From NCBI GenBank assembly GCA_007693585.1, contig REDH01000115.1, positions 1 through 48,921 on the forward strand: a DNA stretch of 48,921 bases, in the 5' to 3' direction. Below are positions 1 to 48,921 of the stretch, piece by piece. A program made the position numbers and the translations under genes. Under the pieces are notes generated by a model. The model did no database searches. It had not been told where the DNA came from and saw nothing but the letters and a program-made list of their open reading frames with translations. How positions within the stretch are numbered: the first letter of the stretch is position 1; each line of letters opens with the position of its first letter. Source of the DNA: Deltaproteobacteria bacterium. Its GTDB lineage: Bacteria; Myxococcota_A; Bradymonadia; REDH01.

Positions 1-2
1 TA

Positions 3-698
3 CGCGTCACGGGGTCGTGCGGGACGGTGACGAGCACCGCGCGCACGCTGACGGTGAACGGCCCGACGGCCATCATCAGCCACCCGTCCGCGCAGTTCAT
101 CGGAGCCGGCCAGAATGCCAGCTTCTCCGTGGGGGCAAGCGGGGCGAGTCTTTCCTACCAGTGGCAGCGCAGGAACCACGGCAGCAGCACGTGGAGCAAC
201 GTGACCAACGGGGGGGTGTTCAGCGGAGCCACCACCGCGACGCTCACCCTGACGAATGTGCCGGGCAGCCTGCACAACACCTTCTACCGCGCACGGGTCA
301 CCGGAGCATGCGGCTCCGCGGTCAACAGCGACGAGGCTGCGCTGCGGGTCATCAGCGCCGACAACGGCTGCGGCGGGTCGGACCCCCTGCCCAATCCCCC
401 GGGAACGTCCTGCGGCACGTGCGGCACCTACCAGTGCAGTGGCAGCAACAACACCGTCTGCGTCGGCAGCACCGACACCCAGACGGATCCGCAGAACTGC
501 GGGACCTGCGGCAACGACTGCGGGCCCAACTTCGATTGCCTCAATGGCGGCTGCATCTGCGGATTCGAGCTGTGCGCGACCGGCAGTCAGGTCTGTTGCG
601 ACTGCTTCGAATTCTCGCCGACGCCGTCGTTTCCCAAGCGTTGCGCATTCAGCAACGCCGATTGTGCCTCCATCTGCAGTGGCATGTTCGAGCCGTGA
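3..698 (+). CDS. Secreted Ig-like, cysteine-rich protein (5' end outside window)
   Basis: The reading frame is open from the window edge, so the true start lies upstream; the first internal GTG is at 27. The first residues look like the end of one Ig-like repeat (RVTGSCGTVTSTARTL). A full repeat follows, with the strand pattern ASLSYQWQRR and a closing FYRARVTGACGSAVNSDEA. After that comes a tail of roughly 110 residues very rich in cysteine (TSCGTCGTYQC, QNCGTCGNDCG, SQVCCDCFEF). Such Cys-rich tails are common on secreted or surface proteins of Myxococcota-like bacteria, where they probably form disulfides. The exact role is unknown. No transmembrane anchor is visible at the C terminus. Confidence 0.7.
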   Translation, partial: RVTGSCGTVTSTARTLTVNGPTAIISHPSAQFIGAGQNASFSVGASGASLSYQWQRRNHGSSTWSNVTNGGVFSGATTATLTLTNVPGSLHNTFYRARVTGACGSAVNSDEAALRVISADNGCGGSDPLPNPPGTSCGTCGTYQCSGSNNTVCVGSTDTQTDPQNCGTCGNDCGPNFDCLNGGCICGFELCATGSQVCCDCFEFSPTPSFPKRCAFSNADCASICSGMFEP

Positions 699-704
699 CC
701 CCTC

Positions 705-724
705 GGCGGGAGGCGCTTCCCGCC
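705..724. terminator. Hairpin after the Ig-like gene
   Basis: A perfect 7-bp stem, GGCGGGA / TCCCGCC, with a 6-nt loop lies seven bases after the stop codon at 698. There is no T-run, so it is only a candidate terminator. Confidence 0.35.
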
Positions 725-841
725 GGTCGCGGAGATCGGCGGATTGACGCGGGACCCGCGGCAAGATAGCCCTGCGTCGGGTGTCCCGCCCGCCGGGCTC
801 CCGGTTCCCGATCTCATGCGCAACCCTCCCCCGGAGACACC

Positions 842-2020
842 ATGACGCTCGCAGCCCGCACCTTCTGCGACGCGGCGGCGGCCCGCGGCTTCGGGGTGGT
901 CTCCGGGGTTCCGTGTTCGTGGCTTCAGCCGTTGATCGACGAGGTCTCCGCGTCCGGCGCGTGGCGCTACGTTCCGGCGGCCAACGAGGGGGACGCGACG
1001 GCCATCGCCGCGGGCGCGCATGTGGGCGGGGTGCGCGGGATCGCGCTCTTTCAGAACTCCGGTCTGGGCAACGCGGTCAATCCGCTGACGTCCCTGCACG
1101 ACACCATGCGGATCCCGGTGCTGCTCCTCGTGACCCATCGCGGCGCGCCGTCCGGTCCGCATGACGAGCCGCAGCATGATCTCATGGGCCGAATCACCCC
1201 GGAGCTGCTGGCGCTGATGGGGATTCCGCACCGCCCGTTCCCCCGCGGTCCGGCGGAGCTCGAGCGGGCGCTGGACGAGGACTGCGCGACCATGGACCGC
1301 ACCCGCCGCCCGGTGGCGTGGGTGGTCCCGAAGGGCGCGATCGGGAAGGGTGCTCCGCCCGCCTCGCCGCCCGTGCCGCAGCACGCGCCGCCCGTCCTCC
1401 AGCCGGCATCGGGACCTGCGGAGCTCGACCGTCCCGCGCTCCTGCGCGCCGTCCGCGCCCACGCTCGTCCCGGCGACGTGCTGATCGCCACGACGGGCTT
1501 CACGGGGCGCACCCTGTACGCGCTCGGCGATGCGGACGACCAGCTCTACATGGTGGGATCGATGGGCTGTGCCGTGTCCTTCGGGTTGGGTCTGGCCCTC
1601 GCGCGCCCGGAGCGTCGGGTCATCGTGCTCGACGGGGATGGCGCACTGCTCATGCGGCTGGGTGCCCTGTCGAGTGTGGGGTGGCTGCAGCCTTCCAACC
1701 TGTGGCACTTCCTGCTGGACAACGGTGTTCACGACTCGACGGGGGGTCAGGCCACGGCGACGGGTTTCGTGGATCTGGCCGCGATCGCCGCGGCGTGCCG
1801 GTACCGTTCGGTCCTCCGCGTGCAGGGGAGCCCGGACGTGGCCACGGCCATGGACTCCGGCGGCGGCGGCCCGGTGTTCGTGCACTGCCCGATCCGTCCG
1901 GGAGCGGGCATGACCCTTCCCCGCCCGGCGATCGCGCCGCAGGACGTGGTTGCTCGGCTGGAGCGGCATCTCGGGGTGCGGGTCTCGGGCGAGCGTGCTC
2001 CGGGGGCCGGTTCCGGGTGA
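842..2020 (+). CDS. Phosphonopyruvate decarboxylase-like TPP enzyme
   Basis: 392 aa, the usual length for phosphonopyruvate decarboxylase (AepY/Fom2 type), which turns phosphonopyruvate into phosphonoacetaldehyde in phosphonate biosynthesis. The N-terminal half has the family pattern GVPCSWLQPLI (about 22-32) and NEGDATAIAAG, with E49 the likely TPP-activating glutamate. The C-terminal half has the thiamine-diphosphate motif: GDG at 265-267 and N294. The related sulfopyruvate decarboxylase has the same fold, so the substrate is inferred. No phosphoenolpyruvate mutase (pepM) or transaminase lies nearby, which is unusual because these genes normally cluster. A weak TTGACG box at 744-749 could be part of its promoter. 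Confidence 0.82.
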   Translation: MTLAARTFCDAAAARGFGVVSGVPCSWLQPLIDEVSASGAWRYVPAANEGDATAIAAGAHVGGVRGIALFQNSGLGNAVNPLTSLHDTMRIPVLLLVTHRGAPSGPHDEPQHDLMGRITPELLALMGIPHRPFPRGPAELERALDEDCATMDRTRRPVAWVVPKGAIGKGAPPASPPVPQHAPPVLQPASGPAELDRPALLRAVRAHARPGDVLIATTGFTGRTLYALGDADDQLYMVGSMGCAVSFGLGLALARPERRVIVLDGDGALLMRLGALSSVGWLQPSNLWHFLLDNGVHDSTGGQATATGFVDLAAIAAACRYRSVLRVQGSPDVATAMDSGGGGPVFVHCPIRPGAGMTLPRPAIAPQDVVARLERHLGVRVSGERAPGAGSG

Positions 2021-2087
2021 CGGGTCCTCCGGCTTCGCGTCGCGGGCGCGGGGTGCTCGGGTGGCGCGATCGTGGTCCTGCCTTCCC

Positions 2088-2116
2088 TTGCGCGGCTCCG
2101 GTGGTTGGCGTATGAG
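2088..2116 (+). promoter_or_regulatory. Sigma70-like promoter for tRNA-Leu
   Basis: A -35-like TTGCGC (2088-2093), a 17-nt spacer and a -10-like TATGAG (2111-2116). The predicted start, near 2123, is about 8 nt before the tRNA. It probably also serves orn, which begins 43 nt after the tRNA with no clear terminator between. Confidence 0.45.
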
Positions 2117-2130
2117 CGCCGATGCCAGTG

Positions 2131-2213
<83 letters not shown>

Positions 2214-2256
2214 CTTCCGACCCTCCGGCGTTTTCGTCCGGGCATCCGCGGTGAGC

Positions 2257-2817
2257 ATGGCATCTTCTTCCCACCTTGTCTGGATCGACATGGAGATGAG
2301 CGGTCTGGATCCGGAGCGTGACCGGATACTGGAGATCGCCACCCTCGTGACCGATGCGGAGCTGCAGGTTGTGGCGGAGGGCCCGGAGCTGGTGGTGCAT
2401 CAGCCCGAGGAGGTCCTCGCGGGCATGGACGCCTGGAACCGGGAGCATCACGGTGCGAGTGGGCTCATCGATCGCGTTCGGGCCTCGTCGGTGACCCTGG
2501 CGGAGGCGGAGTCGCGCACGCTCGCGTTCCTGCAGGCGCATGTTCCGGAGCGGGGTTGTCCGCTCGCGGGGAATTCCGTGCACCAGGACCGTCGCTTCCT
2601 GTCGCGCTGGATGCCGGCGGTGGAGGGGTGGCTGCACTATCGTATCGTGGACGTGTCGACCCTCAAGGAGCTGGCGCGGCGCTGGGCGCCTCGGGTGGTC
2701 GAGGCGGCGCCGGCCAAGGCGGGGCGTCATCGGGCGCTGGAGGACATCCGCGAGTCGATCGAGGAGCTCCGCTGGTATCGCGATCATTTCCTTCGCCCGG
2801 GCGGCGGCGCGCGCTGA
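2257..2817 (+). CDS. orn: Oligoribonuclease (DEDD 3'-5' exoribonuclease)
   Basis: 186 aa, close to the usual 180-185 for Orn, which degrades 2-5 nt RNAs, including pGpG from c-di-GMP breakdown, to mononucleotides. The N terminus VWIDMEMSGLD carries the DxE pair (D11, E13). Further acidic motifs appear in NSVHQDRRFL and HRALEDIRES, completing the DEDD-h set. I chose the ATG at 2257 because the Orn homology starts directly after it; a GTG at 2251 is also possible. The gene sits just behind tRNA-Leu and is probably cotranscribed with it. A c-di-GMP synthase/phosphodiesterase is encoded at 19704, so the pGpG link is relevant. Confidence 0.95.
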   Translation: MASSSHLVWIDMEMSGLDPERDRILEIATLVTDAELQVVAEGPELVVHQPEEVLAGMDAWNREHHGASGLIDRVRASSVTLAEAESRTLAFLQAHVPERGCPLAGNSVHQDRRFLSRWMPAVEGWLHYRIVDVSTLKELARRWAPRVVEAAPAKAGRHRALEDIRESIEELRWYRDHFLRPGGGAR

Positions 2818-2853
2818 GGCCCGCCCGCGAGGCGTCATCCATTCTTCCCCCGC

Positions 2854-3882
2854 ATGAGCAGCATGGACAACCGGAACGCACAGGTCGCCCTCTTCGTGGA
2901 CGGCGACAACGTCCGCGGCCAGTCATGGCCCGCGATCCTCGACAAGGGCCGCCAGTTCGGGCGTCTGGCGGTGGCTCGCCTGTACATGGACTTCCAGATC
3001 CTCTCCGATGGTGGGGCCTCGGCCCGCGCGGCGGGTTTCGAGCCGCACCATGTGCTGGGCAAGCGGACGAGCGACGGTTTCAAGAGCATGGTCGACGTGG
3101 CCCTGGCGTGCGATGCCATGAGCATTCTGCACGAGTACCCGAACATCACGACGCTGATCATGGGGTCGGGGGATGCGGACTTCATTCCGCTGATCGCGAA
3201 CTGGAAGCGGCGTGGCAAGTACACGGTGGTCATGGCGAACGCATCCGCGCTCTCCGGGGAGCTTCGGCAGGTCGCCGACGAGGTCGTGACCTTCGGGGGG
3301 GGCGGTCGCCGCATCGGGGAACCCGGTCGTCGTGGGGGGCGCAGCACGCTTTCGCGCAACAAGCTCAAGCGGATCGTCCTCGACACGGCAGGGACCACGC
3401 GCCTGACGGACCGCGAGACGAGCCAGCCGCTGGTCCGGGTGGACTGGCTCATCGAGGAGTTGCACGAGCGGTATCCGGCCACGCGGGATGCGCTGCCGGA
3501 TGCGGAGTCGCTCGCCAAGCTGCTGATCGCCGACCTTCCCGAGCTCGATCCCATGGACGGGAAGGGGCGCTACTTCCTGCTCGGGGAGCCGGAGGACAGC
3601 GAGGACAACGGGGAGGAGGAGGATCGGGCCGGGCGTCCGGACGACCAGGCGGTGCTCGACATCTTCGCCGAGCTCTGCCGCGAGACGCTCCCGGTCGATG
3701 GTTCGTGGCTCAAGGCGTCGTCGGTGCTGAACGAGGGCAAGCGGCTGCTGGAGGACGGTCCGGGGTACGAGCTTCCGCGCAAGCGGCCGACCGGGTGGTT
3801 CCGGAGCCTGCTGGAGAGCACGGAGGGGGTCGAGGTGCGGACCACGGATGGTGGTCAGCTCGAGGTGCGCCGCGATCGATGA
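2854..3882 (+). CDS. NYN-domain (PIN-like) protein with OST-HTH/LOTUS-like C terminus
   Basis: 342 aa. The N-terminal ~150 residues match the NYN/LabA-like PIN fold, an RNase family. Acidic active-site candidates sit in ALFVDGDNVRG, VDVALACDAMS and IMGSGDADFIPL. After a glycine-rich hinge comes a central region of unknown type. The last ~80 residues (QAVLDIFAELCRE to the end, with WLKASSVLNE) look like an OST-HTH/LOTUS RNA-binding domain, a known partner of NYN domains in bacteria. A role in RNA cleavage or RNA surveillance is inferred. It lies 36 nt after orn, so the two RNA-linked genes may be cotranscribed. An 8-G run (3295-3302) inside the gene is in frame. Confidence 0.8.
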   Translation: MSSMDNRNAQVALFVDGDNVRGQSWPAILDKGRQFGRLAVARLYMDFQILSDGGASARAAGFEPHHVLGKRTSDGFKSMVDVALACDAMSILHEYPNITTLIMGSGDADFIPLIANWKRRGKYTVVMANASALSGELRQVADEVVTFGGGGRRIGEPGRRGGRSTLSRNKLKRIVLDTAGTTRLTDRETSQPLVRVDWLIEELHERYPATRDALPDAESLAKLLIADLPELDPMDGKGRYFLLGEPEDSEDNGEEEDRAGRPDDQAVLDIFAELCRETLPVDGSWLKASSVLNEGKRLLEDGPGYELPRKRPTGWFRSLLESTEGVEVRTTDGGQLEVRRDR

Positions 3883-4040
3883 GCCCACCGGCGCGAGGAA
3901 GCCGAGCGCGCAAACCTTGCGCCGCCGTCGCGTTTCGTGCTCGGGGTGGAGTTGCGGTTGATCCCGGGTGGGCCGCGTTGAACACTGGTCTCCTGCATGC
4001 GGTGCCCGCGCGGCCATGGTCCAGCCTCCGGAGTACGTTC

Positions 4041-5603
4041 ATGTTCCGTGTCCATCTTGGCGGTTCGGTTGTTCAGCGTCGAGCGGACGAGAGTGTCCTC
4101 GACGCATTGCTGCGGGGGGGCGTCGATGTCCCCTTCTCCTGCAGGAAGGGGTCGTGCCAGACGTGTCTGCTGCGCGCGGTGGAGGGGGACCCCGGGAGCC
4201 GGTCGACCCGGGGCCTGCACCCGGCGCTGGTGGAGAGTGGCCACTTCAAGCCCTGTGTGTCGAGACCTGCCGGAGATCTCGTGCTGGCCCCGGCGGATCT
4301 GTCGAGGCGTCCCGTGCGGGCCGTCCTGGCGGAGCGTCACCTGCTCTGTCCGGGGGTGGTGAGGCTTCGCCTGGAGCTCGAGACGGCGATGCACTGGGTG
4401 CCCGGGCAGCACGTGCGTGTGCATCATCCCGGTGGTGCGGTCCGTCCGTATGCGATCACGAGCGTGGGCGAGGAGGACTGGTTTCTGGAGCTGCACGTGC
4501 GGTTGATCGAGGGTGGGCTCGTGAGCGGCTGGCTGACCCGTGGCCTTGCCGTGGGGGAGTCGTTCATGCTGGAGGGTCCGCTGGGCTCGGCGACGTGGTC
4601 TCCGGCGGAGGCGGAGCGGCCGCTGTTGCTTGTGGGGGAGGGGATCGGGGTGCCGGCGCTGGCCGGGATCGGGAGGGCGGCGCTGCGCGGTGGGCACGCC
4701 GGGCTGGTGCTGGTCAGCACGGTCCATCCCGACAGGGTGGCCTGCGCGGTGCGCGACTCGCTGGCGTCACTGGTGGCCGCGGCTCCCGAACAGGTGAAGT
4801 GGACGACGCGCGTGCGGTCGGAGGAGGAGACGCAGGACGTGTTCCTGCGCACGGCGCGGGCCGCGATGGCCGAGGCGGCGACGCTTGCGCCGCTCACCGG
4901 CTGGACGGTCGTCACCCAGGGCGAGAGTGACGTGGTGGAGGCGGTTCGCATCGCGGCGGTGGAGGCCGGCGTGCCGCGGGCGCACATCATCGCCGAGCCG
5001 TATGCGAGCGCCCATCCGGAGAAGCCGCAGGACGACCCGAAGCTGGCTGGGATCCGGCCGGACCCGGAGCTGTGGGAGGCCCTGGGTGACGGCCGGCTGC
5101 TGCGGGAGGTGCTCGAGGACTTCTACGGTCGGGTCTACGAGGACGAGCGCCTGGCACCGTTCTTCCACAATGTGACGAAGCAGCGTGCGGTGGACAAGCA
5201 GTACGCGTTCCTGCGGGATCTGTTCAGCGGGAGCCGGGATTACTTCGGGCTCAAGCCGTTCAATGCGCACCACTGGATGGTGATCTCGGACGAGCTGTTC
5301 GACTATCGGGAGGCGTTGTTCGAGGAGTGCGTGCGTCGTGCGGGTCTTCCCGAGGCATTCATCGGCCGCTGGAATGCGCTTCACGAGCTGTTTCGCCGGG
5401 AGATCGTCAAGGATCGTGCACGGGGCATGATCGTCGACGGCCGGGAGGTCCTCCACGAGGGGTATGCCGAGGAGGAGCTGGCCATGGACTGCGTCTGTGA
5501 CGGCTGCGGAACGGAGATGCGTGCGGGGACGCTGGGCCGGATGCACCGTCGCACCGGGCAGCTCTTCTGCGGGGCGTGCCAGGGGCGGCCGTCGGACGCG
5601 TGA
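4041..5603 (+). CDS. Fused [2Fe-2S] ferredoxin / flavin-NAD reductase / truncated hemoglobin
   Basis: 520 aa with four recognisable parts. Residues 1-85 are a plant-type ferredoxin with cysteines 34, 39, 42 and 72 (C-X4-C-X2-C-X29-C). About 88-325 is a ferredoxin-NADP-reductase-like flavin and nucleotide module (VRPYAITSVGEED, PLLLVGEGIGVPALAGIG). About 340-455 is a truncated globin (FYGRVYEDERLAPFF, then NAHHWMVISDELF with the likely proximal His). The C terminus has two CxxC pairs, C486/C489 and C510/C513, like a zinc ribbon. By analogy with flavohemoglobin it may carry NAD(P)H electrons to a heme for NO or O2 chemistry, but the domain order is reversed and an Fe-S domain is added. The ATG at 4041 is chosen because the ferredoxin fold starts there. 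Confidence 0.85.
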   Translation: MFRVHLGGSVVQRRADESVLDALLRGGVDVPFSCRKGSCQTCLLRAVEGDPGSRSTRGLHPALVESGHFKPCVSRPAGDLVLAPADLSRRPVRAVLAERHLLCPGVVRLRLELETAMHWVPGQHVRVHHPGGAVRPYAITSVGEEDWFLELHVRLIEGGLVSGWLTRGLAVGESFMLEGPLGSATWSPAEAERPLLLVGEGIGVPALAGIGRAALRGGHAGLVLVSTVHPDRVACAVRDSLASLVAAAPEQVKWTTRVRSEEETQDVFLRTARAAMAEAATLAPLTGWTVVTQGESDVVEAVRIAAVEAGVPRAHIIAEPYASAHPEKPQDDPKLAGIRPDPELWEALGDGRLLREVLEDFYGRVYEDERLAPFFHNVTKQRAVDKQYAFLRDLFSGSRDYFGLKPFNAHHWMVISDELFDYREALFEECVRRAGLPEAFIGRWNALHELFRREIVKDRARGMIVDGREVLHEGYAEEELAMDCVCDGCGTEMRAGTLGRMHRRTGQLFCGACQGRPSDA

Positions 5604-5618
5604 GCGCGTGGCCGGGCC

Positions 5619-6452
5619 TCAGGACGAGCGTCGCCCGTGGGGCGTGCGTTCCACGAGCCCGCGTGCGATGAGCTCGTCGACCATCCAGGAGGCGACCTGA
5701 ACGGCGCGGGTCCCGGGTCCGAAACCGGCGTCGAAGCCGAGCTCGAGGGCGAGCTCGTGTCCGATGCGGGGTCCTCCGGCGGCGATGAGGAGTCGCTCGC
5801 GGAGCCCTTCGGCTTCGAGGAGCTCGACGAGCTCGGTGAGGTTGACCTTGTGGACATCCTTCTGGGTGACGATCTGGGAGACGAGGAGGACGTCGGCGTC
5901 GAGTTCGATGGCCCGGGCGACGAGTTCCTCGTTGGGGACCTGTGCGCCGAGGTTCCATGCGGCGACGCCGCGGTAGGCCTCGAGTCCCTTGTCGCCGTCG
6001 AAGCCCTTCATGTTCATGATGGCGTCGATGCCGACGGTGTGGGCGTCGGTGCCGGTGCAGGCCCCGAGGACGACGATGTCGCGCCCGACGCGTTCGGCGA
6101 CGAGGGCCTCGATCTCCTTTTTGGAGCGCTGTGGCGCAGCGACCTTCGCGACCTCGATGGAGGTGAAGTCGATGGTGGCGCGGGTGCGTGCGTAGACGAT
6201 GACGAAGGTGTAGCCGTCGCCGAGGTCTGCGGCGTGGTAGATCTGCGGGTCTTCGAGTCCCATGGCGAGGAGCAGGCGCCGAGCGGCTTCCCGGGCCTCG
6301 TCGCCGAAAGGGACGGGGAGGCTGAAGGAGAGCTGCATGATCCCGTCGTCGAGGGTGTCGCCGTAGGGGCGGACGCTGGTGAGATCGGGAGGGGTGGCGC
6401 CGGTTCGGCCGTGGATGGTCATGGGCGTGTGGTGTGGGGGGAGTGGGGTCAT
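5619..6452 (-). CDS. kamE: Lysine 5,6-aminomutase beta subunit
   Basis: 277 aa; the family is about 260. KamE binds adenosylcobalamin and PLP and, with KamD, moves the terminal amino group of lysine to C5. The cobalamin motif DxHxxG is visible (TDAHTVGIDAIMN, His138). Eleven residues later is K149 in NMKGF, the same spacing as the PLP lysine K144 and cobalt ligand H133 of the Clostridium sticklandii enzyme. The N-terminal dimerisation domain and the B12-binding Rossmann fold (ADVLLVSQIVTQKDVHK) are both present. The start at 6452 overlaps the kamD stop as ATGA, which indicates translational coupling; a second ATG at 6422 is possible. It is the last gene of the operon and converges with the redox-globin gene 15 bp away. 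Confidence 0.93.
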   Translation of the reverse strand: MTPLPPHHTPMTIHGRTGATPPDLTSVRPYGDTLDDGIMQLSFSLPVPFGDEAREAARRLLLAMGLEDPQIYHAADLGDGYTFVIVYARTRATIDFTSIEVAKVAAPQRSKKEIEALVAERVGRDIVVLGACTGTDAHTVGIDAIMNMKGFDGDKGLEAYRGVAAWNLGAQVPNEELVARAIELDADVLLVSQIVTQKDVHKVNLTELVELLEAEGLRERLLIAAGGPRIGHELALELGFDAGFGPGTRAVQVASWMVDELIARGLVERTPHGRRSS

Positions 6453-8035
6453 CCGTCGAGGTGGAGCGCGCGCCGGAGGGCGGTCTCGAGCGGGTTGTAG
6501 TAGTCGGGGGAGCGCGATGCGACGCCCGCCAGTCCTCGTCCTGCGTTGGGGAGGCGTCGAACGCCGGCGAAGGTCCCTCTTCCGAGGGCGTCGAAGAGTC
6601 CGTCGCGGCGGATGTCCTCGAGGAGCTCGGCGGTTCTGGCGAGGGTGTCCTGGGCGCGTTTCTGGATGAGGCCGCCGGGTCGGAAGACGACCTCGTCGCC
6701 GATGTCGCGGAGGTTGTTCATGACGACCTGGGCGTTCTCGAGGGCGATGTGGCGGTCGGCGATGTGGGGGGTATGCATGGCCTCGGTGTGCATGCCGAGG
6801 AGCTGGACGCCCTGTCGGGTCCAGGCGCCGATGATGTTGAAGAGGGTGTCCTGGGCGAGTCCGCGGAGGATGTTGCCGGTCATGTACCGGGTGGGGGGCA
6901 TGTACTTGAGGCGGTGGTGGGGGAAGACCTCGCGGACGAGCTGGGCCTGTGCGAGCTCGAGGAGGAAGCCGTTCTCGAGGGTGGGGTCCATCTCCATGGC
7001 GTGCCCGAGGCCGAGCTGTTCCGGGGGGACGCCACAGCGGAAGGCGAGCTGTTCGTTGATGAACTGGCTGGTGAGGACGGTGTGGGTGGCCTCGACGGCG
7101 TCGTCGGTGGTGAGGTAGTTGTCCTCGCCGGTGTTGAGGATGACTCCGGCGAGGCCGTTGATCATGCGGGAGAAGTACTGGTCGATGAGGGTCCGCTGCA
7201 TGTTGATGTCGCGGAAGAGCACGCCGTAGAGGGCGTCGTTGAGCATCATGTCGAGCCGTTCGAGGGCGCCCATGGCGGCGATCTCGGGCATGCAGAGGCC
7301 GGAGCAGTAGTTGCAGAGCATGATGTATCGGCCGAGCTGCTCGCCGACGTCGTCGAGGGCTTCGCGGACGATGCGGAAGTTGGCCTGTGTGGCGTAGGTG
7401 CCGCCGAAGCCTTCGGTGGTGGGTCCGTAGGGGACGTAGTCGATGAGGGACTGCCCGGTGGACCGGATGACGGCGATGATGTCGGCGCCCTGGATGGCGG
7501 CGGTGCGGGCCTGGACGGCGTCCTCGTAGATGTTGCCGGTGGCGACGATGACGTAGAGGAGCGGATCGGGGTGCGTGGTGCTGCGCGCGATGCGTTCGGC
7601 GCGGGTGTTGCGGGTCTGGCGGATGGTGGCGATGGCGTCGTTGGTGAGGCGCTCGGCGGTGTCTCGGATGTCGTGGGCGGGGAGCTCGGGGAGGGTGAAG
7701 AGGTCGACTTCGCCGGCGGTGACGGCGCGGGCGACGTCGGCAGCGGAGCGGTCGAGGGATCGCATGGCGTTGACGAGCGGCGTGGTGATGCCGTCGCCGA
7801 GGCGGCCGGCGTCGACGAGGGTATCGACGAGCCGGTTGGGCAGGGGGGTGCCGTCCTCGTCGGCGTCGTCGACGCCGAGGAACCGGGTGATGGTGCGCTC
7901 GACGGCGACGGTGGTGCGTTCGCGGACGAACCGGTCCACGTCGTCGGCGATGTCGGAGGCGGCCGCGCGGCAGGCGGCGATGGTATCGGGGTCGAGGTCG
8001 AGGCGGCTGTGCACGGTGGAGCTCGTGGGATTCAT
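6449..8035 (-). CDS. kamD: Lysine 5,6-aminomutase alpha subunit
   Basis: 528 aa, near the ~520 of known KamD. This is the TIM-barrel subunit that holds the substrate and cofactors together with KamE. Family blocks include YVIVATGNIYEDAVQ, AIQGADIIAVIRSTGQSL, YVPYGPTTEGFGGTYATQAN and LCNYCSGLCMPEIAAMGA. It starts at 8035 with ATGA overlapping the kamC stop, and its own stop overlaps the kamE start, so subunit stoichiometry is probably kept by coupling. Downstream genes of the fermentation route (kdd, kce, kal) are not in this window. Confidence 0.95.
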   Translation of the reverse strand: MNPTSSTVHSRLDLDPDTIAACRAAASDIADDVDRFVRERTTVAVERTITRFLGVDDADEDGTPLPNRLVDTLVDAGRLGDGITTPLVNAMRSLDRSAADVARAVTAGEVDLFTLPELPAHDIRDTAERLTNDAIATIRQTRNTRAERIARSTTHPDPLLYVIVATGNIYEDAVQARTAAIQGADIIAVIRSTGQSLIDYVPYGPTTEGFGGTYATQANFRIVREALDDVGEQLGRYIMLCNYCSGLCMPEIAAMGALERLDMMLNDALYGVLFRDINMQRTLIDQYFSRMINGLAGVILNTGEDNYLTTDDAVEATHTVLTSQFINEQLAFRCGVPPEQLGLGHAMEMDPTLENGFLLELAQAQLVREVFPHHRLKYMPPTRYMTGNILRGLAQDTLFNIIGAWTRQGVQLLGMHTEAMHTPHIADRHIALENAQVVMNNLRDIGDEVVFRPGGLIQKRAQDTLARTAELLEDIRRDGLFDALGRGTFAGVRRLPNAGRGLAGVASRSPDYYNPLETALRRALHLDG

Positions 8036-9645
8036 CGGGGGTTCTCGTCGTCGAGCAGCTCGGCTGCGCGGCGCAGGAGGTCGTCGGGGAGGTCGAAGGC
8101 GGCGGCGATGCGGAGGGCGTCGTGTCCGGCGCCGTCCCCGCGCTCGGGGAGGAGGGTGAAGTCCATGATCCGCTGGAGCGCTTCCTCGCGGCCGTGTCGG
8201 GCGACGAGTGCGCGGAGGTCGTCGGCCTCGAGGGCGTCGAGTCCGGCGACGCGCAGGGTGGGGAGGGGTTGGTCGGACCGCAAGCGGGGGAAGTGGGTGG
8301 CGAGGAGGGTGGTGTGTGGTGAGTGGTGGAGGTGGTCGGCGATGGCGCGGGCGAGGGCGGCGCCTTCGGCGGGGTTCGTGGCGCTGCCGGGCTCGTCGAG
8401 GAGCAGGAGTGCTGTACCCGGCTGGCGGAGGGCCTGGGCGAGGGCGTCCATTTCGGCACCGAAGCGGGAGAGTCCGGAGCGGAGGGAGCCGGTGGTTCCG
8501 CCGACCCAGGCGATGCGGTCGACGGGTCGGAGCTCGACCTGGGCGGCGGGGGTGGGCCAGGCCATCTGTCCGAGCCACTGGAGGGTGGCGGCGAGGGTGA
8601 GGGTCTGGGTTTTCCCGCCCATGTTGGGGCCGACGAGGAGCGTGGTGCCGGGCGGGAGGGTGAGGGACACGGGCTGGATCCGGATGCCCTGGGTGGAGAG
8701 GCGCTGCTCCACGGCGGGGAGGCGTCCGTCGCGGATCCGGAGTTGGTCGCCGAAGGAGGGCCAGCAGCCGTCCCATCGTCGGCGGAGTTGCACGAGGGCG
8801 AGGTCGAGGTCGAGTCCGGCGGTGAAGGCCAGGGCCTTCTCGAGGTCACCGTGGTGCCTGCGGAGGGGGTCGGCGAGGAGCAGCCGCACGCGGGCCTCGA
8901 CGGCGGCCAGGCGAGTGCGTGCCACATCTTCCTCGCGCTCGAGGTCGCGGGTTTCGGGCGGGGGGACGAGGGAGAAGAGATGCTCCCAGCGGGAGGCGTG
9001 GAGCCGTTCCAGTCTCGGGTCATCGAGGGCCTGGTCGACGCGGGGGTCTCCGTCGGGGAGGGCGATCTGCCGCTGGGCGGAGACCCGGGCGGCGTAGTCC
9101 GTCTCGATGTCGTCGCGCAGGGCGGTGAGGGCATCCACGCGGGCTCGGGAGGCGTTTCGGAGCTGATTGCGGGCGTGGGCGAGGTCGGGGTGGTGTTCGT
9201 CGCGCAGGCGGAATCGCCAGGAGTGGGTTGCGCCCGCATGGAGGAGATCGAGCCACGCGCGGCCGTCGTGCTCGGGGGCGAGGCGCAGGAGGGTGGGGCA
9301 GTTCCGGAGCGCGTGGCGGACCTCGAGCTGGGCGCGGAGGAGGGCGTTGATGGCGAAGAGGGTCGCCTCGGACGGGGGGCCGGGATCCAGGAGTGCGTCG
9401 AGGGCGGGCCTGGGATCGCCGAGCTGCTGGAGGACTGGTTCGAGCGCAGGCTCGAGTGCGGGGTCGTCCAGGAGAGCGTTCTCGAGGGCGCGGAGGTGCT
9501 CCACCCGCTGGTGGGCCTGCGTGTGCCGATCGGGTGCGAATGGGGCTGCGGTGTCGCGCAGCCTCTGTCCTGCGGGGGAGCGGGGCAGTGGAGCTCGTCG
9601 CAGGGAGGCGAGGTCGACCTGTCGGGCGGTGTGTTCGTCGAGCAC
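8032..9645 (-). CDS. kamC: Lysine 5,6-aminomutase reactivase ATPase (MutS-like)
   Basis: 537 aa. The C-terminal half is a MutS-type ATPase with Walker A GPNMGGKT (339-346) and a Walker B region LLLLDEPGSATNP (413-425). There is no mismatch-recognition domain. In kam operons this MutS relative is the ATPase that, with KamB, is thought to exchange damaged cobalamin. Residues 40-310 are helical and partly coiled coil. I chose the GTG at 9645, 9 nt after the kamB stop, because the sequence before it is Pro/Arg-rich. No clear ribosome binding site is seen, and a CTG overlapping the kamB stop is an alternative. The much longer open frame reaching 10884 is a high-GC artefact. Confidence 0.85.
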   Translation of the reverse strand: MLDEHTARQVDLASLRRAPLPRSPAGQRLRDTAAPFAPDRHTQAHQRVEHLRALENALLDDPALEPALEPVLQQLGDPRPALDALLDPGPPSEATLFAINALLRAQLEVRHALRNCPTLLRLAPEHDGRAWLDLLHAGATHSWRFRLRDEHHPDLAHARNQLRNASRARVDALTALRDDIETDYAARVSAQRQIALPDGDPRVDQALDDPRLERLHASRWEHLFSLVPPPETRDLEREEDVARTRLAAVEARVRLLLADPLRRHHGDLEKALAFTAGLDLDLALVQLRRRWDGCWPSFGDQLRIRDGRLPAVEQRLSTQGIRIQPVSLTLPPGTTLLVGPNMGGKTQTLTLAATLQWLGQMAWPTPAAQVELRPVDRIAWVGGTTGSLRSGLSRFGAEMDALAQALRQPGTALLLLDEPGSATNPAEGAALARAIADHLHHSPHTTLLATHFPRLRSDQPLPTLRVAGLDALEADDLRALVARHGREEALQRIMDFTLLPERGDGAGHDALRIAAAFDLPDDLLRRAAELLDDENPR

Positions 9646-9653
9646 GGGAGGGT

Positions 9654-10703
9654 TCAGGCGGTAGGGGGGAGGTGCAGCCCGGTGCGTACGTCGAGGATCG
9701 GGAGGTCCGGGAGGGCCTCCTGCAGGGCGTGGGCGAGTGGGGTTGACTCGAGGTGGACCCCGCCGGGTGCGACGGGGTTGAGGGACAGGCCGAGGACGCG
9801 GATGGTGCGCTGTACGGTGAGCTCGATCCCGCGGCGGGAGAGTCGTCGCAGGTCTCCGGGTCGCAGGAGGGCGTGGGTGGCGTCGGGGAGGACGAGCGGG
9901 GTGTGGCGGAGCCCGGCCGCGAGGAGGTGATCGGCGCCGCGGGGGGTGAGGGCACCGGGCACGATGATGGCATCGGGTCGGTGCTGGCGCAGGAGGTGGG
10001 CGAGCTGGGGGAGGGGTCGCAGGAGGGTTTCCGCCTCGAGTGGGGTGGTGCCCTCGTCGTGGAGGACGAGGATGCGGTGTTCGGGGTCGCGGGGCAGGCG
10101 CGCGACGAGTGCGGGCGTGGCTGCGGGGAGCCGCATGCGGTCGACGAGGTCGCGGGTGCACCGGGCGACCTCCTGCGGTGTGCTCCCGGCGACGGCGCCG
10201 GTGGCGAGGAGCACGCCATCGGTGAGGGTGGGTTCTGCCGCGATGAGCCGATCGAAGGCGCCGTCGATCAGGATGCGCGAGGCGCCGAGGGCGTGCATTC
10301 TCGCCGTGAGGTGATGGAGGTCGGCCCGGTGTCGGACGCCGGCGAGCAGGAGCTCGCCCGGGAGGTGAACCCGGGCGAGGAAGAGTCGTCCCATGGGGGT
10401 GGTGATGCCGGTGTCCTCGAGGAGGTCGAGCCTTGCGGTGGAGCGCCCGACGGCCTGCTCGGCGGTGGCGCAGATCGTTCCGGCATGCACCTGGATGGCC
10501 GGCTTTGCCGCTCCGGAGAACGCGTCGTGACGCTCGCCGTCGACGCCGACCGAGAGGAGCCCGGGAGGCGGGCTTCCGGCTCGGTCGAGGGCGTCGAGCA
10601 GCGCGCAGAGCGTGGTGGTCTTGCCGGCGTTCTTGGCCACGCCGACGACCGCGACCCGGGCGGCTCCGTGGCGGAGGTCGAACACGTCCAGCAGGTCGGT
10701 CAT
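9654..10703 (-). CDS. kamB: Lysine 5,6-aminomutase reactivase subunit KamB
   Basis: 349 aa. A P-loop GVAKNAGKTTT lies at about 21-31. Downstream blocks (ILIDGAFDRL, DGVLLATGAVAGST) resemble dethiobiotin-synthase/Mrp-like P-loop NTPases. Genes of this type precede kamC in lysine-fermentation operons and are named as a reactivase subunit. The function follows from that context and was not tested. I chose ATG 10703 (MTDLLDVFDLRHG) because the upstream extension is low-complexity and spans the large palindrome at 10724-10767. It is the first gene of the kamBCDE operon. Confidence 0.82.
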   Translation of the reverse strand: MTDLLDVFDLRHGAARVAVVGVAKNAGKTTTLCALLDALDRAGSPPPGLLSVGVDGERHDAFSGAAKPAIQVHAGTICATAEQAVGRSTARLDLLEDTGITTPMGRLFLARVHLPGELLLAGVRHRADLHHLTARMHALGASRILIDGAFDRLIAAEPTLTDGVLLATGAVAGSTPQEVARCTRDLVDRMRLPAATPALVARLPRDPEHRILVLHDEGTTPLEAETLLRPLPQLAHLLRQHRPDAIIVPGALTPRGADHLLAAGLRHTPLVLPDATHALLRPGDLRRLSRRGIELTVQRTIRVLGLSLNPVAPGGVHLESTPLAHALQEALPDLPILDVRTGLHLPPTA

Positions 10704-10723
10704 TCGCGGTATCCACGCGCGGG

Positions 10724-10767
10724 TGCAGGGAGAGGGCGCGGCCGCGCGGCCGCGCCCTCTCCCTGCA
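10724..10767. repeat. 44-bp perfect palindrome upstream of kamB
   Basis: The left arm TGCAGGGAGAGGGCGCGGCC is followed by GCGC and then the exact reverse complement. The whole 44 bases read the same on both strands. It ends 20 bp before the kamB ATG, so it lies in the operon leader or promoter. It could be an operator, an attenuating hairpin or a terminator without a U-tract. Confidence 0.9.
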
Positions 10768-10932
10768 GCATGCGGGGACTCCGTGCAAGGCGCGAGCAGC
10801 CGGGAATGGACGGAGGCGCGGCCGGGTTGTTCCCGGTGCACGAGCGCGCTCGGGTGATGGGGTTCGAGGTCCGAGGTCCGACATGAACCTCCGAATCAGT
10901 TCACGTCGATGTCACGAGAAGACGCAAAGGAC

Positions 10933-10961
10933 TTGACGCAGCGAATCATGGAGAGTAGACA
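10933..10961 (+). promoter_or_regulatory. Promoter-like site for a possible small RNA
   Basis: TTGACG (10933-10938, 5/6 to the -35 consensus), a 17-nt spacer and TAGACA (10956-10961) on the + strand. The predicted start, near 10968, falls about 215 nt before the hairpin plus T-run at 11181-11219. Confidence 0.4.
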
Positions 10962-10967
10962 CTCACC

Positions 10968-11219
10968 TCAGTGAATGACACTGTGACGTGCCTCGGCGGA
11001 GACTCCACCAATCCCCCACGCTTGCAAACGTCAGCTTCGTGTCCACCTTTCATCTACAGTTGGCTCCCACGGGCCAGGTTCGAACCGGTCGCCAATCCCT
11101 CCAGAACTTCTTCCGAACATCCCCTCACGTGGTCCTTCCACAACAACTCCCATAGTTCCTTCCGCGACCCGTTCGAACACTGCATGGCGACCCACCTCGG
11201 GTCGCCATGCAACCTTTTT
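10968..11219 (+). ncRNA. Candidate small RNA of about 250 nt
   Basis: This span is bounded by a promoter-like site on the left and an intrinsic-terminator-like hairpin on the right, both on the + strand. Its GC is lower than the flanks and no protein is convincing. The 5' end could form the hairpin CAGTG-AATGA-CACTG (10969-10983). I could not match it to tmRNA, RNase P, SRP or 6S RNA signatures, nor to a cobalamin riboswitch on either strand. A 77-codon frame on the - strand (11054-11287) looks somewhat protein-like and is the main alternative. Confidence 0.35.
11181..11219 (+). terminator. Rho-independent terminator-like hairpin
   Basis: A perfect 13-bp stem, TGCATGGCGACCC / GGGTCGCCATGCA, with a 5-nt loop (ACCTC), followed by acctttttg. 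The T-run lies on the + strand side, so it would end a rightward transcript, whereas kamB and tgt are both leftward. Confidence 0.65.
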
Positions 11220-11369
11220 GCCTGCACTGTGCGGGTGGCGGCAGCGCGGAGAGTCCCGCGGCGCGGGCGGATCGGCGTGCGATCCACCCGCGCGAGGGCT
11301 TCCTCCCGCGGCGCAGGTCCGGGGTCGGATCAGTGGGCACCCGGACGTTCGTCCCGCGTTCCTGGCGCT

Positions 11370-11407
11370 GATGTGTGCGCATGTACACATCGTTGCGCCC
11401 GCGCAAC
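11370..11407. repeat. Two adjacent small hairpins
   Basis: GATGTGT / ACACATC (11370-11376 and 11385-11391, 8-nt loop) is followed immediately by GTTGCG / CGCAAC (11392-11397 and 11402-11407, 4-nt loop). Function unknown. Confidence 0.5.
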
Positions 11408-11491
11408 ATATCGTTTCACCTGTCGCGTGTCGGTCGTCGTGTGTCTTTGTGTGCGCCTGTGCCGCCGCGTGCGACGTTGTCCTACATGCAC

Positions 11492-11521
11492 TCCCCCCCG
11501 GTGGTGTGGCACCGGGGGGGA
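11492..11521. terminator. Strong hairpin just downstream of tgt
   Basis: A perfect 12-bp stem, TCCCCCCCGGTG / CACCGGGGGGGA, with a 6-nt loop. It lies 13 bp beyond the tgt stop, a position expected for a tgt terminator, but no T-run follows on the - strand. Confidence 0.5.
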
Positions 11522-11534
11522 CGCAGCGGTTTCG

Positions 11535-12938
11535 TCATCGTTTTCCGCGCTGGCGCTTCCGTCGTCCCTGGCGTGATCCGGCTCCGGCGGCGCGGGTGTT
11601 CCGGTCTCGCGTCCGGGGGGTGTCGGCGTGTGCCCCGGGTGACTCCGCGGCGTCTGCGGGGGTTCTTGACCTGCTCTGGCTCGTGCGGTCCTCGTTGAAG
11701 GTGCCGGACCAGCGGTTGTCGGCGGCGCCTGTGCCGTCGGCGGGTCCACGGCCCTGCCGGACCCACTCCGCGGCGACGCCGACGTCGAAGGAGTGGAAGA
11801 GGCCGCCGTCGTAGTCCTCGCGGCGCCGCTGGCGGTCGTTCTCGATGTAGTCGGATTCGAAGGTGCGGCAGAACGCTGCGTAGCGATCCTCGGCGATGGC
11901 GGAGCGGATGTCGCGCATGAGGTCGTGGTAGAAGTGCACGTTGTGGAGGGTGCACATCATGGTGCCGAGGATTTCGTCGGAGCGGATGCAGTGCTGGAGG
12001 TAGGCGCGGGAGAAGTTCCTGCAGGCGTAGCACTGGCAGGAGGGGTCGATGGGGTAGTGGTCGTTGCGGTACCTTCGGTCGGTGATGCGGAGTCGTCCGT
12101 GGCGGGTGAAGCAGGTCCCGGACCGTCCGTAGCGGGTGGGGATGACGCAGTCGAACATGTCCATGCCACGTCCGACGGCTCCTACGATGTCCTCGGGGAG
12201 CCCGACGCCCATGAGGTAGCGGGGGCGGTCCGTGGGGAGGAAGGGTTCGGCGCCGTCGACGGCCTGCATCATGAGGCTGTGGCCTTCGCCGACGGACACG
12301 CCTCCGATGGCGTATCCGGGCTGGTCGCGCTCGATGGTACGGAGGGCGGATTCACGGCGGAGGGGGTCGAAGGTGGAGCCCTGGACGATGGGGAAGAGGT
12401 TCTGGTCCTCGCGGTGGTGTGCGGCGATGCAGCGGTCGAGCCAGCGCAGGGTGCGTTCCATGGCCTGTCGGGCGTAGTCCTCGGGGCAGGGCCAGGGGGC
12501 ACATTCGTCGAAGGCCATGATGATGTCGGCGCCGAGGTCCATCTGGACCTGCATGGACCACTCGGGGGTGGCGACGATGGGTTTGGCGCCCTTCCGGAAC
12601 TCGAAGACGACGCCGTTCTCGGAGAGCTCCCTTCGGGGGAGGCTGAAGACCTGGAATCCTCCGGAGTCGGTGAGGATGGGCCAGGGCATGGCCATGAAGC
12701 GGTGGAGTCCGCCGGCCTTGTGGACGAGCTTCTCGCCGGGCTGGATGTGGAGGTGATAGGTGTTGGCGAGGCTGATGGTGGTCCCGGCCTCGGCGAGGTC
12801 ACGGGGCATCATGCCCTTGACGGTGGCGGCGGTGCCGACGGGCATGAAGACAGGGGTCTCGATGGTGCCCCGCTCGAGGGTGATGCGTCCTCGGCGTGCG
12901 CGTCCATCCTGATGGAGCAGTTCGTACTTCAGGCTCAC
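11535..12938 (-). CDS. tgt: tRNA-guanine transglycosylase (queuosine pathway)
   Basis: 467 aa. It exchanges guanine 34 for preQ1 in tRNAs with GUN anticodons. Family blocks are clear: TPVFMPVGTAATVKGM, ILTDSGGFQVFSL (catalytic Asp), FDECAPWPC, GYAIGGVSVGEG, YLMGVGLPEDI and MFDCVIPTR (nucleophile Asp). The zinc site is CQCYAC plus a later Cys and the His of TLHNVHFYHD. I chose GTG 12938 because the next residues, SLKYELLHQDGRARRG, match the usual Tgt N terminus. The enzyme normally ends near 375-385 residues; here about 70 extra basic, Ser/Arg-rich residues follow FDVGVAAEW. The gene diverges from acnA. Confidence 0.93.
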   Translation of the reverse strand: MSLKYELLHQDGRARRGRITLERGTIETPVFMPVGTAATVKGMMPRDLAEAGTTISLANTYHLHIQPGEKLVHKAGGLHRFMAMPWPILTDSGGFQVFSLPRRELSENGVVFEFRKGAKPIVATPEWSMQVQMDLGADIIMAFDECAPWPCPEDYARQAMERTLRWLDRCIAAHHREDQNLFPIVQGSTFDPLRRESALRTIERDQPGYAIGGVSVGEGHSLMMQAVDGAEPFLPTDRPRYLMGVGLPEDIVGAVGRGMDMFDCVIPTRYGRSGTCFTRHGRLRITDRRYRNDHYPIDPSCQCYACRNFSRAYLQHCIRSDEILGTMMCTLHNVHFYHDLMRDIRSAIAEDRYAAFCRTFESDYIENDRQRRREDYDGGLFHSFDVGVAAEWVRQGRGPADGTGAADNRWSGTFNEDRTSQSRSRTPADAAESPGAHADTPRTRDRNTRAAGAGSRQGRRKRQRGKR

Positions 12939-13057
12939 GGGGAGGGGCCTCTGGCGGTTGCGAAATCGGGCGGTGGGGCGTAAGGACCGGGCGGCCAACC
13001 GGAGCGGCGGTCGCGTGCAGGTGCGACGGCGGCTCGCGCGCACGCAAATCCCCCAGC

Positions 13058-13082
13058 CCCGCAGGGCGGCAGTCCCTGCGGG
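13058..13082 (+). promoter_or_regulatory. Leader hairpin just upstream of the aconitase ribosome binding site
   Basis: A perfect 9-bp stem, CCCGCAGGG / CCCTGCGGG, closes the 7-nt loop CGGCAGT. It ends 9 nt before GGAGAAGGG, the apparent Shine-Dalgarno of acnA. It may influence translation or serve as a protein-binding site. Confidence 0.5.
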
Positions 13083-13101
13083 TACTTGAATGGAGAAGGG
13101 A

Positions 13102-15825
<2,724 letters not shown>

Positions 15826-15864
15826 GCACCTCGGCGCGGCCCGTTCGCGCCTCGCGTTCCTCGT

Positions 15865-15896
15865 GCGCCCCGATCGGCCCCTGCCGCTCGGGGCGC
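15865..15896. terminator. Hairpin after acnA
   Basis: A perfect 9-bp inverted repeat, GCGCCCCGA / TCGGGGCGC, with a 14-nt loop, 40 bp after the acnA stop. No T-run follows. Confidence 0.35.
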
Positions 15897-16058
15897 GTCG
15901 CGTCTGGGGGCGCCTCAGGCCTTTCCACGAGCCCAGTCGTGTGTCGTGGCCGCACTGCCTGGCGGCGGCAGGGCGCTGGTCCACGTGTCCCGAAGACGAT
16001 ACGGTACGCCCGTGCTCCGCCCGCCACGAGCTCCCGCTCCCCTCGCGTCCCGTCGCCC

Positions 16059-19000
16059 ATGAAGCTGCACCGGCTCGGCCTCACCAACCTCAACAGCCTC
16101 CGCGGCACCCACGCGATCGACTTCGACCGGGACCTCGGGGATGCTCCGCTCTTTCTCATCCACGGCCCTACCGGCGCGGGCAAGTCCACCCTCATGGACG
16201 CCGTCTCCCTCGCCCTCTTCGCGTGCACCCCCCGCCTGGACAACTACAGTGCGTCGCGGACCGACAGCCCGTCCGTCGATGACGGGCGTCTCGTGATGAG
16301 CCGCGGGACGGCGGTCGCCGAGGCCTCGCTCGTGTTCAGCCGGCTGACCCGCGAGGGCCGCCGCTACTTCCATGCCCGCTGGAGCGCGCGTCGGGCCCAC
16401 GGTCGCCCCGACGGCAACCTGCAGGCGGTGCAGCGGTCCATCGAGGAGCTGTGCAGCGAAGACCCCGAGGACATCCTGACCGGGGAGAACGCGCTGCGCT
16501 ACGACGGGACCTCTCGCGGTCAGGCCGAGGAGGCGTTCGCCGAGGCGCGTGGCGGCATGGGGGTCGAGGACTTCCGGCGGTCGATGCTCCTCGCCCAGGG
16601 GGAGTTCGCCCGCTTTCTGCGCGCCTCGCCGGCGGAGCGTGCGGGCATTCTGGAGCGCATCACCGAGACCGGGGCCTTTCGGGAGGTGGGCGCCCGCGCC
16701 CTGGAACGGTGGCGCCAGGAACGGGAGCGGGTGGCGGCCCTCGAGGCGGGACTGGAGGTTCTCCGCGGGCTGGATGCGCAGGAGCGGGCCGCGCTCGAGG
16801 AATCGCGCCATGAGGCCGCCGCCCGGCACACCGCGCTGCGCACTCTTGTCGACCCATTGCGGCGCGCCCTGGCGGCATTCGAGGCGCTGGAGGCCGAATG
16901 GCACCGCCTCCTCGAGCGGCGGGAGGCGGCCGCCGCCGCCCGCGCGGTGGTGGAGGCGAGCGCCCCTGACGCGGAACGGCTGGCGCAGCACGAGCGCACC
17001 CGGGAGGCCGCGGCCGTGCTCGCCCGTCGGGACGCCGCGGCGCGGGCCATCGAGGCGCTGACGCAGGAGCGGGCCGAGGCGTCGTCCGGGGTGGCTTCGG
17101 CCCGCGAGACGTGCGGCGCGCTGCGGGACGAGGAGCGGCGAGCCCGCGCGGTCCGCGACGCCCATCGCCTCGTGCTGGAGAAGGCCGGTCCGGTGCTCGA
17201 TGCCGCGGGGGCTCTCGACAACGTGCGCAGTCAGCTGGCCACGGAGCGCGTCGGTCGCGACGCGCTGCAGGAGCGGCGGGCCGGGCTCGAAGCGGATCTG
17301 CAGGGGCAGGAGAAGCAGGAGGCCACCGCGCGCGAGGCGGCCCGGCGGGCGCTGGCGGAGCTGCGGGCGCTGCTTGGGGAGGCGGGATCGTCGGAGGCGC
17401 TGGGCGAGCGGCTGACCGTGGAGCGGGATGCCGCCGAGGAGCGTGTTCGCGCGCTGGCGCAGGCGCGCGAACACGCCGAGCGCCGTCGGAAGCGGGTGGG
17501 CGAGGCCGAGGCGCTCGAGCTGGAGCGGCGGACGTGTCGGGAGCGTGTGGAGGAGCTGGAGGCCGAGCGCGAAGGACTGTCCGCCGAGGTCGAGGAGCGG
17601 CGCGAGGCGCTGGAGCGGGCCCGGCGGCGCGAGCGGGTGGCGGTGCTGGCCGCGGACTTCGTATCGCGGCGTGGCGAGCTGACGGCCGGGGAGCCGTGCC
17701 CGCTCTGCGGCAGCGAGGCGCATCCCTGGGCCGAGCGGACGGACGAGGCGGAGGTGGCGGCGGAGCGGGCGGAGGCGGAGGCGGTTCGGCGGTCGCTGGA
17801 GGAGGAGGTCCGCGGGTGCGAGCGTCGGGTTGCGGCGTTGGGCGAGGAAGTGGCCGGGGCGCGCGGGCGGCTGACCGGGCTGGAGGAGCGGCTTCGGCGG
17901 TGCGCGGAGGAGGTGGCGGAGGCGGAGCGGGCGCTGGCACGGGCGTGGTCGGCGGCGGGGGGGACGGGGGAGTGGCGTGGGGAGGCGGCGGATGCGCTGG
18001 GCGCTGTGCTGAGCGGACGGCTCGAGGCGATCCGGGGGCGGAAGGAAGCGCTCGCGTCGGCGGAGAAGGGCTGGCGGGCGGCGGATGAGGCGGCGACGGT
18101 GGCGGCGAACGCGCTGCGGGAGGCGCGGCAGTCGGTGGAGGTGGTTGCGGCGAAGTGGACGGATGCGGGAGAGCGCGTCGCGTCGCTGGAGGCGAAGGAG
18201 GCGGCGGCGATGCGGGCGCTCTCCGCCGCGGAGTCGCGGGAGGGGTGGGCGCTCGGTGCGGAGGAGGTTGCGGTGGCTCGGGAGCGGCTCGGGAGGGAGG
18301 CCGCGCAGGCGGATGAGTCCTGGGCGGAGCGGAAGGAGGCGCTGGTGTCCGCGGAGGTCAGGCTGGCCTCGGTGCAGGAGAGGGTGGACGGGCTGGACCG
18401 GCAGCTTCGGCAGCGGCGCGAGGAGCACGGGGTGGCGGCGACGGAGCTCGCGGGGTGGCTGGAGCGTCTGGGCATGGACGAGGCTGGCGTGCGTGCGGCG
18501 TGGCTGTCTGCGGAGGAGGCGCGTCGGCTCGGGGGGGAGCTGGCGGCGCAGCGCCGTGCGGCGGACGAGGCGCGCGCGCTGTGGCGGGATGCGGAGGCGG
18601 GGATGGCGCGGTGTGCGCGGGAGGCACTCGGGTGCCTGGGGGAGGTGCGTTCGTGGCTTCTGGTCGCGGCGCCCGGCTGGGACGGGGCGGTTCCCTGGCC
18701 GGAGTCGCTGGAAGAGGAGGTGGTGGTGGGGGCGGAGCGGTGGCTCACGGTGCTCGGCGCGGAGGAGCCGGCTCCGGAGCAGGAGCCGGAGCGGGGGTGC
18801 GACGAGTGGCGGGACGAGGTGGGGGTGATCGGGTCCGCGCTCGGCGAGCGTCTGGCGGCGGTGGAGCCGCGGGTGGTGGACGCGCGGGATCGGGAGGTGG
18901 AGGCGCGGACGCGGCTGGCGGACGACGACCGGCTGGGGGAGGAGCGTCGGGCGAAGCGTGCGGCGCTGGAGGAGGAGCGGCTTCGGCTGGCGGTGTGGGA

Positions 19001-19520
19001 CGAGCTGCGCGAGCTGATCGGGGTGGGGGAGGGGCAGCGATTTCGGGACTTCGCGCAGTCGTTGAACCTCGAGGTGATTCTGGCGCAGGCGAACGTTCAT
19101 CTCGCGCGGCTGGCGGGGCGGTACCGTCTGGTCCAGCGTCGGGACGGCGGGTTGCCGGCGCTGGACTTCGCGGTCCGGGACGCGGAGATGGCGGGGGATG
19201 ATCGTCCGATCACGACGCTCAGCGGGGGGGAGTCCTTCCTGTGTGCGCTGGCTCTGGCGCTGGGGCTGGCGGGGCTGCGGCGGGGTCGCCTGCACCTGGA
19301 GACACTGTTGCTGGACGAGGGGTTCGGGACCCTGGATGCGTCATCGCTGGCGATGGCGGTGGGGGTGCTGGAGCAGCTCCAGGCGACCGGCGGCGTTCGG
19401 GTGGGGGTGATCAGCCATGTGGAGCGGTTGCGGGAGCAGATCCCGGCGCAGATCGAGGTGAGGCGTGCGGGCGGGGCGTGGAGCACGGTGGTGGTGCGTC
19501 CGGACGCGGTAGGCGGGTGA
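16059..19520 (+). CDS. sbcC: SbcC-type SMC-like nuclease ATPase
   Basis: 1153 aa. SbcC (bacterial Rad50) works with the nuclease SbcD to open hairpins and blocked DNA ends. Walker A GPTGAGKST is at 36-44, and a Q-loop region LLAQGEFARFL follows. Two long Glu/Arg/Ala-rich coiled coils flank a zinc hook CPLC at 547-550. The C terminus has the ABC signature TLSGGESFLCALAL and Walker B LLLDEGFGTLD. The start at 16059 begins directly with the N-terminal ATPase strand (MKLHRLGLTNLNSLRG). The usual partner sbcD is absent on either side: the neighbours are acnA and a signalling gene. Confidence 0.93.
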   Translation: MKLHRLGLTNLNSLRGTHAIDFDRDLGDAPLFLIHGPTGAGKSTLMDAVSLALFACTPRLDNYSASRTDSPSVDDGRLVMSRGTAVAEASLVFSRLTREGRRYFHARWSARRAHGRPDGNLQAVQRSIEELCSEDPEDILTGENALRYDGTSRGQAEEAFAEARGGMGVEDFRRSMLLAQGEFARFLRASPAERAGILERITETGAFREVGARALERWRQERERVAALEAGLEVLRGLDAQERAALEESRHEAAARHTALRTLVDPLRRALAAFEALEAEWHRLLERREAAAAARAVVEASAPDAERLAQHERTREAAAVLARRDAAARAIEALTQERAEASSGVASARETCGALRDEERRARAVRDAHRLVLEKAGPVLDAAGALDNVRSQLATERVGRDALQERRAGLEADLQGQEKQEATAREAARRALAELRALLGEAGSSEALGERLTVERDAAEERVRALAQAREHAERRRKRVGEAEALELERRTCRERVEELEAEREGLSAEVEERREALERARRRERVAVLAADFVSRRGELTAGEPCPLCGSEAHPWAERTDEAEVAAERAEAEAVRRSLEEEVRGCERRVAALGEEVAGARGRLTGLEERLRRCAEEVAEAERALARAWSAAGGTGEWRGEAADALGAVLSGRLEAIRGRKEALASAEKGWRAADEAATVAANALREARQSVEVVAAKWTDAGERVASLEAKEAAAMRALSAAESREGWALGAEEVAVARERLGREAAQADESWAERKEALVSAEVRLASVQERVDGLDRQLRQRREEHGVAATELAGWLERLGMDEAGVRAAWLSAEEARRLGGELAAQRRAADEARALWRDAEAGMARCAREALGCLGEVRSWLLVAAPGWDGAVPWPESLEEEVVVGAERWLTVLGAEEPAPEQEPERGCDEWRDEVGVIGSALGERLAAVEPRVVDARDREVEARTRLADDDRLGEERRAKRAALEEERLRLAVWDELRELIGVGEGQRFRDFAQSLNLEVILAQANVHLARLAGRYRLVQRRDGGLPALDFAVRDAEMAGDDRPITTLSGGESFLCALALALGLAGLRRGRLHLETLLLDEGFGTLDASSLAMAVGVLEQLQATGGVRVGVISHVERLREQIPAQIEVRRAGGAWSTVVVRPDAVGG

Positions 19521-19549
19521 GGAATCGCGCGTCGGTCGAGTGCAAGGGG

Positions 19550-19571
19550 CTGGTCAGCGCGTGGTGACCAG
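19550..19571. repeat. Short inverted repeat upstream of the GGDEF-EAL gene
   Basis: CTGGTCA / TGACCAG, perfect 7-bp arms with an 8-nt loop. It lies 30 bp after sbcC and about 130 bp before the next start. It could be a hairpin or an operator; a weak -10-like TATTCC follows at 19574. Confidence 0.35.
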
Positions 19572-19703
19572 TGTATTCCGATGTAGGCCCGGGTGAGGCG
19601 AGCACGGACCGTGCGTCGCCGTTCGCGGGTCGTGTTCGTCAGGATCGCGATCGAAGGTGGCCCGGACCGGGCCGGCGTGACGCACCCGAACCTCTTCCTC
19701 CCG

Positions 19704-22700
19704 ATGATGCGCAAACGCCGCCGAATTCGCCGGGACAGCCTGCTGGTGCAGGTGCTGCTCCCGCTGCTGGTGCTTCAGGCGGTGAGCATGGCCGTGGCGT
19801 TCCACGTGGTGTTCGGTCACCTGGACCGGGTGGGCCTTTCGCTGGTTCAGGAGCACGTGGACCGGGTGGCCTACCGGATGGAGCTTGTGGCGGACTCCGC
19901 TCCGGATCTGCTGATGGTGGAGCGGTTCCTGTCGCGGTTGCTGGAGGAGGAGCAGTTCGCGTATCTGGGGCTGCTGGTGCCGGGGAGGCTGGACGTGGAG
20001 CTGGATGCGGTTCCGCGGGAGGAGCTGGAGGCGCCCCTCGCGCAGGCCGTGGCGGAGGCGGAGCGGTTCCTGCGGACGGGGGAATCTGCGGGTCGGGTGG
20101 ATCGGGGCGCGGTGCAGGGTCGGGTGATTCCGGTGCGACTGGTGGGGGGCGTGGAGGAGGGCGAGGTGGTGGCGGCGGTGGTGCTGCTCTTCGACGGGTC
20201 GGGGGTCATGGCGGAGGTGCGGGAGCGCAACCGGACGGTGGTCTGGTCGATGGCGCTGATGTGGCTGCTGTTCATGGTGGTGCTGGGGCTGCTGATCTGG
20301 GGTCGGGTGATCCGGAGACTGGGCCGGCTGTCTCGGGCGGTGGAGGATCTGGACGAGGGGCCCTTTCGGTGGCGTCCGGACGGGGTCGAGGACGAGATCG
20401 CGCGGCTGGGCAGGCGGCTGCGGGGCGTGCTCGAGGAGCGCGACGAGATCGACGGGCGGTTCCGGAGGTTGGCGTCCAATGCGCGGGACGTGATCTTCCG
20501 GTACGAGTTCCATCCGGTGCCGCGGTTCACGTTCGTGAGCGCGGCGGTGGAGCGGATGCTGGGCTACACGCCGGAGGAGATGTACGCGGATCCGGCGATC
20601 GGGCTCCGGATGGTGCATCCGGACGAGCGAGAGAGGATGGCGGCGATGTACGCCGGGGATGTTCCGGAGGAGCCGTTTCAGCTCCGTTGGCTGCACCGGG
20701 ACGGGACGGTGGTGTGGACCGAGCAGGTGAACGTGCTGCTGAGGGACGCGCAGGGGCGCATCACCGCGGTGGAGGGCATCGGGCGGGACATCACGGCGCG
20801 GAGGGTGGCGGAGCAGGCCCGTCGGGAGAGCGAGAGTCTGCTGGTGGAGGTGGCGAGCACGACGCCGTCCCCGATGTGGATCGCGGACGCGACCGGCAAC
20901 ATCATCTGGGTGAACGCACGCTGGCTGGAGCACACGGGGCGCCGCCTGGAGGACGAGCTGGACGACGGATGGGCGGACTGCCTGCATCCGGAGGAACGCG
21001 ACGACGTGGTGCGCTCGTGGCGCGACGCGGTGGCCGCTCGGCGGACCTTCCAGAAGGAGTATCGGCTGCGGCGGCATGACGGCCGGTGGCACTGGTTCAT
21101 CGATCATGGTCGCCCCCGGTTCGACGAGGCCGGGGACTTCGTGGGCTTCATCGGCACGCTGATGGACGTGACCACGCTGCGCGAGACCACCGATCGGCTG
21201 CGCCAGGCGGCGGCGGTGTTCGCGTCGACGCGGGACGGGGTGTACGTGACGGACGCGGAGCACCGGATCACGGCGGTGAACCGGGCATTCGAGCAGATCA
21301 CCGGCTACGCGGAGGCCGAGGTGGTGGGGGAGACGGAGGCGCTGATGCGCTCCGACCGCCACGACGAGCGCTTCTTCCGCGACATCCTCGACCGGCTCGC
21401 GGAGGACGGGCACTGGCAGGGCGAGGTCTGGAACCGGCGGAAGTCGGGCGAGAGCTATCCGCAGTGGCTGTCGATCAGCACGGTGCTCGACGACGAGGGT
21501 GCGGTGATCAACTACGTGGGGGTGTTCACGGACATCTCGCGGCTCAAGCGCCAGGAGCGGCGTCTGGAGCACCTGGCGCACTACGATCCGCTGACCGGGC
21601 TGCCGAACCGCATGCTGCTGCACTCCCGGCTCAAGCGGGCCACCGAGCAGGCGCGCCGCAACGACACGGACTTCGCGGTGCTCGTCATCGACCTGGACCG
21701 GTTCAAGACCATCAACGACAGCCTGGGCCACGGTGCGGGCGATGCCCTGCTGCAGCGCATCGTGGCTCGGCTGGAGACCGTGCTGGGGGCCACGGACACC
21801 CTGGCCCGGATCGGGGGCGACGAGTTCGTGCTGCTGCGCGAGCAGCTGGGCACGCCGACCGAGGCCGGACAGCTCGCGCAGCGCCTGCTGGACCGTTTCT
21901 CGGAGCCGTTCGCCCTGGAGGGAGGTCGGGAGGTCTACCTCGGGGCAAGCATCGGCATTGGCATCTATCCGGACGACGGGGAGGACGCGGCGGCGCTCCT
22001 GCGGAATGCCGACGCGGCGATGTTCGCAGCGAAACAGGGCGGACGGGGCACGTTCCGGTTCTACACCGCCGCGCTCACCGACGTGGCCCAGGCCCGCCTC
22101 GACATGGAGACGCGGCTGCGCCGCGCGCTCGAGAACGGGGAGCTCAGCCTGCTGTTCCAGCCGCTGGTGTGCACGCTTACCGACCGCGCCATCGGGGTGG
22201 AGGCGCTGGTGCGCTGGAACGACGAGGTGCTGGGCCAGGTGTCTCCGGAGGCGTTCATTCCGGTCGCCGAGGACGCCCGGCTCATCGCGGATCTGGGCCG
22301 GTTCGTGCTCCGGTCGGCCTGCTTCACGGTCCAGGGGTGGCGGTCGGAAGGGCATCGGGTCGATGTTCTGTCGGTGAACCTCTCCCCGCTGCAGCTCCTG
22401 CAGCCCGATGTGGTGGCCATGGTCCGGGATGCGCTCGATGCGTCAGGGCTGGCTTCGGGCGTTCTCGAGCTCGAGATCACGGAGAGCGCGCTGATGGACC
22501 ACCGGGAGGAGGTCGAGCGGGTCCTCTCGGAGCTGAAGGCCCTTGGTGTGCGGATCGTGATAGACGACTTCGGTACGGGGTACTCCTCGCTCGCGTACCT
22601 GCGCCGGTTCCCCGTGGACAAGCTGAAGATCGACCGGTCCTTCATGGCGGGTGTGCCGCACGATCCGCGCGCGGTCGAGATCGCCGCGACGATCGTGGCC

Positions 22701-22910
22701 ATGGCGCGGGGCCTGAAGCTGGATGTCGTGGCCGAAGGGGTCGAGCAGGAGGCGCAGCTCGCGTTTCTTCGCGATCAGAAGTGCCCGGTGTACCAGGGGT
22801 ACCTCTTCTCCCGGCCCGTCGAGGCGGCGTCGGTGGTGCGGCACTTCGACCGGGTGTCCGGTCCGGTTGCGGGCCACGGCGCGGCGCCCGAGGCCGGCGT
22901 CGCCGATTGA
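19704..22910 (+). CDS. Membrane PAS-GGDEF-EAL protein (c-di-GMP turnover)
   Basis: 1068 aa. Transmembrane helix 1 (LLVQVLLPLLVLQAVSMAVA, about 14-33) and helix 2 (VVWSMALMWLLFMVVLGLLI) bracket a periplasmic region of roughly 150 residues. Three PAS-like domains follow, the last ones reading MWIADATGNIIWVN and VYVTDAEHRITAVN. The GGDEF domain is intact (GGDEF at 704-708) and no RxxD inhibitory site is seen five residues before it. The EAL domain is intact (E833-A-L) with DDFGTGYSSL and VVAEGVEQ. It may therefore both make and degrade c-di-GMP, as such hybrids can. The start is one of two adjacent ATGs (19704, 19707) just before the first helix; the upstream extension is not protein-like. Confidence 0.92.
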   Translation: MMRKRRRIRRDSLLVQVLLPLLVLQAVSMAVAFHVVFGHLDRVGLSLVQEHVDRVAYRMELVADSAPDLLMVERFLSRLLEEEQFAYLGLLVPGRLDVELDAVPREELEAPLAQAVAEAERFLRTGESAGRVDRGAVQGRVIPVRLVGGVEEGEVVAAVVLLFDGSGVMAEVRERNRTVVWSMALMWLLFMVVLGLLIWGRVIRRLGRLSRAVEDLDEGPFRWRPDGVEDEIARLGRRLRGVLEERDEIDGRFRRLASNARDVIFRYEFHPVPRFTFVSAAVERMLGYTPEEMYADPAIGLRMVHPDERERMAAMYAGDVPEEPFQLRWLHRDGTVVWTEQVNVLLRDAQGRITAVEGIGRDITARRVAEQARRESESLLVEVASTTPSPMWIADATGNIIWVNARWLEHTGRRLEDELDDGWADCLHPEERDDVVRSWRDAVAARRTFQKEYRLRRHDGRWHWFIDHGRPRFDEAGDFVGFIGTLMDVTTLRETTDRLRQAAAVFASTRDGVYVTDAEHRITAVNRAFEQITGYAEAEVVGETEALMRSDRHDERFFRDILDRLAEDGHWQGEVWNRRKSGESYPQWLSISTVLDDEGAVINYVGVFTDISRLKRQERRLEHLAHYDPLTGLPNRMLLHSRLKRATEQARRNDTDFAVLVIDLDRFKTINDSLGHGAGDALLQRIVARLETVLGATDTLARIGGDEFVLLREQLGTPTEAGQLAQRLLDRFSEPFALEGGREVYLGASIGIGIYPDDGEDAAALLRNADAAMFAAKQGGRGTFRFYTAALTDVAQARLDMETRLRRALENGELSLLFQPLVCTLTDRAIGVEALVRWNDEVLGQVSPEAFIPVAEDARLIADLGRFVLRSACFTVQGWRSEGHRVDVLSVNLSPLQLLQPDVVAMVRDALDASGLASGVLELEITESALMDHREEVERVLSELKALGVRIVIDDFGTGYSSLAYLRRFPVDKLKIDRSFMAGVPHDPRAVEIAATIVAMARGLKLDVVAEGVEQEAQLAFLRDQKCPVYQGYLFSRPVEAASVVRHFDRVSGPVAGHGAAPEAGVAD

Positions 22911-23023
22911 GCGGCGGCCGGTCCGGGGTGGGGGGGGCTCCGCCTTCTCCCGCGGCGTCGGATCGCGGCCGGGCGTGCGCTCTCGCCCGGTGCCCCCGGG
23001 AGGGGGTGTGTGAACTCGCCCGG

Positions 23024-23137
23024 TCAGGGGAGCGTCAGGTGGAGCATCAGGGCGGCGAGCAGGGCGGCCAGGAGCGGGACCGTGGCGACGAGTGCGCGTC
23101 GGAACGGTTCGGGCGGTCGGTGCGTGGGCGTGTCCAT
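23024..23137 (-). CDS. Possible 37-residue single-span membrane peptide
   Basis: An ATG-started frame of 37 residues with a basic N terminus followed by one hydrophobic helix (ALVATVPLLAALLAALMLHL, about 15-34). This is a typical small-membrane-protein layout. No good ribosome binding site is visible before the ATG, so it may be chance. No family is recognised. Confidence 0.3.
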   Translation of the reverse strand: MDTPTHRPPEPFRRALVATVPLLAALLAALMLHLTLP

Positions 23138-23282
23138 GGTCGATCCGACGTGCGGGAGGGGAGTGGCTGGGCCCCGGGGGCGTTGTCTCCGGAGCCTCGC
23201 CCGACGCGGAAGCAACCTTCGTGCCATCCGTTCGTGTCCCGTGGCGCGGTGGGCGAATGCCGTCGATGCGCCGCAAGGGTCA

Positions 23283-23311
23283 TTGAACTTCCGGCGCTTC
23301 GCTTCTACCAT
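23283..23311 (+). promoter_or_regulatory. Sigma70-like promoter for the XPB-type helicase
   Basis: TTGAAC (23283-23288), a 17-nt spacer, then TACCAT (23306-23311). The predicted start lies near 23318, about 43 nt before the ATG at 23361. Confidence 0.5.
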
Positions 23312-23360
23312 GTCCGGCCGGTCCGCCGGCTCCATTCCCCCCGAGTCCCCCGGTTGATGC

Positions 23361-25037
23361 ATGTCGTTTCGCCCCGACAACCCGCTGATCGTCCAGTCCG
23401 ACAAGACGATTCTCCTCGAGACGGCGAACCCCCGGTTCGAGGAGGCCCGAGACGCCCTGAGCGGCTTCGCCGAGCTGGTGAAGAGCCCCGAGCACATTCA
23501 CACCTACCGGGTGTCTCCCCTGTCGCTGTGGAACGCCGCGGCGCTGGGGTGGCATCCGGACGACGTGAAGGATCACCTCGCGGACCTGAGCAAGTACGAG
23601 CTCCCGCAGAACGTGCTGTCGGACATCGACGAGTACATGGGCCGCTACGGCCGACTTCGGCTGGTGCGCGAGGGCGACGCACTCTTTCTCGAGAGTGACG
23701 ACCAGACGCTCCTGGTGGAGGTGTGCGCGCAGCGGGCGGTGCAGCCGTTCCTGGCCGGAGCGCTCGGGGAGCGGCGGGTTCCGGTGAAGCCGGACGAGCG
23801 CGGCTTCATCAAGCACGCGCTGATCCGCGTCGGCTATCCGGTCGAGGATCTCGCGGGCTACATGGAGGGCGAGCCGCTGGAGGTGGAGCTTGCGCAGACC
23901 ATGGCCAACGGTCGCCCGTTCGGCCTGCGGGCGTACCAGGTGGAGAGCGTGGACGCCTTCCACGCGGGCGGGACGGAGCGGGGTGGATCGGGCGTGGTGG
24001 TGCTCCCGTGCGGCGCCGGCAAGACGGTGGTCGGCATCGGCGCCATGTCGCGGGTGCAGGCCCACACGCTGATTCTGACGACCAACGTGACGGCCCTGCG
24101 GCAGTGGCGCGCGGAGATCATCGACAAGACCAGCCTGACCGAGGAGGACGTCGGGGAGTACTCCGGCGACGTGAAGGAGATCCGGCCGGTCACGATCACG
24201 ACCTACCAGATCCTCACCTGGCGCCGGAAGAAGACGGATGACTTCGCCCACTTCCACCTGTTCAACGACGCGAACTGGGGGCTGATCATCTACGACGAGG
24301 TCCACCTGCTGCCCGCGCCGGTGTTCCGCGCGGTCGCCAACCTGCAGAGCCGCCGCCGGCTCGGCCTCACGGCCACGCTGGTCCGCGAGGACGGGAAGGA
24401 GGAGGAGGTGTTCAGCCTCATCGGTCCGAAGAAGTACGACGTGCCGTGGCGGGTCCTGGAGAAGCAGGGCTTCGTCGCCGAGGCCACCTGCACCGAGATC
24501 CGCGTGCCGTTCCGCGCGGACGAGGACCGGCTCGCCTACGCGACGGCGGATCAGCGCCAGAAGTACCGGCTCGCGGCCACGAACGAGGCCAAGCTGGGCG
24601 TGGTGCAGCGGCTCGCGGACGAGCACGGTGAGGATCGCGTGCTGATCATCGGGCAGTACCTCGACCAGCTCGGGGATCTGGCCCGCCTTCTGCAGGCGCC
24701 GATCATCACCGGCGAGACCCCGCAGTCCGAGCGGGACGTGCTGTACCGGCAGTTCCGCAGCGGCGAGGTGACGCGCCTGGTGGTCAGCCGGGTGGCCAAC
24801 TTCGCCGTGGATCTGCCCGACGCCAACGTGGCCATCCAGGTCTCCGGGACGTTCGGCTCGCGCCAGGAGGAGGCCCAGCGTCTCGGCCGCGTGCTGCGGC
24901 CCAAGGAGAGCGGTGACAACAGCGCCCGCTTCTACACGGTGGTCACGCGGGACTCCATCGAGCAGGACTACTCCACCCGCCGCCAGCTCTTCCTCACCGA
25001 GCAGGGCTATCGGTACGAGATCCGCACGGAGGGCTGA
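23361..25037 (+). CDS. XPB/Rad25-type superfamily 2 DNA helicase
   Basis: 558 aa. The helicase core has Walker A CGAGKT (K221) and a DEVH box at 312-315 (LIIYDEVHLLPA). Motif III-like LTATLVREDGKEEE and motif VI QRLGRVLRPKESGDN are also present. The insert between motifs (EVFSLIGPKKYDVPW) and the N-terminal ~190 residues match bacterial XPB homologues, which probably unwind DNA in repair. It begins a + strand group, with rsmG 7 nt behind and then the PIN-PhoH gene. No Bax1-like nuclease partner is seen nearby. Confidence 0.9.
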   Translation: MSFRPDNPLIVQSDKTILLETANPRFEEARDALSGFAELVKSPEHIHTYRVSPLSLWNAAALGWHPDDVKDHLADLSKYELPQNVLSDIDEYMGRYGRLRLVREGDALFLESDDQTLLVEVCAQRAVQPFLAGALGERRVPVKPDERGFIKHALIRVGYPVEDLAGYMEGEPLEVELAQTMANGRPFGLRAYQVESVDAFHAGGTERGGSGVVVLPCGAGKTVVGIGAMSRVQAHTLILTTNVTALRQWRAEIIDKTSLTEEDVGEYSGDVKEIRPVTITTYQILTWRRKKTDDFAHFHLFNDANWGLIIYDEVHLLPAPVFRAVANLQSRRRLGLTATLVREDGKEEEVFSLIGPKKYDVPWRVLEKQGFVAEATCTEIRVPFRADEDRLAYATADQRQKYRLAATNEAKLGVVQRLADEHGEDRVLIIGQYLDQLGDLARLLQAPIITGETPQSERDVLYRQFRSGEVTRLVVSRVANFAVDLPDANVAIQVSGTFGSRQEEAQRLGRVLRPKESGDNSARFYTVVTRDSIEQDYSTRRQLFLTEQGYRYEIRTEG

Positions 25038-25044
25038 CGCCGCC

Positions 25045-25737
25045 GTGGGCTCTTCTCTTCTCTCCCCAACGGACGCCCTGCTGACGCGCTTGGCGGATGG
25101 CCACGGGCTCGCCCTGCCGGAGTCCGTGCGCCGAGGCCTGATGCGCTACACGGCGTTGCTCCTCGACGTGGGCGCGAGGACGAACCTCGTGGGGACCCTC
25201 GACCCGGAGCGACTGCTCGACGAGATCGTGCTCGACAGCGTGCACCTGGCGGAGGTCCTGCCCGAGCCGCCGGGGGTGCTCCTCGATGTGGGATCCGGCG
25301 CGGGCCTTCCCGGCCTGCCGGTCCTGCTCGCCCGCCCCGACTGGCGCGCCGTGCTGCTCGAACCTCGTCGGCGACGCGTGGATTTCCTTCGCCATGCCGT
25401 CGACAGCCTCGGGCTCCGGGAGCGTGCGCAGGTCGTCGAGGCGCGGCTCGATGATGCGCTCGCTGCGGATCTCCTCGATGTGCCGTTCGACGCCGTCGCG
25501 GCCAAGGCGGTCTTCCCGCCGCCGCAGTGGGCCGAGCGGGCCCGCGACCTGGTCCGGACGGGGGGCAGGGCGGCCTTCTTCCTGCAGGGCGGGGAGGCCG
25601 ATCCGCTGCCCGACCTGGGGGATCGCGCGGACCACTGGGCGCAGGGCCCGCTCCGCGCATGGCGCTTGCGCGATGGGGCGCAAAGGCGGATCGTGACCCT
25701 CGAGCGAACCCTCCCCGACCTCCCGGAGTCTCCATGA
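25045..25737 (+). CDS. rsmG: 16S rRNA (guanine527-N7)-methyltransferase
   Basis: 230 aa. It uses S-adenosylmethionine to methylate G527 of 16S rRNA. The SAM-binding loop LLDVGSGAGLPGLPV is clear, preceded by RTNLVG and HLAEVL as in the family, and EPRRRRVDFL follows. The start is GTG 25045, with GGAGGG 11 nt upstream inside the end of the helicase gene; the open frame extends further up but without homology. Its stop overlaps the next start as ATGA. rsmG near parAB is common next to replication origins, where it is usually paired with mnmG; here the helicase takes that place. Confidence 0.9.
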   Translation: MGSSLLSPTDALLTRLADGHGLALPESVRRGLMRYTALLLDVGARTNLVGTLDPERLLDEIVLDSVHLAEVLPEPPGVLLDVGSGAGLPGLPVLLARPDWRAVLLEPRRRRVDFLRHAVDSLGLRERAQVVEARLDDALAADLLDVPFDAVAAKAVFPPPQWAERARDLVRTGGRAAFFLQGGEADPLPDLGDRADHWAQGPLRAWRLRDGAQRRIVTLERTLPDLPESP

Positions 25738-27113
25738 CCGAGCCGCGCGCGACGACCGTCCACGTGATCGACACCAGTGTGCTCGTCCACGATCCCCACG
25801 CCCTCCTCAGCTTTCGCGAGACCCAGGTCGTCGTCCCGATCTACGTGATCATGGAGCTCGACGAGCTGAAGACGAGCCGGCGCCACGAAGTGGCCGCCGC
25901 CGCCCGCATTGCCGCCCGATGGATCAGCACCCTGAGGCAGTACGGGGAGCTGAACCACCCCGAGGGCGTGTTCCACCCGGAGACCCGCTCGACCTACCGG
26001 ATCCTCGCCGGGTCCAGCGGATCCGGACTCGAGACCCTTGAGCGAGCGGCCCGCACGGCCAAGATGGACCTGCTCATCCTCGACACCGCCCTCGCGCTGC
26101 GCAAGGAGACCGACCAGCGCATCGTGCTCGTCTCCAAGGACATGAACCTCCGGCTCCTCGCCGACTTCGAGGGGATCGAGGCGGAGGACTACGACAAGGA
26201 TCGGGTGTCGCTGCAGGAGCTGTACACCGGCTACCGGCGGGTGGAGGACGTCTCCGCGGATCTCGTCGGCCTGGCCTACGTGCCCGACAGCCCGCTGACC
26301 CCGGCCATGCTCGGCATCGAGGACCTCGCGCCCAACGAGTACGTCATCGTGGTCGAGGATGGTCGCGAGCACCTGCTGCGGATCGGCGCCACGCTCGCCG
26401 ACGGGTTGCAGCCGGTGCCCCGCGAGGTGCCCGGATGGGCCGGTGTGCAGGCCCGGAACATCGAGCAGCGGATGGCCCTCGACCTGATGCTCGACCCGAA
26501 GATCGAGCTCGTGAGCCTCGTCGGCAAGGCCGGCACCGGAAAGACCTTCCTCGCCCTCGCCGCCGCCATGGCACAGCTGCACAACAGCCGCGGCGGAAAC
26601 TACGACCGTGTGCTGCTCTCGAAGCCCGTCATCTCCATGGGCAAGGACGTGGGCTACCTGCCGGGGGACTTCGAGGCCAAGATGCAGCCCTGGATGATGA
26701 GCTTCTTCGACAACCTCGACCAGCTCATCCCCACCGCCGAACACGGCGCGTCCAGCAAGGGCGCCACCCGGGACGTCCGCAGCTGGGAGATGCTCTTCGA
26801 GACCCGGGAGCTCGAGGTCCAGGCCATCGCCACCATCCGCGGCCGCTCGATCTCCGGCGCGTTCATGGTCATCGACGAGGCCCAGAACCTCACCCCCCAC
26901 GAGGTCAAGACCATCATCACCCGGGCCGCGAACGGCACCAAGGTCATCCTCGCCGGCGACCCGTTCCAGTGCGACAACCACTTCCTCGACCAGCACACCA
27001 ACGGCCTCGTCTACGTCACCGAGCGCATGAAGTCCTCCCCCCTGGCCGGAGCCGTGTTCTTCACCCGCGGCGAGCGCAGCCGACTGGCCGAGCTCGCCGC
27101 CACCCTGCTCTGA
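25734..27113 (+). CDS. PIN-PhoH fusion ATPase (YlaK-like)
   Basis: 459 aa. The N-terminal PIN domain (VHVIDTSVLVHDP, MELDELK, DLLILDTALAL, VSKDMNLR) carries the acidic residues of a metal-dependent RNase. The C-terminal PhoH domain has Walker A GKAGTGKT (264-271) and Walker B MVIDEAQN, followed by GDPFQCD. This family is proposed to couple helicase and RNase activity on RNA. The start at 25734 overlaps the rsmG stop (ATGA), so the two are translationally coupled. Confidence 0.92.
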   Translation: MTEPRATTVHVIDTSVLVHDPHALLSFRETQVVVPIYVIMELDELKTSRRHEVAAAARIAARWISTLRQYGELNHPEGVFHPETRSTYRILAGSSGSGLETLERAARTAKMDLLILDTALALRKETDQRIVLVSKDMNLRLLADFEGIEAEDYDKDRVSLQELYTGYRRVEDVSADLVGLAYVPDSPLTPAMLGIEDLAPNEYVIVVEDGREHLLRIGATLADGLQPVPREVPGWAGVQARNIEQRMALDLMLDPKIELVSLVGKAGTGKTFLALAAAMAQLHNSRGGNYDRVLLSKPVISMGKDVGYLPGDFEAKMQPWMMSFFDNLDQLIPTAEHGASSKGATRDVRSWEMLFETRELEVQAIATIRGRSISGAFMVIDEAQNLTPHEVKTIITRAANGTKVILAGDPFQCDNHFLDQHTNGLVYVTERMKSSPLAGAVFFTRGERSRLAELAATLL

Positions 27114-27222
27114 GCCCCCGGGTACCCCGGCGAGGAACTCGCGCTTTGCCCGCCCCCCGCCCTGTGCTAACCCTTCCGGAAGCCCCAGGCGCAGCAACGG
27201 GCCCCCTGCAGCGACGGCCGCC

Positions 27223-28005
27223 ATGACGCGCATCATCAGCATCACCAACCAGAAGGGCGGCGTCGGCAAGACGACCACCGCAGTCAACCTCGCCGCCTGC
27301 CTCGCCGCCCTCCACTTTCGCACCCTCCTGATCGACCTCGATCCCCAGGGGAACGCGACCTCCGGCGTCGGACTCGACCCCAGGGAGCTCGACCACAGCG
27401 CCTACCACCTCCTCTGTGCCGATGTCCCCCCCGCGGAGATCGTCCGGCCCAGTGGCATCGAACACCTCGACATCATCCCCGCCAACGCCGACCTCGCCGG
27501 CGCCGAGGTCGAGCTCGTCGTCGCCATGGGACGCGAAGGCGTCCTGCGACGCGCCCTCGCGGACTTCGCCCCGCAGTACGACTACATCCTCATCGACTGC
27601 CCCCCCTCCCTGGGCCTCCTCACCGTCAACGCCCTCGCCGCCTCCCGCAGCGTGCTCGTCCCCATCCAGGCCGAGTACTACGCCCTCGAGGGCATGGCCC
27701 GACTGCTCGACACCATCGAGCGCATCCGGTTCAACCTCAACCCCGACCTCCGCCTCGAGGGCATGCTCGTCACCATGCACGACGGACGGAACAACCTCAG
27801 CCGACAGGTCGAGGACGAGGTCCGACAGCACTTCCCCGCCCAGACCTACGAGACCGTGATCCCCCGGAACGTCCGCCTCAGCGAGTCCCCCTCGCACGGA
27901 CAACCGATCATCATGTACGATATCGAGTCCCGCGGGGCCCGGTCCTACCTCGCCCTCGCCCGCGAGTTCATCGCCAGGCACGCCGAGGACACCGCACAAC
28001 CCTGA
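27223..28005 (+). CDS. parA: Chromosome-partitioning ATPase ParA
   Basis: 260 aa, a normal chromosomal ParA/Soj length with no N-terminal HTH extension. The deviant Walker A KGGVGKTTT is at 11-19, then DLDPQGNATSG, Walker B YDYILIDCPPSLG and VPIQAEYYALEG. ParA drives segregation of ParB-parS complexes on the nucleoid. parB follows 17 nt later. No parS-like 16-mer was found in the window by eye. The 109-bp gap before it has no clear promoter. Confidence 0.95.
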   Translation: MTRIISITNQKGGVGKTTTAVNLAACLAALHFRTLLIDLDPQGNATSGVGLDPRELDHSAYHLLCADVPPAEIVRPSGIEHLDIIPANADLAGAEVELVVAMGREGVLRRALADFAPQYDYILIDCPPSLGLLTVNALAASRSVLVPIQAEYYALEGMARLLDTIERIRFNLNPDLRLEGMLVTMHDGRNNLSRQVEDEVRQHFPAQTYETVIPRNVRLSESPSHGQPIIMYDIESRGARSYLALAREFIARHAEDTAQP

Positions 28006-28022
28006 CTGCCCCCCTTCCCCCC

Positions 28023-28940
28023 ATGTCCAACTCCACGGCCTCAAAGAGCCGCCTGGGCCGCGGGCTCGCCTCCCTGCTCCCCGCCGCACCGCAGCCCGCC
28101 AGCAGCGTCGGCCAGGACGGCGAGAACCCCTGGCGCCTGTGCCCCCTCGACCGAATCCGCACCGGTCGACAGCCGCGCAGCCACTTCGACGAGGACGCCC
28201 TCGAGGAGCTCGCCGACTCCATCCGCGCGTCCGGACTCCTGCAGCCCCTCGTGGTGCGCCCCGACGGCCAGGACCGCTTCACCGTCATCGCCGGCGAGCG
28301 ACGCTTCCGCGCCTGCCGGATCGCCGGCCTCGACGCCGTCCCCGTCGTCATCCGCGACGTCGACGAAGGCGACGCCTTCGCTCTCGCCCTCCTCGAGAAC
28401 CTCCAGCGCGAGGACCTCACCCCCCTCGAGGAAGCCGAGGCCTTCCGGCACCTCATCGAGGGCCTCGGACTCACGCAGGACGAAGTCGCCCGCCGCGTCG
28501 GACGCAGCCGCGCCGCCGTCGCCAACAGCGTGCGCCTCCTCCGCCTCCCCGAAACCGTTCGCAACGCCCTCGACGAAGGCCGCCTCTCCAGCGGACACGC
28601 CCGGGCCCTCCTCGGACTCCCCGACGACGAGAGCCGCGTCGCCGCCCTCGACCGCATCGAGAACGACAACCTCACCGTGCGGCAGCTCGAGGCCCTCGTC
28701 CGCGATGTCCGCGAAGCGGAGCAGGACGACGAACGCACGGCCGAACCCGCCACCCCGCCCGCCAGACCTACCCCCGCCCCCCTCCAGCGCGCGCAGCTCC
28801 GCGCCGTCGAGCGTCAGCTCATGGAGCGGCTCAGCGCGCGGGTCTCCATCCGGCAGCGCCTCGACGGGGCCGGCGTCATCGAGGTCCAGTTCGCCGACGA
28901 CGAAGGACTGCAGGCCATCCTCGACCGGATCCTCGAATGA
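28023..28940 (+). CDS. parB: Chromosome-partitioning protein ParB
   Basis: 305 aa. The N terminus has the ParA-interacting LGRGLASLLP. The CTPase box GERRFRA is at 91-97 and ENLQREDLTPLEEAEAF follows. A helix-turn-helix (TQDEVARRVGRSRAAVANSV) binds parS, and a C-terminal dimerisation segment ends the protein. Its stop overlaps the next gene's start as ATGA, so the exported protein behind it is probably cotranslated. Confidence 0.95.
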   Translation: MSNSTASKSRLGRGLASLLPAAPQPASSVGQDGENPWRLCPLDRIRTGRQPRSHFDEDALEELADSIRASGLLQPLVVRPDGQDRFTVIAGERRFRACRIAGLDAVPVVIRDVDEGDAFALALLENLQREDLTPLEEAEAFRHLIEGLGLTQDEVARRVGRSRAAVANSVRLLRLPETVRNALDEGRLSSGHARALLGLPDDESRVAALDRIENDNLTVRQLEALVRDVREAEQDDERTAEPATPPARPTPAPLQRAQLRAVERQLMERLSARVSIRQRLDGAGVIEVQFADDEGLQAILDRILE

Positions 28941-29836
28941 GAGCCAGACGCTTCCTCCCCACCCCACTCCTGGCCGCACTCCTTCTGGCCCTCGCGCCCA
29001 CCGGCAGCGGCTCGGCCACCCCCACCCCCGACGGCGCAGCCACCACCGAGGAGACCGACCCCCACAACATCGAGGAACCCTCCTGGGCCGATCGCTTCCG
29101 CTGGGCCGGCGAGGAACTCCACTTCACCGTCGAGATCCTCGGTGGAGAGGCCGCCCGCGCCGCACTCTCCATCGGACCACCCATCGAACACGAGCGCTGG
29201 GGCCGCACCGTTCCCATCCAGGGCATCGCCGGAAGCCTCGGCTTCTTCGATCGCATCTACCCGATGGAGAACGACGGGATGACCTTCCTCGACCCCGAGA
29301 CCGGTCTCCCCTTCTTCGCCGAGAAATCGATCCGTGAACGCGGCAATGTCCGCTCCTACGCCGTCACCTACGCCCGCCACGTCTTCCGCGCCGACGTGCG
29401 CAGGGTCCGCGACGGACGCGCCGACAGCTTCCGGCGCTTCGTGCCCTCCGACCTCCACGACGGCTTCTCGTGGATCTACGACATGCGCTCCCGCGACCTC
29501 TCCGTCGGCCACGAGTTCGTCTACTACATCTACGACGGCTGGCGCCTGAGCCGACTCACCTTCCGCATCCTCTCCCACGAGTGGATCGACTCGCCGATCG
29601 GGAGCCGACACGCCGCCTACTTCCAGGTGCGGCGCGACGTCCTCGACTCCTCGCCCCTCGTTCCCTGGGCCGAACGAACCGCCGTCCTTCCCCCGGTTCT
29701 CCACCCCACCAGCTCGTACGTTCTCGGGTACGGATGGCTCTCCCTCGACGAGGACCGCATCCCCATCGGCGTGCAGCTCGACTCGCCCCTGGGACCCATC
29801 CGGATGATGATCCGGCGCCACGTCCCCGCACGCTGA
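28937..29836 (+). CDS. Exported DUF3108-like protein
   Basis: 299 aa with a signal peptide (hydrophobic TPLLAALLLALAP, then Ser/Thr/Pro-rich). The mature part is beta-rich, with RWAGEELHFTVEILGGEAAR near its start and VYYIYDGWRLSRLTFRIL further on. The layout, with an early GE-L-y-v strand and a C-terminal IPIGVQLDSPLGPIRMMI, resembles DUF3108 periplasmic proteins of unknown function. It overlaps parB by 4 nt. Confidence 0.65.
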   Translation: MRARRFLPTPLLAALLLALAPTGSGSATPTPDGAATTEETDPHNIEEPSWADRFRWAGEELHFTVEILGGEAARAALSIGPPIEHERWGRTVPIQGIAGSLGFFDRIYPMENDGMTFLDPETGLPFFAEKSIRERGNVRSYAVTYARHVFRADVRRVRDGRADSFRRFVPSDLHDGFSWIYDMRSRDLSVGHEFVYYIYDGWRLSRLTFRILSHEWIDSPIGSRHAAYFQVRRDVLDSSPLVPWAERTAVLPPVLHPTSSYVLGYGWLSLDEDRIPIGVQLDSPLGPIRMMIRRHVPAR

Positions 29837-29842
29837 ACCCCC

Positions 29843-30862
29843 ATGCCCGTCGGTATCGACCTGCGCTTCACCCCCGGAAGGGGCGGCCTCCCCGAAGTCC
29901 TCGCCCTCGAGGACGTCGAGCGCGAATGTCCCCTGTGCGGATTCGTCGAGACGCAGCGCGTCTTCGCGGCGCTTCCCTTCCACTCCCTCACCCTCCCGGC
30001 GCTCGTGCGCCGCGCACGAACCACCGGCGCCGCACACACCTTTCCCTGCCCGCAGTGCGACGAGACCGTCCGCCACGAACACACGCGCCGCGCTGCGCTC
30101 CACTACGGCTTTCCCGGCGAGGACGGCATCCTCTCGGCGTACTCCGGCCCCGGGGTCGCGCTCCGGTGGCAGGTCCGCCCCGACGCCCGCTTCGACGTCC
30201 AGGCACTGCCCGTCTGGACACCCCGGGACGAGCTGGGCAGCCCCACCACCGACGCCCCCACCGAGGGCTGGCTCACTCACCACCTCCGCCGCCCCATGAG
30301 CCCGAAGGCCCTCGTGCGCGACCTCCTGCGCGGACCCGTATCCCCCGCCGACGAGGCCCACGCCACGCTCCACGATCTCGCCGCCGGACTCGTCGCCCTG
30401 CGCCTGCCCCCGGGCTCCACATCCGCGGACGCCCGTGAGGCCCTGCAGCGGGCCCGGCCCCTCACCGCGCAGTGGGTCATCGAGGAGGTCTTCGTCGGCG
30501 GGCAACCCCGGGCCGGCGGATTCGGGGCCCCCGACCAGTGGCTGGCCGATCTCGTCGCCACAGCGCCCGCCCGCGATCTCTGGCTGGCCGCGTCCCCCGG
30601 ACAGGTCCTCGAGACGCTGACCCGCATCCTTCGCGTCCTCCCGATCGGAGCGCGGCTGCAACCCACCCGGACCTCCGCGGTCGAGGTGCAGCTCCCCGGC
30701 GTGGAGGAGGACTCTCCCGTGCTCGACCCGACCGCGGTCGCCCGGGAGGCCGCGGCCACCGCGATCACCCCGTCCGATGCCACACGGCTGGAACTGGACC
30801 GACTGCTGCTCTGGCAGCTCAACCCGGACATCGCCGACGAAGTGCATCATGTTTCGCGGTGA
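29843..30862 (+). CDS. Zinc-finger (CPxC) protein of unknown function
   Basis: 339 aa. The N-terminal ~120 residues have two CPxC pairs, ECPLCGF and FPCPQCDE, spaced about 40 apart, as in CpXC-type zinc-binding domains. The middle and C terminus are helical with no recognised motif. It begins 6 nt after the DUF3108-like gene and its end overlaps the PabC-like gene by 14 nt, so all three are probably one transcript. Function unknown. Confidence 0.65.
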   Translation: MPVGIDLRFTPGRGGLPEVLALEDVERECPLCGFVETQRVFAALPFHSLTLPALVRRARTTGAAHTFPCPQCDETVRHEHTRRAALHYGFPGEDGILSAYSGPGVALRWQVRPDARFDVQALPVWTPRDELGSPTTDAPTEGWLTHHLRRPMSPKALVRDLLRGPVSPADEAHATLHDLAAGLVALRLPPGSTSADAREALQRARPLTAQWVIEEVFVGGQPRAGGFGAPDQWLADLVATAPARDLWLAASPGQVLETLTRILRVLPIGARLQPTRTSAVEVQLPGVEEDSPVLDPTAVAREAAATAITPSDATRLELDRLLLWQLNPDIADEVHHVSR

Positions 30863-31682
30863 AGACACCATCCACGTCGACGGCCAGCCGGGGGATGCCG
30901 CGCTGCTCGCCCAGCTCGCGCCGGCCTGGCGCTTCGGCGACCACCTCTTCGAGACGATCCGGGTCACATCGGATGGACGGGTTCCCCTCGCCCGGCTGCA
31001 CCGGGCGCGCATGGCCTCGGCGGCGGCACGAGCGCTCCTGCCCTGGCCCGGCGACGAGGCGTGGCGAGAGGCGTGTCTGGCACCCCTCGGGCCGGGCGAC
31101 GCCGTGCGGGGGCTGCGGGTGCACCTGCTCCCGTGCATCGAGAACCCCGAGCGCGGACGGTTCATCTCGTACGTGCTGCCCTGGTCACCCCCCGTGCGGG
31201 CGTGGGAGAAGGGCGTGGCGCTGCACGTGGCGTCGATCCCCCACCCCGGCCACGGGCCATGGGGCAAGAGCGGGAGCTACATGTGGGCGCGCATCGCGCG
31301 CCGCGAGGCGGCGGAGTTCGGTGCCCAGGAGGCCCTGATGCTGCGCCCCGGAGGCGAGGTGGTGGAGGCCGCGAGCGCCGCGCTGCTCTGGCGCGAAGGC
31401 CAGGCGCTGTGCACCTGCCGACAGGAGGCCGGTGGCCTCGAGAGCACCACGCTCGCCGCCCTGCGCGCACTCGACGTGCCCGTCGAGGGGGTCCGCGCTC
31501 CGCTGCTTCGCCTGCGGCGCGCCGACGCGGTCTACCTGCTGAGCAGCCTTCAGCTTGTCGTGCCGGTGGTGCGGCTCACCGAGACCGGCAGCCATCCGAC
31601 CATGTGGCCGGTGAGTCCGGAGGCCGCCACGCTGCGCGGCCTGCTCGAGGATCTGTCGGAGCTGCCGGGGACCGGCGTCTAG
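30849..31682 (+). CDS. Class IV aminotransferase, PabC-like (4-amino-4-deoxychorismate lyase)
   Basis: 277 aa, the size of PabC. The layout fits: FGDHLFETIRVTSDGRVPLARLH near the N terminus, a candidate PLP lysine in GPWGKSGSYMW, then EALMLRPGGEVVEAASAALLW. PabC releases p-aminobenzoate from aminodeoxychorismate for folate synthesis. The convergent neighbour is pabB, which supports this over a branched-chain or D-amino-acid transaminase. The start at 30849 lies within the preceding gene (14-nt overlap). Confidence 0.8.
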   Translation: MFRGEDTIHVDGQPGDAALLAQLAPAWRFGDHLFETIRVTSDGRVPLARLHRARMASAAARALLPWPGDEAWREACLAPLGPGDAVRGLRVHLLPCIENPERGRFISYVLPWSPPVRAWEKGVALHVASIPHPGHGPWGKSGSYMWARIARREAAEFGAQEALMLRPGGEVVEAASAALLWREGQALCTCRQEAGGLESTTLAALRALDVPVEGVRAPLLRLRRADAVYLLSSLQLVVPVVRLTETGSHPTMWPVSPEAATLRGLLEDLSELPGTGV

Positions 31683-31708
31683 CGCTCGCCCGGGCGGCCC
31701 TCCGGCGA

Positions 31709-33106
31709 TCAGCTCTCCGGGGCATCGATGCCGATGGGGCGGGCCTTGGCCAGCGCCTCGCGCCACTCGTCTTCGGGGGTCGACTCCCACACGATGCCGC
31801 CACCGACGTCCCAGCGGGCGTCGTCGCCCACGATCTGGAGGCTGCGGATCACGACGCCGAGGTCCATGTCCCCGTCGTATCCGATCCAGCCCACGGCGCC
31901 GGCATAGAGGCCCCGGGGGTCCGGCTCGAGCTCGCGCAGCACGGCGAGGGCCTCGATCTTCGGCGCGCCGCTCATGGAGCCGGGAGGAAAGACGGCCTCG
32001 AGAATGGCGAAGGGGCCGGTGCCTGGCAGGAGGTCTCCCTCGATGGTCGACGTCATCTGGAACACCGTGCGGTAGGTCTCCACCTCGAACAGGCGGGGGA
32101 CGACCACGGAGCCGGGGACGCACACGCGGTTGAGGTCGTTGCGGAGGAGGTCGACGATCATCAGGTTCTCCGCGCGGTCCTTCTGCGCCGTGGCGAGCTG
32201 CCCGGCGGTCTCCAGGTCGTCCTCGCCGGCGCGGGGGCGCGTGCCCTTCATGGGCCGGGTGGTGATCCGGTTCCCCCGGACGCGCAGGAACTGCTCGGGG
32301 CTGGTGGAGAGTACCTCGAGCGGCCCCATGCGCAGGTGAAAGGCGTAGTCGCCGGGGCTGGCCTCGCGGAGCGTGCGGGCGAGCGCCAGCCGGGCAGGGC
32401 CCGGTGGCGGCGGCAGGAGCCGGAAGGGGGTGGTCAGGCACGCCTGGTAGACCCGGCCGTCCCGGATGAAGGAACGGATCCGGCGTACTCCATCCCGATA
32501 GTGCTCGTCATCGGGAGCGCTGACCACCGTGGGGAGGGGGCCGGGGGGCGGTTCGGGGGGAAGATGGGCGAGGAAGTGTGCCCATCGCTCGGCGCGCACC
32601 CGGGCCGCGTGCTCGGTCTCGCCTTCCACGATGAGGGTCGGCTGTGGCGTGTCGCGGGGGCCGCCTTCCGGGGGCAGGACGAGGGCGGCGCGCACGCGAT
32701 CGAACCGCAGGGCGGGGAAGGGGAGCTCGACGTCGGGCGGGGGGATGGCCGGGTCACAGAGGTGGGCGGCTTCCCAGGCCAGGTAGCCGATCCAGCCGAG
32801 GGACGGGCGGCCGGTGCAGGCGCGCCCGCGGCGGTCGCGGGCGAAGGTCTGGTCGAGTCGGGCCATGGGGCGGGGTCCGTGGGGCAGCACGGCGGGCGAG
32901 CCCTTGTCGTTGAAGACGAGGACAGTGTCCCGGGTGGCCTGTGCGGCCGGGGCGAGCTCGAGGGCGATGATCGACCGTTGACCACGGGCGGTATCCCCGA
33001 TGCCGGAATGGAGGAGCACGGCGTCGGCGTTCGGGGCGAGCGCGGCGAGGAGTCGGCCAGCCGAGGCGTCCGTGTCGACGGGAATGTGGAGGGTGGTCCA
33101 CCCCAT
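31709..33106 (-). CDS. pabB: Aminodeoxychorismate synthase component I
   Basis: 465 aa. It converts chorismate plus ammonia to 4-amino-4-deoxychorismate in the folate pathway. The motif RPMKGTRPR has the lysine that separates PabB from anthranilate synthase TrpE (which has A there). Other chorismate-enzyme blocks are AENLMIVDLLRNDLNRV, FPPGSMSGAPKIEAL and GAVGWIGYDGDMDLGV. The glutamine amidotransferase subunit PabA is not in the window. It is convergent with the pabC-like gene, 26 bp apart. Confidence 0.93.
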   Translation of the reverse strand: MGWTTLHIPVDTDASAGRLLAALAPNADAVLLHSGIGDTARGQRSIIALELAPAAQATRDTVLVFNDKGSPAVLPHGPRPMARLDQTFARDRRGRACTGRPSLGWIGYLAWEAAHLCDPAIPPPDVELPFPALRFDRVRAALVLPPEGGPRDTPQPTLIVEGETEHAARVRAERWAHFLAHLPPEPPPGPLPTVVSAPDDEHYRDGVRRIRSFIRDGRVYQACLTTPFRLLPPPPGPARLALARTLREASPGDYAFHLRMGPLEVLSTSPEQFLRVRGNRITTRPMKGTRPRAGEDDLETAGQLATAQKDRAENLMIVDLLRNDLNRVCVPGSVVVPRLFEVETYRTVFQMTSTIEGDLLPGTGPFAILEAVFPPGSMSGAPKIEALAVLRELEPDPRGLYAGAVGWIGYDGDMDLGVVIRSLQIVGDDARWDVGGGIVWESTPEDEWREALAKARPIGIDAPES

Positions 33107-33127
33107 GGGCCTGCCTCGATGCGGGGG

Positions 33128-33748
33128 TCAGCGCGACCGCACGTGCCGGCGGAGCGCTTCCATGGTGGCGGGGAGCTCGCGCCGCGCCGCCCGGGTGACC
33201 ATGCCGTCGGGAACGATGAGGCCGAAGTCCATCCAGGTGACCTGCCGGGCGAGGGTGCGTGCGGGGTCGCCCTGCCAGGGTTCCACCACCCAGAAGCCGC
33301 GAAGGACGTTGATGTTCCCGTGTCCGGTCTCGTTCTCCCAGTGGGACGCGCGGACGTCTCCGGGCATCGGGTGCCGCGCGACCCGGAGCCGGTAGCTGCG
33401 ATCCCGCAGCGGGAAGGGAAGACCCGTGACGGCGTCGGCGGTGAACCAGCCGTCCCCGCGCTCGACCACCTCGGTGGAGATCATGTCCGGCACCCAGTCG
33501 GCGGCGCTCCCGAAGTCCCACACCACGCGCCAGACGTCCGCTACGGGAGCGTCGACCACGGCCACGATCTCCATTCGGATGAGATCCCCCCGTTCCGCCC
33601 GGGCGATGATCTCTCCCCGGTCGAGCCTCTCCCGCTGCGCGTCACTGGGCTGGAACGGCTGCGGTGTCGGGGGCGCGGCGAGGACGGCCTGGGGCAGGGC
33701 CAGGAGAAACACGGCGGTCAGGGCTGCAGCCAGCGTGGAGGTTCTCAT
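33128..33748 (-). CDS. Exported START/SRPBCC-fold protein
   Basis: 206 aa. A signal peptide (LAAALTAVFLLALPQAVLA, cleavage near AAPP) is followed by a helix-grip START-like domain. Its beta strands include RMEIVAVVDAPVADVWRVVW and the end is a C-terminal helix. Such domains bind hydrophobic ligands; the ligand is unknown. It is divergent from the PadR gene, which may control it, and lies 21 bp downstream of pabB on the same strand. Confidence 0.75.
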   Translation of the reverse strand: MRTSTLAAALTAVFLLALPQAVLAAPPTPQPFQPSDAQRERLDRGEIIARAERGDLIRMEIVAVVDAPVADVWRVVWDFGSAADWVPDMISTEVVERGDGWFTADAVTGLPFPLRDRSYRLRVARHPMPGDVRASHWENETGHGNINVLRGFWVVEPWQGDPARTLARQVTWMDFGLIVPDGMVTRAARRELPATMEALRRHVRSR

Positions 33749-33773
33749 GGGGTTCGGGCTCGGTCGTGGGGCG

Positions 33774-33789
33774 TGGTCGGCGATGACCA
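33774..33789. promoter_or_regulatory. Inverted repeat, possible second PadR operator
   Basis: TGGTC, six bases, GACCA. It has the same half-sites as the palindrome at 33869-33879, within the same divergent gap. Short arms in GC-rich DNA mean chance is possible. Confidence 0.25.
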
Positions 33790-33861
33790 ACCGCGTTCGG
33801 CACGGGCTAGGCGCTGGGGGTCGGGGAGGCAAGCCTTCCCCGGTGCGGCGGGAATGTCGCC

Positions 33862-33891
33862 TTGCAATTGGTCCGACCAGTAGACTAGGAT
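33862..33891 (+). promoter_or_regulatory. Promoter with embedded palindrome, upstream of the PadR gene
   Basis: TTGCAA (33862-33867), an 18-nt spacer, TAGGAT (33886-33891). Inside the spacer is the palindrome TGGTC-C-GACCA (33869-33879), a position where a bound repressor would block RNA polymerase. Autoregulation by PadR is inferred. Confidence 0.45.
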
Positions 33892-33970
33892 GATCGGTCC
33901 CGGGGGGGCCGGCGGCCGAACCAGCCTCCGGAGGCCCGGGTTCAACCGGAATCCACCGTGTGGTGATGTG

Positions 33971-34537
33971 ATGCGTGAGAATCGGACGAGGTTCATCCTG
34001 CTCGGCATGCTCGAGCTTGGACCTTCGCATGGATACGGCTTGCGGCAGCGGATCGACGAGAGCGTGGGGCAGTTCTGGCAGGAGAGCTGGGGGCAGCTCT
34101 ACCCGACCTTGCGCAGCCTGCTGTCGGAAGGGCTGATCGAGGAGGTCGAGCCCGGGGAGGAGGGGACGGACATGCCCCGCGGGAGGCAGTCGCGCGTGTA
34201 CTGCATCACGGACGCCGGGCGAGCGGCGCTGGCGGAGTGGCTGGCGGGGGACGCGACGCCGTCGGTGAAGCGCGACGAGCTGCTGCTGCGGACGTTCTTC
34301 GCGCACAACGGGGATCCCGCGTCGCTCCGACGCAACATCGAGGCGAGCCGGGATCGGGTTCGCCTGGCGCTGGCGCGGGTGGAGGCGAGTCAGCGCATGA
34401 TCGCGGCGTCCGAAACGTACCTCGATCGGCTTGACTGGTGGGCGATGACCGCCCGGCACGGTGAGCTTCAGTTGCGGGCCCACCTGCAGTGGTGCGACGA
34501 GGCGCTCGCCCTGCTGGACGGAGGCGGCGAGCGATAG
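33971..34537 (+). CDS. PadR-family transcriptional regulator
   Basis: 188 aa. The winged-helix N terminus has the family pattern LGMLELGPSHGYGLRQRI, QLYPTLRSLLSEGLIEEV and RVYCITDAGRAALAEWL. The C-terminal ~90 residues form the helical Vir_act_alpha_C-like dimerisation arm. PadR proteins repress nearby genes and are released by small molecules. Candidate targets are the divergent START-like gene and itself. ATG 33971 is chosen; an adjacent GTG (33968) is possible. Confidence 0.9.
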   Translation: MRENRTRFILLGMLELGPSHGYGLRQRIDESVGQFWQESWGQLYPTLRSLLSEGLIEEVEPGEEGTDMPRGRQSRVYCITDAGRAALAEWLAGDATPSVKRDELLLRTFFAHNGDPASLRRNIEASRDRVRLALARVEASQRMIAASETYLDRLDWWAMTARHGELQLRAHLQWCDEALALLDGGGER

Positions 34538-34701
34538 CTTCGGGATTCCGTGGAGCTACGATCTTGCCTGCGCCGTCCGGGTGCTTACTGTCGAGGGGTG
34601 GCGTCCGGAGGTGAACGCTCCTGGCGCTCAGCCCCAGGGAGGCGATCGATCGCGACGCCTCGACGGCTTCGCGTCGTCCTCCCGATTCCGAGGAGGTTCA
34701 G

Positions 34702-34845
34702 ATGGACGATACCGTGGCCACCACCGTGGAGGTCAGCCCGATGGCGCTGAACTCCGCCCTGTACGTGATCCTCGCGCTCTTCGTCGTGTTCGCCGTTGCG
34801 GCGTTCGTGGCCTGGCGGCGCTCGAACGACCTGCCGGACGTCTGA
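34702..34845 (+). CDS. Small single-span membrane protein (47 aa)
   Basis: An ATG at 34702 is preceded by GAGGAGG about 6 nt upstream, the best ribosome binding site seen in this region. The 47-residue product has an acidic N terminus (MDDTVATTVEV), one hydrophobic helix (ALYVILALFVVFAVAAFVAW) and a basic-then-acidic tail RRSNDLPDV, predicting N-out topology. No family is recognised. It lies 164 bp after the PadR gene. Confidence 0.65.
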   Translation: MDDTVATTVEVSPMALNSALYVILALFVVFAVAAFVAWRRSNDLPDV

Positions 34846-34855
34846 GCGCTCGTCG

Positions 34856-36178
34856 TCAGTTCTCGGGGAAGGCGGTCCAGCCACTCATCCAGTCTTCGCC
34901 ACCGGGAGCGAAGGCGCCGGCGTGGGTGGCGCTGGTGTCGAACCAGCCGTCGTCGGGCGGCGTGGCGCCGACGGTCGCGGCCGGGGAGCCGCTCGCGGGC
35001 ACGAGTCCGGGATTGCCGTAGTTGAACGGGTCGGCCAGGAGCGGGTCGGCGTCGAGGACGTTCTCGTGGGCCGGATCGGCGAGCCAGGCGTCGATGTCCC
35101 AGCCCTCGATGTTGGTGCCGTGCTCTCCGGTGTCGAAGATGATCGAGTTCCGGATGGCAAGGGCGCCGTCCTCGACCTGGGCACCGGTGGCATCATCGTT
35201 GACACGGATGCCGTTGGGGAAGCCCGTGACGATGGCGTTGCTGATGAGGCCTGCGGTACCGCGACGCAGGTTCATGGCGTAGGCCACCTGGCTGGCGTTG
35301 CCCGAGCCGACCATGGTCATGTTCCAGACGTTCGGGTTGGACCGGGGGAGGGCGTCGTTGTTGGCGCCGAGATTGTCGGCCTCGATCCCGTTGTCGCCGA
35401 CGGCGGCGTTCTGGGTGATGACGATGAACTGGGCGCGGCCGCTCCAGCCCTCGTCCCAGTCGAGTCCGTCGTCCTCGACGTGACTGATGACCGCGTAGCG
35501 GAGGTCGGCTGTTCCTCCGAAGAACTCGATGCCGTCGTCGTCGCCCAGGTGGGTCTGGATGTACTCGAGGGTGGTTCCCCGTCCGCAGCCCGAGAGGGTC
35601 AGGGAGTTGAGTTCGTTGTCGGGGCTGAGCTCGAACCCGGCGAATTCGATGCGCGCGTAGCGCAGGGTTCCGCAGTTGTGTTCGGGGTCGTCTCCGCCGT
35701 ACTGTCCCCGGGCGTCGGAGCTCTCGATGCCCTCGAGCTGGCCGGAGGGGATGTTGATGGGGGCTCGTCCGAGCATCGCCACGCCCCCCCAGTCCCCGGA
35801 CCGTCGCGTGCCGGGGGCCTTGGAGCTGGTGAAGACGATGGGGGCGGTGCGCGTGCCGCTGGCCTCGAGACGACCTGTGGCCGTCACGATCAGGGCGGAG
35901 CGGTCCTCTCCGAGGATGGTGGTTCCCGGCTCGATGGTGAGCACGGCGCCGTTCTCGACGAAGATGAGGTCTTCGAGGACCCAGGTGCGGTCGGCCGACC
36001 AGGTGGCGTCGGCCTGCACGGAGCAGCGCACGAGCACGCGGTCTCCATCCTCGACGTTCCGGCAATCACCGTTGCCGGGATCGCCGCCGGGAGCAGGATC
36101 GCTGTCCGAACAGCCCATGGCGAGCGCGGCCGCCGTGACGGCCCCCGCTGCGGTACGAGTCCACCAGGATACGTTCAT
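34856..36178 (-). CDS. Lipoprotein with parallel beta-helix-like repeats
   Basis: 440 aa. The signal peptide ends in a lipobox LAMGCSD (Cys23). The body has short beta-helix-like turns (VENGAVLTIEPGTTILG, RSALIVTATGRLEASGT, LNSLTLSGCGRGTTLEYIQ, DDDGIEFFGGTADLRYAVI). A conserved-looking GDWGGVAMLGRAPIN block resembles beta-helix lipoproteins often encoded beside TonB-dependent receptors. It may sit on the outer membrane as a partner of the receptor encoded directly upstream. Ligand unknown. Confidence 0.75.
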   Translation of the reverse strand: MNVSWWTRTAAGAVTAAALAMGCSDSDPAPGGDPGNGDCRNVEDGDRVLVRCSVQADATWSADRTWVLEDLIFVENGAVLTIEPGTTILGEDRSALIVTATGRLEASGTRTAPIVFTSSKAPGTRRSGDWGGVAMLGRAPINIPSGQLEGIESSDARGQYGGDDPEHNCGTLRYARIEFAGFELSPDNELNSLTLSGCGRGTTLEYIQTHLGDDDGIEFFGGTADLRYAVISHVEDDGLDWDEGWSGRAQFIVITQNAAVGDNGIEADNLGANNDALPRSNPNVWNMTMVGSGNASQVAYAMNLRRGTAGLISNAIVTGFPNGIRVNDDATGAQVEDGALAIRNSIIFDTGEHGTNIEGWDIDAWLADPAHENVLDADPLLADPFNYGNPGLVPASGSPAATVGATPPDDGWFDTSATHAGAFAPGGEDWMSGWTAFPEN

Positions 36179-36285
36179 CGTCTTTTCTCCGTGTCATCCC
36201 ACAGGACCACCCCGGATCGCGGCGGGCACCATGCCCCCCACAAGCAGTGGTCCGAAAGTGCGCGAGCGTCGTCGGTCTTTGTTGT

Positions 36286-36303
36286 GACAGCCATATGGTT
36301 GTC
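36286..36303. promoter_or_regulatory. Operator-like near-palindrome between receptor and lipoprotein
   Basis: GACA-G-CCATATGG-T-TGTC, an 18-bp dyad with one mismatched pair, 108 bp upstream of the lipoprotein start. The local AT content is higher than in the surrounding DNA. It may be a regulator site for a separate lipoprotein promoter. Confidence 0.4.
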
Positions 36304-36364
36304 CGGATATAGTCATGGTGATTCGACGTGACGGTCGGGTGGCAGCCGTCCGCTTCGCCTCCGC

Positions 36365-39300
36365 TCAGAAGGACCAGCGCAGGGTGGCGCTCAGGCTCGT
36401 TCCGGGGCGCACCTCCTGCAGGTTCACACTCCCCTGGCGCTCGACGGAGGACTGGTTGAGCAGGTTGCGGGCGACGAGGCGCAGTCGCCACTGCTCGGCG
36501 AAGTCCCACGTCGCCGTGAGATCGAGCTGATGAACCGGCTGCTCGTAGATGTCCGGCAGGCCGAAGGCGCCCACATCCCGGATCCGCGGACCGAAGACAT
36601 TGTAGTAGGTCACCAGCGCGAGCCCCGTTCCGTCGTGGCTCCAGCCGAGGTTCGCGTTGGCCACCCAGGGAGACTGACCGGCCAGCGGACGCCGTCGGTT
36701 CGTGGCGTTGCGAAGCTGCTCCTCCGAGAACTCCACCCGCGAGTGAACCAGCGTGAGGTTCGAGCCCACGAAGAAGTCGCTCAACGCCTCGTGAAGCGCG
36801 CCCAGTCCGACGCGTCCCTCCAGCTCCATTCCGAAGTTCGTCGCACCATCGATGTTGCGCCACTGCTGGTTGCCGTTCTGGTCCAGAATGGTCGACTCGA
36901 TCGGATCCTCGAAGACCTTCACGAACGCCGAGACCGCCAGAACATCGACGGCGCCGGGAAAGTACTCCAGACGCAGGTCCATGTTGTGGATGCGCGTCGT
37001 CTCGAGATCCGGATTCCCCTGGATACTCCGCCGGCGCACATAGTCCTGGAAGAGGAACGGGGCGACCTCGCGGACCTGCGGATAGGCCAGCGTCATCGCG
37101 TACCCCGCGCGAAGAAGCACGTCCTCCTGCAGCTCCCAGGTCAGATTGGCTGAAGGCAGCACGTGAAACTCCGTCCGCTCCGCCCCGGCTGCGCTCGCTC
37201 CTCCCCCCGCCTGCGCGAACGGGCTCGTGGCCTCGACACTCTGCCGAAACGTCTCGGCCCGTGCCCCCGTCGCCACTCGCACCGCGGGAAGCAGCCGAAC
37301 ATCCACCAGCGCATAGCCCGCCCCAAGCCACTGCTCGCTCTCGTAGCTGTCCGTCGGGGTCGTGACCTCCGACAGCTCCACCTGCGTGCCGATGTTCTCC
37401 GGAGCGAAGAGCGCCTCCGGCGGAAGGAGCCGCGTCTCCGGATCGCGACCGATGAAGTCGAAGCGAAAGCGACGCGCGTCGAAGGACCGCTGACTCACCC
37501 GGCCCGAACCACCCACCTTCGTGTGGAACCGATCGTGCCAGCGGCTCAGAAGGTCCACGCGGCTCCCGAGATCGAGCTGGGAGAGCTCCGAGAAGAACCG
37601 CTCGCTCGACCCCGGCGCGTTCCGCCACGCATAGCCCGCGCCACCCTCGATGTACGTCAGGTCGCGCGTGTCCGGCTCCGAACGACTGCCGAGCCCCAGG
37701 TTGACCTGCCAGTCCAGATCCGAGTCCGCCGGAAGCTGAGTATGGCGACCCAGAAGCTGCGTGAACCACAGCGAACGCTCGACCCAGCGGAAGGTCTGCT
37801 GCTCGATGTTCGCCGCCTCCGCGTCACTGAACCCCTCCACCAGACGCGTCGTCTGCTCTGCAGATCGGTTGACCAGAGTCACGAGCGTCAGATGATCGGT
37901 CCGGCTCAGCTCGAACGCCAGCGTTCCCAGGCCTCCCCACTGCGCCCGAACCGTTCCCCGCTCCTCCTCCAGGGTCGTCCGGGACACCACGCGAGCCTCC
38001 TCCCCGATGCCCTCCACCCGGGCCAGCCGGACACGGGCCTCGTCCACGTCATGGCTGTGGCTCCACCCCAGCGATACCAGATAGCCCATCGGCACACCGA
38101 GCAGCCGCGCCGGACCCCCCACGGTCGCGCCCAGCCGAAGCCCAGGGAGCGCCGTCCGCTCCTCCGGAGACCAGACGTTCGGGAACGACCGACCGATCTC
38201 CACAGCCTCCTCCGGCGTCACCGTCCGCCCCGGACGAACCGCACGATCCGCGGGCACCGCCGCGGGAAGCCGCCGCGTCCCGTCGTCCATCGCCAGCCAG
38301 TCCAGACGACCGCCCCCGTGGGTCGGCATCGACCGGAACGTGCTCCCCGTCTCGCCGCTCACCCCCACGCTCAGCTCCAGCGTGAAGTCCTCCGGAAAGT
38401 CGCGGGTCGTGATGTCCATCAGACCCCCGGCCCACGACGCCGGAAGGTCCGGCGTCGCCGTCTTCGTGATCGCCAGACCCGCCAGCACCGACGCCGGAAA
38501 CAGGTCGAGCTGAACCCCCGGAAAGTCCGGATCCAGCGACGGCACCATCGCACCGTTCAACAGCACGTTCGTGTAGCGATCACCCAGACCTCGCACATAC
38601 AGATACCGCCCGTCCACCAGCGTCGCCGCGACCACCCGTCGCGCCGAGTCGCCCGCAGAACTGTCTGGCGACCGAGCGATCTCCTCCGCGCTGATGCCGT
38701 CCGACACCGCCGCATTCTCCCGACGCTGGAGCATCTGCATCGCCGCCGAGGAACGATCCGCGCGCCCCTCCACCACGAACGTCTCCACGGCGTCCCGATC
38801 CACCCGGAGCGTCACCACACCCAGACTGCTCGCCTCCCCCGCCTCGACCGTGATCGAATACGCCTCGGGACGGTACCCCAGCGCGCGGATGCGCACGATG
38901 TACTCCCCTTCGGGAAGCGCGACGGCGAATCGACCATCCACCCCCGTGCGCACCGGACGGTCCACGCCGTCGATCAGAACCGTGGCCTCGAACATCGGCT
39001 GGTTGAACTCCCCATCGAGAACCAACCCCTCGAGACGACCCGGCAGGGCCGCGCCAGGGGACGCGTCCCGCACCGCCGGAACGGGCTCCGGCTCCTCCTC
39101 GGCCTCCTCCTCGTCGAACGCATCCCAGAAATCGTCCCAGTCATCGTCGTCGTCGTCGTCCCAGTCATCGTCGTCGTCGTCGTCGTCCCAGTCATCGTCG
39201 TCTTGAGGATCGCCCTCGTCCTCGACGCCATGGTCTTCCTCGAGACGCGAATCCGGGTCCGAGTCGATCAGGTCGCCCTGGTCAACGCTCTCGCCGTTGT

Positions 39301-39440
39301 CGGCGAGAAACGGCCCAAATGGGGGGGGGCTGTGCAGCGGCCCGTCGTGGCTCTCCCAGGCCGAGCAGAAGGGAGACGAGCGCCACGAGGAGGAGGCGCG
39401 CATCCGGACGGCGAATGGAACGACATACAGAAGTACGCAT
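36365..39440 (-). CDS. TonB-dependent outer-membrane receptor, out of frame at a C9 tract
   Basis: Domains in order: signal peptide starting at ATG 39440 (RLLLVALVSLLLGLG, cleavage near RAAAQ), an acidic Asp/Trp-rich linker, a carboxypeptidase-regulatory-like beta domain (LEGLVLDGEFNQPMFEATVL), a plug (VRGLGDRYTNVLLNGAMVPS, then ITKTATPDLPASWAGG) and a 22-strand-type barrel ending in the aromatic SATLRWSF. The signal peptide and the receptor are in different frames. The switch point is a run of nine C (39321-39329 on the - strand). With eight C the frames join and give 1024 residues. As read, translation from 39440 stops after about 50 codons. Possible explanations are phase variation, frameshifting or a sequencing error. 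It lies between tonB and the lipoprotein gene. Confidence 0.85.
39131..39205. repeat. In-frame GTC/GAC microsatellite in the receptor gene
   Basis: Three copies of a 24-27 nt unit, CCCAGTCATC followed by (GTC)n, starting at 39136, 39160 and 39187. On the coding strand it encodes alternating W and runs of D. Copy number can change in steps of 3 nt without breaking the frame. Confidence 0.8.
39321..39329. repeat. Nine-base homopolymer (C9 on the coding strand) in the receptor gene
   Basis: Nine G on the + strand, nine C on the coding strand, directly after the signal-peptide codons GCA CAG. It marks the exact point where the reading frames diverge. Confidence 0.9.
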
Positions 39441-39535
39441 GAAGGTAAGGGGGTGCGAAGGAAGCGTGAGACGCAGCGGTCTGGCAGCACAGCAGAAATG
39501 CCCGAAGGGAGTTCGGACGGAATCGCGTGGACGGG

Positions 39536-40437
39536 TCAGTTCAGTCGGAAGGGCACGCGGTAGGTCTTCGCGACAGCGACGGCCTCGTCGTTGTGGTCAC
39601 GACCCGGCTCGTAGCGCCACTGGGCGAGGATGGAGATCACGTACTCGGCGAGCGCTTCGGGCCCGGAGCGAACTCGGCAGCCGCGCACATCCCCGCGCTC
39701 GGTGACGATGCACTGCACCACGACGAGCCCGGAGAGTGCGGCCTCGCGGAACTCCCGGGGGTAGTCGAAGTTGGGGAAGTCCACGCCGAGGGTGCCGGCG
39801 AGGACCGGCGCCACGTGCGTCTCCTCGAGGCGTACGGGCCGCCGTCGTTCGGGCTGTCGCCTCACCTGCTCCTGGGCCTCCGCGCGGGCCTGTCGTGTCC
39901 GGCGTCGGTCGACGCGTTCGCCCGGCTGCCGCGTACCGCGTTCGATCACGGGACCGGTACCGTCCTCGGATCCGCCGATGGCCTCCACGTCGAGCCGGTC
40001 GTCTTCCGGAGTGGGCGGCGGCTCGTCTTCCCGAGGTTCCGGTTCGGGCTCCGGCTCCGGCTCTGGCTCGTCCTCGGGCTCCGGTTCGGACTCCGGTTCG
40101 GGCTCCGGTTCGGGCTCCGGTTCCTGCAGGGGTTCCGGTTCGGGTTGCGGTTCGGGAGGGGGGGAGGTTCCTCTTCCTCCACTTCGGGTTCGTCGCGCAC
40201 GACGAGCTGCACGAAGCGGCTCTCGAAGGCCTGCAGTGCGTCTTCGCGCGATGGCGCGGGAACATGCTGCACGAGCCACCACACGGGGAAGGCCTGCAGG
40301 ATGAAGGAAAGACCGAAGGACGCCGCCAGGACACCGGAGAGGCCGAGAACGGAGGTGGCGAACACGAACAGACCGCGTTCGATCGCGTGTTCTTCCTTCG
40401 GGGGCGGGGCAGCACCGGGCGGGACGTATGCGGACAT
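39536..40437 (-). CDS. tonB: TonB energy-transducing protein, out of frame at a C7 tract
   Basis: The N-terminal frame from ATG 40437 gives a cytoplasmic tail, one membrane helix (about 22-50, [20 protein letters not shown]) and an acidic start of the linker ending EEEEPP. The C-terminal frame gives the Pro-Glu linker ([10 protein letters not shown]) and a TonB C-terminal domain ([20 protein letters not shown], then [20 protein letters not shown]). The span is 902 nt, not a multiple of 3. The two frames meet at seven C (40158-40164); eight would give one 300-residue protein. TonB couples the inner-membrane proton gradient to receptors such as the one encoded next. ExbB and ExbD are not in the window. 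Confidence 0.85.
40034..40156. repeat. Pro-Glu repeat in tonB
   Basis: Repeated CTCCGGTTCGGG-like 12-mers on the + strand encode (EP)n on the - strand. This is a typical periplasm-spanning TonB linker and a likely site of repeat-length change. Confidence 0.8.
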
Positions 40438-40767
40438 GATCGTCGGGTGGGTGTCGAGAGACGGTGCGTTTCTGACGGGTGGCGGCGGACGCGCCTCGCG
40501 CGGTCCGCGTGCGCTTCGCTCTGCGCAGGCGGCCTTCTATGGCGACTGCGTGGGTGCAACGTGCCGCGTGCATGAATTCTCCGTGACGTGGCGAATCGCC
40601 GGTGGCGGATGTTCCGCCTCGCGCGAATGCGGGGAATGCTGCCGGCCTGCGGCGCTGTCGCGTGACACGGAGGTGGCGACGGGGCGTTCGGGTGACGCGG
40701 GGACGGCGCGCCCGCCTCCCATGTGACGCACCCGTGTCGGGGGGGGCGCCAGCGCGTCGCCGACGGC
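40438..40767. other. 330-bp gap upstream of tonB
   Basis: No protein gene is credible here, although high GC leaves frames open. It should contain the tonB promoter on the - strand, but I see no convincing -35/-10 pair and no clear Fur box. Confidence 0.45.
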
Positions 40768-41844
40768 TCAGCAGGTCGGCGTCCAGCGGGCGGGGGGAAG
40801 CGGGCCGTCGTCCCGACGGGCGAGCTGATTGACGAGCATGAGGGCGGCCAGGGGGCCGAGCAGCAGCCCCTTGGCGCCGAGTCCGGTGCAGATGCGAATG
40901 GCCGGGGCGTCGGGATGGGGGCCGACCCTCGGGACACGATCCTTCGTGGCGGGCCGGACGCCACTTCGTGCCCGGGCGAGCTGCATCGTGGTCCCCGGAG
41001 GCAGCAGGCGTCTGGCTCGCCCCTCGAGGTCCACGACCGCGTCGCGGGTGATGCCCTCCCAGGGGGAACGCTCGTCGAACGTGGCGCCCACGACCACCCC
41101 TCCGGGCCGGGGCACGAGATATCCCCCGCTGCTGACGACACAGCGGGGAGAGGCATCGGTGTTCAGCTCGATCACGACGCCTCCGGCGGGCACGAGGCCG
41201 CGCACCGGTGGCAGGCCGCTTGCGTCCAGCAGGGCGTTCGTACCGACCCCGGCGGCGAGCACGAGGGTGTCTGCGCTCAGGGTGCCCCGCCCCTCGACGC
41301 GGACCTCGACGCCGGCGTCGTGGACGCGGAAGCTGATCACCCCGGTTCCGGTCATCACGGTGCATCGTCCGGCCGCCAGCAGTGCGCGGGTGAAGGCCGC
41401 GGTGTCGATGACCCCGCCGCCCCCGATCCAGATCCCGCCGCGACAGCCGTGCGGCATGGCGCCGCAGCGCTGCTCCGCCTCGTCGGGACCGATCCAGCAG
41501 GCGATGGCGGGGTCGAGGTTCGCGCTGGCGGAGCGCCACAGGTCCGCCTGTCCGTTGTCGAGAGCGGCCCGGAGGACGCCGAGCGGTCGCAGGACCGGTG
41601 TGCTGCCCTCCAGCCGCCGGGCGAGGCCGAGGGTCCACTCGAAGCCCTCGCGGTGCCAGGGGGCGAGGCGGGCGCGTCGCCCGGTCACCGGTTGAAGCAT
41701 TCCCGGAGCCACCCGGGTCGCCTCGCCACCCACATCCTCGGCGCAGATCACCGTGGTCGCCACCCCCTCACGGCCGAGGAGGTAGGCGCATGCGCTGCCT
41801 GCGATGCCGCTGCCGATGACGATGGCGGAGTTGGGTAGGGCCAC
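40768..41844 (-). CDS. FAD-dependent oxidoreductase, DAO family
   Basis: 358 aa. The N-terminal dinucleotide-binding fold [20 protein letters not shown] binds FAD. The C terminus has the DAO pattern [10 protein letters not shown] followed by [14 protein letters not shown]. It resembles glycine/D-amino-acid oxidases and the FAD domain of MnmC, which oxidises an amine on modified U34 of tRNA. The substrate is not determined. The start is GTG 41844. It precedes tonB but is 330 bp away, so it is probably a separate transcript. Confidence 0.85.
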
Positions 41845-41958
41845 GGACTCGTGGGGAACCGGGAACGAGGTGCGTTCGGATGTCGTGCCTGCAGGCTACG
41901 TCAGCGGTCTCATGCGGGCAAGCGAGACGTCGAGCGCGTCATCAACGGGTGGTCCGGC

Positions 41959-42885
41959 TCAGGGATCGGTCGCCTGGCGTTCGCGCGCTCCGACCCGGTC
42001 GCGCTCATGGAGGTCCCGGATGGCGCGGGCCACGGCGTCGGGCCTGTCGACCTGTACCCAGTGGGATGCGTCGGGGAACCGGCGCACCTCGCAGTCGGGG
42101 ACCCACGCGGTCGGGGGCGCCGCGTAGTCGACCCCGAGGGCCCGGTCTCGCTGTCCCCAGCACACGATGGTGGGCACGGTGATCCGCCGCAGGCGCCGGG
42201 TGACGGCGCGTGGCCCCTGGCGCACCATGGCCCGGTAGTAATTGAGCATGGCGGTAAGCGCGCCCGGTTGTGTCGCAGCCTCGATCTGGAGCTCCAGGAG
42301 CGCGGGGTCGAGGGTCCCCGGGATCCGGTCGGCCTTCAGCACGCGGCGCAGCAGGGCGTGGTCGTCCCGTTGCAGCGTGCGCTCCGGCACCCGCGGGAGC
42401 TGGAACCACGCGATGTACCAGCTTCGCCGAAGCTGGGTCGGGTCCAGCGCCATCCGGGTGAAGTGGGCGGGATGGGGAACGTTGCAGATCGTCAGGTGGC
42501 TGTACCGGGACGCGTCGTCCATGACGGTCATCCATGCCACGATCGCTCCCCAGTCGTGCCCGACCAGATGCACCTGGCGCTCGCCGAGAGCGTCCACGAG
42601 GCCATGGATGTCACCGGTGAGGGCGTCCCAGCGATAGGCGCCCACGCCACGGGGTTTCTCGCTCGTGCCATAGCCGCGCATGTCGGGGGCCGCGACGCGG
42701 AACCCGGCGTCGACGAGTCGACCCATCACCGGGATCCAGGAGGCCCAGCACTCCGGGAACCCGTGCAGCAGGAGGACGAGCGGGCCTGTGTTTCCGGCTT
42801 CTGCTACGTGGAGCCGCACACCGTTCGCGACGACGAAGCGGTGCCGAAAGGCGTCGGGCGTCCAGTTCGTGGACTCGATCGTCAT
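41959..42885 (-). CDS. Alpha/beta hydrolase, epoxide-hydrolase-like
   Basis: 308 aa. The oxyanion region LLLHGFPECWASW and the nucleophile elbow GHDWGAIVAW (Asp nucleophile) are typical of soluble epoxide hydrolases, and haloalkane dehalogenases share the Asp. The catalytic His is in DASHWVQVDRP. The cap domain has a Tyr-rich helix (MLNYYRAMVRQGP). ATG 42885 is chosen because homology begins about 15 residues later; a GTG at 42951 would add 22 unlikely residues. It lies 69 bp after the hexapeptide-repeat gene on the same strand. Confidence 0.88.
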   Translation of the reverse strand: MTIESTNWTPDAFRHRFVVANGVRLHVAEAGNTGPLVLLLHGFPECWASWIPVMGRLVDAGFRVAAPDMRGYGTSEKPRGVGAYRWDALTGDIHGLVDALGERQVHLVGHDWGAIVAWMTVMDDASRYSHLTICNVPHPAHFTRMALDPTQLRRSWYIAWFQLPRVPERTLQRDDHALLRRVLKADRIPGTLDPALLELQIEAATQPGALTAMLNYYRAMVRQGPRAVTRRLRRITVPTIVCWGQRDRALGVDYAAPPTAWVPDCEVRRFPDASHWVQVDRPDAVARAIRDLHERDRVGARERQATDP

Positions 42886-42954
42886 CGTTCCGGATCCGGT
42901 GGCGAGGGGGCTGCGAGCGGCGCACATGGGGGCGCCGCAGGGGAGAGACACTGG

Positions 42955-43779
42955 TCAGGCGAGGTCGAGAATCTCGGCGAGGGCGTCGAACTGGCCGCGA
43001 ACGTAACGCTGCGCATGCTCCGCGTTGTGTGCCAGCACGTCGGCGCGCATCCGGCGGTGCCCGTCGTCGATCGGGGGAAGGGACCGGGCGATCTCGTCGG
43101 ACGTGACGGCGGTCATGGGCGCGACATACCGCTCCGGGGGGATGGTCACGCCGCGTCCCACATAGGCTGCGGCGTCGAGGAACGTGCCCGGGCCGACCAC
43201 CGCTCCGGTGTCGACGATCGCCTTGATGTACACCGTGACGTCGTCCGCCAGCTTCGCGCCGTGAACCACGGCGTCGTGGGCGACGATGCAGCGCGCCCCG
43301 ATGGCGACGTGATCCGCATGCACGAGCGCCTCGTCCTGGATGTTGCTCTCGGGTCCGATGACCATGGGCGCCAGACCACTCTTCTCGTCCATCCGGACGA
43401 TCGCCTCCGGGGCGATGAACACTCCGCGGCTCACGTGGATGCCGCCGGTCAGTTCGGCCCTGGAGTCGACGTGCGCCCCCTCCTCGACGAAGGGCGCCTG
43501 GATGATCAGCCCCCGCTCCCGGTCCACGTGGTTGGTTCCCCGCATCCGTTCATCCCCGGCCGCGATGGCTGCCGCGGCCGCGTCGAGGGAGTCGAAGCCG
43601 AGCATTTCCGGGGTGAAGGTGAGGGCGCTCATGTACGGCAGATCGCTGCGCAACTCGGCGCGAACCGAGGCGGTCAGACGGCCGGTGTCCAGGGCGCGGC
43701 GCACGGCCCGGTGATAGATCGGGTGGGCGCGGGGAAGATCGGCGGCAGCAGCCAGATAGCGAAGGGGATGACGAATCAT
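42955..43779 (-). CDS. Left-handed beta-helix (hexapeptide-repeat) protein
   Basis: 274 aa. The middle 150 residues are hexapeptide-like turns (GLIIQAPFVEEGAHVDSRAE, GGIHVSRGVFIAPEAIVRM, VIGPESNIQDEALVH, VAIGARCIVAHDAVVHGAKL), as in gamma-class carbonic anhydrase and acyltransferases. Several His residues (VHADHVAIG, VAHDAVVHG) could bind zinc as in the carbonic anhydrase group. The N-terminal ~100 residues are helical and atypical. Enzymatic activity is not certain. Confidence 0.72.
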   Translation of the reverse strand: MIRHPLRYLAAAADLPRAHPIYHRAVRRALDTGRLTASVRAELRSDLPYMSALTFTPEMLGFDSLDAAAAAIAAGDERMRGTNHVDRERGLIIQAPFVEEGAHVDSRAELTGGIHVSRGVFIAPEAIVRMDEKSGLAPMVIGPESNIQDEALVHADHVAIGARCIVAHDAVVHGAKLADDVTVYIKAIVDTGAVVGPGTFLDAAAYVGRGVTIPPERYVAPMTAVTSDEIARSLPPIDDGHRRMRADVLAHNAEHAQRYVRGQFDALAEILDLA

Positions 43780-44240
43780 CGGGGGGACTCCGGAACGGGG
43801 GGGCGGGAGGGCTGGGGACACCATGCGGGCGGCACGGTGTCCGAAACCCCGGCTCGGCACCACGGAACGCAGGAACCGTACCAGAAGCCGCACCCGAGTC
43901 GAGAATGCACCGGCTTGCGCCGGGGGGGGGCGCACCCGTACACGGTCCCGGGCCGCTGCCCCGCCCCACGGGGGTGCCTCTGGGGATGGAGACGGCGGGC
44001 CCAGCCGATCGGCCACAGTGTTGCACGAGGGGCAACAGGTTGGTCGCGGTGTCGAAACGCTCGCGTTGCTCCACCCCTCGGGCGGCCTGAGGGCGAACGT
44101 CCTCCGTTCCGAGCGGCCGGGGATCGGTCGACAGTCCGTGACGCCATGTCCGGAAGCCACTACACTGGAGGGACCGATGCCCCGTCGATCGACGTCGGTG
44201 TCCGAACCATCGCACCTCGACTGCGCCCGTGAGGCATCCC
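43780..44240. other. 461-bp divergent gap between hexapeptide and Sel1 genes
   Basis: No credible gene. It holds a nine-G run (43922-43930), a small hairpin TGTTGC / GCAACA (44022-44039) and a promoter-like pair at 44138-44166. Confidence 0.5.
44138..44166 (+). promoter_or_regulatory. Sigma70-like promoter for the Sel1 lipoprotein gene
   Basis: GTGACG (44138-44143), a 17-nt spacer, TACACT (44161-44166). It lies about 75 nt before the chosen start. Confidence 0.45.
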
Positions 44241-45269
44241 GTGCAACGAATCTTCCATTCCCGGGCTGTGCCCCTTCTCGCCCTGCTGGGGACCGTTCTC
44301 CTCGTCTCCTCGTGCTCGCGGGGGGAGGAGCGCCGGGAGCGTGGTGCTTCGCCGCCGTCCGCCTGGGAGGGCCGGGGCAGCGCCGGTGCCGAGCCGGAGT
44401 CGGCGGCGACCGACGCGCCGGCCGAGGCAGGGTCCCGCCCTGCGGTGCTGACCGCGCTCGAGGGGATCCCCGAACCCGGCAGCATCGCGACCCTTGCCGA
44501 GAGCCCCCTGCAGGGCGCCGCGGTGACCGAGGAGCACCTGGAGCGGTTCGAGGAGGCCTGCGAGGCCGGCGATTACGGTGCCTGCAGCCACCTCGGCTGG
44601 CACGGCTACGTCGTGGGGAGCGTGCGCAGCACGGACTTCCCGAGGGCCATGAACCTCTTTCGGCGCGCCTGCGACGGCGGCTCGGGGCTCGGCTGCTCCA
44701 ATCTCGGCTTCCTCCACTTCGCCGGGGCGCCCGTCGACATCGATGCCGTCACCGCCCGCCAGCTCCTCGAGCAGGCCTGCGAGCTCGACTCGGGACTCGG
44801 CTGTTCCAATCTCGGCTGGTACATCTACGGCATGGAACAGGGCCAGGAGCCCGACGAAGCCCGGGCCGTCGAACTCTACCGAAGGGCCTGCTCTCTCGGC
44901 TCCGGGCGAGGGTGCAGCAACCTCGCCGTTCACGCCCTCGAGCGGGGCACCCACGAAGCCGATGCCGAGGCGGCCGCCGCGCTGAGCCGCGGCTGCGGGC
45001 TCGGGCTCGATGACGCGTGCAACGATCTCGCCTGGTACGTCCTCCTCGAAGGACGCGGCGCCGCCGCGGATCCACCCGCAGCACTCCGCCTCCTCGAGTG
45101 GGCCTGCGCCCAGGGACAGGGCGTCTCCTGCGGCACCGCCGCCGGAATGCTCCTCGCCGGCGAGCACGTCGAGCGCGACGTGGATCGCGCGCTCGACCTC
45201 CACGGACAGGCCTGCGACTTCGGCAACGACTGGTCCTGCGAACAGCTCGAGGCCATCCGGGGATTCTGA
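44241..45269 (+). CDS. Lipoprotein with cysteine-rich Sel1 repeats
   Basis: 342 aa. A lipoprotein signal (AVPLLALLGTVLLVSSC) is followed by a disordered linker and then about six Sel1-like helical repeats of roughly 36-40 residues. Each repeat has a Cys pair pattern such as RRACDGGSGLGCSNLGFLHF and QACELDSGLGCSNLGWYIYG, like Helicobacter Hcp proteins, where the pair forms a disulfide. It probably mediates protein contacts at the envelope. I chose GTG 44241 because GAGG sits 6 nt upstream; GTG 44229 is the alternative (346 aa). The HAD-like gene follows 37 nt later. Confidence 0.8.
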   Translation: MQRIFHSRAVPLLALLGTVLLVSSCSRGEERRERGASPPSAWEGRGSAGAEPESAATDAPAEAGSRPAVLTALEGIPEPGSIATLAESPLQGAAVTEEHLERFEEACEAGDYGACSHLGWHGYVVGSVRSTDFPRAMNLFRRACDGGSGLGCSNLGFLHFAGAPVDIDAVTARQLLEQACELDSGLGCSNLGWYIYGMEQGQEPDEARAVELYRRACSLGSGRGCSNLAVHALERGTHEADAEAAAALSRGCGLGLDDACNDLAWYVLLEGRGAAADPPAALRLLEWACAQGQGVSCGTAAGMLLAGEHVERDVDRALDLHGQACDFGNDWSCEQLEAIRGF

Positions 45270-45306
45270 GCCCCGCCGCATCCCCTGCCGGTTCTCCACC
45301 GCGACC

Positions 45307-46347
45307 ATGACCCGCCCCGACGCCTCCCGATTCGGCCAGCGCCTCTTTCAGGAAGGCCGCGCACTCGTCCTCCAGGGACACGTCCGCCTCACCACCCTCG
45401 TCTGGGACGCCGACGAGGTGCTCTGGGACTGGCTCATGGTCGGCAGCGAGCTCGCCCGCGGGCTCGGCCGCCTCGTGCGCACCCGCGACCTCGGCCATCG
45501 CGAGTACCTGCGCATTCGACCCGGTATTCTCGAGCTCATCCTCGGGATGCAGGACGCATCGCGCACGCTCGGTCTCGACCCGTGGATGCGGCTGTGGACC
45601 GATGGCTACCCCTGGCGCCTGTGGCGCATCGCCGACGAACTGCCCATCCTCGCCCACCTGCTCGGACCCGGACCCCCCGGCTGGCCAGACACCCCCGAGA
45701 GCTTCGCTCTGCACCCGCGCATCTTCACCCGGACCGACTACGCCGCCGCCGTGGTGCCCATGGCCGACCCCGCCCTGCGCGCCGAGCGCCTCGCGCTCCT
45801 CCCCGCACCGGTCGCTCGCGTGATCGGGAACAGCCTGCGCACACGGCCCGAAGACAGCAGCCTCAAGATCCCCGAGCTCGCCCGCTGGGCCGGCAAGGAC
45901 GGCTTCGAGGAGGCCCTCGTCCTCATCGACGACAACCTCCGGAACACCAGCCGGTTCGTGCGCGCCGGCCGCCGCGCCGTCCACGTGAGGACCGAGGCGC
46001 CACGGCTCCTCGGCCGCGTGCCCAACACGGTCTGGCGCGACCCCCGAACCGCCCTCGCCCGGCTGTCCGCAGGGCACGCCCTGGCCATCGCCGACGCCCT
46101 GCGAAGGCATGGGGACAGAGACCCGGGGCACCACCTCTCGGTCGCCCACCCGGAACCCGTCACCCTCTACCCCCACACCGACCTCGAACTCGACGTGCCC
46201 GATGCGCGCATCCGCGCCCAGTGGGTCGACCCGCGCGCCCGCGTTCGCGCGGCCTTCGCCGCCTCGGCCGGCTCCGCGGACCCGGCGGGCCGCGGCTCTC
46301 CATCCGGTCGCCTGCCGCGGGACTGGTGGGGCCTGCGCTCGCGATAG
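45307..46347 (+). CDS. HAD-like protein of unknown function
   Basis: 346 aa. A DxD pair near the N terminus (LVWDADEVLWDW, D34/D36) and a later LIDDN (D208/D209) followed by RFVRAGRRAVHVR match HAD-superfamily motifs I and IV. This suggests a phosphatase or phosphotransferase fold. The middle (WMRLWTDGYPWRLW) and the last ~100 residues (VTLYPHTDLELDVPDARI) match nothing I recognise. It begins 37 nt after the Sel1 lipoprotein gene and may be cotranscribed. Confidence 0.6.
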   Translation: MTRPDASRFGQRLFQEGRALVLQGHVRLTTLVWDADEVLWDWLMVGSELARGLGRLVRTRDLGHREYLRIRPGILELILGMQDASRTLGLDPWMRLWTDGYPWRLWRIADELPILAHLLGPGPPGWPDTPESFALHPRIFTRTDYAAAVVPMADPALRAERLALLPAPVARVIGNSLRTRPEDSSLKIPELARWAGKDGFEEALVLIDDNLRNTSRFVRAGRRAVHVRTEAPRLLGRVPNTVWRDPRTALARLSAGHALAIADALRRHGDRDPGHHLSVAHPEPVTLYPHTDLELDVPDARIRAQWVDPRARVRAAFAASAGSADPAGRGSPSGRLPRDWWGLRSR

Positions 46348-46521
46348 GGGATTCCGCGCCAACACCCGACCTCCCCTCCGTGACGCTCGCCAGCCGTGTG
46401 CGGACGCGATACCATGCCCCGTCCCCGCGAGTCGAGCAAGCGGAGCGGCCGGCAGGAGACTGCGACCGCCTCCGCGACCCTCCGGGGTCCACACCCCTTC
46501 CCCCGCGCCCAGGCCCGTCCC

Positions 46522-48867
46522 ATGGAGTCCGCAGACCGCATGCTTCATCCCTCGCTGCGCGCCTTCTGGCCGCTCTTCTACGTCGCCTGGGCCGACGGTG
46601 ACCTGACCGGCGCCGAGATTCGCGTCATTCGCTCGGTGCTCGAGCGGCGCAGCGACCTCGATCCGCAGGCCCTCGAGGTCGCCGCGGCCTGGCTCGACCC
46701 CGAGTCGCCCCCGACCGCGTCGCTCCTCCTGCGGCTGCGCGAGGAGATGGTCCACGCCGCCACCGACATGCCCGCCAACGAGCGGCGATCCCTGGCCAGT
46801 CTCGGCGGACGCATGGCCGAGGTCGCCGCCCTCGACGCGGACGGCACCGCCGTCCACCGCGACGCCGTCGCCCTCGCCGTCCGCGAGATCATGGACGCCC
46901 TCGGCGTGGACGAGGCCGAGGTCGCCGCCGCCGCGCTCCAGGAGGCGCGCCCGACCGCCGCGGCCCCCGCCACCGCACCGGCCACGGTGGATGTCGCCGG
47001 CCTGCGCGCCTTCCTCGACGGCGAGGACGCCGCCGCCCTCGACCGCATCCGTGGCCTCCTCGACGACGGCGTGCTCACTCGACAGCCCGGCCTCCACACC
47101 GCCGCCTACCGCGAACAGGTCCTCGAGTGGCTCCAGCTCCTCGCCGACCGCGGCCTCGGTGGGCTCGCCTGGCCCACTGTCGCCGGCGACGACGCCGATG
47201 CCGGCGCCTTCATGGCCACCTTCGAAGGGCTCGCCGCCTTCGACATGAGCCTCGTCGTCAAGTACGGCGTCCAGTTCGGACTCTTCGGCGGCGCCATCTT
47301 CTTCCTCGGCCGCGAACGACACCACCGCGAGCTGCTGCCCCGCGTCGCCTCCCTCGAACTCCCCGGCTGCTTCGCCATGAGCGAGTTCGGCCACGGCTCC
47401 AACGTCCGTGACCTCGAGACCACCGCCACCTGGGACCCCGACCGCGGCGTCTTCGTCCTCCACACCCCCAGCCCCTCCGCCCGCAAGGAGTGGATCGGCA
47501 ACGCCGCCTGCCACGGGCGCATGGCCGTCGTCTTCGCCCAGCTCGTCGTCCGCGGACACCGCCACGGGGTCCACGCCCTCCTCGTCCCCATCCGCGGCGA
47601 GGACGGCCAACCCTGCCCCGGCGTCTCCATCCGGGACTGCGGCGAGAAGATGGGACTCCACGGCGTCGACAACGGGCGCCTGTGGTTCGACCACGTCGAT
47701 GTCCCCCGCGAGAACCTCCTCAACCGCTTCGCCGACGTCACCCCCGACGGCGACTACATCTCCACCATCCCCGGCGCCGGAAAGCGCTTCTTCACCACCA
47801 TCGGTACCCTCGTCGGCGGCCGCATCAGCGTCGCCCGCGCCGGCCTCATGGCCGCCCGGACCGGCCTCGCCATCGCCATCCGCTACGGCGAGCAGCGGCG
47901 CCAGTTCGGCGCCCCCGGCGAACCCGAGATGCCCATCCTCGACTACCGCATGCACCAGCGGCGACTCATGCCCCTGCTCGCCCGCACCGTCGCCCTCGTC
48001 CACGCCTCGCGCACCGTCACCCGGCAGTACATCGAGAGCGACGAGTCCACCGGCCGACAGGAGCTCGAGGCCATGGCCGCCGGCCTCAAGGCCATGGCCA
48101 CCGCCCACACCCGCGAAACGCTCTTCACCTGTCGCGAGTGCTGCGGAGGCCAGGGCTACCTCGCCGAGAACCGCCTCGCCGACCTCATCGCCGACACCGA
48201 GGTCTTCACCACCTTCGAGGGCGACAACACCGTCCTGTGGCAGCTCGTCGCCCGCTCCCGCCTGAGCGACTGGCAGCGCACCTTCCAGGGCTTCGACGCC
48301 TTCGGTCTGCTTCGCCATTTCGCCGAACGCGCCGGCGCCTCCCTCGCCTCCATGCGCCCCACCCTCGCCCAGAAGAACGACGGCGAGACCCTCCGCGACC
48401 CCGAACTCGCCCTCACCCTGCTCCGCCATCGCGAACAGTCCCTCCTCGCCTCCGTCGCCCGCCGCATGAAGTCCCGCATCGACGACGGCATGGAACCCTT
48501 CCACGCCCTCAACGACTGCCAGGACCACCTCGTCGCCGCCGGCGAAGCCTGGATGGAACGCCTCGTCGCCGAGCGTTTCGCCGAGGCCGTCGCCGCCGCA
48601 GGCGACGCCACCGTCCGCGACACCCTCACCTCCGTGCAGGCCCTCTTCGGCCTGCACGCCGTCGAGCAGCGCGCCGGCTGGCTCCTCGAGAACGGATTCA
48701 TCGATGGCGCCCGCGCCCGCGCCGTGCGCACCGAGGTCAACACCCTGTGCGCCGAGGTACGCGCCATCGCTCCGGGCATCGTGGACGCATTCGCGTTGCC
48801 CGCCGTGGCGCTGGACGCCCCCATCGCCTGCAGCAACTTCATCGCCCGCGCCGGCGGCGAGGGCTGA
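46522..48867 (+). CDS. TerB-like domain fused to an acyl-CoA oxidase/dehydrogenase
   Basis: 781 aa. Residues about 8-130 look like a TerB/DjlA-type helical domain (FYVAWADGDLTGAEIRVIRS, then a second half-repeat). From about 165 onward it is an acyl-CoA oxidase-like flavoenzyme: FAMSEFGHGSNVRDLETTA, GEKMGLHGVDNGRLWFDHV, GGRISVARAGLMAARTGLAI, CCGGQGYLAENR and VFTTFEGDNTVLWQ, whose Glu is the usual catalytic base of this group. The C-terminal extension fits the long oxidase type. It probably oxidises an acyl-CoA at C2-C3 with FAD. The start at 46522 (MESADRML) is just before the TerB homology; the frame is open further up without homology. Confidence 0.85.
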   Translation: MESADRMLHPSLRAFWPLFYVAWADGDLTGAEIRVIRSVLERRSDLDPQALEVAAAWLDPESPPTASLLLRLREEMVHAATDMPANERRSLASLGGRMAEVAALDADGTAVHRDAVALAVREIMDALGVDEAEVAAAALQEARPTAAAPATAPATVDVAGLRAFLDGEDAAALDRIRGLLDDGVLTRQPGLHTAAYREQVLEWLQLLADRGLGGLAWPTVAGDDADAGAFMATFEGLAAFDMSLVVKYGVQFGLFGGAIFFLGRERHHRELLPRVASLELPGCFAMSEFGHGSNVRDLETTATWDPDRGVFVLHTPSPSARKEWIGNAACHGRMAVVFAQLVVRGHRHGVHALLVPIRGEDGQPCPGVSIRDCGEKMGLHGVDNGRLWFDHVDVPRENLLNRFADVTPDGDYISTIPGAGKRFFTTIGTLVGGRISVARAGLMAARTGLAIAIRYGEQRRQFGAPGEPEMPILDYRMHQRRLMPLLARTVALVHASRTVTRQYIESDESTGRQELEAMAAGLKAMATAHTRETLFTCRECCGGQGYLAENRLADLIADTEVFTTFEGDNTVLWQLVARSRLSDWQRTFQGFDAFGLLRHFAERAGASLASMRPTLAQKNDGETLRDPELALTLLRHREQSLLASVARRMKSRIDDGMEPFHALNDCQDHLVAAGEAWMERLVAERFAEAVAAAGDATVRDTLTSVQALFGLHAVEQRAGWLLENGFIDGARARAVRTEVNTLCAEVRAIAPGIVDAFALPAVALDAPIACSNFIARAGGEG

Positions 48868-48921
48868 GGCGGCGCGCCCGCGCCCCGCGCGCCCGGTCGG
48901 CCGGGACAAGGTGGTCCCGGT

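Follow-up and report, generated by a model that had tools for sequence, protein, structure and literature searches.

Two adjacent genes in the window, the whole 48,921-nucleotide stretch of DNA analysed here, encode a TonB protein and a TonB-dependent receptor, and each loses its reading frame at its own longest run of C. The explanation favoured here, to which we give about an even chance of being correct, is that real slippage frameshifts have left the tonB-receptor pair off in the assembled sequence. Both tracts, both breaks, the intact homologues and the rarity of similar breaks in the genome sample are observed directly.

Frame breaks in the receptor and tonB genes

The nine-C run lies on the minus strand (G9 on the plus strand) at 39321-39329, exactly at the receptor frame break, in the minus-strand context ...GCACAG-CCCCCCCCC-ATTTGGG..., and is located inside the reading frame, 111 bases downstream of the ATG 39440 start. 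The frame of this ATG translates as MRTSVCRSIRRPDARLLLVALVSLLLGLGEPRRAAAQPPP, with a convincing signal peptide ending in RRAAAQ and a stop 15 codons past the tract start. The receptor frame, uninterrupted above and below C9, runs to 36365 and carries no signal peptide upstream of the tract, and the hydrophobic stretch scores 3.22 in the ATG 39440 frame versus 2.61 in the receptor body frame. As assembled, the signal peptide is thus out of frame with the body. The preliminary description had placed the run between signal peptide and receptor frame, which the sequence confirms, and its frame arithmetic is borne out, with a tract shortened by one base, to C8, giving a 1024-residue receptor from ATG 39440.

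The receptor body comprises, in order, an acidic Asp/Trp linker, CarboxypepD_reg (PF13620), Plug (PF07715) and the beta-barrel (PF00593), with Plug and barrel both scoring above cut-off. A PDB sequence search with the receptor found no relative. The codon-based frame-shift score at C9 ranges from -1 to +5 and is ambiguous, so the receptor break is called from the signal peptide and the homologues. No sigma-70-like promoter was found near the tract. Antisense to the receptor, a 759-codon open frame occupies 37163-39442 of the plus strand, and high-GC codon bias is its most likely origin.

The tonB gene, directly upstream of the receptor, is also frame-broken, at its longest run, C7, a break absent from the preliminary description. 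The frame-shift score at this tract is +12 to +24 across five flank sizes (90-200 bases), and from around C7 onward the TonB proteins of relatives match the downstream frame alone. TonB_C (PF03544) scores above cut-off and is otherwise uninterrupted, with the N-terminal membrane anchor not in frame with it. Both the receptor and tonB are out of frame by a single base, the two shifts having opposite sense. Based on their order, strand and conserved synteny, the two genes presumably form one operon, which possibly includes the gene downstream of the receptor as well; the 440-residue product of that gene gave no Pfam match. Coordinates are collected in Table 1.

Table 1. Coordinates of the tonB-receptor region in the window.
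Feature	Position	Strand	Description
tonB 5' part	40165..40437	-	ATG 40437, hydrophobic membrane anchor, beginning of Glu/Pro linker
tonB C7 tract	40158..40164	-	Longest run in tonB; second frame break
tonB 3' part	39536..40157	-	Glu-Pro linker and TonB_C (PF03544); frame differs from anchor
Receptor signal-peptide start	39330..39440	-	ATG 39440, ...LLLVALVSLLLGLGEPRRAAAQ; frame differs from receptor body
TonB-dependent receptor body	36365..39320	-	Single unbroken frame
Downstream gene	34856..36178	-	Intact; 440-residue putative lipoprotein, LAMGC motif

Relatives and homopolymer runs across the genome

The tonB-receptor pair is kept in five genomes of the same family, all from other genera (L010, L011, L013, L015 and L029), with the same gene order, signal peptide, acidic linker and CarboxypepD_reg/Plug/barrel layout as here, and with 38-43% identity over the matched part. 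In all five, signal peptide, linker and receptor lie in one frame, and TonB is in one frame in four, the fifth being cut by a contig end. These pairs are uninterrupted and have no C/G run longer than six near the receptor 5' end, whereas here both frames are broken. Several members from other families likewise carry the receptor N-terminus in frame without a long tract. Within the same genome, the N-terminus is not separated from the body by a tract in any of the seven other Plug-domain receptors. A second genome of the species was found neither among the six genomes of the own-family search, nor in a scan of the genome collection (best match 39% identity, a Polyangiaceae MAG), nor by an exact-pattern scan of viral contigs. 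That MAG is the nearest named relative, and on this basis the uncultured source bacterium is probably a member of the Myxococcota.

Homopolymer runs were surveyed in a genome sample of about 1.2 Mb, taken in stretches and representing 24% of the genome, on which the codon model was also trained. No excess of long G/C runs was found in this sample: runs of exactly nine occurred 27 times against 30.9 expected from dinucleotides, runs of 6-11 were at or below the Markov expectation, and most other run lengths were also rarer than expected. C7 words in the window were likewise fewer than in shuffles (25 versus 34). The length of the C9 tract alone is within chance; what goes beyond chance is its position exactly at a frame break, together with the second break in the neighbouring gene. 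Of 59 runs of at least eight inside coding segments, 14 fell within the first tenth of the segment (24% versus 10%), an enrichment that may come partly from fuzzy segment starts.

Among runs of at least seven with a clear call in the sample, 169 keep the frame, including lengths of 8-10 and 12, and four do not; on inspection, three of these four resemble the start of a gene or a junction, and the remaining one is the tonB C7. A second method, based on segmentation, flagged 15 break candidates, and inspection by eye of ten of them, plus others, gave no clear mid-gene break, one (L077) being too near a contig end to judge. A search for other genes with a tract-displaced signal peptide, among those listed of 86 tracts near coding starts, left the case in the window alone standing out. 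The longest run seen well inside a contig in the sample is a G16 on the minus strand of L097 (about 13707-13722). It lies in frame, close to the beginning of a Gly-rich open frame (MAILDGGLGVGVWG...), and is a stronger candidate for length variation.

Proposed slippage and the alternative explanations

Under the favoured explanation, slipped-strand mispairing during replication would have changed by one base the length of the longest C run in each gene. As assembled, the receptor would lack its signal peptide and TonB its membrane anchor, so the pair would be off, and the tonB break points to the whole presumed operon being off. Loss of one partner would have relaxed selection on the other. 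Because both genes are otherwise intact, the off state would be reversible in principle. An incidental or recent loss of function in the lineage, rather than a dedicated switch, is most likely. We infer a correct DNA sequence, slippage as the cause and no functional expression of the pair. Breaks are rare across the genome, which speaks against mutation no less than against error.

Error in the assembly deserves separate weighing. Exact 55-base overlaps between contig ends (the start of L078 and the ends of L098 and L102) point to a short-read k=55 de Bruijn assembly, a type in which homopolymer length is comparatively reliable. On inspection, no resolvable run in the sample other than the tonB C7 interrupts a gene internally, so random homopolymer error is not widespread. 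Short-read consensus can nevertheless fail locally beside low-complexity coding sequence, and both break sites adjoin such sequence, namely Asp codon repeats and Glu-Pro repeats. The start of L059 and the end of L093 (contigs C17 and C56 of the same genome) run to about 50 C, which likewise suggests short reads and probably reflects poly-G artefacts of the reads taken into the assembly. A local consensus or assembly error at the two homopolymers, leaving both genes intact in the organism, is fairly unlikely on our estimate: it would draw on the coincidence of two opposite-sense errors in neighbouring genes, each beside repeats, on the resemblance of the poly-C contig ends to read artefacts and on the lower accuracy of short-read platforms at 8-base runs (PMC11140927), but the 169 other resolvable runs keep their frame and a majority-read mistake at C7 is improbable in short-read data. 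The read error that the preliminary description had offered as the ordinary alternative is accordingly weakened in its random form, long runs elsewhere rarely breaking frames, while a local form is possible.

Evolved phase variation, in which C9, perhaps together with the tonB C7, changes length often and toggles the operon within the population, is judged unlikely. A surface-receptor gene with a G/C run of at least eight inside its 5' end has the classic layout, the signal-peptide and receptor frames meet at C9 such that a different tract length restores one long open frame, run length and position match precedents (PMC3786947, PMC5084427, PMC2831843), and long runs are somewhat enriched at gene starts; against this, the tract is missing from every relative examined, long runs are not in excess genome-wide, the seven other receptors lack such a tract, and C7 is short for a hypermutable tract. 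An evolved switch is thus unproven and somewhat disfavoured. Of the ON/OFF switch proposed in the preliminary description, an off state produced by slippage is plausible, while a conserved switch fails on the relatives, since the five same-family genomes and more distant ones have the same protein without the tract; a lineage-specific switch is possible. A stricter version, a two-lock operon with independent C tracts in tonB and receptor and uptake on only when both are in register, appears quite improbable. Recoding, with slippage of the ribosome or during transcription on the C runs bringing some of the products back into frame, seems very unlikely: CCC-C within a run of C allows slippage at Pro codons and each break falls in a run of this kind, yet the two genes would need opposite slip directions, a similar site occurs in no relative, and no recoding RNA family was called in the window.

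Comparison with known systems

The significance of the slippage off state depends on the behaviour of the tracts in living cells. If they vary, the pair would provide an example of a contingency locus in an environmental lineage that is probably free-living, unusual in that the change affects the transducer as well as its receptor. If they are constant, the operon would have been either silenced recently or miscalled, and would serve as a warning that a tract together with a surface gene is insufficient to call phase variation.

The closest parallels are the haemoglobin receptor genes hmbR and hpuA of Neisseria meningitidis, which are phase-variable through poly-G tracts (PMC3786947). As in those genes, an iron-uptake receptor system carries, within the reading frame, a G/C run whose length modulo 3 decides expression, and the run length here is close to that of hmbR, which is on at nine bases and other multiples of three (PMC3786947). 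Runs of at least eight are predominantly variable in N. meningitidis (PMC5084427). Length variation of hmbR and hpuA has been measured among isolates, whereas the present case consists of one sequence with no tract in relatives; the second break, in tonB, also sets it apart from hmbR and hpuA. The 5' poly(A) tract of inlA in Listeria monocytogenes similarly involves a homopolymer frameshift at the 5' end of a surface-protein gene with a short truncated product (PMC2831843), as here, although the tract is poly(A) in inlA and poly(C) in the receptor, and for inlA many strains were compared and the frequency of variation was estimated with fusions (PMC2831843).

Follow-up and report, generated by a model that had tools for sequence, protein, structure and literature searches.

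Why should a tonB gene and the TonB-dependent receptor gene beside it each be out of frame at a run of C in the same genome? The locus lies in a 48,921-nucleotide stretch of DNA (the window), which is the complete contig C179 in the assembled genome of an uncultured bacterium related to lake myxobacteria (223 contigs, 4.97 Mb, 97.7% completeness). On the minus strand the gene order is tonB (from 40437), the TonB-dependent receptor (body 39320–36365) and a lipoprotein-like gene (36178–34856). This third member is in frame in the list of open reading frames, and its orthologues adjoin the receptor in two family relatives, G002 and G003. The arrangement is best explained as one conserved outer-membrane uptake cluster.

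The preliminary description of this DNA placed the N-terminal membrane anchor and the C-terminal domain of TonB in different frames that meet at a C tract, and our analysis bears out both the break and its position. The anchor reading frame begins at an ATG at 40437 and reaches its stop at 39946 after 163 amino acids; the part of it belonging to TonB (40165–40437, minus strand) comprises a cytoplasmic start, the membrane anchor and the first, Glu-rich portion of the periplasmic linker. The remainder of TonB, with the Glu-Pro linker and the C-terminal domain (39536–40157, minus strand), aligns with the corresponding part in relatives but occupies another frame, which ends at 39536 and matches the TonB_C domain PF03544 with 39.1 bits against a Pfam cut-off of 24.6. 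Between the two parts, at the polyproline start of the linker, lies a C7 run (G7 on the plus strand) at 40158–40164. A Viterbi model of codon phase, trained on the same genome and given no location, called the frame change at 40143–40145, beside the run, and the anchor frame's own stop falls 196 nt beyond the modelled change. Translation confines the join to a few codons at C7, where Glu-rich sequence followed by Pro in one frame gives way to Pro followed by the Glu-Pro repeat in the other. Furthermore, the anchor (40171–40437) is weakly but significantly similar to that of a GltG/AgmX-type protein encoded on contig C17 of the same genome and in relatives, and is therefore not a chance open reading frame. 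A TonB energiser carries its anchor and PF03544 domain in the same reading frame; here that continuity is lost at 40158–40164, and the frame break itself is confirmed in the sequence. The gene otherwise shares with PF03544 proteins the anchor, Glu-Pro linker, C-terminal domain and an adjoining TonB-dependent receptor, and departs from them in its split frames and in the likeness of its anchor to the GltG/AgmX-type proteins of the family.

The receptor was likewise said to be broken at a C run, and it is. Translation and a scan of 5′ ends place a signal peptide at 39330–39440 (minus strand), with an ATG at 39440, a hydrophobic core and an AAA-Q cleavage-like site, out of frame with the receptor body. 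The two frames meet at a C9 run (G9 on the plus strand) at 39321–39329, immediately past the signal peptide. The body (36365–39320, minus strand) contains a carboxypeptidase-regulatory-like domain (PF13620), a plug (PF07715) and a beta-barrel (PF00593), has no internal stop and has syntenic orthologues in five relatives. The sign of the shift is opposite to that in tonB. This opposition fits independent slips, and neither a cause that only shortens runs nor a one-way recoding signal simply explains both breaks. Within the N-terminal part of the receptor, a GAC-type repeat at 39130–39203 encodes Asp runs with Trp (WDDDDDDD); its length could in principle vary without a change of frame, and relatives carry other acidic repeats here.

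To place the breaks in an evolutionary context, we compared the five nearest relatives, which belong to the same family (no member of the same genus was found among the genomes searched). A scan of genome contigs returned matches only from these five metagenome-assembled relatives, in a collection that may omit the window's own record, and a search for a second strain, using the exact pattern surrounding the tonB tract, gave no match among the viral contigs searched. The N-terminus of the receptor is in frame in 5/5 relatives, with the same tonB–receptor arrangement; tonB keeps a single frame in four of the five and in the fifth, G002, is cut by a contig end. The longest G/C run in the tonB of those four is 5–6, and the first 300 nt of the relatives' receptors hold G/C runs of 4–6; where G002 is readable, no run exceeds 5. 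Thus both genes fit the pattern of a pseudogene in being disrupted here with intact orthologues elsewhere, while neither tonB nor the receptor displays the further stops or faster divergence of one. Identity of the receptor to that of the relative G001 is 40.7% for the window's genome (G000) versus 35.8% for G002, and the corresponding values for the C-terminal part of TonB are 45.5% and 42.9%. Divergence is not raised, which rules out long-standing decay. With no other damage, the breaks, if real, are recent, and any relaxation of constraint is very recent.

The rarity of such breaks in this genome was assessed in a sample of 963,402 bases (19%), scoring coding G/C tracts of 7–11. In this sample the frame is kept across 214 tracts (154 of length 7 and 60 of length 8–11), against a single within-gene break at a scored tract, that of tonB, a contrast that makes the break more than chance. 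A further 88 tracts lie partly in non-coding sequence and were unscored there, and tracts less than 120 nt from the end of a stretch and runs above 11 were excluded. Frame or strand changes fall within 60 nt of 15 tracts, one of which is tonB; among the other 14, 12 were read by translation and taken as gene junctions, L048:1988 shares its junction with a tract that was read, and L051:2086 was judged only by its absence from the list of distant-stop junctions. When single-base changes were simulated in 120 tracts, the codon-phase model detected 113 of the shortened and 114 of the lengthened versions. Given this sensitivity and the 214 unbroken tracts versus one, homopolymers are not a general source of error here, and a general error of the assembly is ruled out. 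The earlier remark that longer tracts elsewhere leave their genes intact is supported by the 60 unbroken tracts of 8–11. The scan of 5′ ends, which detects only breaks behind a hydrophobic N-terminus, covered 95 nearby tracts, 84 of them without an intervening stop, and flagged 1/84, the receptor, whose signal-peptide-like stretch occurs only in the wrong frame. The tonB/receptor pair therefore stands out, its members being the only two exceptions in the sample. Tracts of at least 7 lie in or near both genes in 59 of 313 same-strand neighbour pairs, and because the window was picked for its breaks the pairing carries no probability. The model also listed frame changes lacking a run of at least 7, some of which were read by translation; one, around position 1695 of L114, lies in an apparent coding region with no homopolymer and could mark either a real frameshift or the junction of two genes.

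CCC accounts for 48% of proline codons in this genome, and G/C tracts of length 7 occur at 208 per Mb versus 14 and 16 per Mb in two sampled family relatives, a roughly 13- to 15-fold excess driven by CCC/GGG codon use. Tracts are nonetheless rarer than under synonymous shuffling (159 observed versus 254 expected at length 7, and 48 versus 121 at length 8), and are therefore tolerated and not favoured. The two C runs are by-products of CCC-encoded proline that fall in the polyproline linker of TonB and the Pro-rich start of the receptor.

Other parts of the genome offer possible substitutes for the affected pair. A profile search returned seven matches to TonB_C (one falling short of the cut-off), eight to the plug domain and four to MotA/ExbB. 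Inspected by eye, the N-termini of the seven other plug-domain receptors are hydrophobic, in frame and free of tracts of at least 7, which rules out a genome-wide phasome of receptors. The other TonB genes have no tract at the anchor and are in frame where checked; the TonB_C place on C58 gave no coding segment. With other TonB proteins and receptors in the genome, the window's cluster can be dispensable. Overall, we regard the locus as a true frame break, probably the result of ordinary slips, in an unusual pairing, and we tentatively favor recent slippage indels at C runs that inactivated a dispensable uptake pair, with confidence a little short of even. Against this reading, tonB and the receptor are otherwise undamaged, and the assembly is strained at the Glu-Pro repeat just past the tonB tract.

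Those same two observations feed the main rival, a local fault of the assembly, which we consider quite possible. In such a case a dip in local coverage, a mixture of strains or the Glu-Pro repeat next to the tract would have left the consensus wrong at one or both runs. Both genes would then be ordinary, as their intact and constrained appearance would suggest. Contigs C74 and C95 (L159 and L160) begin exactly with Glu-Pro repeats that are 78–81% similar to the one in tonB, and other tonB-like genes appear to be cut there; these contig starts, together with the contig end that interrupts tonB in G002, are the basis for the weight that we give to a local fault. In addition, frame breaks seen in a single genome are mostly ascribed to sequencing error or indel mutation, as far as the available text of the GeneTack study goes (PMC3711429). 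Such GeneTack singletons resemble the present case in having a frame transition in one genome that is absent in relatives; at the present locus, however, the change hits a pair of adjacent genes of one cluster, each at a C run. A technical origin would require two independent errors in neighbouring partners, with opposite signs, in a genome where the other 214 coding tracts of 7–11, including 60 above length 7, keep their frame, and where the remaining tracts of the window cause no breaks. A shared technical cause had been proposed at the outset; as uniform run shortening it is made less likely by the opposite signs and the 214 unbroken tracts, and it persists in the form of the local fault. 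Runs of poly-G or poly-C of at least 19 bases occur at five contig ends in the sample (C17, C21, C28, C107 and C128) and are probably artefacts of sequencing that the assembly retained; we take these runs to be the mark of two-colour short-read machines. A literature search on poly-G artefacts of such machines returned no paper. Short reads usually read a 7-base run correctly. If short reads were used here, as is likely, the tonB run would also usually be correct, which counts for real indels. The contig-end runs, of 19–40 bases, lie at L032 1–53, L092 8–42, L099 8495–8559, L107 1–20 and L114 18294–18328.

Biological control of the two runs is less probable. Phase variation, in which slipped-strand mispairing at the two runs, as contingency tracts, would turn tonB and the receptor off and on and the assembly would have caught both off, is in our judgement unlikely. 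Surface receptors are typical of the genes so switched, and the sample holds no breaks besides these two. Both C7 and C9 reach the usual cut-off for candidate tracts, G/C runs of at least 7 inside open reading frames, as given in the accessible part of PMC6321876. The TonB-dependent receptors HmbR and HpuAB of Neisseria meningitidis switch at poly-G according to the available section of PMC3786947, and share with this locus a G/C homopolymer in a TonB-dependent uptake reading frame and silencing by an off-by-one change. The same section documents length variation among isolates for HmbR/HpuAB, whereas the present locus is known from a single assembly with unconserved tracts; as far as that section extends, an energiser gene is among the two broken genes only here. 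A run of 7 is near the lower limit for switching, the tracts are absent in the five relatives where readable, the other receptors and TonB genes have no tract at signal peptide or anchor, and free switching at such lengths would leave many of the 214 tracts off. Tract lengths in the genome sample also do not exceed the prediction from codon usage, as those of a contingency locus would. Length differences among cells define phase variation; since tract conservation is lacking and such differences would here be putative, we do not file the locus as phase-variable. The coupled switch suggested in the preliminary description, or any purpose-built one, is unsupported: the tracts are missing in relatives, the C runs follow the 48% CCC usage, and the shifts are opposite. 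More doubtful again is a doubly switched operon in a free-living freshwater myxobacterial relative, with energiser and receptor as independent C-tract contingency genes; if true, most cells would be off, and ligand would be imported only by a small fraction of cells, those with both tracts in frame, an AND gate of two homopolymers. Our literature search found no phase-variable tonB with a poly-C tract, and we make no wider claim that none has been published. Very improbable is recoding, whereby the ribosome, or else RNA polymerase, would slip on the C run and so join the tonB frames, and some full-length TonB would be made. The tonB tract is a slippery run with a Shine-Dalgarno-like purine stretch upstream (duplex −9.3 kcal/mol), but this stretch consists of Glu codons and is equally strong at 26 of 420 coding C tracts of at least 6. 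No downstream structure exists at the run (z −0.37 to −1.17), and 87% of coding C tracts have a downstream fold at least as stable, which speaks against programmed frameshifting. The frame change is also not conserved among orthologues, with tonB in one frame in four relatives, and the receptor would require a shift in the opposite direction. The −1 ribosomal slippage raised earlier thus gains no support from structure or conservation, and terms for C runs were absent from the part of a recoding review available to us (PMC5009743). A strong hairpin directly downstream of the receptor C9 (39236–39320; z −2.6 versus shuffles) sits in coding sequence, and no recoding role is needed for it.

Under the favored reading of recent slippage indels, tonB and the receptor would each have been hit, in the assembled genotype, by a recent single-base change in the length of a C run. 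C runs would be the most slippery sites, hence the location of both breaks. The TonB product would end after 163 residues as an anchor without its C-terminal domain, so that the receptor would not be energised, and the receptor would be left without an in-frame signal peptide. The pairing may reflect dependence, with the loss of one partner leaving the other free to slip, and the loss would be tolerated thanks to the other TonB proteins and receptors. The sequence, both breaks, their rarity and the intact relatives are observed; from these we infer a change in the DNA of the cells, slipped-strand mispairing as its cause, the loss of function and this order of events. If the breaks are real, they illustrate the joint loss of an energiser and its receptor where a CCC-rich genome is most prone to slip. 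Phase variation is best known in pathogens, and real breaks would raise the question of whether it acts on the nutrient receptors of lake bacteria. Should the breaks instead be errors, the locus warns that good quality scores do not keep a genome free of false pseudogenes in Glu-Pro linkers. The GltG/AgmX-type protein whose anchor resembles that of TonB (L030, C17:40744) is FHA-like and kept across the family, and the resemblance suggests shared ancestry of the two kinds of anchor.
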